NCBI GenBank assembly: GCA_029964075.1
Contig: CM057149.1
Location: 3,544,465 to 3,608,464 of the forward strand
DNA from: Patiria pectinifera
Taxonomy: Eukaryota > Echinodermata > Asteroidea > Valvatida > Asterinidae
Direction: 5' to 3'
DNA: 64,000 nucleotides
Shown here piece by piece: positions 1 to 64,000 of the stretch. The position numbers and the translations under genes are program-made. Each line of letters begins with the position of its first letter. The stretch's first letter is position 1. A model generated the notes under the pieces. The model searched no databases, had not been told where the DNA came from, and saw nothing but the letters and a program-made list of their open reading frames with translations.

Positions 1-889
1 AATTTGCCACACTTTTTTCGGGTGTACACAATCGTGTGTATATAGCACCTCCGTGGTGTCAATAATGATAAAATATTGCACATGGCAACTGGGCTTTATC
101 ATGAGCTATAATGTGCACAAAGCTCTAAAGACCATTGTCCAAAGCCAAAACAGGCCACAACAGTGACAGCATCTAGCTGACATCCCATAATGACCGTCAA
201 ATTGGTCCACCAACTACTTTAGCAGAGGGACGGTGAAGTTGAATGCAAATGAGTACTCAAGCCCAACGGTGCAAGGGCTGGAGGGCGCTATTTACCTACG
301 CGCAAGAAACGCAAAACAAAAAAAAGGTAGACTGTTTCCCTGCCCCCCCCCCCCATTTTTAAAGTCCAAAGGACAATGATCAGGGAACCAGACTAAAAAT
401 AGGGTAAATAACATAGGGGGAAAAGAAGGAGAATGAATTGGAACTCACTGGAAGTTTTACTGCACATTGAATGAATAATTAAGACAGGAAACCCGCGCAA
501 ATGTCCCTAAAATGCGGCTGTATATGTAAATTCGTATATGAACGGTTTTGTCCAGCCCCCCCCCCCCCCACCACCTTCTCAAGTTGTATTTGTTTGCACT
601 GCCGGTGATTTTTCAATGTTGCCCTCAAAAAACTGTTTCTTCGACCCTCCCTCACTTGCCCCAAAATGTTATAGTCTGGCGCCGCCACTCACTGTGCGCC
701 ATATCCACATCCAGAAGTCTGACTCCTTTTCTGGCCACTCTTCCTGCTCTACTCACATAACTCTCTCAAAAACAACAGCTGGAATTTCAACAGATTGGTT
801 GTTGTATACACCGTATTCAATATTTTGAGCGATTTAATTGCTTTTAAATTGTATGAAAACAAAACCTTGTAAGAAAAATGATCCTATGT
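1..889. other. No gene recognised; poly-C tracts and a possible MITE end
   Basis: Poly-C runs at about 344-354 and 555-569. Around 675-695 a GGCGCCGCCACTCAC string resembles the termini of hAT-like MITEs elsewhere in the window (20088, 54111), but no matching other end or duplication is visible. Confidence 0.4.
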
Positions 890-1041
890 ACGTCTACCTT
901 AGCTTTTCACCAAGGCCATCTGTGCATGCTAAAGCGACTGGAGCGGAGACAACATGTGGGAGTGGCGGGCTTCGCCAATTGTGCGCGCTGAATTGGTCGT
1001 CGCTCCAGTCGCTACGGCCTTGGCCAAAGGCTAGGTCTACC
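890..1041. mobile_element. Small foldback/MITE (about 150 bp)
   Basis: The termini at 891-916 and 1015-1040 are imperfect inverted copies (GTCTACCTTAGCTTTTCACC against GTAGACCTAGCCTTTGGCC). An inner stem GCGACTGGAGCG pairs with CGCTCCAGTCGC. No coding capacity. Confidence 0.6.
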
Positions 1042-1779
1042 CTATCTCTAATTTGTGAAGTATGACATCATAAATCTACGCTATCATTGCAATCACAAAC
1101 ATAATGAACACTTCGGTCTGCCATTTAAACATTCTTTATTCAGACAATTTTAAGGTGCGGGTTAGCAGTTTTTACAAAAGCTTGGCAAATGTATAGGAAC
1201 AATTCACTGATCATTGTTTTCGTTGAGATGAAAAAATAATTAGTTGCATTTGCTTTCTTCGAGTAAACGATTTTAATGTTAGTCTACAATTCTAAACACT
1301 ACTAGTTAAAGTCAATTTACTTCCAATACATACTTGATCATTATCCTTATTCTCTATACGTCCTTAAGTCTTTTTTAAAATAATATTCTCCTATTATTGC
1401 TTTTATGCCATATTGCTTATGTCTTTATTTATAGCATGTGTAATTAAGATGATGTTTTAAGTGGGAAATCTGATCGCAATTCAGCTATTGTCGATTTCAA
1501 ATACAACTTTAAAAATAGCCTGTACATCAAGATGCAGAACTAGCTAGCTCCTTGTTTTTTTTATTGTTTGGGCAGGTTTCTATTTGGAATTTGGTTTGTA
1601 AACGGTAACTGAGCTCAGTGTGTTTGTTTTAAAGAATTATTTCGATTGTTTATTAACAAAGACATTGAACAAGAACACCACAGGATTTTGGATGGGAAAA
1701 ATACACTATAGTGACCTCAGTTTCATTCAGACAATTGTTTAACTCATACATTTCAGACTGTAATATTATAAAGACATTA
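1042..1779. other. AT-rich non-coding sequence
   Basis: No supported gene or clear repeat structure. Downstream of the ROCO stop codon on its strand. Confidence 0.4.
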
Positions 1780-3345
1780 TTTTTTAAAATATGTGGAATC
1801 ATTTGTATGTACTCCATACTCCTAAGGCACTTCTACACCAATGTTGTATTATAGTGGAAATCTTCAAAATATGATAAGGAAGTCGCAAAGATTTTTTTGA
1901 GGATAAGTTTGTCTCCTGATTAACCGAATATTTGATTTCGTGCACAAACATAAAACAATAATTCACAATATATATCGTAAAATATGTTCTGCATAATAGT
2001 AAAGGCACATCATCCTTAAAGCATACTACAGATTGTCATAGACCTTCCTAAAACATATCTAAAGCAATATTTAATGAACACTTGGAATATTTCATTAGCC
2101 TTTATGATGTTATACAGACATCGAAGAGTATCTTAAAATAATTATATGGATTCATTTTTTTGCGGATACTTATAACTCCTACGGCACTTCTACGAAAAAT
2201 GTTGTATTTAATGTGTAGGCCTACAGTGACAATTTTCATTGTGATTTAGTTAGTTACAAGAATAATAGGAATATCAAACACAAGAATTATATTAACATCA
2301 TTTATTTAAGCTTGTCTTCTCAATATTTGTTTTCGTGCACAGTGCACACACATCAAAATAATAATATACCAGATTTATAGTTATATTTTTTCATAGTAAA
2401 GGCATATATCCTTTAAGCATACTACAGCTGGCCCCTAGACCTTTCTAAAACAGCTTTAAAGCAATATATAGTTTTTACTTGACAACATGACCTTTTAATT
2501 TCATTAGACCTTACAACACTATTACTAGCGCTGGTCATATACATTTGTAAAATAACTTCAAAAGCAATTCATAATTAACATTTGACAACATGGCATATTA
2601 ATTTCTTAAGGGTGTGTACACTTCCAAAAGATGTTTTATGTACATTCATTTGTGTTGTACTTCTAACTCCTAAGAGACACCCCACAAAAATGTTGTATGA
2701 CAGTGAACATCTTCAGTTCGATTAAGTTAGTTTATACACGAAAAAAATAAATTATCCAAGATAAGAATAATGTTAATATCATTCAGAGGTTAGGGCTGTC
2801 TTATCAATGCTTGATTTCGAGAACATACATCAAAACAATAATACGACAGATATTTTGTAAGATTTGTTTCTGCACAATAAAGGCTTATTATCCTTACAGC
2901 ATACTAGAGTTGGTCATTGACCTTTCATAAACATCTTCAAAAGTCATATCCAATTTACATTTGACAGCATGACATATTAATTTCATTAAACTGTATATAC
3001 AGACATGATCCAATATGTGGATTCATTTTATTTTTACTCCTAACTCCTGAGGCACTTCAGTAATAATCCTTGGCTTGATTGAGTTAGTAACAAGGAGAAT
3101 AGGAAAGTTCCATGATAAGAATGATGATGATTTCATTTTGACGTTAAGTTTGTCTTCTCAATCTTGGATTTCATTCATACACATCAAAACAATAACTCAC
3201 TAGATATATGGTAAAGTATGTATCCGCCCAATACAGGCAAAATATCTTTACAACCTACTACAACAGGCCATAGACCTTTCCAACACAGCTTCAAAAGCGA
3301 CATCTAATTTACATTTGACAGCGTGACATATCAGTTCCATTTGTC
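1780..3345. repeat. Degenerate tandem repeat array, unit about 350-480 bp
   Basis: At least four diverged head-to-tail units. Marker strings recur in order: CTAACTCCT-like (about 1815, 2172, 2655, 3044), CATACTACAG-like (about 2022, 2419, 2900, 3255), TAGACCTTTC-like just after, and GACAACATGAC-like (2480, 2585, 2965, 3318). Spacings of 355-481 bp show indels between copies. Confidence 0.7.
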
Positions 3346-4058
3346 ATAAGTATAGAAGCACAACAAAAATGCCAGGAATTACAAAGCTGGTGTGCTCAAA
3401 GTACTGGGCCGGTTACTATATACACTGAGTTGCATCAACAAGTAAAACATTTTTATGTGATGATTAAATGAAAACTTTAAACCGGTACTACAATGAGCTA
3501 CAAATTTATAACTCCAAAAAAATCAATAAAGTATTTTATTATTATTTAGTAAACGACACGGGGGATACGTGTGAAAAGTACCAGTACACTGACATCTCAA
3601 TGGCCCCTACCGTTGGGGGACCAACATGCATGAATGAATGTATCTCAATAATCTGTGTTGAGCAAAGTCATGATAGTACCAAAACATGCCTACTAAACAG
3701 TGGAACCAATACAATTTCACAACGTACCAAACTTATACATACACAATAAAACAAAGGAACATGAGCTTAGACAAGATTACAGTTAGACTATTCATCTTGC
3801 AGTTAGACTATCCGTCTTTTTGTAAGTAATGATACATGGACGACGATTTTTCAATATCTTTAATAAATCATGGACCTCCAAAAATCGCAAATAAAAACTC
3901 ACAGGATAGGTCACTGTTATTTCAATTTCATCTAGATTCGAAAGTTTCATGCAATACAGACACGGACAAAGAAAAATTAAAGCAGCATATTGAATTTATT
4001 GTTTACTTGGTGTTTCAAAAAGAAGAGAAAAGAAGTCATGAATATGATATAAAATCAA
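3346..4058. other. No gene recognised
   Basis: Short open frames without family features. ATTAGACTATTC/ATTAGACTATCC is duplicated near 3783-3815. Probably repeat-derived sequence. Confidence 0.35.
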
Positions 4059-4200
4059 CGAAGTGGAAGTGGACTGGTCATGTACGCGCAATGCAAGATG
4101 ACAGATGGACCACTAGTGTTACAAGAATGCACACAAACATGTATCAGAGGGAGAGGTAGCCAGGTAGAAGTTGAATTGACGACATCGGAGAATATGGCAG
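4059..4200 (+). pseudogene. Fragment of a non-LTR retrotransposon C-terminus
   Basis: The frame reads TKWKWTGHVRAMQDDRWTT, followed by a degraded tail with R-rich residues and D-D-I. K-W-x-W-x-GH-x-x-R-x-x-D-x-RW is a recurrent C-terminal motif of LINE polyproteins. The rest of the element is absent. Confidence 0.6.
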
Positions 4201-4544
4201 TATAACATTATTTTGAAAGAACAGCATAGACACACGACAATGTAGAAGGTCTTCCTTCTGCAAGTGAGTGAAACAGATTATATGAAGAATTCGAACCTAC
4301 ATGTATTTCACAATATATCAGTTATACATTGTACACAGATTTAAGCCAGTTAACCATTTTGAATGGTACAAAAAGTAACATTTGGCACGATATTTATAAA
4401 ATTATGTGTGGTTTGATATTTGAACTACGAATTGATGTAGAACCCTTCTGCAGGTGAATGAAATTAAAGTTTAACTTATGTTACATATTTCATTAAACAG
4501 GGTATATAAAAGAATCCAATTCATCATACAGGTTATATATATAA

Positions 4545-4860
4545 TAAAAAAAAACAGATGTAAATGTAAATTATAAAAAATGTAATCAACATTTTCAAAT
4601 AAGTTAAAGATCATGTGGAACACTAGTGTGTCCTCTTTCCAATGATACCTTGATTGTGTGCCTGTGGCCACGGATGAGCCAGCAATCTTAGCCAGGTAAA
4701 TAAAACTTGGCTCAGTATAGGTTTTGACCCTTGACAGAATAACAATGAATAAGTCATCCATTACCACATACACACCATCAAGGTATCATCCGAAAGAGGA
4801 CTCATTGGTGTTTCACATGATCTTAACTCTTTTTATTACATTTACATCTGGGTTTCGTTT
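4545..4860. mobile_element. Foldback element (about 315 bp)
   Basis: Arms of about 110 bp at 4550-4661 and 4768-4860 are inverted copies (left AGATGTAAATGTAAAT ... GATACCTTGATTGTGTG, right the complement). No coding capacity. The right arm contains TTTATT at 4832-4837, a possible minus-strand poly-A signal (AATAAA) for the ROCO transcript. Confidence 0.7.
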
Positions 4861-5454
4861 TTGGATACATCCTGTAAAAATGTAACCCAACCATAAATTA
4901 GCCAGTAGAATGGTAAAAAAAAAATAAACATTTGGCACAATATTTGTTTGTGTGGTTTGAGTTTAGACCTACAATATCACTTTCGAGCATATTTTTTTTT
5001 CCTCAAATACACAAAGACGGAATGAAGGAATTCCAATTTACAATCCAAGACACTTTTGGCACACACCAGGTTTCTAATGATGCATGTACCAGTTCTTTCC
5101 AGTCGTAATTTTTAAAATAGCGGAAGTGAAAGGGAAAATGAAAAATATTGCCAGTAGCAAGTCATACTTTGGATAAAAAAACGTCATGTTTTACAAAATT
5201 AACATTATCAACAATCTGATAGCAGATTATTTCGGAATGGTATGGAAAACTCACAACTTTTGATTATATGTTTAACCACACTGATTATGGGCAAACATGT
5301 GTGACCAGCAAAACAAAAGTGATTTCAGCACTTTTCCATGTGTTGTACAGGTTGTCATTGACACATTTACTGTTCCCCTCATGCAAATGCCTTGAACAAA
5401 TTACTGTTGTTAATCTCTCTTGATAGTCTGCGATATACCTCTCATGAAAAACCC
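4861..5454. other. Probable ROCO 3' untranslated/downstream region
   Basis: Directly follows the ROCO stop codon on the minus strand. No gene or repeat recognised. Confidence 0.4.
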
Positions 5455-5792
5455 CTATGAAACAAGACATCTAGATCTCCTCTTCTGAGTCGACAGATGC
5501 CGACGAGTTACATTACAGCGATTCTGCACTTCAACTGCTAGGTCACGTCTGTCAACCTGTATTAGAGCATCGATGAGCTCTTTGCGCATCTCGTTCACTT
5601 TATTTCCACGCTTTTGCCTCCACAGTACCAACATCTGGAATATTTGCTCATTGACCAATTGTCTATGATCTATCTGAATCTTGTCGACTTCTTCTTTTTT
5701 GATACCAAGGTATGAGGCCAATCGCTTCCACTCGTTACCGATGTCTCTCGCTATCTCTCTGAAATGGATATCACTCATGGGCTGTATATCCT
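5455..5792 (-). CDS. ROCO exon 15: Death domain and stop codon
   Basis: 338 bp, phase 1 in, ending at a TAG stop. It encodes about 111 residues with a Death-fold signature: FREIARDIGNEWKRLASYLG, then a helix with KIQIDH, then MLVLWRQKRGN, then a last helix ALIQVDRRDLAVEV. The W-x-x-L-A-x-x-L-G and LxxWxxxxG motifs are the family hallmarks. Death domains assemble homotypic signalling complexes. The basic tail after it (RRHLSTQKRRSR) is unremarkable. Acceptor cccacacag. Confidence 0.85.
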
Positions 5793-6966
5793 CTGTGTGG
5801 GCATAACAATAAAAACAAATTGAACCTTGCAAGAATATGATATACAATCCAATAGCCATTTCAGTTAAAATTAACAGAAAATGATTAAACATATATCAAC
5901 ACAGTATTATATGAACGGAGGAAAGCAAACACACGGCATTAAGGGAACAAAAAAACATAAGCTTACAAAATAACAGTGTTTGTTTTTAGCTTGAAGGCAA
6001 AAATACCGGCTGTGCGACTTAAGAGCACCATTTTCATATGTCCCAAGGTTTACGATTAACTTGCCTAATATCCCAGGGACTATATTTTTCTGGGATTTTG
6101 GCGCTTCGGGATTTAAGGGGTCAATATCTGAAAATGTTCAAGGGATATCACCGGGCGCCTTCCTTTATATTGAAAAGCTCCCCTCAAGCTACAAGAATCA
6201 GCAGAGGAATGTTACCCGGCAAAACTAGGTTCATGTAAATAGCAGCGTGAGACTCCGGACTACTACTGATAATTTAATAATTAATGTTGCCTCCTTTGTA
6301 AAAGAGTTCCTGTTTCTATAAGAATTCATATCTGTCTCACAATATCATCAAATTTACAAAAGCGGCAGCACCAGTATAATTACTGGATCATAATAAGACG
6401 CCAACACCACTTTTGTGAGTGTTTTTCTTTTGCCATGTTTACATAATTTCTTGGTAATAATGTGCCCGAAAAAATTACACAGAATGGTGTTGTAATAAAC
6501 CTGTTTCGAGTTAGGTACATCTCCTATACTTGTAATATTTCCAATGTTTCAAATAGCATTGAAAACAGCAGCATAGTCATCAAAAGCAGAACAATCATCG
6601 TATGCCTTCACTGATGGGCGTTAATCCAGGGGTGGGGATGGGGATGATATACCCCCTCCCCACTTTTTGACCAGGAGACGGGGAGGGGGGCATTGGATCT
6701 CCCCCCCCCCCCCAACAAAAAGGGGAGAAAAACACCTAACCTTCCAATAGTCCAAATATATTGAATAGTTCGAAAAAAAAATACAACAGCTTTAAACGCA
6801 CCATTTTGTTGTTAGGTTGAGATACAATTGCCCCCTTGTGTCATTTTGATATAAGTGCCCCCTAGTGTCATATGGTGTCGAGCCCCACACCCCTATATGA
6901 CAAGAATTTTAGCATTTGGTCATCCCTCACGCGCTGAGACGGATTTTCTCCACTACCTTCACTTAC
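5793..6966. other. ROCO intron (exons 14-15)
   Basis: Contains G/C homopolymer-rich sequence at about 6625-6730 (GGGGTGGGG, C14), typical of degenerate MITEs. No gene. Confidence 0.5.
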
Positions 6967-7213
6967 CACAAGCGGAAGCTTCTTCCTCGGGGCTTTTCTG
7001 CTTGAACATGGCTTGGAATCTGTCCGTTTTGATGACTACTTGAGAATTCTCAAAGCGGCAGACAACTTCTGGCTTTTCCAAGCATTCATCCAGTGGTAGA
7101 AAGTGGGGAACCTTGTGATTCTCATTGGGACACTGCACGCTAATGCAGTAGTTAATTCGTTTGATCCACATATTTTTCAAGTTCTGCAAATTCTCTTCCA
7201 CAAAGTATTTGAC
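6967..7213 (-). CDS. ROCO exon 14: end of COR, linker to Death domain
   Basis: 247 bp, phase 0 in and 1 out. It encodes VKYFVEENLQNLKNMW, a Cys-containing region (SVQCPNENH) and an acidic tail, EEEASACG. It links COR to the Death domain. Acceptor cacaacag, donor TG|GTAAGT. Confidence 0.75.
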
Positions 7214-8122
7214 CTGTTGTGAAACAATTACATTCAACTTATATCTATATATGTCCCATTGAAATTCCAGTTGGTAAAAAGAGAGACAGAGAGAGAATTC
7301 CATGATATAAGCACTGCAAATAAGAGCTCATGGCTACATGAAGGTGACTTTAATTTATGTCTTTCATATTATTTTGACAAACTTAAACCTAATTGCACTA
7401 TGCATAACTAACCTCAAGTAAACACCTTCCATTTACAAAGGGAAGGTAACATCTCTAATGCAAGGTTTCAGTGTGCTTCATGCATCATATGTCCCCCTTC
7501 CCATAGAAAAGCAAGGAAAATGTACTCGATCCTCGATCTTTCAAAACATTAGGTGTCTTTTTTTAAATGCAGGAAAAGCTGCAAACATACATAGTTTCCT
7601 ACTGGTCTATGTTGTTTCCGAGGTGAAATAAATTGGTACTTTCTAATTGTAATCTATTTGTATGCAGAGATGGGAGGGATGAAAAAAAAGTCACCATTAC
7701 CCACAACAAAGCGTCGATGGAACATGATTTTTGTATTTTATTTAAGACTGTTCCACAATTTTTTTGGCATACTAAGTTGGCTATACTAAACATACTTTAC
7801 ACGTGACATCCGCTGAAGGTTGTTGGACATTTTGTGATGGTGGAATAACTTCCGCCCTGATGACACTCACCTATTAAAATAGGGAAGGTCATTGTCATTA
7901 AAATACAACTTAAGTAAATACCGATGATTACAAAGCATGGTTTGTTTTACAGTCGAGTCAAGTATTTAGCTCGAGTCAATTCGAGTCTCAAAAGTTTGAC
8001 ACCACACCACATTATTTTGACTCAATGAAAAAAGGGGGTGCCAGCTGATCGCCATCGAACTAATGGGGCACTGATCAAACCACCAAACCAGTTGCTGCTT
8101 CTGAATCAATGTGCTTACTTAC
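7214..8122. other. ROCO intron (exons 13-14)
   Basis: No gene recognised. GAGTCAAGTATTTAGCTCGAGTCAATTCGAGTC near 7950-7990 is a short internal repetition. Confidence 0.45.
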
Positions 8123-8283
8123 TTTGATGTATGCAAGGCTTGGTTGGTGCACCATTTGCAGGGCAAACTGATGATGGTCATCTACAAGGAAACTTGCTCG
8201 ATCATAGAGCAAGTCAGGCTTTCCTCGACCCAATTTTTGAGACCATCGCAAAGCTCGCACAACCAACCGATGGTACAATCCAT
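8123..8283 (-). CDS. ROCO exon 13: COR C-terminal subdomain
   Basis: 161 bp, phase 1 in and 0 out. It encodes GLYHRLVVRALRWSQ and an FLVDDHHQFALQMV strand pair, the P-x-G-L-F-x-R-L-x-V-R pattern of the COR C-terminal half. Acceptor ttgtgcag, donor AAA|GTAAGT. Confidence 0.85.
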
Positions 8284-8342
8284 CTGCACAAAGAACACAA
8301 CAAATTTGTCAAATAAGCCACATAGGTTGAATGACTAGATAA

Positions 8343-8416
8343 GAGATGGATAGCTCATTTGGTAGAGCACCGGAACGGCAAGTCAGAATTTGTAGGTTAA
8401 AATCCCGCTCCACTTC
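8343..8416 (+). pseudogene. tRNA-derived SINE head or decayed tRNA
   Basis: A-box-like TAGCTCATTTGGTAGAGC and a degraded B box GGTTAAAATCCC with canonical spacing. The 5' and 3' ends can form most of a 7-bp acceptor stem. The anticodon arm does not pair well, so it is not a working tRNA. It lies in the intron between ROCO exons 12 and 13. Confidence 0.55.
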
Positions 8417-8662
8417 CATTTTGGGAACTTTGTAAAACATGAGAGGATAAAAAGATGTTCCGGCTGATTTAAGTCAGAGGTGGAATCAAAAACAGTAACG
8501 TAACGTGTACAACAGAAAACATACTGTTTAGCAACGAAAAGGGTGTTCCTCCGTTGAGTGTAAATTACCATTTGGTGCCGTTGAAATCAGTGACACTGTT
8601 CTGTTTTACCCCACAAATAAAAATAATTTCTACTGTTAAAAGGCATGCAAGCCCTAATTTAC

Positions 8663-8792
8663 CAGGGAGGAATTCTTCGAAGTCCACATAGAATACACTT
8701 GAGTTCTTCTCAACTATCTCCAGTCGAAGTGAACGTGATGTCCGCTGCCGCAACATTGAAGGCACATAATAAGATGCTTTTGCAAGACGAGG
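8663..8792 (-). CDS. ROCO exon 12: COR domain
   Basis: 130 bp, phase 0 in and 1 out. It encodes YYVPSMLRQ, then SVFYVDFEEFLP, which is the COR motif in which a strand reads x-x-P-S-L-L. Acceptor cactgcag, donor G|GTAAAT. The split codon joins exon 13 to read LPDGL. A 1.2-kb inverted-terminus element (8888-10082) starts just upstream in the adjoining intron. Confidence 0.8.
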
Positions 8793-8887
8793 CTGCAGTG
8801 TGGCCATGCATGAAGCAGTGCTACTTTTCTTTTCCTCCCGAGGCTAAAGTGGAAAATATTTATAGTACTAAAACGCTGGCCGTCAGA

Positions 8888-10082
8888 CTGATGTCACTTA
8901 GTATTCTCAGAAGCCTATTGTTATTGTAAGAATTTACTGTTTTTGTTCTCCTCAGCATATTCTCAGCAAATCCTTCTCCAGAACTGTTTGGAAAAATGGA
9001 AACATATATGAACTTCATTTGTCAATACATGAATGCCCAATCCAATGCAGATGTGTTTTTTGCAATAACGTCATCATGACGTCATCATGGGTCACGTGAC
9101 GTCAACCGTGAAAGACTGGAACCTGAATTTTGCGGGAATCGACATGAAATACATGATCTTCATTTTATCTTGTGCGGGTAAAATCACGTGACCCTTCCTT
9201 CCGGTTGAAACCGGAAGTGCCTAATAATATAAAGTGGAAAAAGATATGAACTTGCTTTTAACGATTTAAGTGTCTGCCTGGATTGGCCTTTCAAAAAAAA
9301 ATAATGTGTGACGCCATGAAGTTTTGGAGCGCCCTCTAGCGGCAATTTAAAAAAAGTCAAAACGAATTTTTACTTGATGTCTGTGGCGAAGTTTGCGATA
9401 ATCGCTTCAAAAATAATGTACATGATGACCATAATGCAGACAACACCTGTGCGCGAAAAAAAAATGATAACGTCATCAGACCGGAAGTTACAATAAAAAG
9501 ACCTTTAAATCTTAAACAATTGCTAGAAAATATACCGTAATAGATATAATCAAGATTTGGCTGTATGCAGCACAATAAATATAGCTCTGGAGCTTTCTGG
9601 TAATGACGGCATAATGACGTCATCAAGTGTCGTATTACAAGCAATCAAAGATTTCTAGATTTAATCTTTGAAAATCAATGTAATATCAACTGCTACAGAT
9701 TTGATTTTGTTCTTTATAACAATCGATACAATACTGCAGGGTCTTTATTTTTGGTATTAAGTGCAAAATCACGTGACCCCTCCTTCCGGTCGAAACCAGA
9801 AGTGCCTTATAATTTAAAATTGGCAGAAGATACGAACTCGCTTTCAACGATGTGAGTGTCTGCCTAGGCTGTACTTCAGAAGCATATTACAGGTGACGTC
9901 ATAAAATGTGACAGCGCCCTCTAGCGGCATGTTGACTAAATAAAACATGGATTAAACATGCATTATGAGTTGATGTGTTTTGAAAAGTTTGCGGTAGTTC
10001 ATGGCCCAAAACCGTGTGGTTTTTCCTACAACCTCTAGTTTTCATTATTATTTGGACTTCTGAGAATACTTAGTGAAATCTG
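8888..10082. mobile_element. Non-coding element with 26-bp terminal inverted repeats (1.2 kb)
   Basis: Left end CTGATGTCACTTAGTATTCT and right end are inverted copies over 26 bp with three mismatches. Inside are two direct repeats of about 180 bp (9170-9345 and 9760-9950), sharing AAATCACGTGACCC, CTTCCGGT, GAAGTGCCT and GCGCCCTCTAGCGGCA, and several GACGTCA palindromes. No protein. It starts 95 bp from ROCO exon 12. No clean target duplication was found. Confidence 0.65.
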
Positions 10083-10439
10083 TGTGTCAATGTACAAATA
10101 TAACTGAATTTTACAGAGTGGCTTCTGGTTACTTTTTTTGACTCATTTTTGGACTCATTTATGTAGCCACAGATTACACGAACTTTCCGACAAAATTGTG
10201 ATTTCTATAACCATGTTGACTTCACGTATGTAGCAATTAACATAACTTAAGTGGTAGAGAAAGTTTCGAAATGACCCTGAATGATAACGACGCTAAAAGT
10301 ATGAATGATGTATGTTCACAGACATCAAGTAGCGTAAGTTGTATTATGAATTAAATAGCATTCTTGTTTTGGAAACAACGTCGCAAGTTGCAAAACGAAA
10401 GTTCCAGAATACGATTTAATTCATATTACAATGTTACAC
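10083..10439. other. No gene recognised
   Basis: Sequence between the element at 8888-10082 and the L1 copy. The L1 5' end may lie within it, but decay prevents placing it. Confidence 0.35.
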
Positions 10440-13400
10440 AATTAAAACAGACCATCAAGCAATTTCAATAAAAATAACCTTATGTGATGATACCAGGATG
10501 GACCAGGATATTGGAAGTTTAACAGTTCACTTATTGACGATAAAACATTTGTTAATGCAATGAAATCCCATTTGGAAAAGACAACAATCAAACTCCAACT
10601 TGAATATGAAGATGAACGACTCCGTTGGGAGCTATATCAAATCGAAATTAAGGATTTCGTTATTCATTTCTCAAAACAAAAGAAAAAAAGTAGAGAAAAA
10701 TGTTAAACGTTCAGTTACTGAAAGACTAAATTACCTAAACAAACAATGTGACGCAGAAAACGAGGAGGTGTATGAACTCCAAAACGCACTAGACAGAATA
10801 TATGAACGAGAAATTGAGGGTCAAAAGGTTAGATCTCGCGAAAAGTGGGCCGAGGACGGCGAAAAAAAACAGTCGATATATTTTAGGTTTAGAAAAACGA
10901 AACGCAGTCAAAAAACACATTACTTTACTGAAAAGCGAAAATGATCGTATCATCAAAGACAAAAGGCAAATACTACGCAAATAAAAAAGTTTTTACCAAA
11001 AATTGTATTCTTCTAACTTTGTTGAAACAAGTCAGGTGAAACAGTATCTAGATGACACACAGTTTGACTATGTATTAAATAATGAACAAAAAGAGAAATG
11101 TGAGGGAATAAATACTGAGGCAGAGTATGAACGAGCTTTAAACAACTTAAAAACCAATAAACAACTTAAAAACCAATAAAAGTCCCGGTACAGTTGGTAT
11201 AACGGTAGAGTTTTATAACAAATTCTGGAACCAAATAAAGGCACTTTATACTGAATCAATAAAATAGAAGTTACAAGGAAGGAGAATTGTCTATTTCACA
11301 ACGCCGCGCGATTATATCACTGCTTTATAAAAAAGGTGACCGCACAAACTTAAAAAAACTGGAGACCAATTAGTCTACTGAACATAGATAACAAAATAGC
11401 TGCAAAAGCCCTGGCAAATCGTCTGTCTGAAGTCATAGGCCATATTATACAGAAAGACCAATCCGGATATATAAAAGGACGATTTATTGGAGATAACATT
11501 AGATTGATTGATGACACCATCCACTTTTTACGCAGTAATAACAAAAATGCTGCTATCCTCTTTCTGGATTATGAAAAAGCTTTTGATACGGTTGAATGGA
11601 ACAATCTACAAGAAACACTCTTGTATACAACCAAACGTACAAAGCACTATTATTAACAACGGATACATGTCCGGATTCTTTACATTAAATAGAGGCCTTG
11701 GGCAAGGATGTCAGCTCTCAGCCCTCTTATTCTTACTCGTTGCTGAGGTACTAGCTAATAGAATTAGAAGTAACAAAGACATAAATGGAAGTGAATTATC
11801 AGAAACATCAAATTTGCGTATCACAATGTATGCAGATGATACGACAATTTTTGTGTCAGATCCCACATCCATAAAAAAAACACTATAACAATTGTGTCAA
11901 ATTTTGGGCAAATTGCTGGACCTAAACTGAATCTTCAAAAAACAAAAGGGCTTATATCGGCAATTTGATTATTGATACACGTTTGCTTGAATTGATAAAT
12001 TGGCAAGAAGAACCAATTACAACTTTTGGAGTTTATTTTGGAAAAAAACATGAGTTAATGTTACGAATTAATTTCGGAAGAAAAAATTAAAACATGTACA
12101 GTTTTAATAAACCAATGGAAGAGAAGGGCATTAACACTTCCCGGCAAAGTAACTATATTAAACAATCTAGCGTTTCCTATATTTACCTTTCTGGCATCCG
12201 TAATCCCAACGCCACAAAAGTATATCTCAAAAATTAACAAACTTGTCTTTCCTTTTATTTGGAATGGACGCACAGACAGAATCGCAAGAAAAACTATCAT
12301 ACGGAGGCTTGACGAAGGCGGTTTGAACCTCATCGACATGGAAACCCATAACACGCATAACATGGCATTAAAATGCAACTGGATTGTTTAACTACTAAAC
12401 AACACAAGCGGTAAATGGAAAACCCTTTGTAAATATTTCCTAGATTCCTGTAATCCCAACCTTACAGTTTTGAACATGAACTTTGGGAAAACAAAATATG
12501 GGTCAACTATAACACAGTCGTTACCACAATTTTACAAAGAACTAATTCTGTGTTGGCAGGAACTACATCCACAACCTGATATGCAGAAACGATTTAGTCC
12601 CACTGAAATAAAAACACAACTGCTATGGGGTAACCAACTTATAACTTTCAATGGTAAAATACTATTTCCGTAATTGGATAAAATCTAACATTATTTATGT
12701 AAATTATCTTTTTAACGAAGAAGGGGAATTTTCTATAAACTATATTAAAACAAAGCTGACCACAAAAGGGAATTGGCTAGTCGAAATATTTATGTTGAAA
12801 AGAGCCTTACTAAAAGACTGGTTATCAATTATTGTAGACAGTAAAGAAAAGATCGGTGTTGATTTTAAACCTCATGTTAATCATAGTCTAGGTAATCTAG
12901 AAAACATTACAACTAGAAATATTTATAATATATTGATAGACGAAAGAAGTAAAACACCTCAGATTGAAACGTTGTGGGAAAACGTACTTGGTGAGAAGAT
13001 TAATTGGACTTCCACATGGAAAAAGAAAATAGTCGACATTAAAGAAATTAAGTTGAGAAACTTCAATTACAGACTCATGCATCGTTGAATAGCAACGAAC
13101 GATTTATTGTATACATGGACAATTGAGAATAGCCCATTGTGCTCAATGTGTGACATGATTGACGACTATAAACACGCATTCTTAACCTGTTTACAAACAA
13201 TTGAATTTTGGAATAAATTAAAGATTTACTACCAAGAAAAACAAAAAGTAGTTTTATCACACCAACATTGTCAAACTTATTAACAGGTCTTGATAGAAGA
13301 CCTGAGGTAAATTTAATAATTACGATAGCAATGTTTTCGATACATAAAGAAAGAATCAAATTGAGTATAGAAAATAGAAGGATAAATATTTTTAATGTGT

Positions 13401-13727
13401 TTATTACAGAGCTTTTATTCAGAGCAAAGCTTTAAAAGAAAAACAAAGACTTCTGGCAACATTTTATGACTTAACTGTATATTTCTTTAATTAATATGCC
13501 TATGCTGTTCACACTTATATATTTATATTCAAAGTGCTAACACCAGATATATTATAACCTATGGTTCTAACATACATTATATACATGTAGTACATCAAAA
13601 CCAATGTTGTGTATATCATGTATGATTGTTATATGTATACTTCTAAACATTGTAATAACTAACATTGTAATAATTATTTGCTATATTGAAATTAATGGAA
13701 ATAAATAAAAAAAGAAAAAAAAAAACA
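10440..13727 (+). mobile_element. L1-clade non-LTR retrotransposon, 5' truncated and decayed
   Basis: Endonuclease end with TDHQAISIKI (10448) and GPGYWKFNSS (10500). Then the linker REKWAEDGEKK and GLEKRNAVKKHI (about 10835-10920). RT motifs follow: SPGT (about 11180), a QSGYIKGRFIG-type motif (11461-11493), FLDYEKAFDTVEW (11560-11600), NRGLGQGCQLSALLFLL (11692) and MYADDTTIFVSD (11828). The C-terminal region extends to about 13090 and beyond. It ends in an A-rich tail at 13702-13727. At least five frameshifts or stops make it non-functional. A 19-bp tandem duplication (ACAACTTAAAAACCAATAA) lies at 11141-11178. Inserted in a ROCO intron, antisense to the gene. Confidence 0.85.
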
Positions 13728-13944
13728 CGTTACATGCACATGTACTACGTGTAAAAAGGTCCTACTTTTGATCCTAAATAACTATGTTGTTTACCAATGG
13801 AATTAAACCAACCATTAAGATCATGGCAACAAGGCAAGACACATTTTATGGAGCGCGTTTCACTAGCTTTGTGCTAGAGGATGAGATTCAAACGCCATAT
13901 GAAAAAAATACTGACTGTATCTCAGCATCTGCAACTTTCGACTT

Positions 13945-14190
13945 GGCGTCCTCCAATGTCGATACCGCGCTGGAGAGGGTGGCGGAAGGCACGTGCTGCG
14001 GCCAAAATTTCCTAAGGAATGCAAGATCACCCCTGATGTCATTGCAAACCTCCTCGATCGTTTGGCCTAACACACGATCGAGAAGGTGTGCAATGACATC
14101 AGGGGTGATACTGCATTCCTTCATAAGCTTTTGGCCTCAGCAATTGCCTTTCGCCACCATTTCCAGGGCTGTATTGACATTCTGAAAGTG
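13945..14190. repeat. Inverted duplication of a coding-like fragment
   Basis: Arms 13945-14066 and 14070-14190 are head-to-head copies, roughly 80 percent alike. The minus-strand left arm translates TIEEVCNDIRGDLAFLRKFW. The plus-strand right arm translates the same opening, VCNDIRGDTAFLHKLL. The shared frame suggests an old protein-coding fragment; the family is not recognised. Confidence 0.65.
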
Positions 14191-14522
14191 AGTTTTTTGT
14201 CATTATGGCGTTTAAATCTAACCCTTTTGCACAAAGTTTATGAAACTCGCTCCATACAATTTGTCATGCCTTGTTTACATGATCTGGAAGTTTGGTTTAA
14301 AGAGGTTGTGGAATGCTGAATATTGTCTTGTTTTTATTTATTTTTATTGTAGAGTAGACCTGTATATATCATATGTTTCTTATGTAATGTGCCTTTATAT
14401 GTTTATACAACTGAAATTCATGGAGTAATTTGTTGGTCGGCGAGGGCATAATTAAGTTAAATTAATTCTGCTTGTACCTAATATAGTTTTTGGATTAGAA
14501 CTGTGAATTCGAATAAACATAC
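14191..14522. other. ROCO intron sequence (exons 11-12)
   Basis: AT-rich, no gene recognised. Confidence 0.4.
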
Positions 14523-14678
14523 CTCATCAAAACGCTCACAGAGTAGGTCAAACTTGTCCATCAGATCCAGCAGCGCCGTTTTGTGCTCAAGGATGTCTTT
14601 CCACATGTGGTCGATAAGCAAATCCTCCAATATGCCATTTTCTTTCAGTCGATTCCAAGATCGGACATAATGTTTGAT
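14523..14678 (-). CDS. ROCO exon 11: COR domain, helical part
   Basis: 156 bp, 52 codons, phase 0/0. It encodes W-x-x-L-x-ENGILEDLLIDHMWKD and DKFDLLCERFDE, matching COR (L-x-x-x-G-x-L-x-x-x-L-x-x-x-LW, then LMxKFxLLC). The acceptor has a good pyrimidine tract (ttttgtttccaattgag). Donor GAG|GTATGT. Confidence 0.85.
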
Positions 14679-15834
14679 CTCAATTGGAAACAAAATCATT
14701 GATTTAGGTTCATTGAGATGTTGATATCATCAGTAATTTAGGGTTTTCATGAAATCATAAGACCTTTTCACGCTAGGGAAATCTCAGGATTGACACAAAG
14801 GTAATGCCGCATTAAACATGCAGGGTTTCACATTTTTAAATCCTTGCCAACCCTATGTCAACCACGGTTAAAATAGGTTTAAAACATTTGTAGCCCGTGG
14901 TTGCAAAGGGTGAGCTTCATGCCCCGGGTGCGGGTTAAGCTTCATGGCATTGTATCCACTTGTAAGGTATATGTCTAGGCGGATGCTTTGAACCAAATTG
15001 TGCACGAAGTGAGTCTGGGTCATGCAACAATTACACAAGTGCGACCCTGGATATGTAGGGCCTACTCTGTTGCACAAAATACGAAACCTGGGTTGAGCTC
15101 CCCAATGGATCCTTTTACACTTTCTAACACCAAAATAATACCGACTAACTTTACCCATACCCAGGTTATGTTTAAGAATTCAGCAGCTACAAACTTCCAT
15201 TCTTACTGAATTATCCGAATTTACGGCAAAACCTTGCAACTTCAGCATTCCCTTACCACATTCAAACATGTGAGTTGTTGTGCCAACACTGTTTCTACTG
15301 AATAACAGAGGGTTCAACAAACCCCTGGAATTAAAACAAGGTCGCCACTTCGTCGCTTTACTCACGAAGTGACAAAAACCTCGAAAATCAATAATTATTC
15401 AATTTTGAGTTTTACTGGCCATTTTATTAAAGTTGTCTCAAGGAACAATTTGACCAAGTTTCAAGGCAAAATCTTGTTTACTTTCTTAATTATTGTAAAC
15501 AAACAATTGACAAAAAGCCTGAAATCGGATATTTTCATGTTTACGAAATGTAAAAAAGTGTATTTAATGTTCTCACGAAGTGACAAAAATTCACCTCGTG
15601 AGCAGGGCCAGAGGAATTATACATTGGTTTACACGCGGCGGGATGGGAGCATACACGCGCGTGCGAACGATGTTGAAAAAGAACAGACGCGCGCGTGCTC
15701 ACCCATTGTATGACGCGCAAAAGTAACAAAATGTCGTCAAAAGTACAAAATAAGTTGAGCCTCCGCGATTCATGTTCCCCACAGCCTGATGCCTTCAACC
15801 ACTCCTGTGGCTAATTGCACAAAACGTCAGACAG
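14679..15834. other. ROCO intron (exons 10-11), proximal part
   Basis: No gene. The string CACGAAGTGA recurs (about 15004, 15364, 15574). A GC-rich block with alternating CG (15635-15715) contains inverted ACGCGCGTGC-type strings. Confidence 0.4.
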
Positions 15835-15985
15835 CGAGCTCTTCAGTATGGCTCGACTGCAGGCCAAACAAACGTGAAGGACATGCTAATCAGATATTCG
15901 GATGTTGTTTGCAGACAATGTCGCCCATGCAGCTCACACAGAGGAAGCTCTTCATAGGGACTGTAAGACAACTTGGCATATGAAA
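15835..15985 (+). pseudogene. LINE reverse-transcriptase fragment (FADD-type motif)
   Basis: One frame reads RMLFADNVAHAAHTEEALHR. This corresponds to the LFADDxALxAHTEExL motif C region of a non-LTR reverse transcriptase, with the second catalytic Asp changed to Asn. It may belong to the same element as the pieces at 20270-21140. Confidence 0.6.
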
Positions 15986-16475
15986 CCTTCACAACATACC
16001 TATCCAAAGCAAAACTATCGCAAACCGAAATAATTGCTTTTTGAACAAGGTCTCAATGTCGTACATGTACCTGCTTCTGCTAAACCAAACTGCAAATCAT
16101 TCGTAAGCAACTAATGCGTAACAAGCGCTCTAAAAATCATCCTTTCAAACCACCCTCCAATTGGCATCCGGAATGAACTTCTAGTGAAACGCTAGAAAAA
16201 TACCCGGAAGCCACTCAATTTAAACTTGCACACAAGTTTAACACATTACATTTTGGATGGAGGAAAAATCAAAACAAACTCCACCTGTCTTCACCACAAC
16301 ATGCAACCCAGCCATAACACACCGTGACCTAAATTGAGCAATAAACAAGCACTGGAACATAAACCAATTAACTACTCTACGGAAACATTTCCGAAATCCC
16401 AATTCATTGCCTTCAGAAAATCCGCCAAAACATCCAGGAGAAACTACGACAGCAAAATAAAGAGCTAAACCCACT
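15986..16475 (+). pseudogene. Penelope-like element remnant
   Basis: Frames alternate, but the order is that of a Penelope-like protein: YLSKAKLSQTE, LNKGLNVV, then HPFKPPSNWHPE (about 16141), then PVFTTTCNPAITHRDLN (about 16285) and an IAFRKSAK segment (about 16402) that normally precedes the GIY-YIG nuclease. The reverse-transcriptase core is missing, so there is a large internal deletion. The downstream part is cut by the Rex1/CR1 element. Confidence 0.5.
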
Positions 16476-16489
16476 CGTGACCTTGAAAA

Positions 16490-19333
16490 AAACTAAACCC
16501 ACTCGTGATTGCGTGAACATTGATGGATTTAAATTGATACGTGGAGTCCGGGACTTGGATGCTACTGGAAAACAGGATGAGGGCGGTCTGTGCCTTTATG
16601 TCAGTAATCATTGGTGTCATCCTAATAATGTACACGTGAAGGATCATTCCTGTACCCCTAAGTTGGAAATTCTGGTCACCTCTCTGCGTCCATATTATCT
16701 GCCGCGTGAATTCTCACACGTACTGTGCTGTACTATTTACATTCCGGACAAAACCGTTGCTAAAGCTGGCAGTGAGGAACTGAGAGCAGCTATACATAAT
16801 CTGGAGGTTTCACACCCGGATGCATTTATTGTGGTGAATGGAGATTTTAATCACGGCAAGATGGATAGGGCGGGCTCTCATTATTATCAGCATGTGAACT
16901 GCCCGACTCGTGGAGAAGCTACACTGGACCTTTGTTATTCATCAGTTAAAGATGCATACAATGCTTCACTTCTACCCAAGCTTGGATCTGCAGATCACAA
17001 CCTCGTACTTTTGCTTCCTTAGTACAGACCTATTGTGCAGCGAGACAAACCACGTGTAGTTGAATTCAAGCAGTTGTCCCCTGAAGCTTCAACCTGCTTA
17101 CAAGAATGTTATGCATGCACGGATTGGTCTGTTTTCATTGATTCCGCACAGGATATTCATGAACTGACGGACACGGTGAGCTGCTACGTTCAGTTTTGCG
17201 AGGACACTTTAATTCCATATAGAAAGGTGAAAATATTCCCTAACAACAAACCGTGGATCACAAAATACGTTAACGAGGTGATAAACAGGAAAAAAGGAGT
17301 ATTTGGACGAGGAAATAAAGCTGAGCTGAAGGAAATACAGAAAGAACTAAAACGCGCCATTCGCAACGAAAAGAGAGTTTATAAAGAAAAGGTTGAAGAA
17401 CACTTCACGGACAATAACATGCAGCAAGTATGGAACGGTCTGCGTATGATCAGTTGCTACTCTAAGCCTAGCAAATCCCATCAGCTTCCTGCTGTAACAA
17501 TTGACTATGCCAACGAGCTTAACTCATTCTATAACAGGTTTAACTGTCATGATTTCATCAGTAAGCATAGCGACCTGCAGAGATCATTCAATATAGGAGT
17601 TACTTCTGACCCGTTTTTAACTGTTACTGAGGATGAGGTACATCGGCAATTTCTAGGGTTGAAACAGTCTAAGTCTGCTGGTCCAGACAGACTTTCTCCT
17701 CGCCTCCTCAAAAAGTGTGCTGATCAATTGTCATACATTTTTACTTTCATTTTTAATCTTTGTTTCACCACCCAATCAATTCCGAACATTTGGAAACGGT
17801 CATGTATTATTTCAGTTCCTAAAAAGTTAGTGGTCACGTGCAATAATGACCTTAGACAAATTGCGTTAACCTCCGTGGCAATGAAGATATGTGAGCGTTT
17901 TGTTTTGAATTATTTGAAACCATTGATTGCTGATTTTGTCGATCCATTGCAAGTTGCTTATACCAAGGGGCGTTGTACTGAGGATTCAATTTTGTTTTGT
18001 TTAGATAAACTTTATTCTCATTTAAAACGCACTAGGTTTGGAAACTCTGCTCGTATTATGTTTTTTGATTTTTCTTCGGCTTTCAATACCATGCAGCCCC
18101 ACATTCTTGCACAGAAACTACTTGACATGTCAGTTGTGCCCCATACTGCTGTGAGATTCATTTTAAATTATCTGATTTGCCGTTCACAATTTGTGCGTCT
18201 TAATAATTCCACCCATTCTGATGTTATAGTTTCTAGTACTGGAGCTCCGCAAGGCACTGTTTTAGCACCGTTTCTGTTTACTGTGTACACAGCCGATCCA
18301 CTGTTTAAATATGCAGATGACACTGCCCTTATTGGTCTGATTCAAAAGAACGAATAGTCCATTTACTGGAGCAAATTAGTCGGTTTGTCGAATACTGTAA
18401 ACGTAACTTCCTTGCACTGAATCTCATAAAGACGAAAGAAATGTTGGTTGACTTCCGCAAAGCTTATAAGCTGGTGCCGGATCCAGTTATAATTGATGGA
18501 CATGAAATAGAACGTGTTGCCGAGTATAAAATATCTTGGAGTTGTTTTTGATGATAGGTTAGACTGGAGCAACCATGTGAGTCATGTAGGTAAAAGATTG
18601 AACTCAAGAATGTACTGTTTGATGAAACTGAACTCATTTGATGTCAGGAAGGAAATCAAGACAATATTCTATAACTCGGTTATTTGTGGTGTATAGACCT
18701 ATTGTTTGTTATGTTGGGCTGGAAATACCGATAAGAAAATGAACAAATTAATTGACGATACCATCAAACGAGCTAGTTGGATACTCGGTGAGTGTTTGCC
18801 ATCAGTGGACACGGTCTACAACCAACGGCTGCGTGACAAGCTACAACTGGTGTGGAGAGATGCTGAGCATCCGCTCCACAACCGATTTAAGGATAACATC
18901 ATTACACGCGGCGGAAGACTGAGACCAGTGGTTGCACACACAAACCGATATTCTTCATTTTTCACAGGCAGGGCCATTAAGTGTCATAATGATGATTTTA
19001 CAAGATGATTTTTATCCAAAGGATTAATTTATTCTGGTATTTGAGAAGCAACGGGTTTTCACATTTTTTGACATAATCATAATTGTTATACTAAGTCCTT
19101 TATTCTGGTTCTACTTTGGTAATGGGTTTGGCATTAATTTCACATGTGCTTTTTTACGCTCAAAAGTTTTTAGTGCTTTATACTGTGTGCAATTGAAATG
19201 TTTTGATGTGATTGTGTATTTATTTCCTGAATATTGTAGCGTATGTTGAATTTTTTATATTTTTAATGAGAGACGACATGATGTAATTTCCAGTTTTGGA
19301 TTTTAATAAAGTTTATCTATCTATCTGTCTATC
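16490..19333 (+). mobile_element. Rex1/CR1-clade non-LTR retrotransposon, 5' truncated
   Basis: Endonuclease part (to 17022) with LRPYYLPREF, VVNGDFNH and SADHNLVLL. Reverse transcriptase (17035-18357) with SAGPDRLSPRLLK, FFDFSSAFNTMQP, GAPQGTVLAPFLF and YADDTALIG. C-terminal pieces at 18360-19008 include YLGVVFDDRLDW. The 3' end has ATAAAGTTTATC followed by a TATC/TGTC microsatellite (19310-19333), characteristic of CR1-type elements. Stops or frameshifts occur at about 17021, 18355, 18530 and 18695. It interrupts the Penelope-like remnant. Antisense to the host gene. Confidence 0.88.
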
Positions 19334-20087
19334 ACTCCCAACGAACTCCGGCTTTTTCGAAGAACCAATCGAAAATGACAAAACCCGCAACATATTACTC
19401 TCCTGATTAGAGGAACAATCCGGTACCAACTGCAATCATTTGGCTATACTCGAAACACTCGAATGCTACGAAATCTGATTGGAACATATACTCAATCCCA
19501 ACCACAACTTTTCCGCAAGTCAGCTTCGATTCTTTTTTGAATCACCAATCTGCATCTGAAGAGTGCCCAAACAGCAAGGCACGAAAGCATGCTATTGCTA
19601 ACAAGAGGATTTGCGAACATAATCCTCCGCTCGCACCTTTCATCACATTTGATTACCAAACCTATCATAGTCACTTAATCTCTTACGTCCGCCCACTCTA
19701 CATTTCAATCGGACATAACCGGCAAATACTAAGTCATGCTTAAAATCCATACTAAGCCATACAAGTCACCAGAGAAGAAGTGTCACTGAATGGGATAGTG
19801 CCATCCCTTTTCCAAACTTCGAATATGCGTGTAGTGATTTCTTTCTCACAATCAGCCTGAGGAGGACCAGTTAACTTCAGTGGTAACGTTAAGGATGCTA
19901 GCCAATTGCCCGTTGATCAAGATTGAAAGTTCCACCAACCTGTGCTTGACTATTTCGCACAGTCTGTTCTTGGACACAGAGATAGAATCTGTTGTACGAC
20001 TTTGGATAGCAAGAGCACATGAAAGCCAGTCACATGGCCCCAAACACTTAAGAGGTTGTGCGTCTATCAGACATGCATCCTTAGCAC
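19334..20087. other. Decayed repeat sequence, family unclear
   Basis: Probably the continuation of the repeat interrupted by the Rex1/CR1 element. A stretch near 19975 reads LDTEIESVV, reminiscent of the region after the LINE RT domain (SLDTEI), but this is weak. Confidence 0.35.
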
Positions 20088-20255
20088 CAGTGGCGTATCG
20101 AGAAGGGGGCGGGGGCACCCCCCTCTTCACCTGGAGGATGTTTTTGAAAGACATTTTTTTCAGTAACTTTATTTCCAGAAATTGTTATAGAGTTCTGACA
20201 TGAAAAATGCTCCAAACCAATGCGCCTTGAAAATCTAAGTCTGGATACGCCATTG
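20088..20255. mobile_element. hAT-like MITE with perfect 8-bp target duplication
   Basis: Termini CAGTGGCGTATC and the inverted GGATACGCCATTG; 168 bp; no coding. Flanked on both sides by CTTAGCAC (20080-20087 and 20256-20263). An 8-bp duplication and CA(G)TGGCG-type ends indicate the hAT superfamily. Poly-G/poly-C near the left end (GGGGGCGGGGGCACCCCCC). Confidence 0.8.
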
Positions 20256-20263
20256 CTTAGCAC

Positions 20264-21140
20264 ATGTAGCGAGATGGACCTTCCACAAGCAGTGCCTCAA
20301 GGGGATACTGGACATCACCTAGCTGGCAGGATTGAATCCCTATCTAAGACATCTTGGTCCGTGTATCTCCTAGAATGTTCCCTGCTGATGCAGGGTAACC
20401 TTCGCTGATCAGGACACATTTTTTTTGACAAATGGATGAAGGTTGACTGCCAACGGGTATCCTCTACAGCCAGCTCGCCACTGACAACCACCATGCGTAT
20501 GGCGTCCAGCCCTAAGAGTCAAGGACACGTGCAAAAGAGAAATGAAAACCCGTGACATGGTACCCAACACTTGGAAGGCTAACGTGGAAGAATGGTTTAT
20601 CTGATGAAAGCTTGCACACAATGGTATCACTTGAACGGACAGGACACAGTCATCTGTGGACCGTGTAAAAAGAACTCCTGCAATGCGGAATTGATTTCAC
20701 ATAACGTATTGACATAACTATTATCTCGCCACCGTGCTTATAACCTCCTCCCGTCTGCTATGTCTTTTTTTTCTTTTCCTATTACACAGACATACTTCAC
20801 TTATACACTCTGTAGAGAATTGTTCTTGTCTTTGTGTCTTGTTTGTCAATTCATGTTGTTTTTTTTCCTGGCATGGCAATATAAGCCTGCGGTTTCTGCA
20901 CATGCATGTCACCATATTGCTGCTTTGATAATATATAATTTGTTAACAATTAAGTCTGTTATGGATTATATACATTACTTGTTGATTTAATATTTTTATG
21001 CTCCGTTCGTCCTTTATTCCATACTCTTTATTTTATGCTCTCTATTAATTATCCATTAATGTTTTTTTTTATTTATCGGCTCATTGTACGTCTTGAAATT
21101 CTCAGTAAATATTGAAATAAAAGTATGTATGAATGAATGA
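20264..21140 (+). mobile_element. Decayed LINE C-terminus and 3' tail
   Basis: Pieces in changing frames: FHKQCLKGILDI (20283), MQGNLR and SGH (20390), RILYSQLAT (20455), KDTCKREMKT (20521), NTWKANVEEW (20570), the usual order of a LINE polyprotein end. It terminates at AATATTGAAATAAAAG followed by TGAATGAATGAA (about 21125-21140), a microsatellite tail. Interrupted by the hAT MITE. Confidence 0.7.
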
Positions 21141-21187
21141 ATCAACAACAAACCAACTTATTGTCTTCTAATGCATAATATGCTTAC

Positions 21188-21382
21188 CTGTTTTCTTGGA
21201 GGTTTAACAGTGAGGATCTTCTTGAAGGCATTGATCAGCCATTGTGGCTTCAGAATGACTACGTCTTTCAGCGCCTGGCTTTCACTATCCCCTCCAAAGT
21301 ATATTATGTGGCCGACATCGTGGTAGAACTTCAGCATCGTCAGCAGTTCAGTTTCATCTTCAATCCCAGTGCCATCCATTAC
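21188..21382 (-). CDS. ROCO exon 10: COR domain core
   Basis: 195 bp, 65 codons, phase 0/0. It encodes ELLTMLKFYHDVGHIIYFG and VVILKPQWLINAFKKIL, the diagnostic COR pattern (L-x-FLHxxGxIxYF, then xxVIL-x-PQWLxxxF). Acceptor atgctag, donor CAG|GTAAGC. The Polinton and other repeats separate it from exon 9 by 18.5 kb. Confidence 0.9.
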
Positions 21383-21929
21383 CTAGCATCACAGTGAAGA
21401 CATTGAATTACTCTTTGTTTATCACTCTCTTCTCATTACACCCACTAACTGCAAAATCGAATAGCGAAATCAAATCAATCATATACACGCAAGCAGTAGC
21501 GTAATGCAGAAATCCCAAAAGCCACGGTGCCATATATTTCCTTTTTTTCCATGTGATGAATTCGGGTCTCCAGAACAAAGTGAACATTACTACTCACATG
21601 TGCTTTCCCTTACCGAACATGAATGATGTCCAAGAGCAGTTTTCATAGCATTCCACATAGCATGCGAATGCTATAAATGAATGCTATCTCCAATAGCATT
21701 CTCATGTAGCATTCATTGAGGTATAGCAGTCCGATAGCATGTCAGGAAGCCGATTTTTATAAATGAGCTATAGCATGCGCATGCTATTGGGAATGCTTCC
21801 ATAGCATGCAACTGGAATGCTATGGGATAGCATGTGCATGCTATTTTGCATGCTATGTGAATGCTATATGTGAATGCTATATTATACAAATATTGAATGC
21901 TTAGAGTGGTGTAGTAGAACTTGCCTCTC

Positions 21930-22000
21930 GAGGTGATCCATGGACATTCTATTTTCCCGAGGCGAAGCCGAGGGAAAATAAAATGCTCCATGGATTACCG
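21930..22000. repeat. Near-perfect palindrome nested in the 2.6-kb element
   Basis: Arms GTGATCCATGGACATTCTAT... and the inverted copy meet at CCCGAGGCGAAGCCGAGGG. About 33 bp per arm. Likely a tiny foldback insertion or cruciform. Confidence 0.75.
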
Positions 22001-22216
22001 AGGGAGGCTAGTTTTACTTCACCGCGAGATAAAGCATTCAATATTTGTTTTATAACACTTCACCCACAGATTCTGCTTGGTTTTAAAATTTTAAATTATT
22101 TAAATCTAAACACAATTGAAATAAACTCAAATTTCAATACAAAATTGGTGGAAAATGTAGTTCTCTGTTCCAAACTACCCCTTTGCAAATGTTGGAGCCC
22201 AACTCCATGGCGCGCT

Positions 22217-22680
22217 CTCATAGGGCGTTTTCGAATCCCTGTTTTTGACAACACTCGGGTTAACCCGAAACGAGAACAGCGGTCTCGAACGTGACGAACA
22301 GACCCGAGAGGGCGTTCGCTGATCGATTTTTTTCACTCGCCGGTTGATGGAGGGTTCGGCGAGGTGCAGCTTGAACAAAATGGCTGACTGTGCAGATTCG
22401 TAAGTTGTTTTTTTTTTTTTTTTTTTTGCTTATACCCTAATGATTGGGATAAGAATACCATTATAGTGCAGGTCTGCAATTTCATCCCCGCATGTCTGGT
22501 TTTGCAACAGTCGTCCTCGTTCATTTGGAATAGGCCTAAGTACAAATTCAGACGATTGTCGACCATTTTGCATTGCTTTATATCGATGCGACACGCGCCC
22601 GCGCGTTCGTAACAACCAGCTCGTGAACACGTTCGCGTGTTACACGCGTGTTGTCAAGAACAGGGATTCGAAAACGCGCT
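22217..22680. mobile_element. Nested foldback element (about 460 bp)
   Basis: The ends GCGTTTTCGAATCCCTGTTT...GACAACAC (22223-22252) and its inverted copy (22648-22678) match over about 30 bp. The interior contains further CG-rich inverted strings. Non-coding. Confidence 0.65.
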
Positions 22681-24219
22681 ACTCGCAACGTGCAACGCTC
22701 ACACCAGCATGCATTTGCACAAAAAATACCATGCCGTGGAAATAGTACTTTGGTTGCTTATGTATAGTACTTTGGTTGCTACGGGAATAGTACTTTTGGC
22801 CGTGCAAACGAATATAGCAAAAATAGAAAGTATCATGTGAATCGCTCTCGGCCAATCAAGACACATAATCTGTAGGTGAGGTGTTATAATGCATGCTATG
22901 GTGAATGCTATCATGAATGCTATCATGACTGCTATCGTGACATGGACAGGGCCGGGCATCCTACAATTACAAAATACATTTCAATGTCACAAAATACCCA
23001 AAATTACTCTTGTGTTAAATCATTATCTAATAATTTAATGTATTGAACCATTTGTAACAATACATTTTGAAATTTAAAAAGACCTATGTGGACTGCGATC
23101 AAAATATATAACATTTAAAAACTGTTAAGACTTGATCAGCCTCGATCCATCTTTGGTGTATACGCACAAACATCGCAACACTTTGTCTAACATTGTCATG
23201 CTTATAAAAGCAATGGCCAGAAATTCGATGCAACTATTTTTGCTTAATTTGAATTATCTGTGAAGCAACCACTAGTCAGTTTTATAATTGGTATCACAAT
23301 TTAAAAACAATGGCATGTATTTGTGCTTTATTCAAAATCTAGCTGATTAAAAAATTCAATCATTGAGGAAGGATTATGTTTAAGACTTCACATGTCAACA
23401 CCATGAACACCAGCATGCTCAAAACCAAAATAAGATTGTCTTCATCAAGCCAAAAAATTGAATACCCACCACAGCCTAGTAGTACACAACTGTACAGTTA
23501 CCGAATACAAACTGTTTTGTGAGTGTGTTGCACGTGTATGGAGGCCCCCAAACTGTTGCTTTGAAGTTGTCAATTCCAGAGACTTTAGTCCATTCAGCTA
23601 ATCATCCAGTGTACATGTATTTTTATGAACAGGTTGATTGCATGCATGTGAACATGAAACTATGTCCACAGACATTCATGCCATAAGCTAATGTCCATGC
23701 TTTCTACATTTTTTTGCAAGACTATGTGCATGCATGCAGCCTACTGCACTCTGCGCTCTGCGCTGACAATATTCAACTGACTGCAGTTTTCAAATTTCCC
23801 ACACTGACCGTTAATCTGTGGAAAAGAAGGTCATCACTGTGTCATGTGACTTGTAGTCCATGATACGATAGGCTTATATATTGGAATGCTTTTTGCAGGC
23901 TTTGCTTAGCCACGGAATGCTATACTTTAAAATTTATTTTACAATTGACTACTAAATTGGAAGGCTATACTGACTGTGCAGTCCTCCCACTTTCATTTGC
24001 ATGCTATGTGGAATGCTTTGAAGCTAGCATGCTATTTGGAAAGCTATTTTCATACTGCATGCTATCGAGAATGCTATATGGACTGTTAAAGTTAGCAGTC
24101 ATCAAGTCATCATCATCTGTGAATGCTATGTGAATGCTAAAATAGCATGCACATGGTATTGGACTGTAATTGGACTGCTATGCACATGCTATTATATCAG
24201 TCCAGTTCGGTAAGGGAAA

Positions 24220-24846
24220 TTTCTATTACCTAATTTGTTTTCAAACCTTATGTGTCCCTTCATCTGCGGTGTTGACTGATTTTCACCTACCTTCCGGAGT
24301 GGAGTGAGCCAGATAGGTAATTTTGTACTGAACTATGCTATTAACCAGTTATGATATAAATAAAAAAATCAACATCCATGTCACACTCCCACTGCACTTG
24401 CTTGAGTACCACTAAAACCCTCACAAGCAGTCTTCGAGTTCCCTATATTTGGGGGCCAGTGGCATATATGCAGAATTTTGTGACTGGGCGATCACGCACA
24501 CTCTCCGAGCTGTAAGGTTATAGCCAGGATTGTTTTCTGGTCATTCGGCCATTATGAAATGAGCAAGTGGGTGGGATGGGGGAGGCACAATGCCACACCT
24601 AAGTATGCTACTTGGGGGACTTACTGCATATTAAGCTCCAACCACCAGCTGTTTAAAATTAGGGAGGCTCATGAACCAGCCACTTAAATAGCTAATCCTA
24701 GACTGCATCTGATTCGGTACCATGTGCAATGTACATGAAACTACGGATCCAGTTCCCAAGCATGATTGTTACTGCTGGCTAGAGGCAAGTAAATTGGAAC
24801 ACAGTTTGACATCCTAAAGAATTGGTACATGTGCCTAATCAAATTT
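24220..24846. other. ROCO intron left of the Polinton
   Basis: No gene or recognised repeat. Confidence 0.4.
24842..24846. repeat. Polinton target-site duplication, left copy (AATTT)
   Basis: AATTT immediately precedes the left terminal repeat and is repeated immediately after the right one. Polinton duplications are 5-6 bp. A sixth matching base is not present. Confidence 0.75.
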
Positions 24847-25221
24847 AGTAGTAGGGGAGGTGGGGGTATGGGACCAAAATGGAAAATCTGCGGCCAGTCT
24901 GGACACGCCGCTCTCGATTCTAAAAATAGTTGGAGGAAAAATATAGGGGAATCCCCCGCGGCAAATGTTTTAGAAATCTGACGTCAGGTTTGGGAGCAAA
25001 AAAGAAAAATGTGTGTCAAGTCAGGGCCTGTCGCTCTGGAGTTAAAAAAATAAATCTGTCGTCGCTAAAATGAGGTGATGTCACCACCACGTGACTTTGA
25101 AAAATGTGTGAGTCACCACCACGCGACCTTGAAACGTGTTGAGGCATGATAGGAATGTGGCGTAAACAACGTGACCTTGAAAAATGTGTGAGTCACCAGC
25201 ACGTGACCTTGAAACTCGGGC
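24847..25221 (+). repeat. Polinton left terminal inverted repeat
   Basis: 375 bp, matching the reverse complement of 39430-39804 with three substitutions counted by eye. The inner half contains two copies of a subrepeat of about 50 bp with CACGTGAC, a run GAAAAATGTGTGAGTCAC and GACCTTGAAAC. Terminal repeats of Polintons are the replication origins for protein-primed DNA synthesis and the integrase substrates (family knowledge). Confidence 0.95.
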
Positions 25222-25335
25222 CCATTATCTCTCGTCTTGAAGATCCCTCACCAGCCGGTGAGTCTGATTGCTTATAAATCTAACGTCTGCCTTCAAAAAA
25301 AATGAGAAAAAAAATATTATATTTCCTATAATAAA

Positions 25336-28300
25336 ATGGAGAGTAATATGTTCAGACCGACCGTCAAAGGATATTCTAAATGGAACAAAGCCACGCTGCG
25401 TGATTACGTGCAGCGATATAATATACCGCACAATGAAAATGTTTCTCTTACTCGTAAAGTTTACATCGAGGGGATAAAAAATTACGAAGCTCAATTTAAA
25501 AACAAGAGGAAAAAGAAACTTCATGAGCTCAAACAGATTGTAGACGAACAAAATCTAGAATACGTACCGACGGGGTATAAAGGACGATTTTTGAAAAAAG
25601 ATCTAATCTCGGCGATTAAAACATACAGACAACCCGAAGACTTTACAGAGTCAGCTTTTAGAGAAACGAGAAGGTTTAGAAATTACTACAGAAACTGGGA
25701 ATTAAACCCCAGACTTTATAATCACGATTTAATCAAGTTTTTTGATTCGCACAAGGAACAAATAGTCAATAAAATCAAGTCAGAATTGAGAGAGCTGAGA
25801 GGTTTAAAACTGGAGCTCACAATCAAAATAAAATACGAAAAAACCAAACCGGATGGTACGATCGAAACGATCGAAGCTATTCATTATAGCAAGCCGAAAG
25901 CCGTTTTAAATCAAAGTCAAATAAAACAGGTTTTAAAAGAAGAGATCGAAGAGCTATTTAAAAAGGATGAAAGGTATACGAATCAAGGATCGGGTTGGGT
26001 TTTTAAAAAGATAATGGCGTTATACATCAACATCAACAGATATAATCCAGCGAGAGGTAGTTCTTATATAAACCTACCCGAACATCTTAAAATTAAACAG
26101 GCGATGATAAACATCAAAAACAAAGACGACGAGTGTTTGAGATGGTGTTTGAGAGCTGCTCTTGGGTTGTATACAGATAAAGTAAAAAATCAAATAAGAA
26201 ATAATCCTAAATATAAAATTCATAAAGAAGAACCTGTTGTATACACCAAAGACGACGGACTCAGTTTTAAAGGCGTTGACTTTCCGACACCGGTCGATCA
26301 GATACCCAAGATAGAAAGACAAAATAATTTATCGATAAACGTATACGGTTATGAGGGTGAGATATATCCATTATACGTGTCTAAAAACTACGGGGCAAAA
26401 GAGATCGATCTGCTTTTGATTTCTAAAGGTGACGAGCATCACTATTGTTGGATAAAATATTTTACGAGGTTGATGTACGACGTTACCAAACATAAATGTA
26501 AGAAATATTTTTGTCGAAGATGTCTATGTCATTTTACCAATCAAAATAAATTAGACAGACATATCGCCGATTGTAAGGGTATAGATGCACATCCATCAAA
26601 GATTGTATTTCCGACGGGTAAACCAAAATACATAGACGGGCAACCAGGCGAAAGAGACGTACCGATATTAGAATTTAAAAACTATAGGCACAAACAAAAA
26701 GCACCATTTGTCATTTATGCTGACTTTGAATCCATACTACAAACAACAACACCCACACAGACACTAACATCTAAACCTACTCACTCAGACAAAGAGACAA
26801 ACACAAAAAAGATTAACGTTCACAAAGCTAGCGGTTATTCGCTAGTTGTCGTGCGATGCGACGGTAAAAATGTGTATCAAGAGACTTATAGAGGCAAAGA
26901 CGCTTCAACTAGATTTATAACAACGCTGTTACAATTACAAAGCGATATTAATTGCATATTTGAAAAACCCCAACCCATGGCATTTAACGAGCGAGCTAAA
27001 GACCATCACGATACAACAAACGCGTGTTGGATTTGCGAGAAACCAATTTATCCCAATTACTCGAGCAACTGTCAGTGCCAGAAACCCAGAGAACCCAAGA
27101 CGATAAAACAAAAGAAAGAACATCAGTACAAAAATAGTAAGGGATTTATCGAGTCTAAATGTCTAGACTGCAAAAAGAGCATTAATAAATTTAGAAAGGT
27201 CAGAGATCACTGCCACGTCACTGGTAAATATAGGGATGCCGCACACGCTTATTGTAACCTCAAACTACAAATTAAACCCGGTTGTACACCGATACCGGTC
27301 TTTTTTCACAATTTACAAAATTACGACGCGCATTTAATCATGCAGGAAATGACAGAATACGATAGCCAAACAGAAATACAAGTGATCGCTAAAAATTCAG
27401 AAAAGTATATTTCGTTTTCGATAGGAAATCTACGATTTTTAGACTCGTTTAGTTTTATGGCATCATCGTTGGATAAATTAGTGAAAGGTTGTCCAAAAGA
27501 GTCGTTTCATCTACTCAAAAAGCATTTTAAACATTCTGACTTGCTATTACAAAAAGGAATTTATCCCTACGAATATATGAACTCGTTTGATAAGTTTAAA
27601 GAGACCAGCCTACCACCCATCGACAAGTTTTACAGCAGACTAAAAGACGAACATATATCGCAACAAGACTATGACAGAGCTCAACGCGTGTGGAACGAGT
27701 TTAATATACAAAATCTAGGAGAATATCACGACTTGTACGTGACTACCGATACGTTATTACTTGCAGGCGTATTTGAAAACTTTAGACAAACGTGTATAAC
27801 AAACTACGGGCTAGATCCAGCCAATTATTTTACCGCACCCGGATTGTCCTGGGATGCTCTATTGAAACACTCGAAAGCTAAACTCGAACTGTTACAAGAC
27901 GTCGACAAACACTTATTTTTTGAAAAAGCAAAACGAGGAGGCATATCTAGCGTGGGTGGAATGAGACATCACAAAGCCAATAATCAATATCTTGATGACT
28001 ACGATTCAAACAAGCCCTCGAGTTATATCGCTTATTTGGATGCCAACAATCTGTACGGTTGGGCTATGAGTCAATATCTACCGTACAGTGATTTTAAATG
28101 GACTCCCTCGAAACCGTTTACCGAAGAAAGAATATTAACGCTTAAGAAAACGTCCAACACCGGCTACTTTTTCGAAGTAGATTTAGACTACCCGCACGAT
28201 CTACACAACAAGCATAACGATTATCCCCTAGCACCCGAAAATATCGTCGTACCCCAAGCTTGGATGTCTGATTATCAAAACGAGTTATTGGATACCGAAC

Positions 28301-29276
28301 CTAATAGCGACGTACAAAAATTAACGTGTACGCTTAATCCAAAACAAAAATACGTGTTGCACTACGTTACGTTGCAGTCATACCTCGATCTTGGTTGAAA
28401 TGGATGAAATCTTACATCGATAAAAACACGCAACTCCGAACAAAAGCAACCTCTGATTTTGAGAAAGACTTTTTTAAACTCATGAATAACAGCGTGTTTG
28501 GTAAGACGATGGAAAACGTCAGAAATCGAATAGACGGTTACCTACTGAGAGACAATAACGAGAGCGATCAAAAAAAATACCAAAAATTAATTCAAAAACC
28601 GAGCTATAAAACAACAACGCCGTTTCCAGAATGTGACCTGTCGTTTGTCGAAACATATAAAACGACAACCGTGTTAAACAAGCCCATTTACTGCGGAGTG
28701 AGTATCTTGGATCTCTCAAAGACGCTGATGTACGATTTTTATTACAACCGATTGAAAGACAAATACGGAGATAAAATCAGGTTGATGTATACGGATACGG
28801 ACAGTCTGTTGATTGTCGTTTATACGGATGACATATACAAAGACATGCGATCTCACGGGCAATACTATGACTTTTCGAATTACAATCTGGATCACGAGTT
28901 ATACGACCCAACCAATAAGAAAGTGATCGGCAAATTTAAAGACGAGTTTGGAGGTAAGGTCATTCAAGAAGCCGTTTGCGTAAGACCCAAGATGTACTCG
29001 ATTTTAGCAGATGACAACAACATCACTCTTAAAAAGGCCAAGGGGGTCATAAAATCGGTCACTAACAAAAAATTAAAACACCGACACTACTACGACTGCA
29101 TCTTTAAAAATAAATCTAAAACAGAAACGATGACTCAAATTCGATCGGAAAATCACATCCTTTACACCATATCTCAAAATAAACTATCGTTGAGTCCGTT
29201 GGACACCAAGAGGTACATTTTACCGGATGGAATACACACGCTCGCTTATGGTCACCGTAATCTAGATATTAATTAG
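25336..29276 (+). pseudogene. PolB: Protein-primed DNA polymerase B (pPolB), broken by a small deletion
   Basis: Replicates the element using a protein primer. Part 1 (25336-28398, 1,020 residues) has SAP-like helices near residues 10-50, a C2H2-type zinc cluster near 386-414, exonuclease motifs YADFES (about 460), NYDAHLIMQ (about 662) and YHDLYVTTDT (about 797), and polymerase motif A DANNLYGW (about 903). An embedded zinc region (about 564-640) with DHCHVTGKYR resembles endonuclease VII. Part 2, in another frame from about 28389 to 29276, has motif B KLMNNSVFGKTMEN and motif C YTDTDS. At 28385-28397 the frame is lost and roughly 15 codons expected between the two halves are absent, so this is a small deletion rather than a one-base slip. 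Start chosen at ATG 25336, just after an AT-rich leader. Its 3' end overlaps the integrase 3' end by 8 bp, tail to tail. Confidence 0.9.
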
Positions 29277-30270
29277 GCGGTAATTGCGTGTCCTCGGGTA
29301 CGACTTGAAGCTCTTGTCTCACAAAACTCCTTTTTGGGCCGTCTTGCAGGTAATAAAGAGTAGGACCCGTCGTGACTTTTTTACCTTCAATCATTTTAAA
29401 TTGACTCGTTCTTTTTTCCACGTTGAAGATGTCTACGCTCCAAATGGGATCCGTGGCTCTTCTCGAGGTTCCACCCTCTAGCTCGCCCGGGTAATATAAA
29501 TATCTAACCATGGCGTCTTGCGGTAATTGTTGCTCTTTTGTTTTAACGGGGTTAGCCGGCGATTGCCGGACCTGTTTTAGTTTAACCGCCTCTGACGGCG
29601 CTTTAGCTATTAATCTCGTCGTTTCATCGTTTATAGCTTTGATCACGCTGGGTAATCGGTCGACCCATTGCGTGTTTCTACTCTCGGGATTTAACATTTC
29701 TTGAGCGTACTGATGACCAAACAGTCTCTCGGCTAGCGTTCGATTAAATCTTTCTACGATACCCTGCGATCGGTGGTTTCCGGGTTCGCCTACGATAATC
29801 TCGACGTTTTTTGAGGTCATCCATTTTTTAAAAGCGCCTTTAAATTCGGTACCGGCGTCTACTCTCAACGTTTTAGGGTAACTCAAAGGCGACCTCGCGT
29901 AAATCTTAACGATAGCATCCTGGGTGGAATCTGCCGTTTTAGAAACCAAAGGTTCTGCTTCGTGGTATCGACTCGCAACATCGACAACCGTCAAAGCGTA
30001 TTTATAAGTCTTGCGTTTTACTTTATCCCAGGGTAGGTATAGCACATCCATTTGGTGAAAGTCGTTTGGTGTTTCAAACTCTCGCGAAGTACTCGTAGGC
30101 CTGGGTACATACGCAGGACCCGGTAGATAAATTTGCCAGATCGCTTGTTTTTTAAGCCAATCTCTGATTACCTTTTTATCGATTTTGGTTTTATCGTGTA
30201 AATGGTCGACGGCGCTTTCACCTCTCCAATAACCGCTCGGGCTATAATACAGTTTAGATAATGTTTGCAT
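29269..30270 (-). CDS. INT: Polinton RVE-type integrase
   Basis: 333 residues. DDE/RNase-H-fold integrase that inserts the element and generates the 5-6 bp duplication. An N-terminal helical region is followed by the catalytic core with D75 (QMDVLYLP), D138 (RVDAGTEF) and E173 (SQGIVERFN), 34 residues between the last two. All three acidic residues are present. The C-terminal half carries an SH3/chromo-like segment (PIWSVDIFNV, YYLQD). Start ATG at 30270 follows a TATATTAAA-like motif (30274-30289, reverse strand) shared with other genes of the element. It is divergent from the small membrane protein at 30302 and converges with PolB. It looks intact. Confidence 0.95.
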   Translation of the reverse strand: MQTLSKLYYSPSGYWRGESAVDHLHDKTKIDKKVIRDWLKKQAIWQIYLPGPAYVPRPTSTSREFETPNDFHQMDVLYLPWDKVKRKTYKYALTVVDVASRYHEAEPLVSKTADSTQDAIVKIYARSPLSYPKTLRVDAGTEFKGAFKKWMTSKNVEIIVGEPGNHRSQGIVERFNRTLAERLFGHQYAQEMLNPESRNTQWVDRLPSVIKAINDETTRLIAKAPSEAVKLKQVRQSPANPVKTKEQQLPQDAMVRYLYYPGELEGGTSRRATDPIWSVDIFNVEKRTSQFKMIEGKKVTTGPTLYYLQDGPKRSFVRQELQVVPEDTQLPPN

Positions 30271-30273
30271 ATT

Positions 30274-30289
30274 ATTTAATATAAAAGAC
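30274..30289 (-). promoter_or_regulatory. Divergent promoter region with TATATTAAA motif
   Basis: On the minus strand, gtcttttatattaaat lies just upstream of the integrase ATG (30270). On the plus strand tataaaag precedes ATG 30302. Same arrangement as at 36883-36900. Confidence 0.5.
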
Positions 30290-30301
30290 GTTTATAATAA
30301 T

Positions 30302-30724
30302 ATGGCTAGCGTTGCTATGATGATAGGAGGCGCGATCGTCAACGCCTTAGCTTTTACGGGTTCAAACTTTTTATTTTCAAATCTGAAACAGAGCGACGAG
30401 GAGCGTAAGAGACACGATTTAGCGATAGAACAACTCTCAGCCGCCAAAGATAAGTGGCAACGAGAACGAACGAAATATCTGGATTTTCTAAACGAACGTA
30501 TCAGAAAACAAAATGCCTCTAAAGAAACATTTTCTAACGTAGACCGAGCGTTGCGTTACTACAACGAGGTGAGTAGACAATCTACCGAACTACCCGTAGG
30601 ACTGCAACACGAACCCAAACTCGAAGATTTTTACGAGCCTAGCGACCAACAAATTGAAAAAGAACTGGTGTTTATCGCGGGAGGAACGCTATTGGTGGGC
30701 TTCTTGGCTTACAGATACCTTTAA
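30302..30724 (+). CDS. Small Polinton membrane/coiled-coil protein
   Basis: 140 residues. A hydrophobic, small-residue-rich N-terminus (ASVAMMIGGAIVNALAFTGS) is followed by a charged coiled-coil region (residues about 30-75, rich in Glu, Arg and Lys), a conserved F-x-x-VDRALRYYNEV segment, and a C-terminal membrane segment (LVFIAGGTLLVGFLAYRYL). Proteins of this layout sit next to integrase or capsid genes in many Polintons. Their function is not established; a virion membrane or scaffold role is an inference. Starts 31 bp from the divergent integrase start and ends 22 bp before the major capsid gene. Confidence 0.8.
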   Translation: MASVAMMIGGAIVNALAFTGSNFLFSNLKQSDEERKRHDLAIEQLSAAKDKWQRERTKYLDFLNERIRKQNASKETFSNVDRALRYYNEVSRQSTELPVGLQHEPKLEDFYEPSDQQIEKELVFIAGGTLLVGFLAYRYL

Positions 30725-30746
30725 ATTTAAAACTCGTATAAATAAA

Positions 30747-32015
30747 ATGAATGCGTATGGAAAAAAGCTCAATCCCAGCAGGCTATTAAAAATACCCAGA
30801 TCTATCAAGGGTGAGAGAAAAGAGGTGGTCATTACCCACAATCCCAGTAGTATATCGGCGGGGCAAACGCTGAGGGTCAAGTTTCCTCAATTGGGTGTAG
30901 ACGACGTGATCGTACCCGGCACTTGTAAACTAGCTTTCAATTTAGAACTCGAAGGTGGAAGCGACAACAATAGAACTATTTTTGGTAATTTAGCCAGAAA
31001 TTTAGTCAGCGAAATCAGCGTCAGGCTTCAAGGTCACGAAATTGTGAGTTATCGTCACGCCGACGTGTATCACAACTTTAAAGACAATTGGATCAACAGC
31101 TCGACGACTCGAAACATGGCGTACTCGGGCATAGAAAAAGAAAACGTGTCTAAACTAAGAACTGGGGCTGAAGATGCTAACGCGGGCGCCAACAACGGTA
31201 AGGATCAAGCTATCGCGGATGCCTATGGTAACAGATATTGTATTCCCCTAGACATTGACATACTGACTTCGCATCACCCTTTTTACCCCAGCGGTTTAAA
31301 ACAACCTCTGACGTGCGAGATAAAGTTTAACGATCACGAAAAAGTCGTCAACAGTTCAGATACGGCGGCGATGTATTCTATCTAAGACTTGTCTCTCGAA
31401 TACGAAGTGGTGACCAACAGAGACCTAGCTATCAGCATCAGGAATAAACACAAGGGGTTAATGCAATATCTGTTTGATAAAATCCACTCACTAGAAGTTA
31501 GATCCGTCAACAAATCGGACACGCTTTGGAACGTCAGCGTCAATCAACCCATCAGGAGTCTCAAGGGTATTTTGTTTTTGTTTAAAGATCTCGCGGTCAA
31601 AAATCCGCAGCGATTTTACAATCCAAAAATAACCAAAACATCGGTGACCGTAGAAGGTAAACCCAATCAACTCTACAGTCAAGGCATGTTTCAGTATCAA
31701 CACTGGAATGAAATCAACAAGTTCTTTGGAGACAGCGATACCGAAAGCGGGCGCGGAGTAGCTAAAGACTTAAATTTGACGGGTTTTGACCTCGGAGACT
31801 ACCTAAAAGACAAGTACGGTCTGTGGCTCGATTTTAGAAGTAACGACGACAATTCCGCTCACGGATCCGGTAGGAAACTCGGAGACGGAGGAGGCATCAA
31901 CATTCAATTTAACAGAGAAGCCGAAGGTCAAGGTGACCTCACGATGTACGTATTTTTAGTCATGGATGCTCAATTGAACTTGGAAGACGGAAATTTTAAA
32001 TCTCTGTTAAGTTAA
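30747..32015 (+). pseudogene. MCP: Major capsid protein, double jelly roll, with one in-frame stop
   Basis: 422 codons plus stop. Forms the capsid hexons. The N-terminal part reads SIKGERKEVVITHNPSS and VIVPGTCKLAFNL, typical of Polinton capsid strands. The second half (SLEYEVVTNRDLA onward to a C-terminal MYVFLVMDAQL strand) is the second jelly roll. A TAA at 31383-31385 (codon 213) divides it, and the frame is unchanged on both sides, so a single substitution or sequencing error is enough to explain it. Start chosen at ATG 30747, which lies after the upstream gene ends and follows cgtataaataaa; a further in-frame ATG exists at 30654 inside the neighbour. The stop at 32013 is one base before the ATPase start. 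Confidence 0.85.
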
Positions 32016-32016
32016 A

Positions 32017-32622
32017 ATGACACAACCGCATTGCGCTTTAATCGTCGGCAAAACAAATTCGGGCAAAACCAAATGGATTTTGGATCTGTTAGAGTCAGAC
32101 TATAAAAACACATTTGAGGCGATAGTCATCATTTGCCCTACCATATTTAAAAACAAAACGTACATCGAAAGAAAGTGGATTCAAGCAGATCCCGAGGTAT
32201 ACCTCTGCGATCCGGAATTGTACAAGATGACGCTCAACGAAGCGATCGATTTTTACAGGAAAATATTTGAAGGTGTTGCCACGTTGTTTATCGTGGACGA
32301 TTGCTCTTCGGATCAAGAGATTAAATATCGTAAAAAGACGTGCGCGCTAAGCAAGATGGCATTTAGCGGAAGACACGTAAATCACAGCTGTTGGTTACTG
32401 ACCCAAAAGTACAACAGCGTTTTAAAAGATTATAGAGAAAACACGGCTTGGTTGGCATTATTTTACTGCAAAAATAAAACATCGTTTGATCAAGCGTTAG
32501 ACGAAAACGACGTCGTACCCATTGAACAACGAGATTATATAAAACGACGTTTGAGAGATGTGAAATATAGTAAATTGGTCGTATACACCGAACCTCCAGT
32601 TAGTTACAAGCTACTTGAGTAG
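32017..32622 (+). CDS. ATP: FtsK/HerA-type genome-packaging ATPase
   Basis: 201 residues. Pumps DNA into the capsid. Walker A is G11-KTNSGKT-18, preceded by the strand ALIV, and Walker B is LFIVDD with D94 and D95. A downstream Q134-type sensor region (WLLTQKYNSV) also fits the A32-like family of Polintons, virophages and large DNA viruses. The length is typical. The start is one base after the capsid gene stop, so the two are probably co-transcribed. The stop codon forms the first bases of a 22-bp tandem array. Intact. Confidence 0.92.
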   Translation: MTQPHCALIVGKTNSGKTKWILDLLESDYKNTFEAIVIICPTIFKNKTYIERKWIQADPEVYLCDPELYKMTLNEAIDFYRKIFEGVATLFIVDDCSSDQEIKYRKKTCALSKMAFSGRHVNHSCWLLTQKYNSVLKDYRENTAWLALFYCKNKTSFDQALDENDVVPIEQRDYIKRRLRDVKYSKLVVYTEPPVSYKLLE

Positions 32623-32751
32623 CTAGTTGAGTAACAATTAATAGCTAGGTGAGTAACAAGTAATAGCTAGGTGAGTAACGATTAATAGCTAGGTGAGTAA
32701 CAATTAATAGCTAGGTGAGTAACAATTAATAGCTAGTTGAGTAGCAACCTA
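32620..32751. repeat. 22-bp tandem array (5 copies plus a partial)
   Basis: Unit TAGCTAGGTGAGTAACAATTAA, written here as the consensus of TAGCTAGGTGAGTAAC followed by AATTAA. Copies start at 32620, 32642, 32664, 32686, 32708 and a partial at 32730, with exact 22-bp spacing. Every frame contains stops, so it is non-coding. It begins on the ATPase stop codon, and the last ATPase codons (GCTACTTGAG) resemble the unit, suggesting it expanded from the gene's 3' end. It occupies the place where a protease gene often sits in Polintons. Confidence 0.95.
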
Positions 32752-32823
32752 TTCAACAAACTACACATGTATTACAATTTGTTAATCAACAAACGTCAAC
32801 AAAATGTATTTTGTTGTTAGTAA

Positions 32824-32976
32824 ATGATAGCAATATTCGAGTATATGCAGTTTTTGGCTATTATCATCATATCGCTTAATTTATCGTTTTACACATACGA
32901 ATACCTTTGCTTTTGTAACAAAGTTGCAACAGCTACAACAAAATTAAATTCGTTTCTAATTAAATGGAGGACTTAA
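32824..32976 (+). CDS. Possible 50-aa membrane microprotein
   Basis: ATG at 32824, stop TAA at 32974-32976. It has one strongly hydrophobic segment (FLAIIIISLNLSF, residues about 10-22) followed by a Cys/aromatic patch and a basic end. It overlaps the start of the next gene by 13 bp in another frame. No family is recognised. It may be a chance open frame, but the hydrophobic helix near the N-terminus and its position make it worth recording. Confidence 0.3.
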   Translation: MIAIFEYMQFLAIIIISLNLSFYTYEYLCFCNKVATATTKLNSFLIKWRT

Positions 32977-33542
32977 AACTTACTTTAACGAACGAACAAG
33001 ATCACAACGCAGAACATAAAGATCGTTTGTGCGGTGTCGTAGCAGCCGGAAACTCTAGAAAATACTTGGGAAAGGAATACACCGTTAAACATATCGAAGC
33101 TCTTGACAGTAAAGAACTCGAAAAGCTGTATCATCTGTACGAAACTAAATTTGGAAATGAAATTGTTAAAACCGTTGGTAAATACACTTTAAGTCTATTT
33201 TCGAGAGTGTTAGCTGTTGTTACACCCGTACAAGTTTTAGGATATAACGTCACTATAGATTCTGAAGAAGAACTCACCAACGACTTGAGTTCCGATCCTA
33301 TTATAAGCGCGAGTATGGCTGGTATGTTGAGCGACGTTTGTTACAAGTACGGAACTTTAATATCACCCCTAGTAGCTACGATTATCACAACAAAACATTT
33401 GAAATTTAATAAACCTAATATAGTAAATGGAAGATCAGAAAGCAGCGACAGCAACGCCTGCAGCTCAACCAGCAGAGACAGAGACGCCCCCACCGATAAA
33501 AACAACGACGTCACCGACGGTAACGAGAGTGACCAAGACTAA
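32964..33542 (+). CDS. Conserved Polinton protein of unknown function, 192 aa
   Basis: The core (residues about 28-155) has the pattern YTVKHIEALDSKELEKLYHL, then a GKYTLSLFSRVLAV helix, then DLSSDPIISASM and YGTLISPLVATIITTKH. This matches a helical protein found repeatedly among Polinton small genes; its function is unknown. The last 40 residues are a Ser/Asp-rich tail encoded where the next gene begins in another frame, so the tail may be under relaxed constraint. Start ATG follows attaa, 8 bp upstream of the microprotein's end. Confidence 0.75.
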   Translation: MEDLKLTLTNEQDHNAEHKDRLCGVVAAGNSRKYLGKEYTVKHIEALDSKELEKLYHLYETKFGNEIVKTVGKYTLSLFSRVLAVVTPVQVLGYNVTIDSEEELTNDLSSDPIISASMAGMLSDVCYKYGTLISPLVATIITTKHLKFNKPNIVNGRSESSDSNACSSTSRDRDAPTDKNNDVTDGNESDQD

Positions 33543-33810
33543 AAATCCTAAACGAATTCAGCAGGGTAAAGCTTTAGCCGAGCACAATAGACAGATGAAA
33601 TTAAAATTAGCAAAAATGGACGTAACATCGGTCGATAATACGAGCTCACCAGACTACAACTCTTGGGCGATGTGGGGGGCTATAGCGTCTATAATAGGGG
33701 TGGGGCTGCTGGTACTAAAAAGTAAGGCAACTGCGCCGGTAATACAGCCAGTGCCGGTAGTCACGCAACCCACTACACCCAGCGCCCCCAAAACGCTAGA
33801 CATGGAATAA
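33427..33810 (+). CDS. Basic, membrane-anchored Polinton protein, 127 aa
   Basis: A Pro/Thr-rich N-terminus is followed by a basic motif NPKRIQQGKALAEHNRQMK, then a C-terminal membrane helix (WGAIASIIGVGLLVL, residues about 84-98) and a Pro/Thr tail. The first 116 bp overlap the preceding gene in a different frame. Basic K-P-K-R-x-x-x-G-K-x-L-A-x-x-N-R motifs recur in small Polinton proteins and recall DNA-binding core peptides; that role is an inference. Confidence 0.65.
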   Translation: MEDQKAATATPAAQPAETETPPPIKTTTSPTVTRVTKTKNPKRIQQGKALAEHNRQMKLKLAKMDVTSVDNTSSPDYNSWAMWGAIASIIGVGLLVLKSKATAPVIQPVPVVTQPTTPSAPKTLDME

Positions 33811-33829
33811 ACCAGCAATTTAAAAATTG

Positions 33830-33842
33830 TTATATTAAAAAC
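33830..33842 (+). promoter_or_regulatory. TATATTAAAAAC start-proximal motif
   Basis: ttaTATTAAAAAC lies one base before ATG 33844. Nearly the same block precedes ATG 38120 and, on the minus strand, ATG 36869 and ATG 30270. It is a TATA-like element; its closeness to ATG implies very short leaders. Confidence 0.5.
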
Positions 33843-33843
33843 G

Positions 33844-34086
33844 ATGAGTAACTTTGACACCAACGGAATAGCAAATACGATTTATCACGGAGCCGTCATA
33901 TCGGGTCTTTCGATGGGATACGCTATGGTAGGAGCTAAACTATTCAAAATGAAAGCGCTGGATTTAAACAAACTAAGCGTAGAAGATATGGGCAAATTGA
34001 CGGGCATTATAAGTGGAGCTCTGGCCACGCAAAATTGGTTGGTGACCCAGGGTATACTACCGGGCAGTATAATGAAAACGGCATAA
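33844..34086 (+). CDS. Small hydrophobic Polinton protein, 80 aa
   Basis: Encodes an 80-residue protein with two hydrophobic stretches (IYHGAVISGLSMGYAMVGA near residues 13-31, and LTGIISGALATQNWLVTQGI near 51-70) joined by a short acidic/polar segment. It starts two bases after a TATATTAAAAAC motif. It ends 22 bp before the next gene. Function unknown; likely a membrane or virion component by context. Confidence 0.7.
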   Translation: MSNFDTNGIANTIYHGAVISGLSMGYAMVGAKLFKMKALDLNKLSVEDMGKLTGIISGALATQNWLVTQGILPGSIMKTA

Positions 34087-34108
34087 TTTAAATAGGTTTA
34101 TTAAATAA

Positions 34109-35368
34109 ATGGCTGAGGGAGGATTTGACTTTGACCCCGTTGATGATTACGATTACGATGACGATGATGATGTAGCAGAGACCAATTTGGACGACAACTT
34201 TGATACTCCTGTACCACCCATCCTCACTACCGACATAGATGACGTTTTAGATCAAGGAAGAAGCATGGTCACTAATGGGCGCGTTGATGAGTTTTACGAT
34301 ACTTATAACATATACAATAAACCAATATCTCCGAGATACGAAAAATTTATTCTCAACACAGAAGGTTTATTTTATGACACTGGTAAAGGCTTACTAAGGT
34401 TAACGGATCAAAGAAAACCAGACAGATTCTTGACTCTGAGGACTATAGAGTTAAATGTAAGAAAGATGGGCTTAAACGGTAGAGATTTTATTAGAAAGGA
34501 ATTAGGCTTTACGCATTACGAACGTAAGACACTCAGTGACGATCAAAGTCAACAACTGCAATCGATACAACCCGAGAGTATCCCCATGACAGAACTCCCC
34601 AGAGTCACCGATGAGGTTATCGAGATTATAGACGATTTAGAACAAGACACCGGCGCTCAAACAGAAGGATTGAATTACAGAGAACTCCAGGGTTTAGACA
34701 AAACTCTTCAGACGTTGAGAGGTAACCTAGAACTTAATTTAGCGCGTCTCACAGAACTGGACCGAGAGATTGCAGCCACGAGACAAGAACTCGACGAATC
34801 TCACAGCGAGGAGGGTCGACGAGAGTTAAACGATAAATTGAGCGACTTGAACGTTGAAAGATCCGCCAGATTAGAAGCCGCAAAAGCCAACGAACGAGGG
34901 CTCAAAAGTCAGATCGCTAGAATCAAAGAAACGATTAATAAAATATTAGGCGACGACACGACTCTGGCAGAAAAGATCAGAACTCTGTTTAGAGAACAAG
35001 GTGTGACCGTAGTGAGTATTTTAGCCGCTTTGAGTTTAGCCATCAGCACGATAGTGAGTAGCATCGTCGCTAGCGTGAGAGGTGCGGGTGCCCCACCCGC
35101 GCCAACACCTGCACCAACACCAACACCAACACCAACACCAAAAGGTGGTATCAAAGAGTGGATTTCAAAACAACTCGCTAATTTTGCATCTGCTCTTCGA
35201 AAACTGGGAGTGAGCGCGTTGGGTGCTCTGCCGGGTATCATAGGCAGCGTACTCAGTTGGATATTTAACGCGTTGAGTAAGTCCGTATCGTGGTTGGCCG
35301 AACACGTGTGGGCTTTGTTTTTGGGTGTGGGAGCCTTGGTGTTTGCGTACCTGCAAAAACGATGGTAG
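34109..35368 (+). CDS. Coiled-coil protein with C-terminal membrane segments, 419 aa
   Basis: An acidic N-terminus (an Asp run at residues 12-21) is followed by a globular or helical region. A long coiled coil spans about residues 195-295 (repeated Leu/Glu/Arg heptads). Then come a membrane-like helix (VVSILAALSLAISTIVSSIV, near 305-324), a Pro-Thr linker encoded by a CCAACA microsatellite (35098-35140), and two further hydrophobic helices ending in VWALFLGVGALVFAYLQKRW. No enzyme motif. It may be a scaffold or penton-base-associated virion protein; this is inferred from its position among structural genes. It converges on the 469-aa gene across a hairpin terminator. Confidence 0.7.
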   Translation: MAEGGFDFDPVDDYDYDDDDDVAETNLDDNFDTPVPPILTTDIDDVLDQGRSMVTNGRVDEFYDTYNIYNKPISPRYEKFILNTEGLFYDTGKGLLRLTDQRKPDRFLTLRTIELNVRKMGLNGRDFIRKELGFTHYERKTLSDDQSQQLQSIQPESIPMTELPRVTDEVIEIIDDLEQDTGAQTEGLNYRELQGLDKTLQTLRGNLELNLARLTELDREIAATRQELDESHSEEGRRELNDKLSDLNVERSARLEAAKANERGLKSQIARIKETINKILGDDTTLAEKIRTLFREQGVTVVSILAALSLAISTIVSSIVASVRGAGAPPAPTPAPTPTPTPTPKGGIKEWISKQLANFASALRKLGVSALGALPGIIGSVLSWIFNALSKSVSWLAEHVWALFLGVGALVFAYLQKRW

Positions 35369-35396
35369 TTATAGTTGTAATCAAGTTTAAACAAAA

Positions 35397-35441
35397 AAAT
35401 AAAAGCCTTACCAGCGCAAAGTTGGTAAGGCTTATTTTTTT
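35397..35441. terminator. Bidirectional hairpin with A- and T-tracts between convergent genes
   Basis: Stem AAGCCTTACCA (35403-35413) pairs with TGGTAAGGCTT (35423-35433) around a 9-base loop. A run of seven A on the left and a T-run on the right extend the symmetry, so both strands read as a GC-containing stem followed by a T-tract. It lies 28 bp after the stop of the upstream + gene and 19 bp before that of the minus gene. It looks like a transcription end signal for both. Confidence 0.7.
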
Positions 35442-35459
35442 GTGTCATTAGAGCGTGAC

Positions 35460-36869
35460 TTATCGCGTTGCCTCATAAGCCAAAATACCCATACCAACGA
35501 TAGCTAATATTCCTACCGTCAACGATAATTTTTCGTCTTGGTGAGTTTGTAGTTTCGTGGGCTCCTGTGTTAAAACTGTAGGTGCTGATGTTGGTGAGGG
35601 TGTTGGTGCTGGTGTTGGTGCTGGTGCAGGTGATACAACATCGTTTGTCATAGGCTCTGGGGGTGTTGGTGGCGCGACGTCATCGGTGTCATCAAAAGAG
35701 TCGTCTGGTTGAGGTTGTGCGTTTAAATCTGGCACCAAACCAGTGTTCATACTCTGGGTAGCGATTTGAAGATTGTTGTTATAGCCGTCGTGCGTTCCAA
35801 CCCTCAAGTTCATATCCGATGGAATTAAATACAACCCCGGTTTCACGACAAAATTTAAAGGCGTTCTGGCATACTGCAAAGAGTCTTGAAATTGATTGAT
35901 ACTCGTTTCCATGTCGTCTACTGCATTGATGATATTTTCAACGATGACGTTAAATTGTCTCTGAGCGTCTAATCCGGTTCCCGGTGATAATACGCTCGTT
36001 TTTGTTTGAGCCTGCGCACCGAGTAAAGCGTACACGTAAGATCTAATTGATTCGTTGATCTTTATGATTCCCGCGGAGGTAAACGAACTCGTTTTGGGTA
36101 TAAAATCTAACCAAGCCTTTTGTACCGATTCATTTTGTTCGATGTAAATAACCGTCCAAGGAACGTAAAGGCTTCCACTCTTTTTGGGACTGTCTAGACC
36201 GTGGTAGCCGCCGTAAAGAACGTTAGGTTTGTTGGGTAGTGCTTTATCATATTCACCAACCGCCACAAACTTGCCTTTATTAAAGATATATGAGGTACCT
36301 AAACCGTTAGATTTTGTGTCTCTTGTCTGTTTAAAAGACTTGTTTTGATCTATGCCAAACAACAAACAGGTATCGGTAAATGCTCTGTGATTATAACTGT
36401 TGTCTAGAGCGTTAAATGCGTCATCTCCCGGTAAAGGAGCGGCAATGTCGTACAGGATCTTTCTAACCGTAAAATATAAATGAAAGTTAAAGATGGCCCA
36501 AACGTAACAGTTGCTCGCATTGAAAAGATCGAATCCAATACCGCAGCCCGTAGTAGCGCAGTAGATCGCAAAATTTAACTGATTTTGATAAAACGACATG
36601 GGGTGTGATTTCCAACGATCTACATCCTCGTCCGTCTCAACGTGAGGCAATTTGTAGTCCGAGGTTAAGTCGGGAAACATGGTTAAAAACCCGTTGGTAT
36701 TATTAACAATGACCTCCAGTTCACCGGGTTTAGTGCTGTTTAAAAACTTTGCTTGGGGTGCAGCTTGATGTTTTAGCTCGTTTGCCTTGGCTACATTTTG
36801 ATTTACTTGTCTCGTTACCTGATCGGCTATCGATTGTATCTGCTTTTTTAACGACTTAAAATCACTCAT
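35460..36869 (-). CDS. Polinton virion-protein candidate, 469 aa, C-terminal membrane anchor
   Basis: N-terminal helical region, then a mixed alpha/beta core with conserved-looking stretches (VLYGGYHGLDSPKK, VPWTVIYIEQNES, DMNLRVGTHDGYNNN). This is followed by an acidic region, a long Pro/Thr/Ala linker (residues about 398-430) and a C-terminal hydrophobic helix (LTVGILAIVGMGILAY). Genes of this layout occur in Polintons, but I do not recognise a characterised function. Start ATG 36869 lies downstream of a TTTTTATATTAAAA motif at 36883-36900 (minus strand), in a divergent promoter region shared with the gene at 36911. Confidence 0.7.
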   Translation of the reverse strand: MSDFKSLKKQIQSIADQVTRQVNQNVAKANELKHQAAPQAKFLNSTKPGELEVIVNNTNGFLTMFPDLTSDYKLPHVETDEDVDRWKSHPMSFYQNQLNFAIYCATTGCGIGFDLFNASNCYVWAIFNFHLYFTVRKILYDIAAPLPGDDAFNALDNSYNHRAFTDTCLLFGIDQNKSFKQTRDTKSNGLGTSYIFNKGKFVAVGEYDKALPNKPNVLYGGYHGLDSPKKSGSLYVPWTVIYIEQNESVQKAWLDFIPKTSSFTSAGIIKINESIRSYVYALLGAQAQTKTSVLSPGTGLDAQRQFNVIVENIINAVDDMETSINQFQDSLQYARTPLNFVVKPGLYLIPSDMNLRVGTHDGYNNNLQIATQSMNTGLVPDLNAQPQPDDSFDDTDDVAPPTPPEPMTNDVVSPAPAPTPAPTPSPTSAPTVLTQEPTKLQTHQDEKLSLTVGILAIVGMGILAYEATR

Positions 36870-36882
36870 TATTTTAGTTTCA

Positions 36883-36900
36883 GTTTTAATATAAAAAGAC
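36883..36900 (-). promoter_or_regulatory. Divergent promoter region with TATATTAAAA motif
   Basis: Read on the minus strand this is gtctttttatattaaaac, 14 bp upstream of the 469-aa gene start. On the plus strand the same bases give tataaaaag, a TATA-box-like string 11-18 bp before ATG 36911. One AT-rich block may serve both genes. Confidence 0.5.
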
Positions 36901-36910
36901 TTTAAAATAA

Positions 36911-37270
36911 ATGCATTCGTTTCACTTGTTTCAAAATGAGCAGACGTTTAAATTAGAAGACGTTGTAGATAATTTAAACGGTCAAAAATCTATACGCGTA
37001 AAAAGGGTGTTGTTTAACGCCGGATATTTTAATATTTCCAGCGCCACGGAGATTGATTGGTTTACGCAAATAGATGGGAGACCCGCGTTTACCACAGATA
37101 AACCTCCCCTCATACCCGCGGAGTTTCTTTCAGATGTACACATAACAACGCCGGATAGAGATTTTATAGAGCGATTGTTACCCGATATACCATACCACTA
37201 TTTATTTAACGATGAAAATGTTTTACAAAAAAACTATAAACGATCTTATAAAAGCGTACGAAGACGATAG
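36911..37270 (+). CDS. N-terminal part of a penton-like minor capsid protein (or separate gene), 119 aa
   Basis: It begins MHSFHLFQNEQTFKLEDV and contains a strand-rich stretch IRVKRVLFNAGYFNIS, like the opening strands of viral jelly-roll minor capsid proteins. The last 20 residues (KNYKRSYKSVRRR) are basic and look out of frame. The next gene begins inside it at 37212 in the +1 frame, next to an A7 run at 37226-37232. Either two genes overlap by 59 bp or one gene carries a frameshift. Confidence 0.55.
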   Translation: MHSFHLFQNEQTFKLEDVVDNLNGQKSIRVKRVLFNAGYFNISSATEIDWFTQIDGRPAFTTDKPPLIPAEFLSDVHITTPDRDFIERLLPDIPYHYLFNDENVLQKNYKRSYKSVRRR

Positions 37271-38093
37271 ACTAGAATCCGTTTTAGAATCAAACAAAAG
37301 AAAAAGAGCTATTATAGCTGAACGGCGAGGGTTGATTTTAGCCGCCATGAATTCAGAAACACCAAAAACTGAATTAGAACTAAATACGCTTCAATCTTTA
37401 GTAAGAATATTATTTGTTAGAGAAAGAAAAATCTTTGAAGGTGAGGAATTGGCTTTAAAGTTTATTGAAGGAGAAATGGGTGCGAGCGAGTTGAGCGAGT
37501 TGAGAGATAATAGAGAAGCAGGAGTGATTATAAGAGGAAGTCTTATCGTGACGGGTGATGATTTCGATTTTATTCCTCCGAGTCATTTAGAGCCGTTGCC
37601 ACTCGGAAGTATCGGTTCGGTCATCATACCGCCGGGGTGGTACGACGTCGATTGGTTCGATTTCATTTTAAATTCTATACCCGGGGTAAGTTTTCGAGTA
37701 TTTAGAGAATCTAAAAAGGTGACGTTGGTGATAACCGACGTAAATCTCAAATTGCGCTTGAACAGAGAAGTATCTCGATTACTCAATTTACCCAAAGGAA
37801 GACTGGTACCCAAAGTGGTGTACACGGGGTATTACGACGTTAATCCGTTTAAATTTTTGTTTATTCGCTGCCCGCAATTAAGTACGAGTGAAAACTTTTT
37901 TAATGGTCGACCGTCTGACATCTTAAAAATCGTACCCGTGGCTACGCGCAAACCCGAGCCTGATAGAGTCGAGGATTTCAAAAAACTTAAAAACGGTATA
38001 ATCGACAAACTGACATTTTCTATCAGCGGTGAAAAAGGACAGGTATTCAACAATAAGGGTGAGGGTATCATTATCGAGTTGGAGATCTTTTAA
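37212..38093 (+). CDS. Penton-like minor capsid protein, single jelly roll (C-terminal part)
   Basis: 293 residues. The first 105 are helical and charged. The rest carries the Polinton minor-capsid pattern: VIIPPGWYDVDWFDFILNSI, strands KKVTLVITDVNLKLRLN, a RLLNLPKG turn, then FKFLFIRCP, ILKIVPV, and a terminal strand IIIELEIF. In Polintons and virophages this protein occupies capsid vertices. The helical N-terminal block is larger than usual and may be an insertion between the first and later strands. See the preceding entry on frame overlap. It ends 26 bp before the next gene. Confidence 0.65.
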   Translation: MKMFYKKTINDLIKAYEDDRLESVLESNKRKRAIIAERRGLILAAMNSETPKTELELNTLQSLVRILFVRERKIFEGEELALKFIEGEMGASELSELRDNREAGVIIRGSLIVTGDDFDFIPPSHLEPLPLGSIGSVIIPPGWYDVDWFDFILNSIPGVSFRVFRESKKVTLVITDVNLKLRLNREVSRLLNLPKGRLVPKVVYTGYYDVNPFKFLFIRCPQLSTSENFFNGRPSDILKIVPVATRKPEPDRVEDFKKLKNGIIDKLTFSISGEKGQVFNNKGEGIIIELEIF

Positions 38094-38103
38094 TTTTAAA
38101 ATC

Positions 38104-38119
38104 TTTTTATATTAAAAAC
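38104..38119 (+). promoter_or_regulatory. TATATTAAAAAC start-proximal motif
   Basis: tttttatattaaaaac directly abuts ATG 38120. Same motif as at 33830-33842. Confidence 0.5.
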
Positions 38120-38776
38120 ATGAGTGTAGATGGTAAGGCGTTATACCCCGATATTTCTGGAGATGTACTCCGATTAAATAGTAACGAAGAAACAGAAGTG
38201 TACAGACTTAAAAAGATTGAAGAGATTCGATCTTTAATCTTGAAAGAGAGAGACCACCGAGAGCGCACTTATAAAAAAATAAAGAGAATGATCGACACTA
38301 TTCATTACGTAGAGATAGGATTAGAAGGATTGGGGGCTATAGCGGGGGCTGTCAGTATTCCCGCTCTCTTGGGTGTTATATCAGCCCCCGTTGGATTGGT
38401 GCTAGAAGGAACGTTTATGGGCGCTTTTGGTGTAGATATTCTGCTTAGAATCGCGTCTAAGCGATTAGCCGCCAAGCTGAAAAAGCACGACCAGATTAAA
38501 ATATTAGCAGACTCCAAACTTAACACGATTGAAGAATACGTGTCTCAAGCCATCAACGACGGAGATATATCGCACGAAGAGTTCTTACTGATTACGAGAG
38601 AACTCGCAAAATTTAACGAGCTTAAGCAAAAAATTAGAACAAAGACCAGCACAAAGCTTCAAAAAATTAAAAACGATACAGACTTTGAAAAAGAAGTTAA
38701 AAAACGGGTAGACGAACGGCTGGCAAAAGAAAAAAAATCTCTCATCGAAAAACTTACAAGTTCAAATTCTCGGTAA
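38120..38776 (+). CDS. Conserved Polinton protein with glycine-rich hydrophobic segment, 218 aa
   Basis: An N-terminal charged helix (RDHRERTYKKIKRMI) is followed by a small-residue hydrophobic core (LEGLGAIAGAVSIPALLGVI, about 72-91, continuing to 110). Then come SKRLAAKLKKHDQIKIL, ISHEEFLLITRELAKFNELK and a lysine-rich C-terminal coil. This order (charged helix, glycine-rich loop, SKRL-x-x-K-x-x-KH, ISxEEFxxIxxEL) is a recurrent Polinton protein. Its function is unknown; membrane insertion is suggested by the hydrophobic core. ATG follows a TATATTAAAAAC motif (38104-38119) directly. Confidence 0.8.
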   Translation: MSVDGKALYPDISGDVLRLNSNEETEVYRLKKIEEIRSLILKERDHRERTYKKIKRMIDTIHYVEIGLEGLGAIAGAVSIPALLGVISAPVGLVLEGTFMGAFGVDILLRIASKRLAAKLKKHDQIKILADSKLNTIEEYVSQAINDGDISHEEFLLITRELAKFNELKQKIRTKTSTKLQKIKNDTDFEKEVKKRVDERLAKEKKSLIEKLTSSNSR

Positions 38777-38804
38777 ATAAACATTACGAAAGCGATCCGC
38801 CGAG

Positions 38805-39296
38805 TTATACCTCTATTTCACCTCTTAGGGCTATACCCTCGGCCCCGCCTTTATTGTAGTGGTCATCGTATCTTTTTAGTGCCTTATTAAATTGCTTTTG
38901 AGTCACTTTAAATACATCTCTAACTCGTTCTTTGTTCCATCCAACGACGTGATGGTAACAGGCCGCTATTAACGACCGTTTTACGCAACCATTTCCCCTC
39001 AATGTTTTATAATTAACGAGTTCGTTATATTTGTTGATTGTTTCTTGGACATCTTCTACGTCTTGCTCTGGACAAACAGAAAAAATAAGTTTCTCTATAG
39101 TTTTTCTTTTGTTTCTTTTTAAAGTTGACCAATTGATACGATCTTCTTGCGCATTTTCTGCCGAAAAATCAAAGTAACGTGAGACTATTTCACCGCACGT
39201 TTCACAAACTAAAAAACCATTCTCGATGATTATATGGTGATCGCACTGATCTGTTTTATTAGATAGCTCGAGGTTTTCACTCTGAAAAAAAGTCAT
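38805..39296 (-). CDS. TFIIB-like transcription initiation factor
   Basis: 163 residues. A zinc ribbon spans residues 18-35: C18-x2-H21 ... C31-x2-C34-G, inside CDHHIIIENGFLVCETCG. A B-linker-like acidic/polar stretch (SRYFDFSAENAQEDRINW) follows, as in TFIIB. Residues about 83-148 look like one cyclin repeat: KTLRGNGCVKRSLIAACYHH, then NKERVRDVFKVTQKQFNKAL, matching the RG...AAC...helix-turn-helix pattern that contacts DNA beside TATA. Eukaryotic TFIIB has two cyclin repeats and about 315 residues; single-repeat or short forms occur in large DNA viruses. It would recruit RNA polymerase to the element's promoters (inference). It converges on the 38120 gene with a 28-bp gap. No disruption seen. 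Confidence 0.75.
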   Translation of the reverse strand: MTFFQSENLELSNKTDQCDHHIIIENGFLVCETCGEIVSRYFDFSAENAQEDRINWSTLKRNKRKTIEKLIFSVCPEQDVEDVQETINKYNELVNYKTLRGNGCVKRSLIAACYHHVVGWNKERVRDVFKVTQKQFNKALKRYDDHYNKGGAEGIALRGEIEV

Positions 39297-39350
39297 GGAT
39301 ATATCTAATAAAAACCGATATTATTTTTTAATAATTTTTTAAGTACTCGT

Positions 39351-39378
39351 CGGTCTGAACATATTACTCTCCATTTTT
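39351..39378 (-). repeat. Inverted copy of the PolB gene start
   Basis: 28 bp at the right end are the perfect reverse complement of AAAATGGAGAGTAATATG and the next ten bases around the PolB ATG (25333-25360). Both copies sit just inside the terminal repeats, separated from them by unrelated sequence (111 bp on the left, 51 bp on the right). Confidence 0.9.
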
Positions 39379-39388
39379 AAATAAAAAC

Positions 39389-39429
39389 AGCTTCTCTACC
39401 TTTTCACAGATAGAGAAGCTATTTTTTTT
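39389..39429. terminator. Hairpin and T-tract at the inner edge of the right terminal repeat
   Basis: AGCTTCTCTA (39389-39398) pairs with TAGAGAAGCT (39411-39420) around a 12-base loop, followed by ATTTTTTTT. It is preceded by an A-run, so it is symmetrical like the hairpin at 35397. It could stop transcription entering or leaving the element. Confidence 0.6.
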
Positions 39430-39804
39430 GCCCGAGTTTCAAGGTCAAGTGGTGGTGACTCACACATTTTTCAAGGTCACGTTGTTTACGCCACATTCCT
39501 ATCATGCCTCAACACGTTTCAAGGTCGCGTGGTGGTGACTCACACATTTTTCAAAGTCACGTGGTGGTGACATCACCTCATTTTAGCGACGACAGATTTA
39601 TTTTTTTAACTCCAGAGCGACAGGCCCTGACTTGACACACATTTTTCTTGTTTGCTCCCAAACCTGACGTCAGATTTCTAAAACATTTGCCGCGGGGGAT
39701 TCCCCTATATTTTTCCTCCAACTATTTTTAGAATCGAGAGCGGCGTGTCCAGACTGGCCGCAGATTTTCCATTTTGGTCCCATACCCCCACCTCCCCTAC
39801 TACT
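39430..39804 (-). repeat. Polinton right terminal inverted repeat
   Basis: 375 bp, the inverted copy of 24847-25221. It ends CCTCCCCTACTACT at the target-site duplication. The inner edge abuts a hairpin and T-tract at 39389-39429. Confidence 0.95.
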
Positions 39805-39809
39805 AATTT
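39805..39809. repeat. Polinton target-site duplication, right copy (AATTT)
   Basis: AATTT immediately follows the right terminal repeat and is identical to the left copy at 24842-24846. Confidence 0.75.
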
Positions 39810-39889
39810 GTTCATTGACAAATGAAAAAAATCAATTCACATAGAAGTAAGTATATGTGCTAAAGCTATACAACATAACAAGTTGGTAC

Positions 39890-40030
39890 CTGCTTCAGTG
39901 TCATGACAGGTTCTCCATCACTTATGTCTCCCTTCTCATCATCAAACATCAGCCATTTCAAAGGGATTCTCTCTCCCATGTAAGGCTCTTTCATTGCTAT
40001 TCTCTCTATATGGTTGCGTAGTTTTTCAAT
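39890..40030 (-). CDS. ROCO exon 9: Roc-COR linker / start of COR
   Basis: 141 bp, 47 codons, phase 0/0. It encodes IEKLRNHIERIA, then GERIPLKWLMFD, the typical amphipathic helix and P-x-x-W motif at the Roc-COR junction. Acceptor gaaacag, donor CAG|GTACCA. Its donor lies only 85 bp from the right end of the Polinton, which occupies most of the following intron. Confidence 0.8.
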
Positions 40031-41214
40031 CTGTTTCAGGATATAATCAAAATAATATAATATTATGGTGCTTATATCTGAGCACTTCATACCAGTTTTC
40101 AAGCCCTTTGCACTATAAAAAGGTATTCATAAATACCTCAGACAGTTTCACCATTCCTATTGGTCGAGAGCCCGTCACGTGGCCGGTCTTAAACGGATGA
40201 TAAAGACATGGCTAGCTGGTCTTAAACACTTTTCCAGTGTCGCATCAAATGTGGACTCCTAAAAATCCAGTTCCTCTTACCGTTTCATTGGTTGAACGTT
40301 CACAATCCTCACGTAGGCATGTGCAACACTACCAGTGAGTCCGAATTTTATCTTACTATAATTCCAGGAATCTCTGTCTGTTTGTCTGTCGATTATCTCC
40401 TGAACCGGGCACCGTATGAAATTGAAAATCGGCGCGTATATTTTTCGGGACAACAGAATGTGCAGTGCAAAGTTTGAAGTTGTTTGGACCAGCGGTTCTC
40501 GAAAAAGCTGCAAAAACAGTATTTTCTGAGGCAAACGTGACAGTATATAGCTTAGAACATAACACCCGCACGCACTGCCGTTCTTTTCAATTGTTTACGT
40601 CATGTTTAAGCTAAAGCGCGCGTGCTCAATATGACGCAAACAATGCAAAAAGGACGGGCACGCGCACGTGCATTGCAGGGCGATACATTGTCCAGTATGG
40701 GTGAATACTAATGGATCAATGGGTGAATAGCACTGCATACCATGTTTTCGTATGTACACGGGCACATTATTTTTGCAGTCGAGTGAGCGACCATTGTAGG
40801 TGGTCGAACTTCAAACTTGGCAAACATTTTGACGTAAGTGTGCGTTCAACCTGTGAAAACAACACTATTGAATCGCGTGCGTTGTTTGCACGAGTAGTTC
40901 TCCAAAACTCTGCAAGTATGCAACCTATACCAGCGGCAAAGCAATTTGCGTTTCCCGAACATGCACATTTTAGACGGGCACTGCACTAGTAGTTCTAAAT
41001 TCAAAACGCAACGCCCCAGGTGCGTTCTGCGCGACATCGCGCAGAACATGCTACGCGCGCGTCAATCTCCATAAAAGGGTTGTTTACATCTTACTCGCCA
41101 GCTGAACACGCCATTATTTTGCTAGATGGATGTTTCAAAAAGCTGGAGTGAACTTGTTAATCAAAATCGGGATTTTTTGAACGAATTACTTGATTTTTTT
41201 TTACCGAAAAGGTA
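40031..41214. other. ROCO intron with inverted-repeat sequence
   Basis: AGGTATTCATAAATACCT (40118-40135) is itself palindromic and recurs in part at 41208-41222, hinting at an element of about 1.1 kb. A foldback at 40578-40665 pairs CCGTTCTTTTCAATTGTTTA with its near complement. No gene. Confidence 0.4.
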
Positions 41215-41395
41215 TTTATGAATGGGAATAAATATGTGCTCGGTCGGTATTAATCAATCTGTTTAAGACTGCTTAGAGTTTGGGTGCTGATAATTACCCT
41301 CGCCTCTGGCTCGGGTAATTATCAGCACCCAGACTCTAAGCAGTCTTAAACAGAGTGATTAAAACCTCTCGAGCACACATGTATTCCCTTAATCA
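41215..41395. mobile_element. Foldback element (about 180 bp)
   Basis: Arms of 75-80 bp. The inner 45 bp (GACTGCTTAGAGTTTGGGTG... against the complement) are nearly perfect around a 14-base loop near 41303. The outer parts are more diverged. Confidence 0.75.
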
Positions 41396-41725
41396 TGTGA
41401 CATGTACTCGTTAAGTGCTTACTAAAAGGAATATTCAATTGGCAACTATATTCTATAATTATAAGAAAATGAACTTGACTAGTATTAACTTTTTTTGGGG
41501 GGGGGGGACTAATTCATAGTCATTGGTGCCATTTATAATGTATCCAACTTGCCAAAATTATGGCGATCATGACTGTAATTAAGGCAGGGGTTGTTGGATA
41601 AAAGCTTGGGCTCAGGTGTTAGTACCGGTTCAGTCAAATATCTCATAATTAACAATTAACCAAATACTATCTTATACACGTTTTTCTTTTTTTTCAGCTA
41701 AGTATTCAAAAAGGAATAAAAATAC

Positions 41726-41836
41726 CTTCGCGTTGTCTTCAAGGGAGTTCTCTACTGCGTAAAATTCAGAAACCACGTATCTGTAATACGGTTTGTTATG
41801 GATCTCACGTCGTATCCGTGTAAATATCTTATCCAG
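41726..41836 (-). CDS. ROCO exon 8: end of Roc domain
   Basis: 111 bp, 37 codons, phase 0/0. It encodes LDKIFTRIRREIHNKPYYRY and a following strand ending in FYAVEN. This fits the last helix and strand of Roc, where an aromatic-rich strand precedes the linker to COR. Acceptor tgtag, donor AAG|GTATTT. Confidence 0.7.
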
Positions 41837-42136
41837 CTACACTTGGACAAAAGACAGAAGCAAAGGTCAAAAGAGATGGTTATCTTCTTAAGCATTCATG
41901 CGCGTTCAAATAATGAACACTTCCTCTACTGGCACACTGGTCAAGCAGAATCAACTCTTTTGATTTAGAACAGTAACTGGAAAAATCTACCTGCATATCT
42001 CCTCTACTGGCATAGCTCCGTCTTAAATCAGAGGTGAAAAACACATTACCTCACTGGCGGCCCTGAAGTACGCACTGTGATTTTTGTATGGACACAACTT
42101 CTCATTCCATAAAATCAACAGAAAGTTGGGACTCAC

Positions 42137-42292
42137 CAAGACCTTACGTTTGTTGTCTGGCAAATCATCCCCGCCAACACTGTTTCTGTGTGTGCCAACT
42201 ATAAAGATAGGTGGAGATTTCTGCTCCAAACTGTCGTGTGAGGAGTTTTCCTTGGTGTAGGTGAAAATTGACTGCATCCAGAAATCTAGATA
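42137..42292 (-). CDS. ROCO exon 7: Roc G4 motif (GTHRNS)
   Basis: 156 bp, 52 codons, phase 0/0. It encodes YLDFWMQSIFTYT, then IFIVGTHRNSVG. GTHRN replaces the canonical N/TKxD guanine-specificity motif, as is usual in Roc domains. Acceptor ctattcag, donor TTG|GTGAGT. Confidence 0.8.
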
Positions 42293-43449
42293 CTGAATAG
42301 GGGTTGTCCTATATGTAATGGAACCGTCGCTCTCCTGGTGATGTCATACAAAGGTGTTATCTTAGAGATAGTTTGGACAAGAAAGTTTTAGTTAATACTC
42401 CTGGCAAGAAGTTTATTAGATACCACACCAGTGTAGCCCAAGTTACCAGTGTACCCATCTTCAGAAGCATGAACTGGAACGATGTATGACTTGCTGGAAA
42501 TTTTAGGTGAATACGCAATAGACCGCTTGCAGACGCGTTCGATAATGGACGCGCGAAGGCGCGCGACGCCATGTTGTGGGACAAGCGTAAATCTATCTTA
42601 TACGCGTTAATTATCGATCGCGTCTGCAAGCGGTCTATACTAAAACTTGCACTTCTCTTTGAATTAAGAATCTGGGATGGGGGTGTGACTGGTATATGGT
42701 TTGAGTATGGAGGAATAGTAACTGGTGAGTCATGCATTACATGTATATTCTACATTTTCCCAGGTTGCTATTTGTTTTAAGGACACAAATGGTGCTTGTT
42801 TTCTTGGGCAAGGCACTTTACTACGATTGCCTCTTTTCACCAGGAGTATAAATGGGAATCGAGCTGCTACAGAAAAATGGTCTCATTCCTGATGAACAGG
42901 GATAATAATTATTGTGAAGCGTTTTGACACCCTAGGTATAAGGCGCTATACATTATAACATGTATATGTTATAACACTCACTGACTTTACATGCTGCATG
43001 AACTTGTGCATGTATAGTGATATCTGGCAATCACTTTAAGGATGAGTGAAACAGCCTAATCAGAATTATGCCTATTAATTCTGCAATTACATTTAAAAAT
43101 TTGATATTTTGTGGGAGTATGTACATGTAGTTGTTCTTAACTGCCATCAACATGATGACCAAATTGGCAGGAAATAAATCAGTCCATATAAAAGTATGTT
43201 TTCTTTAAGTATAAAAAACAAAGCACCGGTAGGCCAAATAGTGGTTGACAGAGAAATATGAAAAGATATCATTAATCTGACACACACGGTTTGTTCTGGA
43301 TATATATCGTTTTGAAAGGTGTTCAATTGTTGCCTTTTAACTAATTTAGATTACTACAGAAACGCGATAAAACTATTGCTGTGACACTAAGTTTTGACAT
43401 GTATCTCGTTACAAGCAAGATAACTTGTGCTTACATCTTTACATCTTAC
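42293..43449. other. ROCO intron (exons 6-7)
   Basis: Contains the foldback at 42515-42637. Otherwise no gene recognised. Confidence 0.45.
42515..42637. repeat. Inverted repeat TAGACCGCTTGCAGACGCG
   Basis: The 19-bp perfect arms end at 42533 and begin again at about 42619, with GATAA and GCGT strings continuing inward. GC-rich centre. Confidence 0.7.
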
Positions 43450-43533
43450 CTTATCTTGGACTGGCAGAGGTTTGTCAAGGTCTTGACAGAGGTTGAAAAC
43501 AACCAGGTAGATCGCCCGAGAAGACAGAAAGGT
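43450..43533 (-). CDS. ROCO exon 6: Roc strand after switch II
   Basis: 84 bp, 28 codons, phase 0 on both sides. It encodes TFLSSRAIYLVVFNLCQDLD, the strand following the DxxGQ switch in Roc domains (family pattern: HQ-xF-L-xx-R-A-x-Y-L-VVFNL). Acceptor ttgtag, donor AAG|GTAAGA. Confidence 0.8.
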
Positions 43534-45060
43534 CTACAAGAAGATTAAATGTAATTAAATTCAAACAAAAAGAAAGTTGAAAGGAACATTTAGACATGAA
43601 GATTTACAAATACTGATGACTAGTTGTTTTGGAGGGGTACCTTAAAAAGATCAATAAGGGAAGTGTTCTGGTTATTTCTCAAGAAAAATCTTCTTTACAC
43701 TGGCAATCATTAAATGTTTTTAATTGCCAAAACGGTAGGCCTCCTGAAGTTAGTTACATATGGTGTAAGACTTTTTTAAAATTATTTAAAGTTCCATAAA
43801 ATTCGATACAGAACAATTTCACAACACGTTCAAATAAAAGCTAGAGATTCGCGGTTGTTGAGTTACAAACGCTGGGTGATCAGGCCAGAAACTATTTCAT
43901 TGTACAATGCCCAGTTGTGAATAATTTAATGTCAGAACGGAAACAACATGAAATTCAGCCTTTCCAGTAAAATTATCATTTTTATTTGAAAAGAAAATGC
44001 ATCTGTTAGCCTTGTTAGGGTATGATAAATGTCAGTTCATGTTACGTACACGTTCACGTTAACTCCAGTTTGAATAGTTAAAATGTTCGAAATGAATACG
44101 ATTTATATCAGAGAGAATAAATGTTCATCATGATGGGAAAAACTTTTGAAAATATAAATATCACGATGATTGAACAACACTTAACGTGCAGTTTGATGAC
44201 GTGGGTATCATTATTCTTATGGTATCAATATAGTCATTAAAAAGGCACGGATCAAATGTGGATTTGAAATTAAAAAAAAACACACAAAAAAAAAGATCAA
44301 TTAACTTTTGGTCTGATGACGTCATAATTCTGAAACCTTGCAAAAAAGTCTGAAAGTCACATGCAAATGTCCAAAGAATATCTAAAGCATTTTGAACAAA
44401 AAATGACGAATGCATTTAAAATTCAAGCAAGTTCAACTCTATGTGATGTGACATTAGATGGCACATTTTCGGGTGATGACGTCATATGACTTTTTTTTGT
44501 GTTAGACAATCCTAACTAAACACTTTCATAATTCATTTGTCTGTAGTAAAATGCTCCAAGTTATATTCAATTTTCATTGCACTTTCGGCAACACCGGAAG
44601 TGAAGGTCAAGCGGTTTTGTGCCTAGGAATCAGTAATGTTGCCCAAACCACCATTTACCAACTCACGAAAAATAAAACGAGACTCTATTTAGTTCAAAAG
44701 GGATAGTTTAAACTATTTGGCAATGTTTTCCTTTAAACGGCTTGTATTTTGATGACGTTACAAAATATATAATATTATCACCATGTCAACCGTCATGGTT
44801 TGCTATGATTTGAGGCTCATTTCTATATTTTGAATTCTCTTAACTTTAATCTTCCAGTTACCCGGAAGGTAAGGTCAGTGGCCTATGCCTTTGGAAGTAC
44901 AAAATGTTCATCAAACTATGGTCTATCAGATTATAAAGTATGAATATGAATATTCATTTAGTTAATGAGTTATATTCGAGCAAAAAAAAGACCTTTTTTT
45001 CGAATAATATCGCTTATAAGTCGATACCCGATGACGTCTTCACGGCATCTGAGTAATCTG
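43534..45060. other. ROCO intron (exons 5-6) with GATGACGTCA-containing repeats
   Basis: GATGACGT recurs at about 44197, 44315, 44475, 44752 and 45030, with ACCGGAAGTGAAGGTCA and CCCGGAAGGTAAGGTCA nearby (44593, 44861). These resemble motifs inside the element at 8888-10082, suggesting a related dispersed repeat. No protein. Confidence 0.45.
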
Positions 45061-45327
45061 CGCACCTCAGGATTAGGTTTGATCTTTAGTCAAAGTTACA
45101 TGTTTATATCATGTAGCCTACCGTTTAGGAGTCGCGGAATTTACTTATCATCCATGAAAAAAAGAAAAAAAAAACTCTTTACAATTTCAAAAAGGTAATC
45201 GGGTCGTACACGATCACCCTATAAAGCCCTTTAAACATGTGATGTCTGGTCTAGATAGCCACCCCTTTTTTTTCAAATTGAAACGGAGAGTTTCAGGGTA
45301 TAAAAGGAAGAATGATCATTTTGGCCT

Positions 45328-45503
45328 GCAATGTAATGTATGCATTATGCGGGCCTGCTTGGGCAAGATAATGAATAAGCATCATAGTTAATGACGTTTG
45401 TCGGGCGCGCGGCGCGGCTGGACATACAAACACGAGGTCATAAACTAAATAATGCATATTCATTATCTTGCCCAAGCGCGCCTGCATATTGCATACATTA
45501 CAA
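45328..45503. mobile_element. Foldback element (about 175 bp)
   Basis: Arms at 45329-45400 and 45425-45502 are inverted copies (TGTAATGTATGCATTATGCG, CTTGGGCAAGATAATGAATA), with a CG-rich 24-bp centre. Confidence 0.8.
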
Positions 45504-45700
45504 CGCGGCCGCCATTTTGAAATTGCATGGAGGACATTTTCGGGACGATATTTGTGGAAGATGGTGACTGAAAGTCGTCTTTTGGCCAGATGGATGAAAA
45601 TATTGAGACCAAAGAACGTGTTTTCGAATCTCGATCAAAATCTGTAGCAAAATCGCTACATTAGAGTGAAAAAAAAAATCAGGCTGTGGGGAAGCATTGA

Positions 45701-45749
45701 GCGTCTGGCCGTACTACAGAGCTTGCGATAGTACTGTACGGCCAGACGC
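45701..45749. repeat. Hairpin GCGTCTGGCCGTACTAC
   Basis: A 17-bp arm and its inverted copy (GTACTGTACGGCCAGACGC side) around a loop of about 13 bases. Confidence 0.7.
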
Positions 45750-46177
45750 AGTCGGGCTAAGGCCGACTATGATCACCGAGCATGCAGTGTCGCGAACCAG
45801 CCCAGCGATCATCGCGTAGCTAGGATCGGTGGACCAGGCGAATACAAAACGCATTTTTCCAAAACAAACATACATAATGTATAAACACTATCATTAGATA
45901 CGGATATTTATAGCATTTCGCTCAAAACTTTTGAACTGGAGCGCGCCAGTAAAACCGTTTTTTTTAAAACTGTGTAAAGGACTGCAAAACAAACAAGCAA
46001 ATGTGTTTGTTACAGGACACTATATTCCTTTAAATTTCATTCGGAAAAGAAAATCGAAACTTTTGCAAAAGCACTTATATATCAACGTATTTTCAGTTAA
46101 TACCTTATCCAGAAATGTCCTCAAATAAAACTTCTTTTTTTTATTTACACTCTCTATCTAATCGTTGATTTAATTCC

Positions 46178-46635
46178 AAAATCATTCAAAGAAAGTAATT
46201 ACCGCCGTGAATCAGAGTTTATGAAGGGACGGAAAGTAGAATTCACTATGAACAAGGGCGTTCGTCATTCTTTACCTTATGGGATGTGAATCAAACTGGA
46301 GGACGAGAGACTCTGCGAGCTGATGTATATTTTTAGAAAGAGAAAAAAAAAATAACGAATACGCTCAGCAGTTCAATCATGTACATACACTGGTATCCAT
46401 ACCTGTGAATTAAGTCTTAAATAAATGGAAATCTTCCCTACAAGCTGGTTGCACAAAAAAAATGTTTTTCTAAAAAATACATCAGCCCGCAGGGCCTCTC
46501 GTCCTCCTATTTAATTCACATCCAATCAAAGGTAGATAATGAGGAACGGCCTTGTTGATGCTGATAGCAAATCCCAATTCCGTCCCTTTGTAATCTCTGA
46601 TTCACGGCGGTAACTTTCTTGAAATGATTTTAAAA
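46178..46635. mobile_element. Large foldback element (about 460 bp)
   Basis: Arms of about 150-160 bp: ATTACCGCCGTGAATCAGAG near 46198 with its complement near 46598, and GAGGACGAGAGACTCTGCG near 46300 with its complement near 46490. The outermost ends AAAATCATTCAA and TTGAAATGATTTT pair. Non-coding. Confidence 0.8.
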
Positions 46636-48039
46636 TTTTCCAACAAGATATTAGTATCAACGGATTATTCCCTGCATTTTGCTTGCACAAAACCGGTTCT
46701 TCATTGCAATTTTCTCAGCTAGAAAACAACTACTTTTAAAGAAAACACAAGTACAAGTCTGAGAAAAACTAACAGTCATGGTTAAACTCAATGTAACTTA
46801 ACTTGTAGTGCATGGCGACATGTATGATTACGCCCTTTCCCTGTGAACACAATCATGGATCAAGCTAAAGAGCGATGACCCACCCACTAAAACACGAATA
46901 CATTTCATTCAAAAAGTCAGGGGAAAGTGGCCAGGAAATGCCTCAGATTGCACTACAGAGCATCTAGATCCAAAAAAGTTTTGCGATGAGCAAATGTCCA
47001 AAACTTTTCACTGCGATAGGCCAAATTTTGACGATTTAATTTTGACGATTTATGTAAAGTTCATCAAGTGACATATACTGGTTAAACTTGCAGTTGTGCA
47101 GTGCTCCAAAATGTGTCCTGTACAAATTTCGAAGAATAAAATTCCCTATGCGTGCACATGTATTTCTATACAAATATTGATAGTGTTGGGGGAGTTGCTT
47201 TTGGTTACATTTAATTTGGGAGGGATTGGGTTAAATCCTGGATCCGCCTCTGCAGGCCTGCCATTGGAGTTGGCAGGCTGCAGCCAACTCTCACGCATTG
47301 AGCGTAAGACTCACACATTTCAGGTTGTTCTCATGCTCTAACGCCGACATGGGATTTCTCACGCTATGTTTAAATGATAATAGCTCAAAAAAGGGTTAAA
47401 GTGATCAGAAATTGCCTCAGATCGCACCACAGAGCGTCTAGAATCCAAAATTGTTCGGGGCCCGCTTAAGGGCCCCGAACCCCACGCCGTTAGGGCTTCT
47501 CGCTACGCGCTCGCATCAACTGAGCTCCCTGTCCTGAGGTTAGCCTGACGAATTATTTTTAGCTTCCTACGGACACGCACTGCGTGTCCAGAGAGGATTG
47601 AATGGACTGAACACCTGTGGATTGGCGAAATGTTTTCAGAGTTTAATGTTTCAGTGGGCTGAAAAAGATAAACAACGAAATCTTGGTGGAAAGGACGCTG
47701 GCTTTTAAAAGGCTAAAAATCACTTCATGCATACTTACATGAAGGTGCCATATCTGCTGCACCACCATACAGCACAGAGTTACATGTAAATATTTAATAA
47801 AAAACAAGCTCGAAATGATCTCGGAAGCTGCGGGCCGACGCTGCTGTGTTCATGCATGATTGTGCCATGTAATTTTTTGAAGAAGTATTGTTTCCAGTGC
47901 AAAAATCAGTTTTTGACCCTAGTGACCCTATTTTCCAGGACTGCATTAAATTGGTGGACACAACAGAGGGCCAGAGCATGATTTGATATATACCCAGGTG
48001 ATTTATACACTTGCAAGGCTGTAATGTTTGTTGACTGAC
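46636..48039. other. ROCO intron sequence
   Basis: No gene. Hairpin GTTCGGGGCCC/GGGCCCCGAAC at 47453-47480. The string CAGATTGCACTACAGAGCATCTAGA (46944) recurs in diverged form at 47417. Confidence 0.4.
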
Positions 48040-48225
48040 TAACCACCCACCTACCCATCTAACCACCCACCCACCCACTCACCCAACCCCATCCACCCAC
48101 CCTCCCACTAACGCCCCCACCCCCACCCAGCCACCCCCCCCCAACCACCCAACCAACCAACCACTCACCCAACCAATCACCCACCAACCAACCAACCAAC
48201 CAACCAACCCACCAACTAACTAACG
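48040..48225. repeat. AACC/CACC simple repeat
   Basis: Imperfect (AACCACCC)n and (CCAA)n tracts next to ROCO exon 5. Confidence 0.9.
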
Positions 48226-48278
48226 GAGAGACACGACGACTTGTTGAGATGCTGTCCGCAGCTAGAAATAGAGCTTAC

Positions 48279-48484
48279 CTGGTGCGTCGTGTAGTACAAA
48301 TCTTGGCCGGCAAAGTCCCAGATATTGAGTGTAGGCTGCTCTGCATTCTGTTGTGTATTTACTCCCTCAGACATTGCCTTTTCAGTGATTTTGTATAACC
48401 TTGGTACCGGTATATTTTTTCCATCAGATGTTGACTCTACCGAAGTGCCACTTGGTTGTGTTTCAGTTGTCTGGGTTTGTGAAG
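48279..48484 (-). CDS. ROCO exon 5: Roc G3 motif (DFAGQ)
   Basis: 206 bp. It begins with a Thr/Ser-rich loop and ends with NIWDFAGQDLYYTTHQ, the G3/switch II motif of Roc GTPases (W-D-x-x-G-Q-x-x-Y). The donor is CAG|GTAAGC. The acceptor (gatag) has a weak pyrimidine tract. The long polar loop before the G3 strand is unusual compared with compact Ras-like domains but is common in invertebrate ROCO proteins. Confidence 0.8.
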
Positions 48485-48729
48485 CTATCATACAATCAGT
48501 TAATTGGTAGAACAATGTTTTAAAAATATCACATTGCTTTCAGTCCCAATTAAAATGCACAAATGTGTAATTTCACAATTGTAGTTTCAACAGCAAGTTG
48601 TGGATGTGGTTGAGTATGTCGAACGGTTCTGTTGCGTTTGTGGTTGAGACGTGAACCCATTTGGGGTCTAAACACTCTCATTTGAGTGAAATGTGGAAAC
48701 ATAACAGTTAACATGATGATATTGCTAAC

Positions 48730-48790
48730 CCGCTGATGATGATTGTAGTTGGTGTGGAGGGGTAGGCTGCAATGGTTCCATGTCAGTGTG
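48730..48790 (-). CDS. ROCO exon 4: low-complexity Roc insert
   Basis: 61 bp, preceded by a pyrimidine-rich acceptor (ctttttcttgttag) and followed by donor GG|GTTAGC. It encodes a Pro/Gln/Ser-rich stretch (EPLQPTPPHQLQSSS). Phase 0 in and 1 out match the neighbours. It is likely a disordered loop within Roc. No function is assigned. Confidence 0.55.
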
Positions 48791-49499
48791 CTAACAAGAA
48801 AAAGCAAAACTACTGTGTCACATTCATTGAGCAATGCGAAGGCTTTCGGGACATTAAAAAATACACGTGTTCATAAACATGGAATGAGAGTTTTGCCACT
48901 CCTCAGATTTTTCAATTGTATTTAAACATACTTTATAATACATGCACCAAATGTAAAATATCCCCAATATATGTGGTTGAAAAGGGTCCCTTTGTTATCC
49001 TGAATGCTACCTCGTGGCCTATATTGTAAAAGATACAAGAATTATGTGTTAATAAACTCAAATGCCCCGCTGAGTCCATTTTTAAAGCTATAATTACCTT
49101 AACCTTGACATATCAGGCCCACTGCTTGAAGTCTATTAAGGGGCTCCAAGACCAACCAACCCTCATACATGTACTAAGTTTGAATTCGATATTCTGCATG
49201 TCTATACTTTTTGTATTAAAAAAGGGGCTTCTCTGATTTGAATTTTATTATGAAAGTTAAATTTGGAGAGAAAAAAAACAGCTGAATCTATTAAAACAAA
49301 CTTTAGTACACCAAAACAAACTGTGTTACAACAACCGGAATGTTTCGGTAATAGTGAACATACACGATCGTTGGCAACTTAGAATAAAATGGGATCAGTG
49401 CTCCACTTTATGTAAAACTATATAACAAACATTTCCGGCTGAGTTTTTGCAGACAGGAGTCAACTCTTTATTTCTTTTGCTGTGCTGTAGGTAACTTAC
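48791..49499. other. ROCO intron (exons 3-4)
   Basis: No gene or repeat recognised. Confidence 0.4.
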
Positions 49500-49558
49500 T
49501 TTATCTTTTTCTGTTTCAAGGCCAATCATCAACTCGAGTTTGAGGCTGGTTAAATCAC
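49500..49558 (-). CDS. ROCO exon 3: short Roc linker exon
   Basis: 59 bp with acceptor tgtatag and donor AAA|GTAAGT. It encodes about 19 residues, DLTSLKLELMIGLETEKDK. There is no recognisable motif, but both splice sites are good and the phases (1 in, 0 out) are exactly what the flanking exons need. It is probably part of a variable insert between switch I and the DxxG motif. Confidence 0.5.
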
Positions 49559-50143
49559 CTATACAATTTAAACAAAACACTTGTAAAAGGTACACCGACT
49601 CACTAGAAAAATAAACCTACAAACAATCTTGCAAATAAATTGGGCATAGCAATGCCAACCAAAAAGTGAACGCGCTGTAAATTGCCACAGTGAACGCGAT
49701 ATATAACAAACATCACAGACGTTCAAACTGTCGGCTTTTCTTATTGCCTCCCACAGGCTACCAAAATGTAGGTTCATAACCAAATTTTCTGAAAACTGTG
49801 TATATGTATTGTCTAACCATATGCATTGTCCATTTTGTCTAACCCGGATCACTTGTATAACCCAACTACATTGGGACGTCAAAAACTTCCTATGAAGCGC
49901 CCTGTGGCAATTAATAACAGCCCTTAATGATAATTACAAGGACGGGGAATAAGTCTACAAGAAGGCTACTAACAAAATGTTCATAAACTTAAACAAAACA
50001 AAAAAAAACAGGGCTTAGAGTTTTCAGCAACTTAATTCAAAAATACGATTCTTTCTTTTGTTCTGTATTTGAATTTTTCTTTTCATTTGCTAATAGTTTC
50101 GAGGTTTTAACACTCGTATTAATAACGATGTGCAGCGTAACCC

Positions 50144-53100
50144 TTACAAAAATGTTCTATAGAATTCTTTAGAACGTTTTATACAGTTCTATAGAACTCT
50201 ACAGGCTCGCCAATTCTCTATAGAATTTCTATAGAGGGAGTCTATAGAAATTGTTTACTCTATAGAATTCTATAGATTTTTCAAACAAGTTTTTTCTATA
50301 GACCCCAAATTTCTATAGAAAGGTATTATTTCTATAGAGAAGTACTTCTATACAAGGATAATTTCTATAGAGAAGTATAATTTCTATAGAGAAGCATACA
50401 TTCTATAGAGAAGTTTATTTATATGGAAAAGTACAAGATTATCATTTAATATTAAAACAAATAGAAGCTATACATCAATACATTTCCAGCGAGGAAATGA
50501 GGTTGTTTGTTAATCATTCATGCTACATGTAATGTATTCACGATCTTGAGTTACTACTCATGATTTGCATAGCTTGAACCATGCTATATAACATAGCGTT
50601 TGCAAGAAATTTTTCTTTTTACAACTACAACTATTCAAGCACATACAGAAATAATTATTGAGTTTTAGAATGTGAAAGAAGAAACTTAAGTTCCATCTGC
50701 ATTTTTATTGTAATTAATCCTTCAAAAAGAGCATACATCACATTACATTTCATACTTTATATAGCAATAAAATCATCAAGTCAGGATACCCCTCCTTATG
50801 CAGCTCGCCCCAGACGCACTGGATAAACTAGGAGTTCGAATAAACAGACGGCTACACACTAATCTAATTACCCCTACCCCCAGCCCCACACCCAGAATGA
50901 GAAGTGACCGACCACCTGCTAAAAGCAAGGTCAGATTACAACCACTTGTATTGCCTTCCGCTGGTCACCAGTTTCACCCAACATGTTTTATAGTTCCATG
51001 CACGGCATGTACATGTACACACGACCTTGCATACCAGTCAGTTCCAGAACAGAAACTGCCTGTGTAGCAGATTTGAATTCAGTCAGTTGGACCAAAGTGG
51101 ACCATGGAGCTATGGTGGGAAGGATCGAGGAATGGGTTTGCTGGAAACAATAAACACATGTATTGTCATGATTGTACAATGTACTTGTTTGTACAAGAAG
51201 TTTGAGACGAAATTGCTCAAACCATGAATGTTGGCAGTAAAGTGCATGCCTATGGAAACTTTCAAGAATTAATTGCTGTTCTTGAAAACACATTTGATGG
51301 AGATTTAACTGTGTGCCTCCATGGTGTAATGTTGCCTACATCTCCGGATGATCATGATTTGCACGGTGCTGTACTACTCTGCTAGAATTACGGAAGACGT
51401 GAAGGGTCTGGGTGAAAACGATGGTGACTGGTGAGTTAAAAGATTTGATTTAAAACCACCTTAAATTGTTGCAGAATAGAATAGTGACATTATATCAATA
51501 TTTTATAACAAACTGTCAATGTTGTTGTCTCAGTCATGACGGTCATTATACAGTTCGTGATTACCAGATTCCTTTCTCAGCAAAGTTGCAAGAGAACATC
51601 AATTTGTAAGAACTACAAAAGTACATGTAACTTGTCATGATTGTTTAATATGGGTCAATTCTGCCCGTCCCATGTTCTGGGTCGCTATGACTCCTTTTTG
51701 ACATTTGGGATGTTGGTCTGTCGTACTTAGCTACGACAGACCACCATCCCAAGTGTCAAAAAGGAGTTCTAGCGACCCAGTTAGTGGGACTACTTCTGCC
51801 CAAACTCCCTCCCTAAACCATGGAGAAAGTATTCCTCCATGACTAAACTAAGGGGTGCATCAATAGATTTAAATAGGGTCGAATCAACAAATAAGAATCA
51901 GCTGATTTGACATGTTTGAGGAATAAGATTCTGAATATGAACAGCATTGAGGAATAAGATTCTTAGGTCATCATGGCCATGTTTGTTAGTGGACATTAAT
52001 TTCATTAACATCACACTTTGTTTTGTAAAAATTATCGTTTACAAAATGAACAATTCTTTTTCCCCACTGCAGACTTTCTCAAATGACACATCTAGAATTC
52101 TACATCTACCTGTCTCCATGATCCTTTGCGCTATGCATGGATATGATCTACCAAAAACTACCGAGATGAGCTGCAGTATGTGCATGTACAAGACAAAGAC
52201 TGTCTGACTGCTTCTGCCCCGGCTCTGCAAATTGGAGGCAGCGGCATGCATCCTTAACAAGCAGTTGGAATCATCGTCCTAATCTACAAGATGTCAGTGG
52301 ACATCTAATCTACAAGATGTCAGTTCCAGAAACTACAATGGACATTACTTTTAAAAAGATTATCATAAAGTTTGTTCCATACATACACACATGAACATGC
52401 AAATGATATACAGGCATGTCACAGCGTGATAGAATGACTCTTGGAAATTACGATCAGTACTTTCCTCCAAACTTCCAATTCTAGTTGTCAAACGTGTCTG
52501 AATACCATTGCCTTTCAACAAAGCTCTATGCATGGTTTTACAAACTGAATATAGGCATGGATTGTTGCAACCATCACAAGTCTTTCGTGCATGTGTCTTT
52601 CTTGCCAAATTTATAGTATCCCTCTCAGGAAAACAATTCATATAAAAAATGTGTTTATTTTATTTTTTTTAGCCCAACTTCTGCTATTTTTTTCACCACA
52701 TTAACCGTGTACACTGTACAGACTGTGTTCATTATTGGTGCCTTTGATTTTAATACACTGCACTGGAAAGATATCTGCTCATCCCCTACATGCACAAATT
52801 TGTAAATTCAGAATATGTCTGTCCAACTGTAATTGTGTCATGGTTGTTTTCCTGATTTTATTTAGAATAAAGAGTAACGCCATGGTAATATCACATTTTG
52901 AAGTTAACAGAAATCTATATTAATTTTCAACCAAATTTTTCTCAATGAACATGTGTAAAAATGTCTGCAAGAATTGTATTAAATGTTCTATAGAAAAACC
53001 TACATGTATCATATTTCTAAGGAATTCTATTAAGCGAAGCTTATAGAAAAGGGCCAAACTTCTATAGAACTTTATTAAGTTCTATAGTCTATACAATGTT

Positions 53101-53599
53101 GCAAAACAAGCTACACATTTTCTATAGAGTTCTATAAAACGTTTTTAGAGAAATTTGAAACCTCTATACAATCCTATAGAGTTCTATAAAATAGTTCATA
53201 GAAAAAGTTCCAAATTTTCTATAGAGTTTTATATAATATTTTTTATAGAAATTTCAGAAATTCTGAATAAAATTCTATAGAGTTCTACAAAATATTTCAT
53301 AGAAAAAGTCCAAATTTTCTATAGAGATCTATAGAATATTTTAAATAAAACTAGCCTATTTCTATAGAATTTTGTTCATTGTTCTATAGAAAAGGTATAA
53401 TTTCTATAAAATTCTATAAACCGCTGTATAGAATTATGGCCCATTTTTTCTATAGAATCTCTATAAAATCTCTATAAAACCTTATAGAAGATTTCTAAAG
53501 AAACTCTATAAAATTTCTATAGACAAAATTCTATAGAATGCTTTATAGAATTTCTATAGAATTCTTTCTTATAGAATTCTATAGAAATTTTTTGTAAGG
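50144..53599. mobile_element. DNA element with CCCTTACAAAAA termini and subterminal TTCTATAGAA palindromes (3.5 kb)
   Basis: The ends CCCTTACAAAAA (50144) and TTTTTTGTAAGGG (to 53599) are inverted copies. The outer 280 bp (50150-50420) and 600 bp (52985-53590) are dense in TTCTATAGAA and TCTATAGAATTC. The centre (50420-52985) has no convincing gene, and a foldback sits at 51652-51803. Organisation parallels the 2.6-kb element at 21604-24219. Flanking AA on both sides is the only possible duplication. Confidence 0.75.
51652..51803. mobile_element. Nested foldback element (about 150 bp)
   Basis: Arms of about 72 bp (GACTCCTTTTTGACATTTGG, GGTCTGTCGTA with complements) around a short loop near 51731. 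Nearly perfect over the inner 40 bp. Confidence 0.8.
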
Positions 53600-54110
53600 G
53601 AATAACCGCCGCCTGTGCATGCATTTGATGTGACTATTGGTTAAGTCCAAGCATAGAGCTAGGCTATAGCTCTATACGTAATACGGAAGATGTCGACAGT
53701 TTTAAGAAATGAACAATCAGAAAATGAGTGCTTCGTACACTTAGTGCCAACAATGCTTATGTTCCAAACACTATCGATGAATTTGTTCATAATACTGTTC
53801 TTATAAACCACCGATCTGTACACTGTTTATGTATGGTGTATGCGCCCACGACAAGATAGACTTGACGAACAGAGTGATATGTACATTTTTTATGGCGCCC
53901 TTGTGCCTTCTGCCTGTATGCCACCCATAGTCAGTTTTTAGAGAACAGTGTTACATATAAAAGAAAATACACTTATGTATTCCCGTTTGATGATCCCTCG
54001 TCATGCATTTACAGCACGTCATTAGAAGTTAATACGGTGCATTATAGTTTACAAGCACGTGAATTTAACATGTCTGTGCCAAGGTCGATCCAGAGACTTT
54101 TATGCTTGAA
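53600..54110. other. ROCO intron sequence (exons 2-3)
   Basis: No gene recognised. Confidence 0.4.
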
Positions 54111-54765
54111 CAAGGGCGGATCCAGAGGTGGTGGTGGTGGTGGAGGGGGGGGGGCACGGGGCCACCCCCAAAACAAATAACTACCAATGTTTTTATTTTT
54201 TTTGTAACTTTGCAAAAAGGCTGCCTTTGCGTACACCACCCACAAAACTCAATAAAAGCAATCCATGTGCAACCCCTTTCCTTTTTATATTAAACTTTGG
54301 GCGGAAAAGTTCGTCACCGACACCACGAGGTAACACCCTAGAACACATAAGAGCTACTTTGTGACAACCGCTCAATGAAAATTGTTGGTTTTACGACATA
54401 ACACTCAACTGTGCGCCCGCATATCGGACACTCGCGCGAAAGATTTTCGTTTTCACAAAGTTACAACACTTGTACGAAAAAACTTTTTGGATAAAACCGT
54501 TTGACAAGAATGTGATTAATCCATTTTATTATAGGATTGCCAAAAAAAAACCAATAAAAAGCTTTCAATCTGGTGAATTTAAGATGAGTGTTACTTTGTA
54601 AAAACGAAAATCACTTGTTTCTGTAAAATACGCGCGCGTGGTGCAAATTCAAGTCCACTTAAGTGCAACTTCGTGGTGTCGCTCACCATTTTTGACCCAC
54701 TTTTTCGGGACCAAACACTTCCCCCACCGCCAAGAAAAAAACATTCTGTTCTGGATCCGGCCTTG
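54111..54765. mobile_element. hAT-like non-autonomous element (655 bp)
   Basis: Termini CAAGGGCGGATCCAG and the inverted copy CTGGATCCGGCCTTG. Flanking octamers TGCTTGAA (left) and TGCAGGAA (right) match at 6 of 8 positions, as expected for a decayed 8-bp duplication. GGT/GGGG-rich near the left end, CCCCC-rich near the right. Non-coding. Confidence 0.65.
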
Positions 54766-55365
54766 TGCAGGAAGAAACGAGAACTGATAGCGCTCAAATT
54801 ACATGGACATTTCTTAAACGTTTTGTCTGTCACCAACAGAGTCTTAAAGCACCGTGCACATTATAGCGCTCTTCATGGCGTGCAGGCTGTAAATGCATAC
54901 TCAATGCTAATTTGATCAAGAAAGTTGGCAATATGCACGCCAACGACGTAGGGTTAAGCTTGGTTCTACAGAAAAAAATGGCTTCAAATATCCCTAAAAC
55001 AAAATGGTCTCATGCTAAGTTTACACATCTTCTTGCCATTTTATAGGTGGCGCATTATCACCTTGTTCCAACTTAGCTCTCGAAAGAATTCATGTGTGCA
55101 AACATGGTATGATATCAGTAGGCCTACGTCTCGGGTCTGTTCACCAGATAGACCGTATGGACTGCGGGTGTCTAGTTATAAGAGGGTGTTCCTTGCTATG
55201 TTAGTTTATAACAATGCCCACCCAAACGGTAAAAAGCATTTGTCGTCTGCCTCTGCCGTAACTAAACGTATTTAAGTTTATTAGTTTAAAATGTTATATT
55301 CAAACCAAGAACAGTCTATCATATTGACTGCAGCAGAAAAAAAATCATAACTTGAATGTCTGTAC

Positions 55366-55454
55366 CTCTTTTACAGCTCCAAGATTGTGCAGAACTGATG
55401 TTTATGGTGCAGTCCGTAGTGACGCCTTCTGTTGACAATTCATTGCTGTTAAAA
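55366..55454 (-). CDS. ROCO exon 2: Roc switch I region
   Basis: 89 bp between a good acceptor (tttacag) and donor GAG|GTACAG. It encodes FNSNELSTEGVTTD and a following strand ending in WSCKR. A conserved STxGI-type threonine after the P-loop is characteristic of Roc switch I. The phases fit both neighbours exactly (2 in, 1 out). Confidence 0.7.
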
Positions 55455-57660
55455 CTGTAAATAAAAAAAAGTCATTCTAGCTTTAAATAAATGTACGATC
55501 TAGAAGTCTATGCTCCAGTCTTGTTCCAGTAATCGAGTCACTAAATTCAATGGGTTTATTTGAAGGGGGAAGGGGTAGTTTCAAGGAGTGAAAAAGCTTC
55601 CGATAGTAAACATCTACTGTGGGCCTTTTTTTCTCTCTCCTTCCATGTATTGCCCATATTGGGGTCATTAGCTGTATCCCTGGCCCCTTCCCACTCTTCA
55701 GTTCTATTTTCAGTTTTTCTTTGCCAATTTGAAATTCTAAATACACGTAATGTATAAAATATAACTCTATATATGTAGTTAAAAAGTAGCTTTTAAGATA
55801 ATCTTGCTTGCCATACAAACATAGGATCAATAATAATGCCTTAAACCTCGCATGAAAAAGTTGATCCATGTCGTCCACGCCTCAGTGACTCCAAATGAGG
55901 AGTCATAATTCTGAAAAGCTTAAACAGGGTCTCCGGAAATCGTGATTTCATTATTACATCGGAGTATGGTTTATAATAAAGTTGCGCCATCATTGGTCAC
56001 CATGACATCGCCTGCATAACAACGTATCAAGTGTTCCACCCCAGATCACGCAATGAGTGGTCCCAAACTGGAGCATTTACCAATGTCTCGGTGGGGGAAG
56101 AGTACAATGTTACTGTAAAAAGAAATGTACCTGGCGACCCTTGTTAATGGTATGCACATCAACGTTCTGGCCGCGGAAGTGAGCAATGACCGAGAGAGAC
56201 CCGTTTCAGGAAAATATACTGGCAGGCGATTGGCACAATTACATAAAACGGAATTATATCAGATTGTATGATACACAGACATGCAGGCACTCAAGTAAAT
56301 GCATGAGCTCCGTGCGCCAACAGAGAGGCCGCCTTTTTACCTAGCAACGACGTCCCATAGGCGGGACATTTTAGCTGGGTGCAAGCACCGTTCTTTGTGT
56401 GTGATGCACGTACACCAGGGGATTCGCACTATGTACACGCAGTGGTCTTTATATAGAGAACACTGGCAGTGGTACGGCCGCGCCGTCGTGGCAAAATTGC
56501 AGTCAGGCAAGATGGCGTCGGTCGGTCACCCCAAGCTGTACTTTCTTTGCCGGTGAGGGGGTACTTGTGAATGGAGCGGATAATGAATTGAAGGCAAGAA
56601 GTAAGTTACAGTAGTGTAACTTTAAAGATGCATTTCCCGTACTACTTTCGAGTTTCCTCCCGAAAACTATTCCTTTTCTAAATTGATGCCAACTCAATTT
56701 CAAGTTGAGATGCCAATAAATCCTAAAGATATTCTGTGGAACTATTTCTTATGTTTTAACCACAATGCCATTCACCTTTGATATACGGGGTCAAAATTAA
56801 TTAGGCAATTCACAAAGCCAATTGAAGTTAATACACACAGCATTTTTTTTTATAGATATCCTGATGAAACGGACTGTGTGCACACAGTCGTACTTTATTT
56901 AAATCTAGAGGACAAGGCATTGTCTTTTCCTTTGTCCCTATAATATAACACAACCCCATAGACTATAGCACACAAACTCACTACCAAAGACTGTTTTCAA
57001 TAAAAGAGGACGACGAAGAATCTGTTATTCTCCCTTTGTTTGCCTGTCCTCGGGATGTCTGTAAAGTAAGCAAACAAAACCTTACAAATGCAGTTTTTGG
57101 GGTACTTGCATTGTTCTTCCTTTCTCTCTTTTCTTTAGAATTTCTTTCCAAAGGGTACCAATTTACAAAGGCTGACTTGCGGGGTACCGTTGTTCCCTTT
57201 GTGTGAGCACACACATACAGAAGGACAAGCCAGTAGCCCCTTCGTCTTCGCCGGCAGAGAATAATTAAGAGAAAGATAGTCCAGTGTCATCTCTCATAAT
57301 CCACTAGTATGCATTGCACAATGAATTCCATTAACCCTGCGCAGCGTTTACAATTTTTGTTTACAACAACTCGTCGACGGTGACCCCCTGGGCAGCAGGT
57401 ACTTTCCCGCACTACGCAAGACCCTATCCATAGCAATACAACAAAAAGCAACGTGCCAGACAGTGTCCAGACAGTGCGCTGGAAATATAATTGACTGGCG
57501 GCTGTGGTATACAGTTATGAAGGGAGATGGCTGTGTCAAGTTACAGGTCTTTGTTGATGTTTCAATGACACTTGGCTGGAGGCCTGGTCGAAAGTTTGTT
57601 GACACGGCCTTGGTGTAGCCCTGGCTGCAAAATTCATTGAACCTTTAATTTAATACAGAC
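55455..57660. other. ROCO intron (exons 1-2)
   Basis: No gene or clear repeat recognised. The minus-strand open frame at 55483-55878 has no family features. Confidence 0.4.
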
Positions 57661-57765
57661 CTTGCATGAATGAGACTCCTCTTCAGGCAAGTTTTTCCAA
57701 CGCGTTCTTGACCGACGATCATCAGTCGTGTGCGATGTACTGTTGCACTGCCCTTTTCGAGTGCT
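57661..57765 (-). CDS. ROCO exon 1 (of those found): Roc P-loop
   Basis: 105 bp, encoding about 34 residues with a textbook Walker A motif GQERVGKTCL after a beta-strand LMIV. This is the nucleotide-binding G1 loop of a Roc GTPase. Acceptor context is ccaaag before the exon. The donor is AAG|GTCTGT, a weak but acceptable GT. It starts with one base of a split codon and ends in phase 2, matching the next exon at 55454. Further upstream exons must exist. Confidence 0.8.
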
Positions 57766-57914
57766 CTTTGGTAAACTGCCCGATTCCTTATTTCAGCAGA
57801 CACGTCTAGAAAAAAAAAATCGAAAAAGGCTTACACCTAATTCTGAAGTTTCTCATATAATTTTCGGATACTGTAAGTCATTCCACAAATGTAAGCGGAG
57901 CACGGAATAATATT

Positions 57915-58735
57915 ATGTGTCTGTGCTACAGAATGCAACTGTTGTCATAGTTTGACCAAGCTGGATCTTGAAATCAAGATTTCTTGATCACCATACAGGG
58001 TGAGTAAAAAAAAAGCGGAACCCAAACCCCCAAAATATGTTTCATATTTTGAAAAAAATATGTAGCACCAAAAATAAAAATGACTGGAAAGCCAATTTTA
58101 TAAGCTACTTTTACAGGAAAAGATACTGAAATTGCTCGATCCGTTTAAAGAATATCACCATTTAAACACACCTCTTTCGTCCAAAATGCGATTTCAACAA
58201 TCGTCGTCACAATTGTCTTTAAACATCACCAGCGATAAAACCTCAGTTTAAAAGTGAAATGTATTCAACAAAGTCCTTTTGAAAGCCCATCTTCAAAAGA
58301 AAGTGGATTATATAAATCATATTGTTTGCCTAACCAGGGTTGTTAATAAAGATATTGTGTACTACACTAGTTGTTGACAGTTGTTGAAACAAGTATTCTG
58401 TGTCATTTTCTTTGTTGTTCCAAACAGTCAGAACACACAATACATTTTCGTTTCTGACGAAACAGGTTTTAGGTTCATTGTGTTAAATAGTGATATTTAC
58501 TGAACGTTTTGAACAATTTCAGGTTTTTTTTCATCTAAAAAGTAGTTTCTGAAATTTTCTTTCCAGTCATTTTTGGTGCTACATATATTTTTAAATACGA
58601 AATATATTTTTGGGGGGTTAAGGGTTCCGCTTTTTGTTTTACTCACCCTGTATGTTGATCAAGAAAATTTGATTTCAAGATCCAGCTTGGTCGAACTATA
58701 ACAACAGTTGCAATCTGTAACACAGACAACTGTCA
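57915..58735. mobile_element. Foldback element with mariner-like inner ends
   Basis: Outer arms (CTGTGCTACAGAATGCAACT..., AAGCTGGATCTTGAAATC) are inverted at 57918-57990 and 58665-58732. Inner ends read ATACAGGGTGAGTAAAA and TTTTACTCACCCTGTAT, similar to mariner-type termini. Arms stay similar for about 200 bp. No transposase. Confidence 0.7.
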
Positions 58736-59084
58736 AAAATAGTCACTTTAACAATATCGTGAAACCAACATTTGCTTTCAGTAAAGAACTTTAAACATGC
58801 ATGTACTGTACAGTCAGGCAGTATAATTAACGTCAATTACTATAGCTCCATGAGTAGTGATTTCATTGCTTTGGCTACAAACACAAACTTTGGAAAAACA
58901 TTTAGATGTAGATAACCACAGGTTATCTACATTTTAGTGTCTCCCAAACCCTCTGGCCCCCGCTCAATGTTGTCTCCCATTACGCGGTGTGTGCTCTTAA
59001 AGCTGGAGAGAACAACATTGACCGGGGAGCGAGGGAGTGGAAGACCGTGGCAGGCTAAGGAAGTGTTCCAATCATTTAGGCTGG

Positions 59085-59580
59085 GATTGTCAATATAGCC
59101 TTGGTATTGGATTTGGACATTGCGCGTAGTGGGCGCTCAAATAATGTGAAGCCGTATTGGCATACACAGACAACGTATCATCTTCTTCAATTGTTTTTAT
59201 TCCCGTCATTCCGTTATTTGGACCAAAAATCCATCCAAACCATATAGTGTAACCACGGTTCACCGCTGTAAATTATATAAGAAGGAGATGGTCACCCACT
59301 TCCTTTATATTTTTGGTTTGGATGGATCACCGACGGATTTTTTTTCGGCAAAGTAACTGAATGAGTGAATAAAAACAGGTTAAAAAGGATTGTATGGTGT
59401 TTGTGTATCCTATAAGAGCCTTTTAGTTAAAAACAAACTGTATTTTGTACAGTTATTGGACAACATGACATGGTGAACCGTCATGGTGAACCGTTACGAT
59501 GCACCCTGCAATAAAGTTGTGATTTCTAACTTTGTAATGGCCTCTAAATTGTCGCCGGTACTTTCGATGGTCTATTGATT
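59085..59580. mobile_element. Foldback MITE, copy A
   Basis: Contains an internal inverted pair built on ATCCATCCAAACCA / TGGTTTGGATGGAT, and the strings ATGGTGAACCGTCATGGTGA and GTCGCCGGTACTT. A direct copy lies at 59805-60402. Confidence 0.75.
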
Positions 59581-59804
59581 AAGACATTATCACCCATACG
59601 TGTTCGGGGACTTTGCAAAATATATATGTAATTTTATTTCGAATTTTTTGTATTACTATCAATAATTATTATCTTCCCTAAATATGTGTTCTTTCATTCA
59701 ACCTTTGGCCGCCATTTCATATTTTGGAAACAAAACTCAAGAAAACAGCCCCCAAAATGGCATGTCATGCATATTTTGAACTATGAAGAAATTCAGATAA
59801 TGTA

Positions 59805-60402
59805 CAATATAACCTTTATATTGGATTTGGACAGTGCCGTAGAGGGCGCTCAAATAATCGCGCGCGCGCTGGTTACATATAACAAGGTCAATGCATACAG
59901 GATCCACCATGACGGTTCACCATATCATTTCATGGTCAATGCATACACGATTCACCATATCAGTTTGGCCGATATTTTGACAAAATACAGATTGTGTTCA
60001 ATGTGAAGCCGTATTAGGATACACAGACAACGTATCATTTTCTTCAATTTGTTTTTATTCCCGTCATTTTGTTATTTGGACGAAAAACCCATCCAAACCA
60101 TAGTGTAACCACGGTTCACCGCTGTAAATTATATAAGAAAGAGAGTCACTCACTTTCTTTATATTTTGGTTTGGATGGATCACCAATGGATTTTTCGGCA
60201 AAATAACGGAATGAGTGAATACAAACAAATTAAAAAAGGATGGTGTGGTTGTTTGCGTATCCTATTAGAGCCTTTCAAGTTAAAACTGTATTTTGTACAG
60301 TTTGAACAAAATGGCATGGTGAACCGTCATGGTGAACCGTTAGGATGCATGCTACAGTAAACATGGCCTCTTAATTGTCGCCGGTACTTCCGATGGTCTA
60401 TA
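59805..60402. mobile_element. Foldback MITE, copy B with internal insertion
   Basis: Direct repeat of copy A, with the same order of motifs. About 130 bp extra at 59858-59990 contain TTCACCATATCA repeats and GCGCGCGC. Confidence 0.75.
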
Positions 60403-60472
60403 GGTAAAGAATCTCACCGGAAATAAATACACGGGGATTGTTCCCTACAGCTCCGCACAGGACTCAATGGAG

Positions 60473-60630
60473 AGGAGTTCACAGAGGAGATCCCAGAGGT
60501 GATCCCGGCGGTGGCCCCAGAGGAGAACCCAGAGGAGACCCCAGAGGAGACCCTAGAGGAGAACCCAGAGGACATCCCAGAGGAGACCCCAGAGGAGAAC
60601 CTAGAGGAGCCCCAGAGGTGACCCCGCCCT
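60473..60630. repeat. GGAGACCCCAGA-type minisatellite
   Basis: Tandem 12- and 18-bp variants of CCAGAGGAGACC and CCAGAGGAGAAC. Open on both strands (Arg-Gly-Asp-Pro or Gly-Ser-Pro-Leu repeats) only because of its period, not as a gene. Confidence 0.9.
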
Positions 60631-60639
60631 TAAAGAAAT

Positions 60640-61140
60640 GTCCAATGAGCATCCCATGGGATTCCCATGGAATCCCATGGGACCTCATGGGAAACCCACG
60701 GGGTCATCAAGAACACCATGTAAGTTCAAATGATCACCATGGGAGATTTTATGCCCATTATGGGAAACCCATGGGAACACAATGGAGATTACATGGACAA
60801 CATGTGAACACCATGGGGATTTTATGAGCTCCATGGGAACACCATGGGATTTTATTGACACTATGGGAACACCATGGGGATTTTATGGACATGATAAGAA
60901 CACCACGTGCAATTTATGAACACCATGGGAACACCATGGGAACATTGTGGGGATTTTATGGACACCATGGGAACACCATGGGGATTTTATGAACACCATG
61001 GGAACACCATGGGGATTTTATGGACACCATCATGGGGATTTTAGACACAATGGTACACCATGAGGATTCGGACGCCATGGGAACACCATAATGTGGGTGA
61101 TATAATTATGGACACAATGGAAACACCATGGAGATTTAAA
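60640..61140. repeat. CACCATGGGAACACCATGGG minisatellite
   Basis: Degenerate array of CACCATGGGAA and GGGGATTTTATGGA blocks, with period about 24-36 bp and many variants. Adjacent to the preceding array. Confidence 0.9.
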
Positions 61141-61379
61141 AGGTGGCACGGGGACACGAGTTGGTTATGCTGGAGAATATGAATATGCCAAGGGAACCAT
61201 CATATACCCGATTGCACTCCCAAGTTACAGGCAAACCTTCTTTAATTTAACAACCCCCATCGTAGTTCTGTGATGTACTTTACAATATGGTACAACTTGA
61301 CAAGTATTATGGGAGCAATAATGTGGATATTGGTCAAAGAGTGCATAAGCCAATTTTAATACGTGGCAGTGATGTAGTG

Positions 61380-61500
61380 CCTTGATGCTGGGCCTTGGCC
61401 TTAAGGCTGCCTTAAGGCTGGATTTTAGGGCCTTGGCCTTGGCCTCGAGGCTTGAGGGCAAAAGCTTTGGCCTTGGCCTTGGCCTTGAGGATTAAGGGCC
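61380..61500. repeat. CCTTGG-type simple repeat
   Basis: Imperfect GGCCTTGGCCTT/TTAAGGCTG tract. Confidence 0.85.
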
Positions 61501-62640
61501 TTGCAATTTTGAGTCAAGGCTCTTCAAGGCCCATAGATTTTTGCGTTTTCCGGATAAATCTGTTTGAAATTTTGTTGTTACCATTTTAATCGTATTACCA
61601 TGGAGGAGGGAAGCGTGCACCCTATAGATTTGTGTGTTGGGCACACTTCCACTTTTGTAGCATCACATTTTGTTACTATTGTAGTAGATTTGCTGCAAAA
61701 ATATTCCGTACACTTGTGGGGCTAATGAGATGATCACTTTAATTTGCATATAACTATGGAATAGATCTGATTGGTTGTATATGTCTCCCTGATAAGTGCT
61801 AAAGATTTGCATGTATCTGTTTTAGATAATGCTGATATTTCTGACCATGTTGGGCCAGCAAATAAAAAATTCCCAAATCAGTTTCTTGGATCCCCCTTTT
61901 GGTTCACTTGGGAGAATTGTGTGTCAATATAGAAGTAAATCATTATTTTGTTTAGTTAAGAGTCATTTCGTGTAAATACTTCATATAAGTGTCCACACTC
62001 AAAAAATCGAATTTTTTTATACTTTGTGGGATGAAAGGACTTTGGGAGCAAGTAGCCAAAATAGACTTTTTAATCCGATATTTTGCCCGTTGCCATGGTT
62101 ACGGGCCATTATGTGTTTTGGCCATTTTGGGGCAATTTTGATGCTGCAAAAATTCATTTTTTGCGTTATTTTCAAAGGTCATCAACCCAAACTGCAAAGT
62201 AATGTCACAAAAATAACTATATCACGACAAAGTATCATCCTTACCCTAAGAAGAAAAAAATAAGAACACTTCTGAAAAATCTCCTTTATATTATTTTTAG
62301 GCCCTATAATACAGCATGTTCTTACAACTAGCAAAATTGCATTTTTTACCCTATTTTTATCCCTCCAAAATGGCACTTGCCAGGGCACTCAGAATAATTT
62401 CCCTCCGGCTATGGTTAGTTCAGACATTGGTCTTTTCATATCTGGTGAGAAATTTTTGGGTTATTGTATAGCCTTTGTGCAGTAGCGCTCCAAAAATGGT
62501 AAATTTCACAAAAACCTTAAAAAGTGTATTTTCAGTGTTTTCCTTTGTTTTGGGTAATAAACTTGTATAATTGGTATTGTTCATGAATCAAGCACATTTT
62601 CACAAACAAAATTAGACTGTTTATCATTTTTAGACCATTG
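61501..62640. other. No gene recognised
   Basis: Upstream of the first placed ROCO exon. No exon of its N-terminal part could be identified here. Confidence 0.35.
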
Positions 62641-62654
62641 GATGAATGGTAGGT

Positions 62655-63170
62655 AGTGTACTTCCCCCCACACCTGGCTAGGCCCCGCCCACTCCCCCCG
62701 TGCCACCTAATTTTGAACGTGTATGTTGCATAACGAAACAAATGTAAATAAATAATATGCAAGTGAACACTTTAGAAATAACATAGAGTTCCTTTTCAAA
62801 GCCTCCCCTTCCCCCACCCCGGGGCATTGCTTGGGGTTGATTTTGGGGTGTGACCAACCACCAATAACTTAGCATTGTCGGTACAATCATTGTCACATGG
62901 GCAAAACTCATGTGTTTGCAAGCCGCAATGAATAATACTGGCCATATCCATTGTCCTCTGATTGAAGTGCACCACTATTCAAATGATGTCCAGTCCTCCC
63001 CTCCCAGCTAGGCCCCGCCCCTTCCTTGCCACCAAATTCAGATGTTGATTTCTGCATGTATTTGCCTCAATTAAATTGTAAATACTAGATATCAATTTGA
63101 AAGTGAACCTTTTACGATCTACACCAACAGCCGTCGCACAGATAGCCCCTTCCCCTGCCACCCCCACTCC
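62655..63170. repeat. Tandem duplication, unit about 335 bp
   Basis: GCTAGGCCCCGCCC, TGCCACC(T/A)AATT, then AAGTGAAC, then CCCCTTCCCC recur in order at about 62678-62825 and 63010-63165. Confidence 0.55.
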
Positions 63171-64000
63171 CAAAGCTCAAAAGAGAACCACGCACTCCCC
63201 AACAAGTCAACAAGTACAATTTTGTTGAGATTACATACATGCATATGGCTTTGGGGAAAGCCTGAATTATGTAAGGTGGCTTTTTTACAACACGGGGCAG
63301 CTTGAAATATCCGAAAAGTGAGGAGGAGAAGGGGTGTGTATGTCGCGGGGGTGGGTGGGGGGTGGGAAGGGTGATCTGGACACACGCATGTACGCTTTAC
63401 ACATTTGTTTATTGCAAGTTACTTTGGAATTACAGTAAAAGGTGTGGTGAACAAAATGACGTTTATTTTATTATTTTCAAAACGGAAAAGATTTAGAGAG
63501 CAACTAACTCTTATTTGTTTATATTGAAATACATGTACTTTAAAACAAAGATCACTCCAGTGAAAGCTCCGAGAGAACACAGCATCAATTTTATTGCATG
63601 AGTTTCACTCTGACTTGACTTGGCTATATACATGTAGTTAGGGTCTGAAGTATTTTTTTAGTGGAAGTGTCCTCCAAATTTGTATTTACCTGATCAACAT
63701 GAAATTTTGTGGCACCAAATACACTTCTGTAGTGTGCTTATCATTACCATGGCAACCGTTGTAAAGACATCGGTGCTCATAAACTAAAGTCAAAAATACT
63801 TCCATTTTCAAAGCCTATCACGGAAGTATTATCCTATGACTGAAATTCATGGCTATATAATTAACAACAATACATGCTCAGTATGTAACGTGGCCGCCAT
63901 TGGTGCGAGAAGCGCATGTAATTTTCACCTTTCAATCTGTACCATTTTCTTTGTTTTGATGTACGTTTCTGATAGTTATTACGTGAATCAATTGCAGAGC
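63171..64000. other. No gene recognised
   Basis: GGGTGGGTGGGGGGTGGG tract near 63350; otherwise featureless. Confidence 0.35.

Follow-up and report, generated by a model that had tools for sequence, protein, structure and literature searches.

Does a mobile element in an animal genome encode a transcription initiation factor of its own? This question was raised by a first-pass annotation of a 64,000-nucleotide stretch of Patiria pectinifera DNA (hereafter the window), which proposed that a TFIIB-like factor is encoded inside a Polinton. Polintons are widely held to lie near the origin of many DNA viruses of eukaryotes, and to our knowledge the regulation of their genes is almost unstudied. 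The ORF in question was recovered at exactly 38805-39296, running from ATG to stop on the minus strand (163 aa), and its assignment draws on structure models, fold matches and dN/dS values. We refer to it as TFIIB-like, and not as TFIIB, because two expected features of TFIIB, a second repeat and a profile match, were not found.

The Polinton and its genes

The placement of the gene inside a Polinton is supported by the terminal inverted repeats, integrase, packaging ATPase and target-site duplications that surround it. The element is 14,958 bp long, with its ends at 24847 and 39804. A repeat finder reported terminal inverted repeats of 380 nt with 99% identity; we place the left one at 24847-25221 (plus strand; its arm end from the repeat finder and its outer end from the AGTAGTAGGGG terminus) and the right one at 39430-39804 (minus strand). 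The target-site duplication is 5 bp (AATTT). Polinton target-site duplications are usually 6 bp, and duplications of 5 bp were found in all seven of the other copies for which both ends were located (among L009-L018 with L040-L054), while in an eighth pair (L026/L056) no end was seen. Since all of these duplications differ in sequence, the window element and the seven copies represent separate insertions. By eye, short perfect hairpins (CTCACC...GGTGAG and AGCTTCTCTA...TAGAGAAGCT) were noted between the terminal repeats and the first genes, at 25242-25262 and 39395-39440.

The leftmost gene is PolB-like (25336-29276, plus strand) and is split here into two ORFs (25336-28398 and 28404-29276); we assigned it by position, length and a YTDTDS motif which we take to mark PolB, and Pfam returned no PolB match for these ORFs. 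It is followed by an integrase (rve; 29269-30270, minus strand; Pfam, E 2.6e-11), then by orf140 (30302-30724, plus), whose small product has a hydrophobic segment at its C terminus, and by a capsid-protein-like gene (30747-32015, plus), also in two ORFs (30747-31385 and 31461-32015), named by its position and having no match in the profile search. The packaging ATPase (Pox_A32; 32017-32622, plus; Pfam, E 1.2e-9) precedes the overlapping frames orf192 and orf127 (32964-33810, plus), orf419 (34109-35368, plus), orf469 (35460-36869, minus), the overlapping frames orf119 and orf293 (36911-38093, plus) and orf218 (38120-38776, plus), whose product has a glycine-rich hydrophobic stretch. The TFIIB-like gene sits between orf218 and the right terminal inverted repeat. 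No RNA polymerase match was found among the element ORFs scanned.

Among the copies (L009-L028), the region 34109-38093, with orf419, orf469, orf119 and orf293, occurs in diverged versions, two each for orf419, orf469 and the orf119/orf293 pair (~58-80% versus 90-100% identical). The combinations of versions differ among copies; the element is a mosaic, as if co-resident copies had swapped these genes. Upstream of the TFIIB-like gene there is also an 11-codon ORF (39345-39380, minus strand; MESNMFRPTST) in which the nine N-terminal residues of PolB recur. A start of this PolB-like kind is present in 12 of 20 copies, and it is possibly a relic of a formerly longer terminal repeat.

Copies, integrity and selection

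Searching the 613.5-Mb genome gave at least 150 matches to the TFIIB-like protein with 91-100% identity; these are the best-scored 150 of 715 candidates, so that good copies are favored in the counts. By hand count, 88 of these 150 have no stop codon, 60 have two TAA codons and two have one stop inside. In all four of the 60 that were fetched, the two TAA precede a later start codon; this subgroup of 60 begins its protein later (MNLELS..., 157 aa).

Twenty copies were fetched, chosen for having the TFIIB-like gene, and for that reason intactness is not comparable between genes. The four ribbon ligands are kept in 20 of 20 (19 by pattern and L022 by eye), the glycine following the last ribbon cysteine is lost in L022 alone, and the first ATG is missing in three (L015, L018, and L021). 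The TFIIB-like gene is under purifying selection, with a dN/dS of 0.20 by the Nei-Gojobori method (210 pairs, 21 copies) and 0.25 in a second count (18 sequences). In that same count the values were 0.13 for the ATPase, 0.28 for orf192, 0.38 for orf469, 0.45 for orf218 and 0.50 for orf419; the 0.74 for orf293 comes from two sequences only.

Domain layout and predicted fold

The protein begins with the zinc ribbon that had been proposed, its ligands being C18, H21, C31, and C34 (C-x2-H...C-x2-C, followed by G35), and the predicted structure has three strands at residues ~18-39. The linker (residues 40-65) had been described as acidic, which is true of its first part, while over residues ~46-65 it turns from acidic to basic. 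The single cyclin-type domain (residues 66-149) is predicted to comprise five helices and includes both an LRG...IAAC stretch and the C-terminal helix-turn-helix-like region (H4-H5) that had been read from the sequence. Both the ORF and the models indicate that a second cyclin-type repeat is absent, as the chain stops after one five-helix domain.

In the structure models, which were built on shallow alignments, all five predicted helices superpose on TFIIB repeat 1, which is also the closest fit of the predicted cyclin fold. TFIIBs came first in two independent structure libraries, and the viral folds nearest to the whole model were the TFIIBs of iridoviruses and giant viruses. Orc6 entries ranked below TFIIB entries in both Foldseek and VIA; we took TFIIB families missing from a VIA list as evidence neither way.

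At the sequence level, no TFIIB profile in Pfam or NCBIfam matched the window protein, none of 13 members of alignment A1 matched PF08271, PF00382 or another TFIIB Pfam profile, and single-sequence and profile searches of PDB sequences gave no match for the protein. Its weak Pfam matches were to HTH_23 (E 0.23) and DUF6492 (E 0.053), and phrog_8315 matched the ribbon part (E 0.0069). A PF04947-type (VLTF3-like) profile gave no match either, in the same Pfam search that also misses TFIIB. With hhalign and 22 animal TFIIBs, the aligned region was confined to the ribbon (probability 13, P 0.0021), at a score equaled in one of 150 column shuffles, and the cyclin part gave no signal by itself (P 0.49). 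In Smith-Waterman comparisons of the cyclin part with six targets (uncorrected), z was 4.7 for human TFIIB repeat 1, 4.5 for Pyrococcus TFB, 3.1 for sea-star TFIIB and 1.3-1.4 for Brf1, the BRF1 exon and Brf2. The proposal of a TFIIB layout cut to one repeat is thus borne out by structure prediction and weakly by sequence, and we regard the predicted TFIIB-like, one-repeat layout of the 163-aa protein as supported. Neither of the outcomes named beforehand as refuting it, an absence of any match to a TFIIB ribbon or cyclin fold or a better match to an unrelated zinc protein, occurred.

A protein search yielded a single relative, P0001 (158 aa, 87% identity; one of 11 candidates at E <= 0.01). 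Scans of IMG/VR with the TFIIB-like protein, the ATPase and part of PolB gave no confirmed relative; an integrase alignment turned up one distant locus (L039) plus, among GTDB contigs, a single contaminant contig of 5.1 kb (L060). When the genome was searched with TFIIB profiles, copies of the TFIIB-like gene were not among the PF00382 and PF08271 matches. These searches, that with PF08271 included, led to host genes: TFIIB exons (L030) that share 98% identity with Acanthaster planci TFIIB, a BRF2-like gene (L034; PDB match to TFIIIB 50 kDa, E 7.7e-27) and, by resemblance, a BRF1 exon. Tandem TRIM-like ORFs on C2 from the same TFIIB profile search were rejected as chance. Two host TFIIB loci lie ~157 kb apart on C10 of the assembly (G000), near 1,611,000 and 1,767,600, and represent either a tandem duplication or an assembly haplotype.

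A shared motif upstream of the genes

An AT-rich word with a short G/C-containing core is common upstream of the start codons of the element. We searched 12 of the 14 ORFs, leaving out orf184, which probably continues the capsid gene, and orf293, which starts inside orf119. Three Gibbs runs scored 164.6, 164.6, and 154.6, against a maximum of 145.6 in 100 dinucleotide shuffles and of 157.2 in 100 draws from 407 AT-rich flank control ATGs, one of which reached at least 154.6. In leave-one-out scoring, the number of positions (of 29,894 in the element) that outscored a gene's own site was one for orf218, six for the integrase, capsid-like gene and orf469, seven for orf140, 13-17 for orf119, orf192, the ATPase, the TFIIB-like gene and orf419, 30 for orf127 and 38 for PolB. 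The instance of the TFIIB-like gene (39306-39327, minus strand) ends 9 nt before its ATG; others from the Gibbs search precede the capsid-protein-like ORF (30724-30745), orf192 (32941-32962) and orf218 (38093-38114, the best leave-one-out score), all on the plus strand. For orf419 the motif lay 18 nt upstream in the best run and directly before the ATG in another.

The strongest support for the motif as a promoter element is conservation of the 41-bp divergent region between orf469 and orf119 (36870-36910). In five copies (L010, L020, L024, L025, and L027) this region is identical at 40-41 of 41 positions, while both flanking coding stretches are 70-81% identical; 17 pieces carry the region, L014 with 35 of 41 positions identical, and three pieces are without it. 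Alternatively, the identity could stem from recombination there. The 31-bp divergent region between the integrase and orf140 (30271-30301) holds two motif instances and is identical at 30-31 of 31 positions in 8 of 10 copies, and was not found in the other two.

With only 0-18 nt between it and the ATG, the motif would be too close to serve as a TATA box placed 30 nt upstream of the transcript start if the transcript is to retain that ATG. Just two TATA-like words were found at more than 29 nt from the ATG that follows, one before PolB (TATAAAT, 25273-25279, plus strand, 63 nt before the ATG) and one before the TFIIB-like gene (TATTTAA at -87). The PolB TATAAAT is kept in five of the six copies with a full PolB start (the sixth has GATAAAT) and in a partial copy. 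With TATAAAT before PolB and the motif elsewhere, the sequences suggest that the element has two promoter classes. Also before PolB, AAAAAATGAGAAAAA (25297-25311) resembles the poxvirus early element described in PMC6211774; we found this unconvincing, as it is the one match in the window and 7 of 100 shuffles hold at least one.

Possible roles of the TFIIB-like protein

What is observed is an intact gene under selection, a predicted TFIIB-like fold, the absence of repeat 2, a conserved motif and the PolB exception. From these we infer, at about an even chance, that the TFIIB-like protein is a promoter-selecting initiation factor which serves the element's own genes together with polymerase II of the host. 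Docking on that polymerase would be the task of the zinc ribbon, in the manner of the TFIIB ribbon, while promoter DNA would be bound by the single cyclin domain, either unaided, as a dimer or together with host TBP. In this way the protein would direct polymerase to the AT-rich start-codon motif of the capsid-region and integrase genes. PolB, with its TATA box at -63, would be made early by host factors alone; these would perhaps also make the TFIIB-like protein, which would then serve the remaining genes. The suggestion that the element directs polymerase to its own promoters has circumstantial support from the shared motif. In its fuller form, which we put forward tentatively and consider rather unlikely, the Polinton would have a minimal initiation system of its own, in which a one-repeat TFIIB replaces host TFIIB on an initiator-type motif and host-driven early expression (PolB) gives way to self-driven late genes.

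The missing second repeat would suit a TFIIB mimic that occupies the polymerase dock, forms no normal initiation complex and so lowers host transcription, for example of defence genes, and viral targeting of host TFIIB has been reported (PMC8119876, PMC5927403). Such a mimic leaves the shared promoter motif of the element unexplained, however, and we consider it improbable. Orc6 has this cyclin-type domain as well, and the ribbon could bind DNA or protein, so a DNA-binding protein of replication or of the terminal repeats has some small chance of being the correct answer; yet TFIIB stands above Orc6 in both structural rankings, and a ribbon ahead of a cyclin domain is the TFIIB order.

While the proximity of the model to iridovirus and giant virus TFIIBs, and the promoter motifs that virophages have in common with their giant viruses (PMC8547959), would fit a virophage-like element whose motif is read by the factors of a co-infecting large DNA virus, with the TFIIB-like protein as a helper or adaptor that it acquired, the element inserts in Polinton fashion, by an integrase that it encodes itself, and we give this only a slim chance. 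Least expected is an unrelated small zinc and helix-turn-helix protein that merely resembles TFIIB, such as a sequence-specific repressor. The lack of curated profile matches and the weak HTH_23, DUF6492 and phrog_8315 matches speak for it, but we think it very improbable given that the whole predicted five-helix domain fits TFIIB repeat 1 and is preceded by a ribbon, and that TFIIBs came first in two independent libraries.

If this fuller form, with an initiation system of the Polinton's own, is correct, the protein would be the smallest working TFIIB known and would connect Polintons with the large DNA viruses equipped with TFIIB. A one-repeat TFIIB, if it works, would show how little of TFIIB the start of transcription needs. 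The gene and the conserved motif together make a timed, virus-like expression program of Polintons in animal cells testable.

Comparison with known systems

In the available passages of papers that name both Polinton and TFIIB, a TFIIB in a Polinton is unreported. Like cellular TFIIB and archaeal TFB, the Polinton protein has a C-x2-H...C-x2-CG ribbon and then a cyclin domain, which in the models superposes on repeat 1. Unlike cellular TFIIB, it has no second cyclin repeat and no profile-level sequence match, and its linker is ~25 residues long, versus ~70 in human TFIIB. With the TFIIBs of large DNA viruses (iridoviruses, marseilleviruses and mimivirids; the ASFV C315R type) it has in common a virus-type, predicted TFIIB-like fold encoded by the element itself, although most of those matched have 236-428 residues, compared to 163 here, and these viruses have far bigger genomes, many with an RNA polymerase, in contrast to a 15-kb Polinton. 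For the TFIIB homologs of Chrysochromulina parva virus, the suggested role is to divert Pol II of the host (PMC12085832).

Some adintoviruses, which are Polinton-related animal viruses, carry zinc-type regulators called Ziftr, but these are CTCF-like and not TFIIB-like, and the available text never mentions TFIIB (PMC11071296). Thaumarchaeal ICEs are, like this Polinton, mobile elements with a TFIIB homolog of their own (excerpts of PMC6563490); they differ in being archaeal conjugative elements of an unrelated type whose homologs are full members of the TFIIB family. The proposed early/late logic resembles that of the gammaherpesvirus late pre-initiation complex, where early genes are transcribed via host TFIIB and late genes via virus-encoded factors (PMC8119876), although the proteins are different and the Polinton offers just a motif and a TFIIB-like gene.
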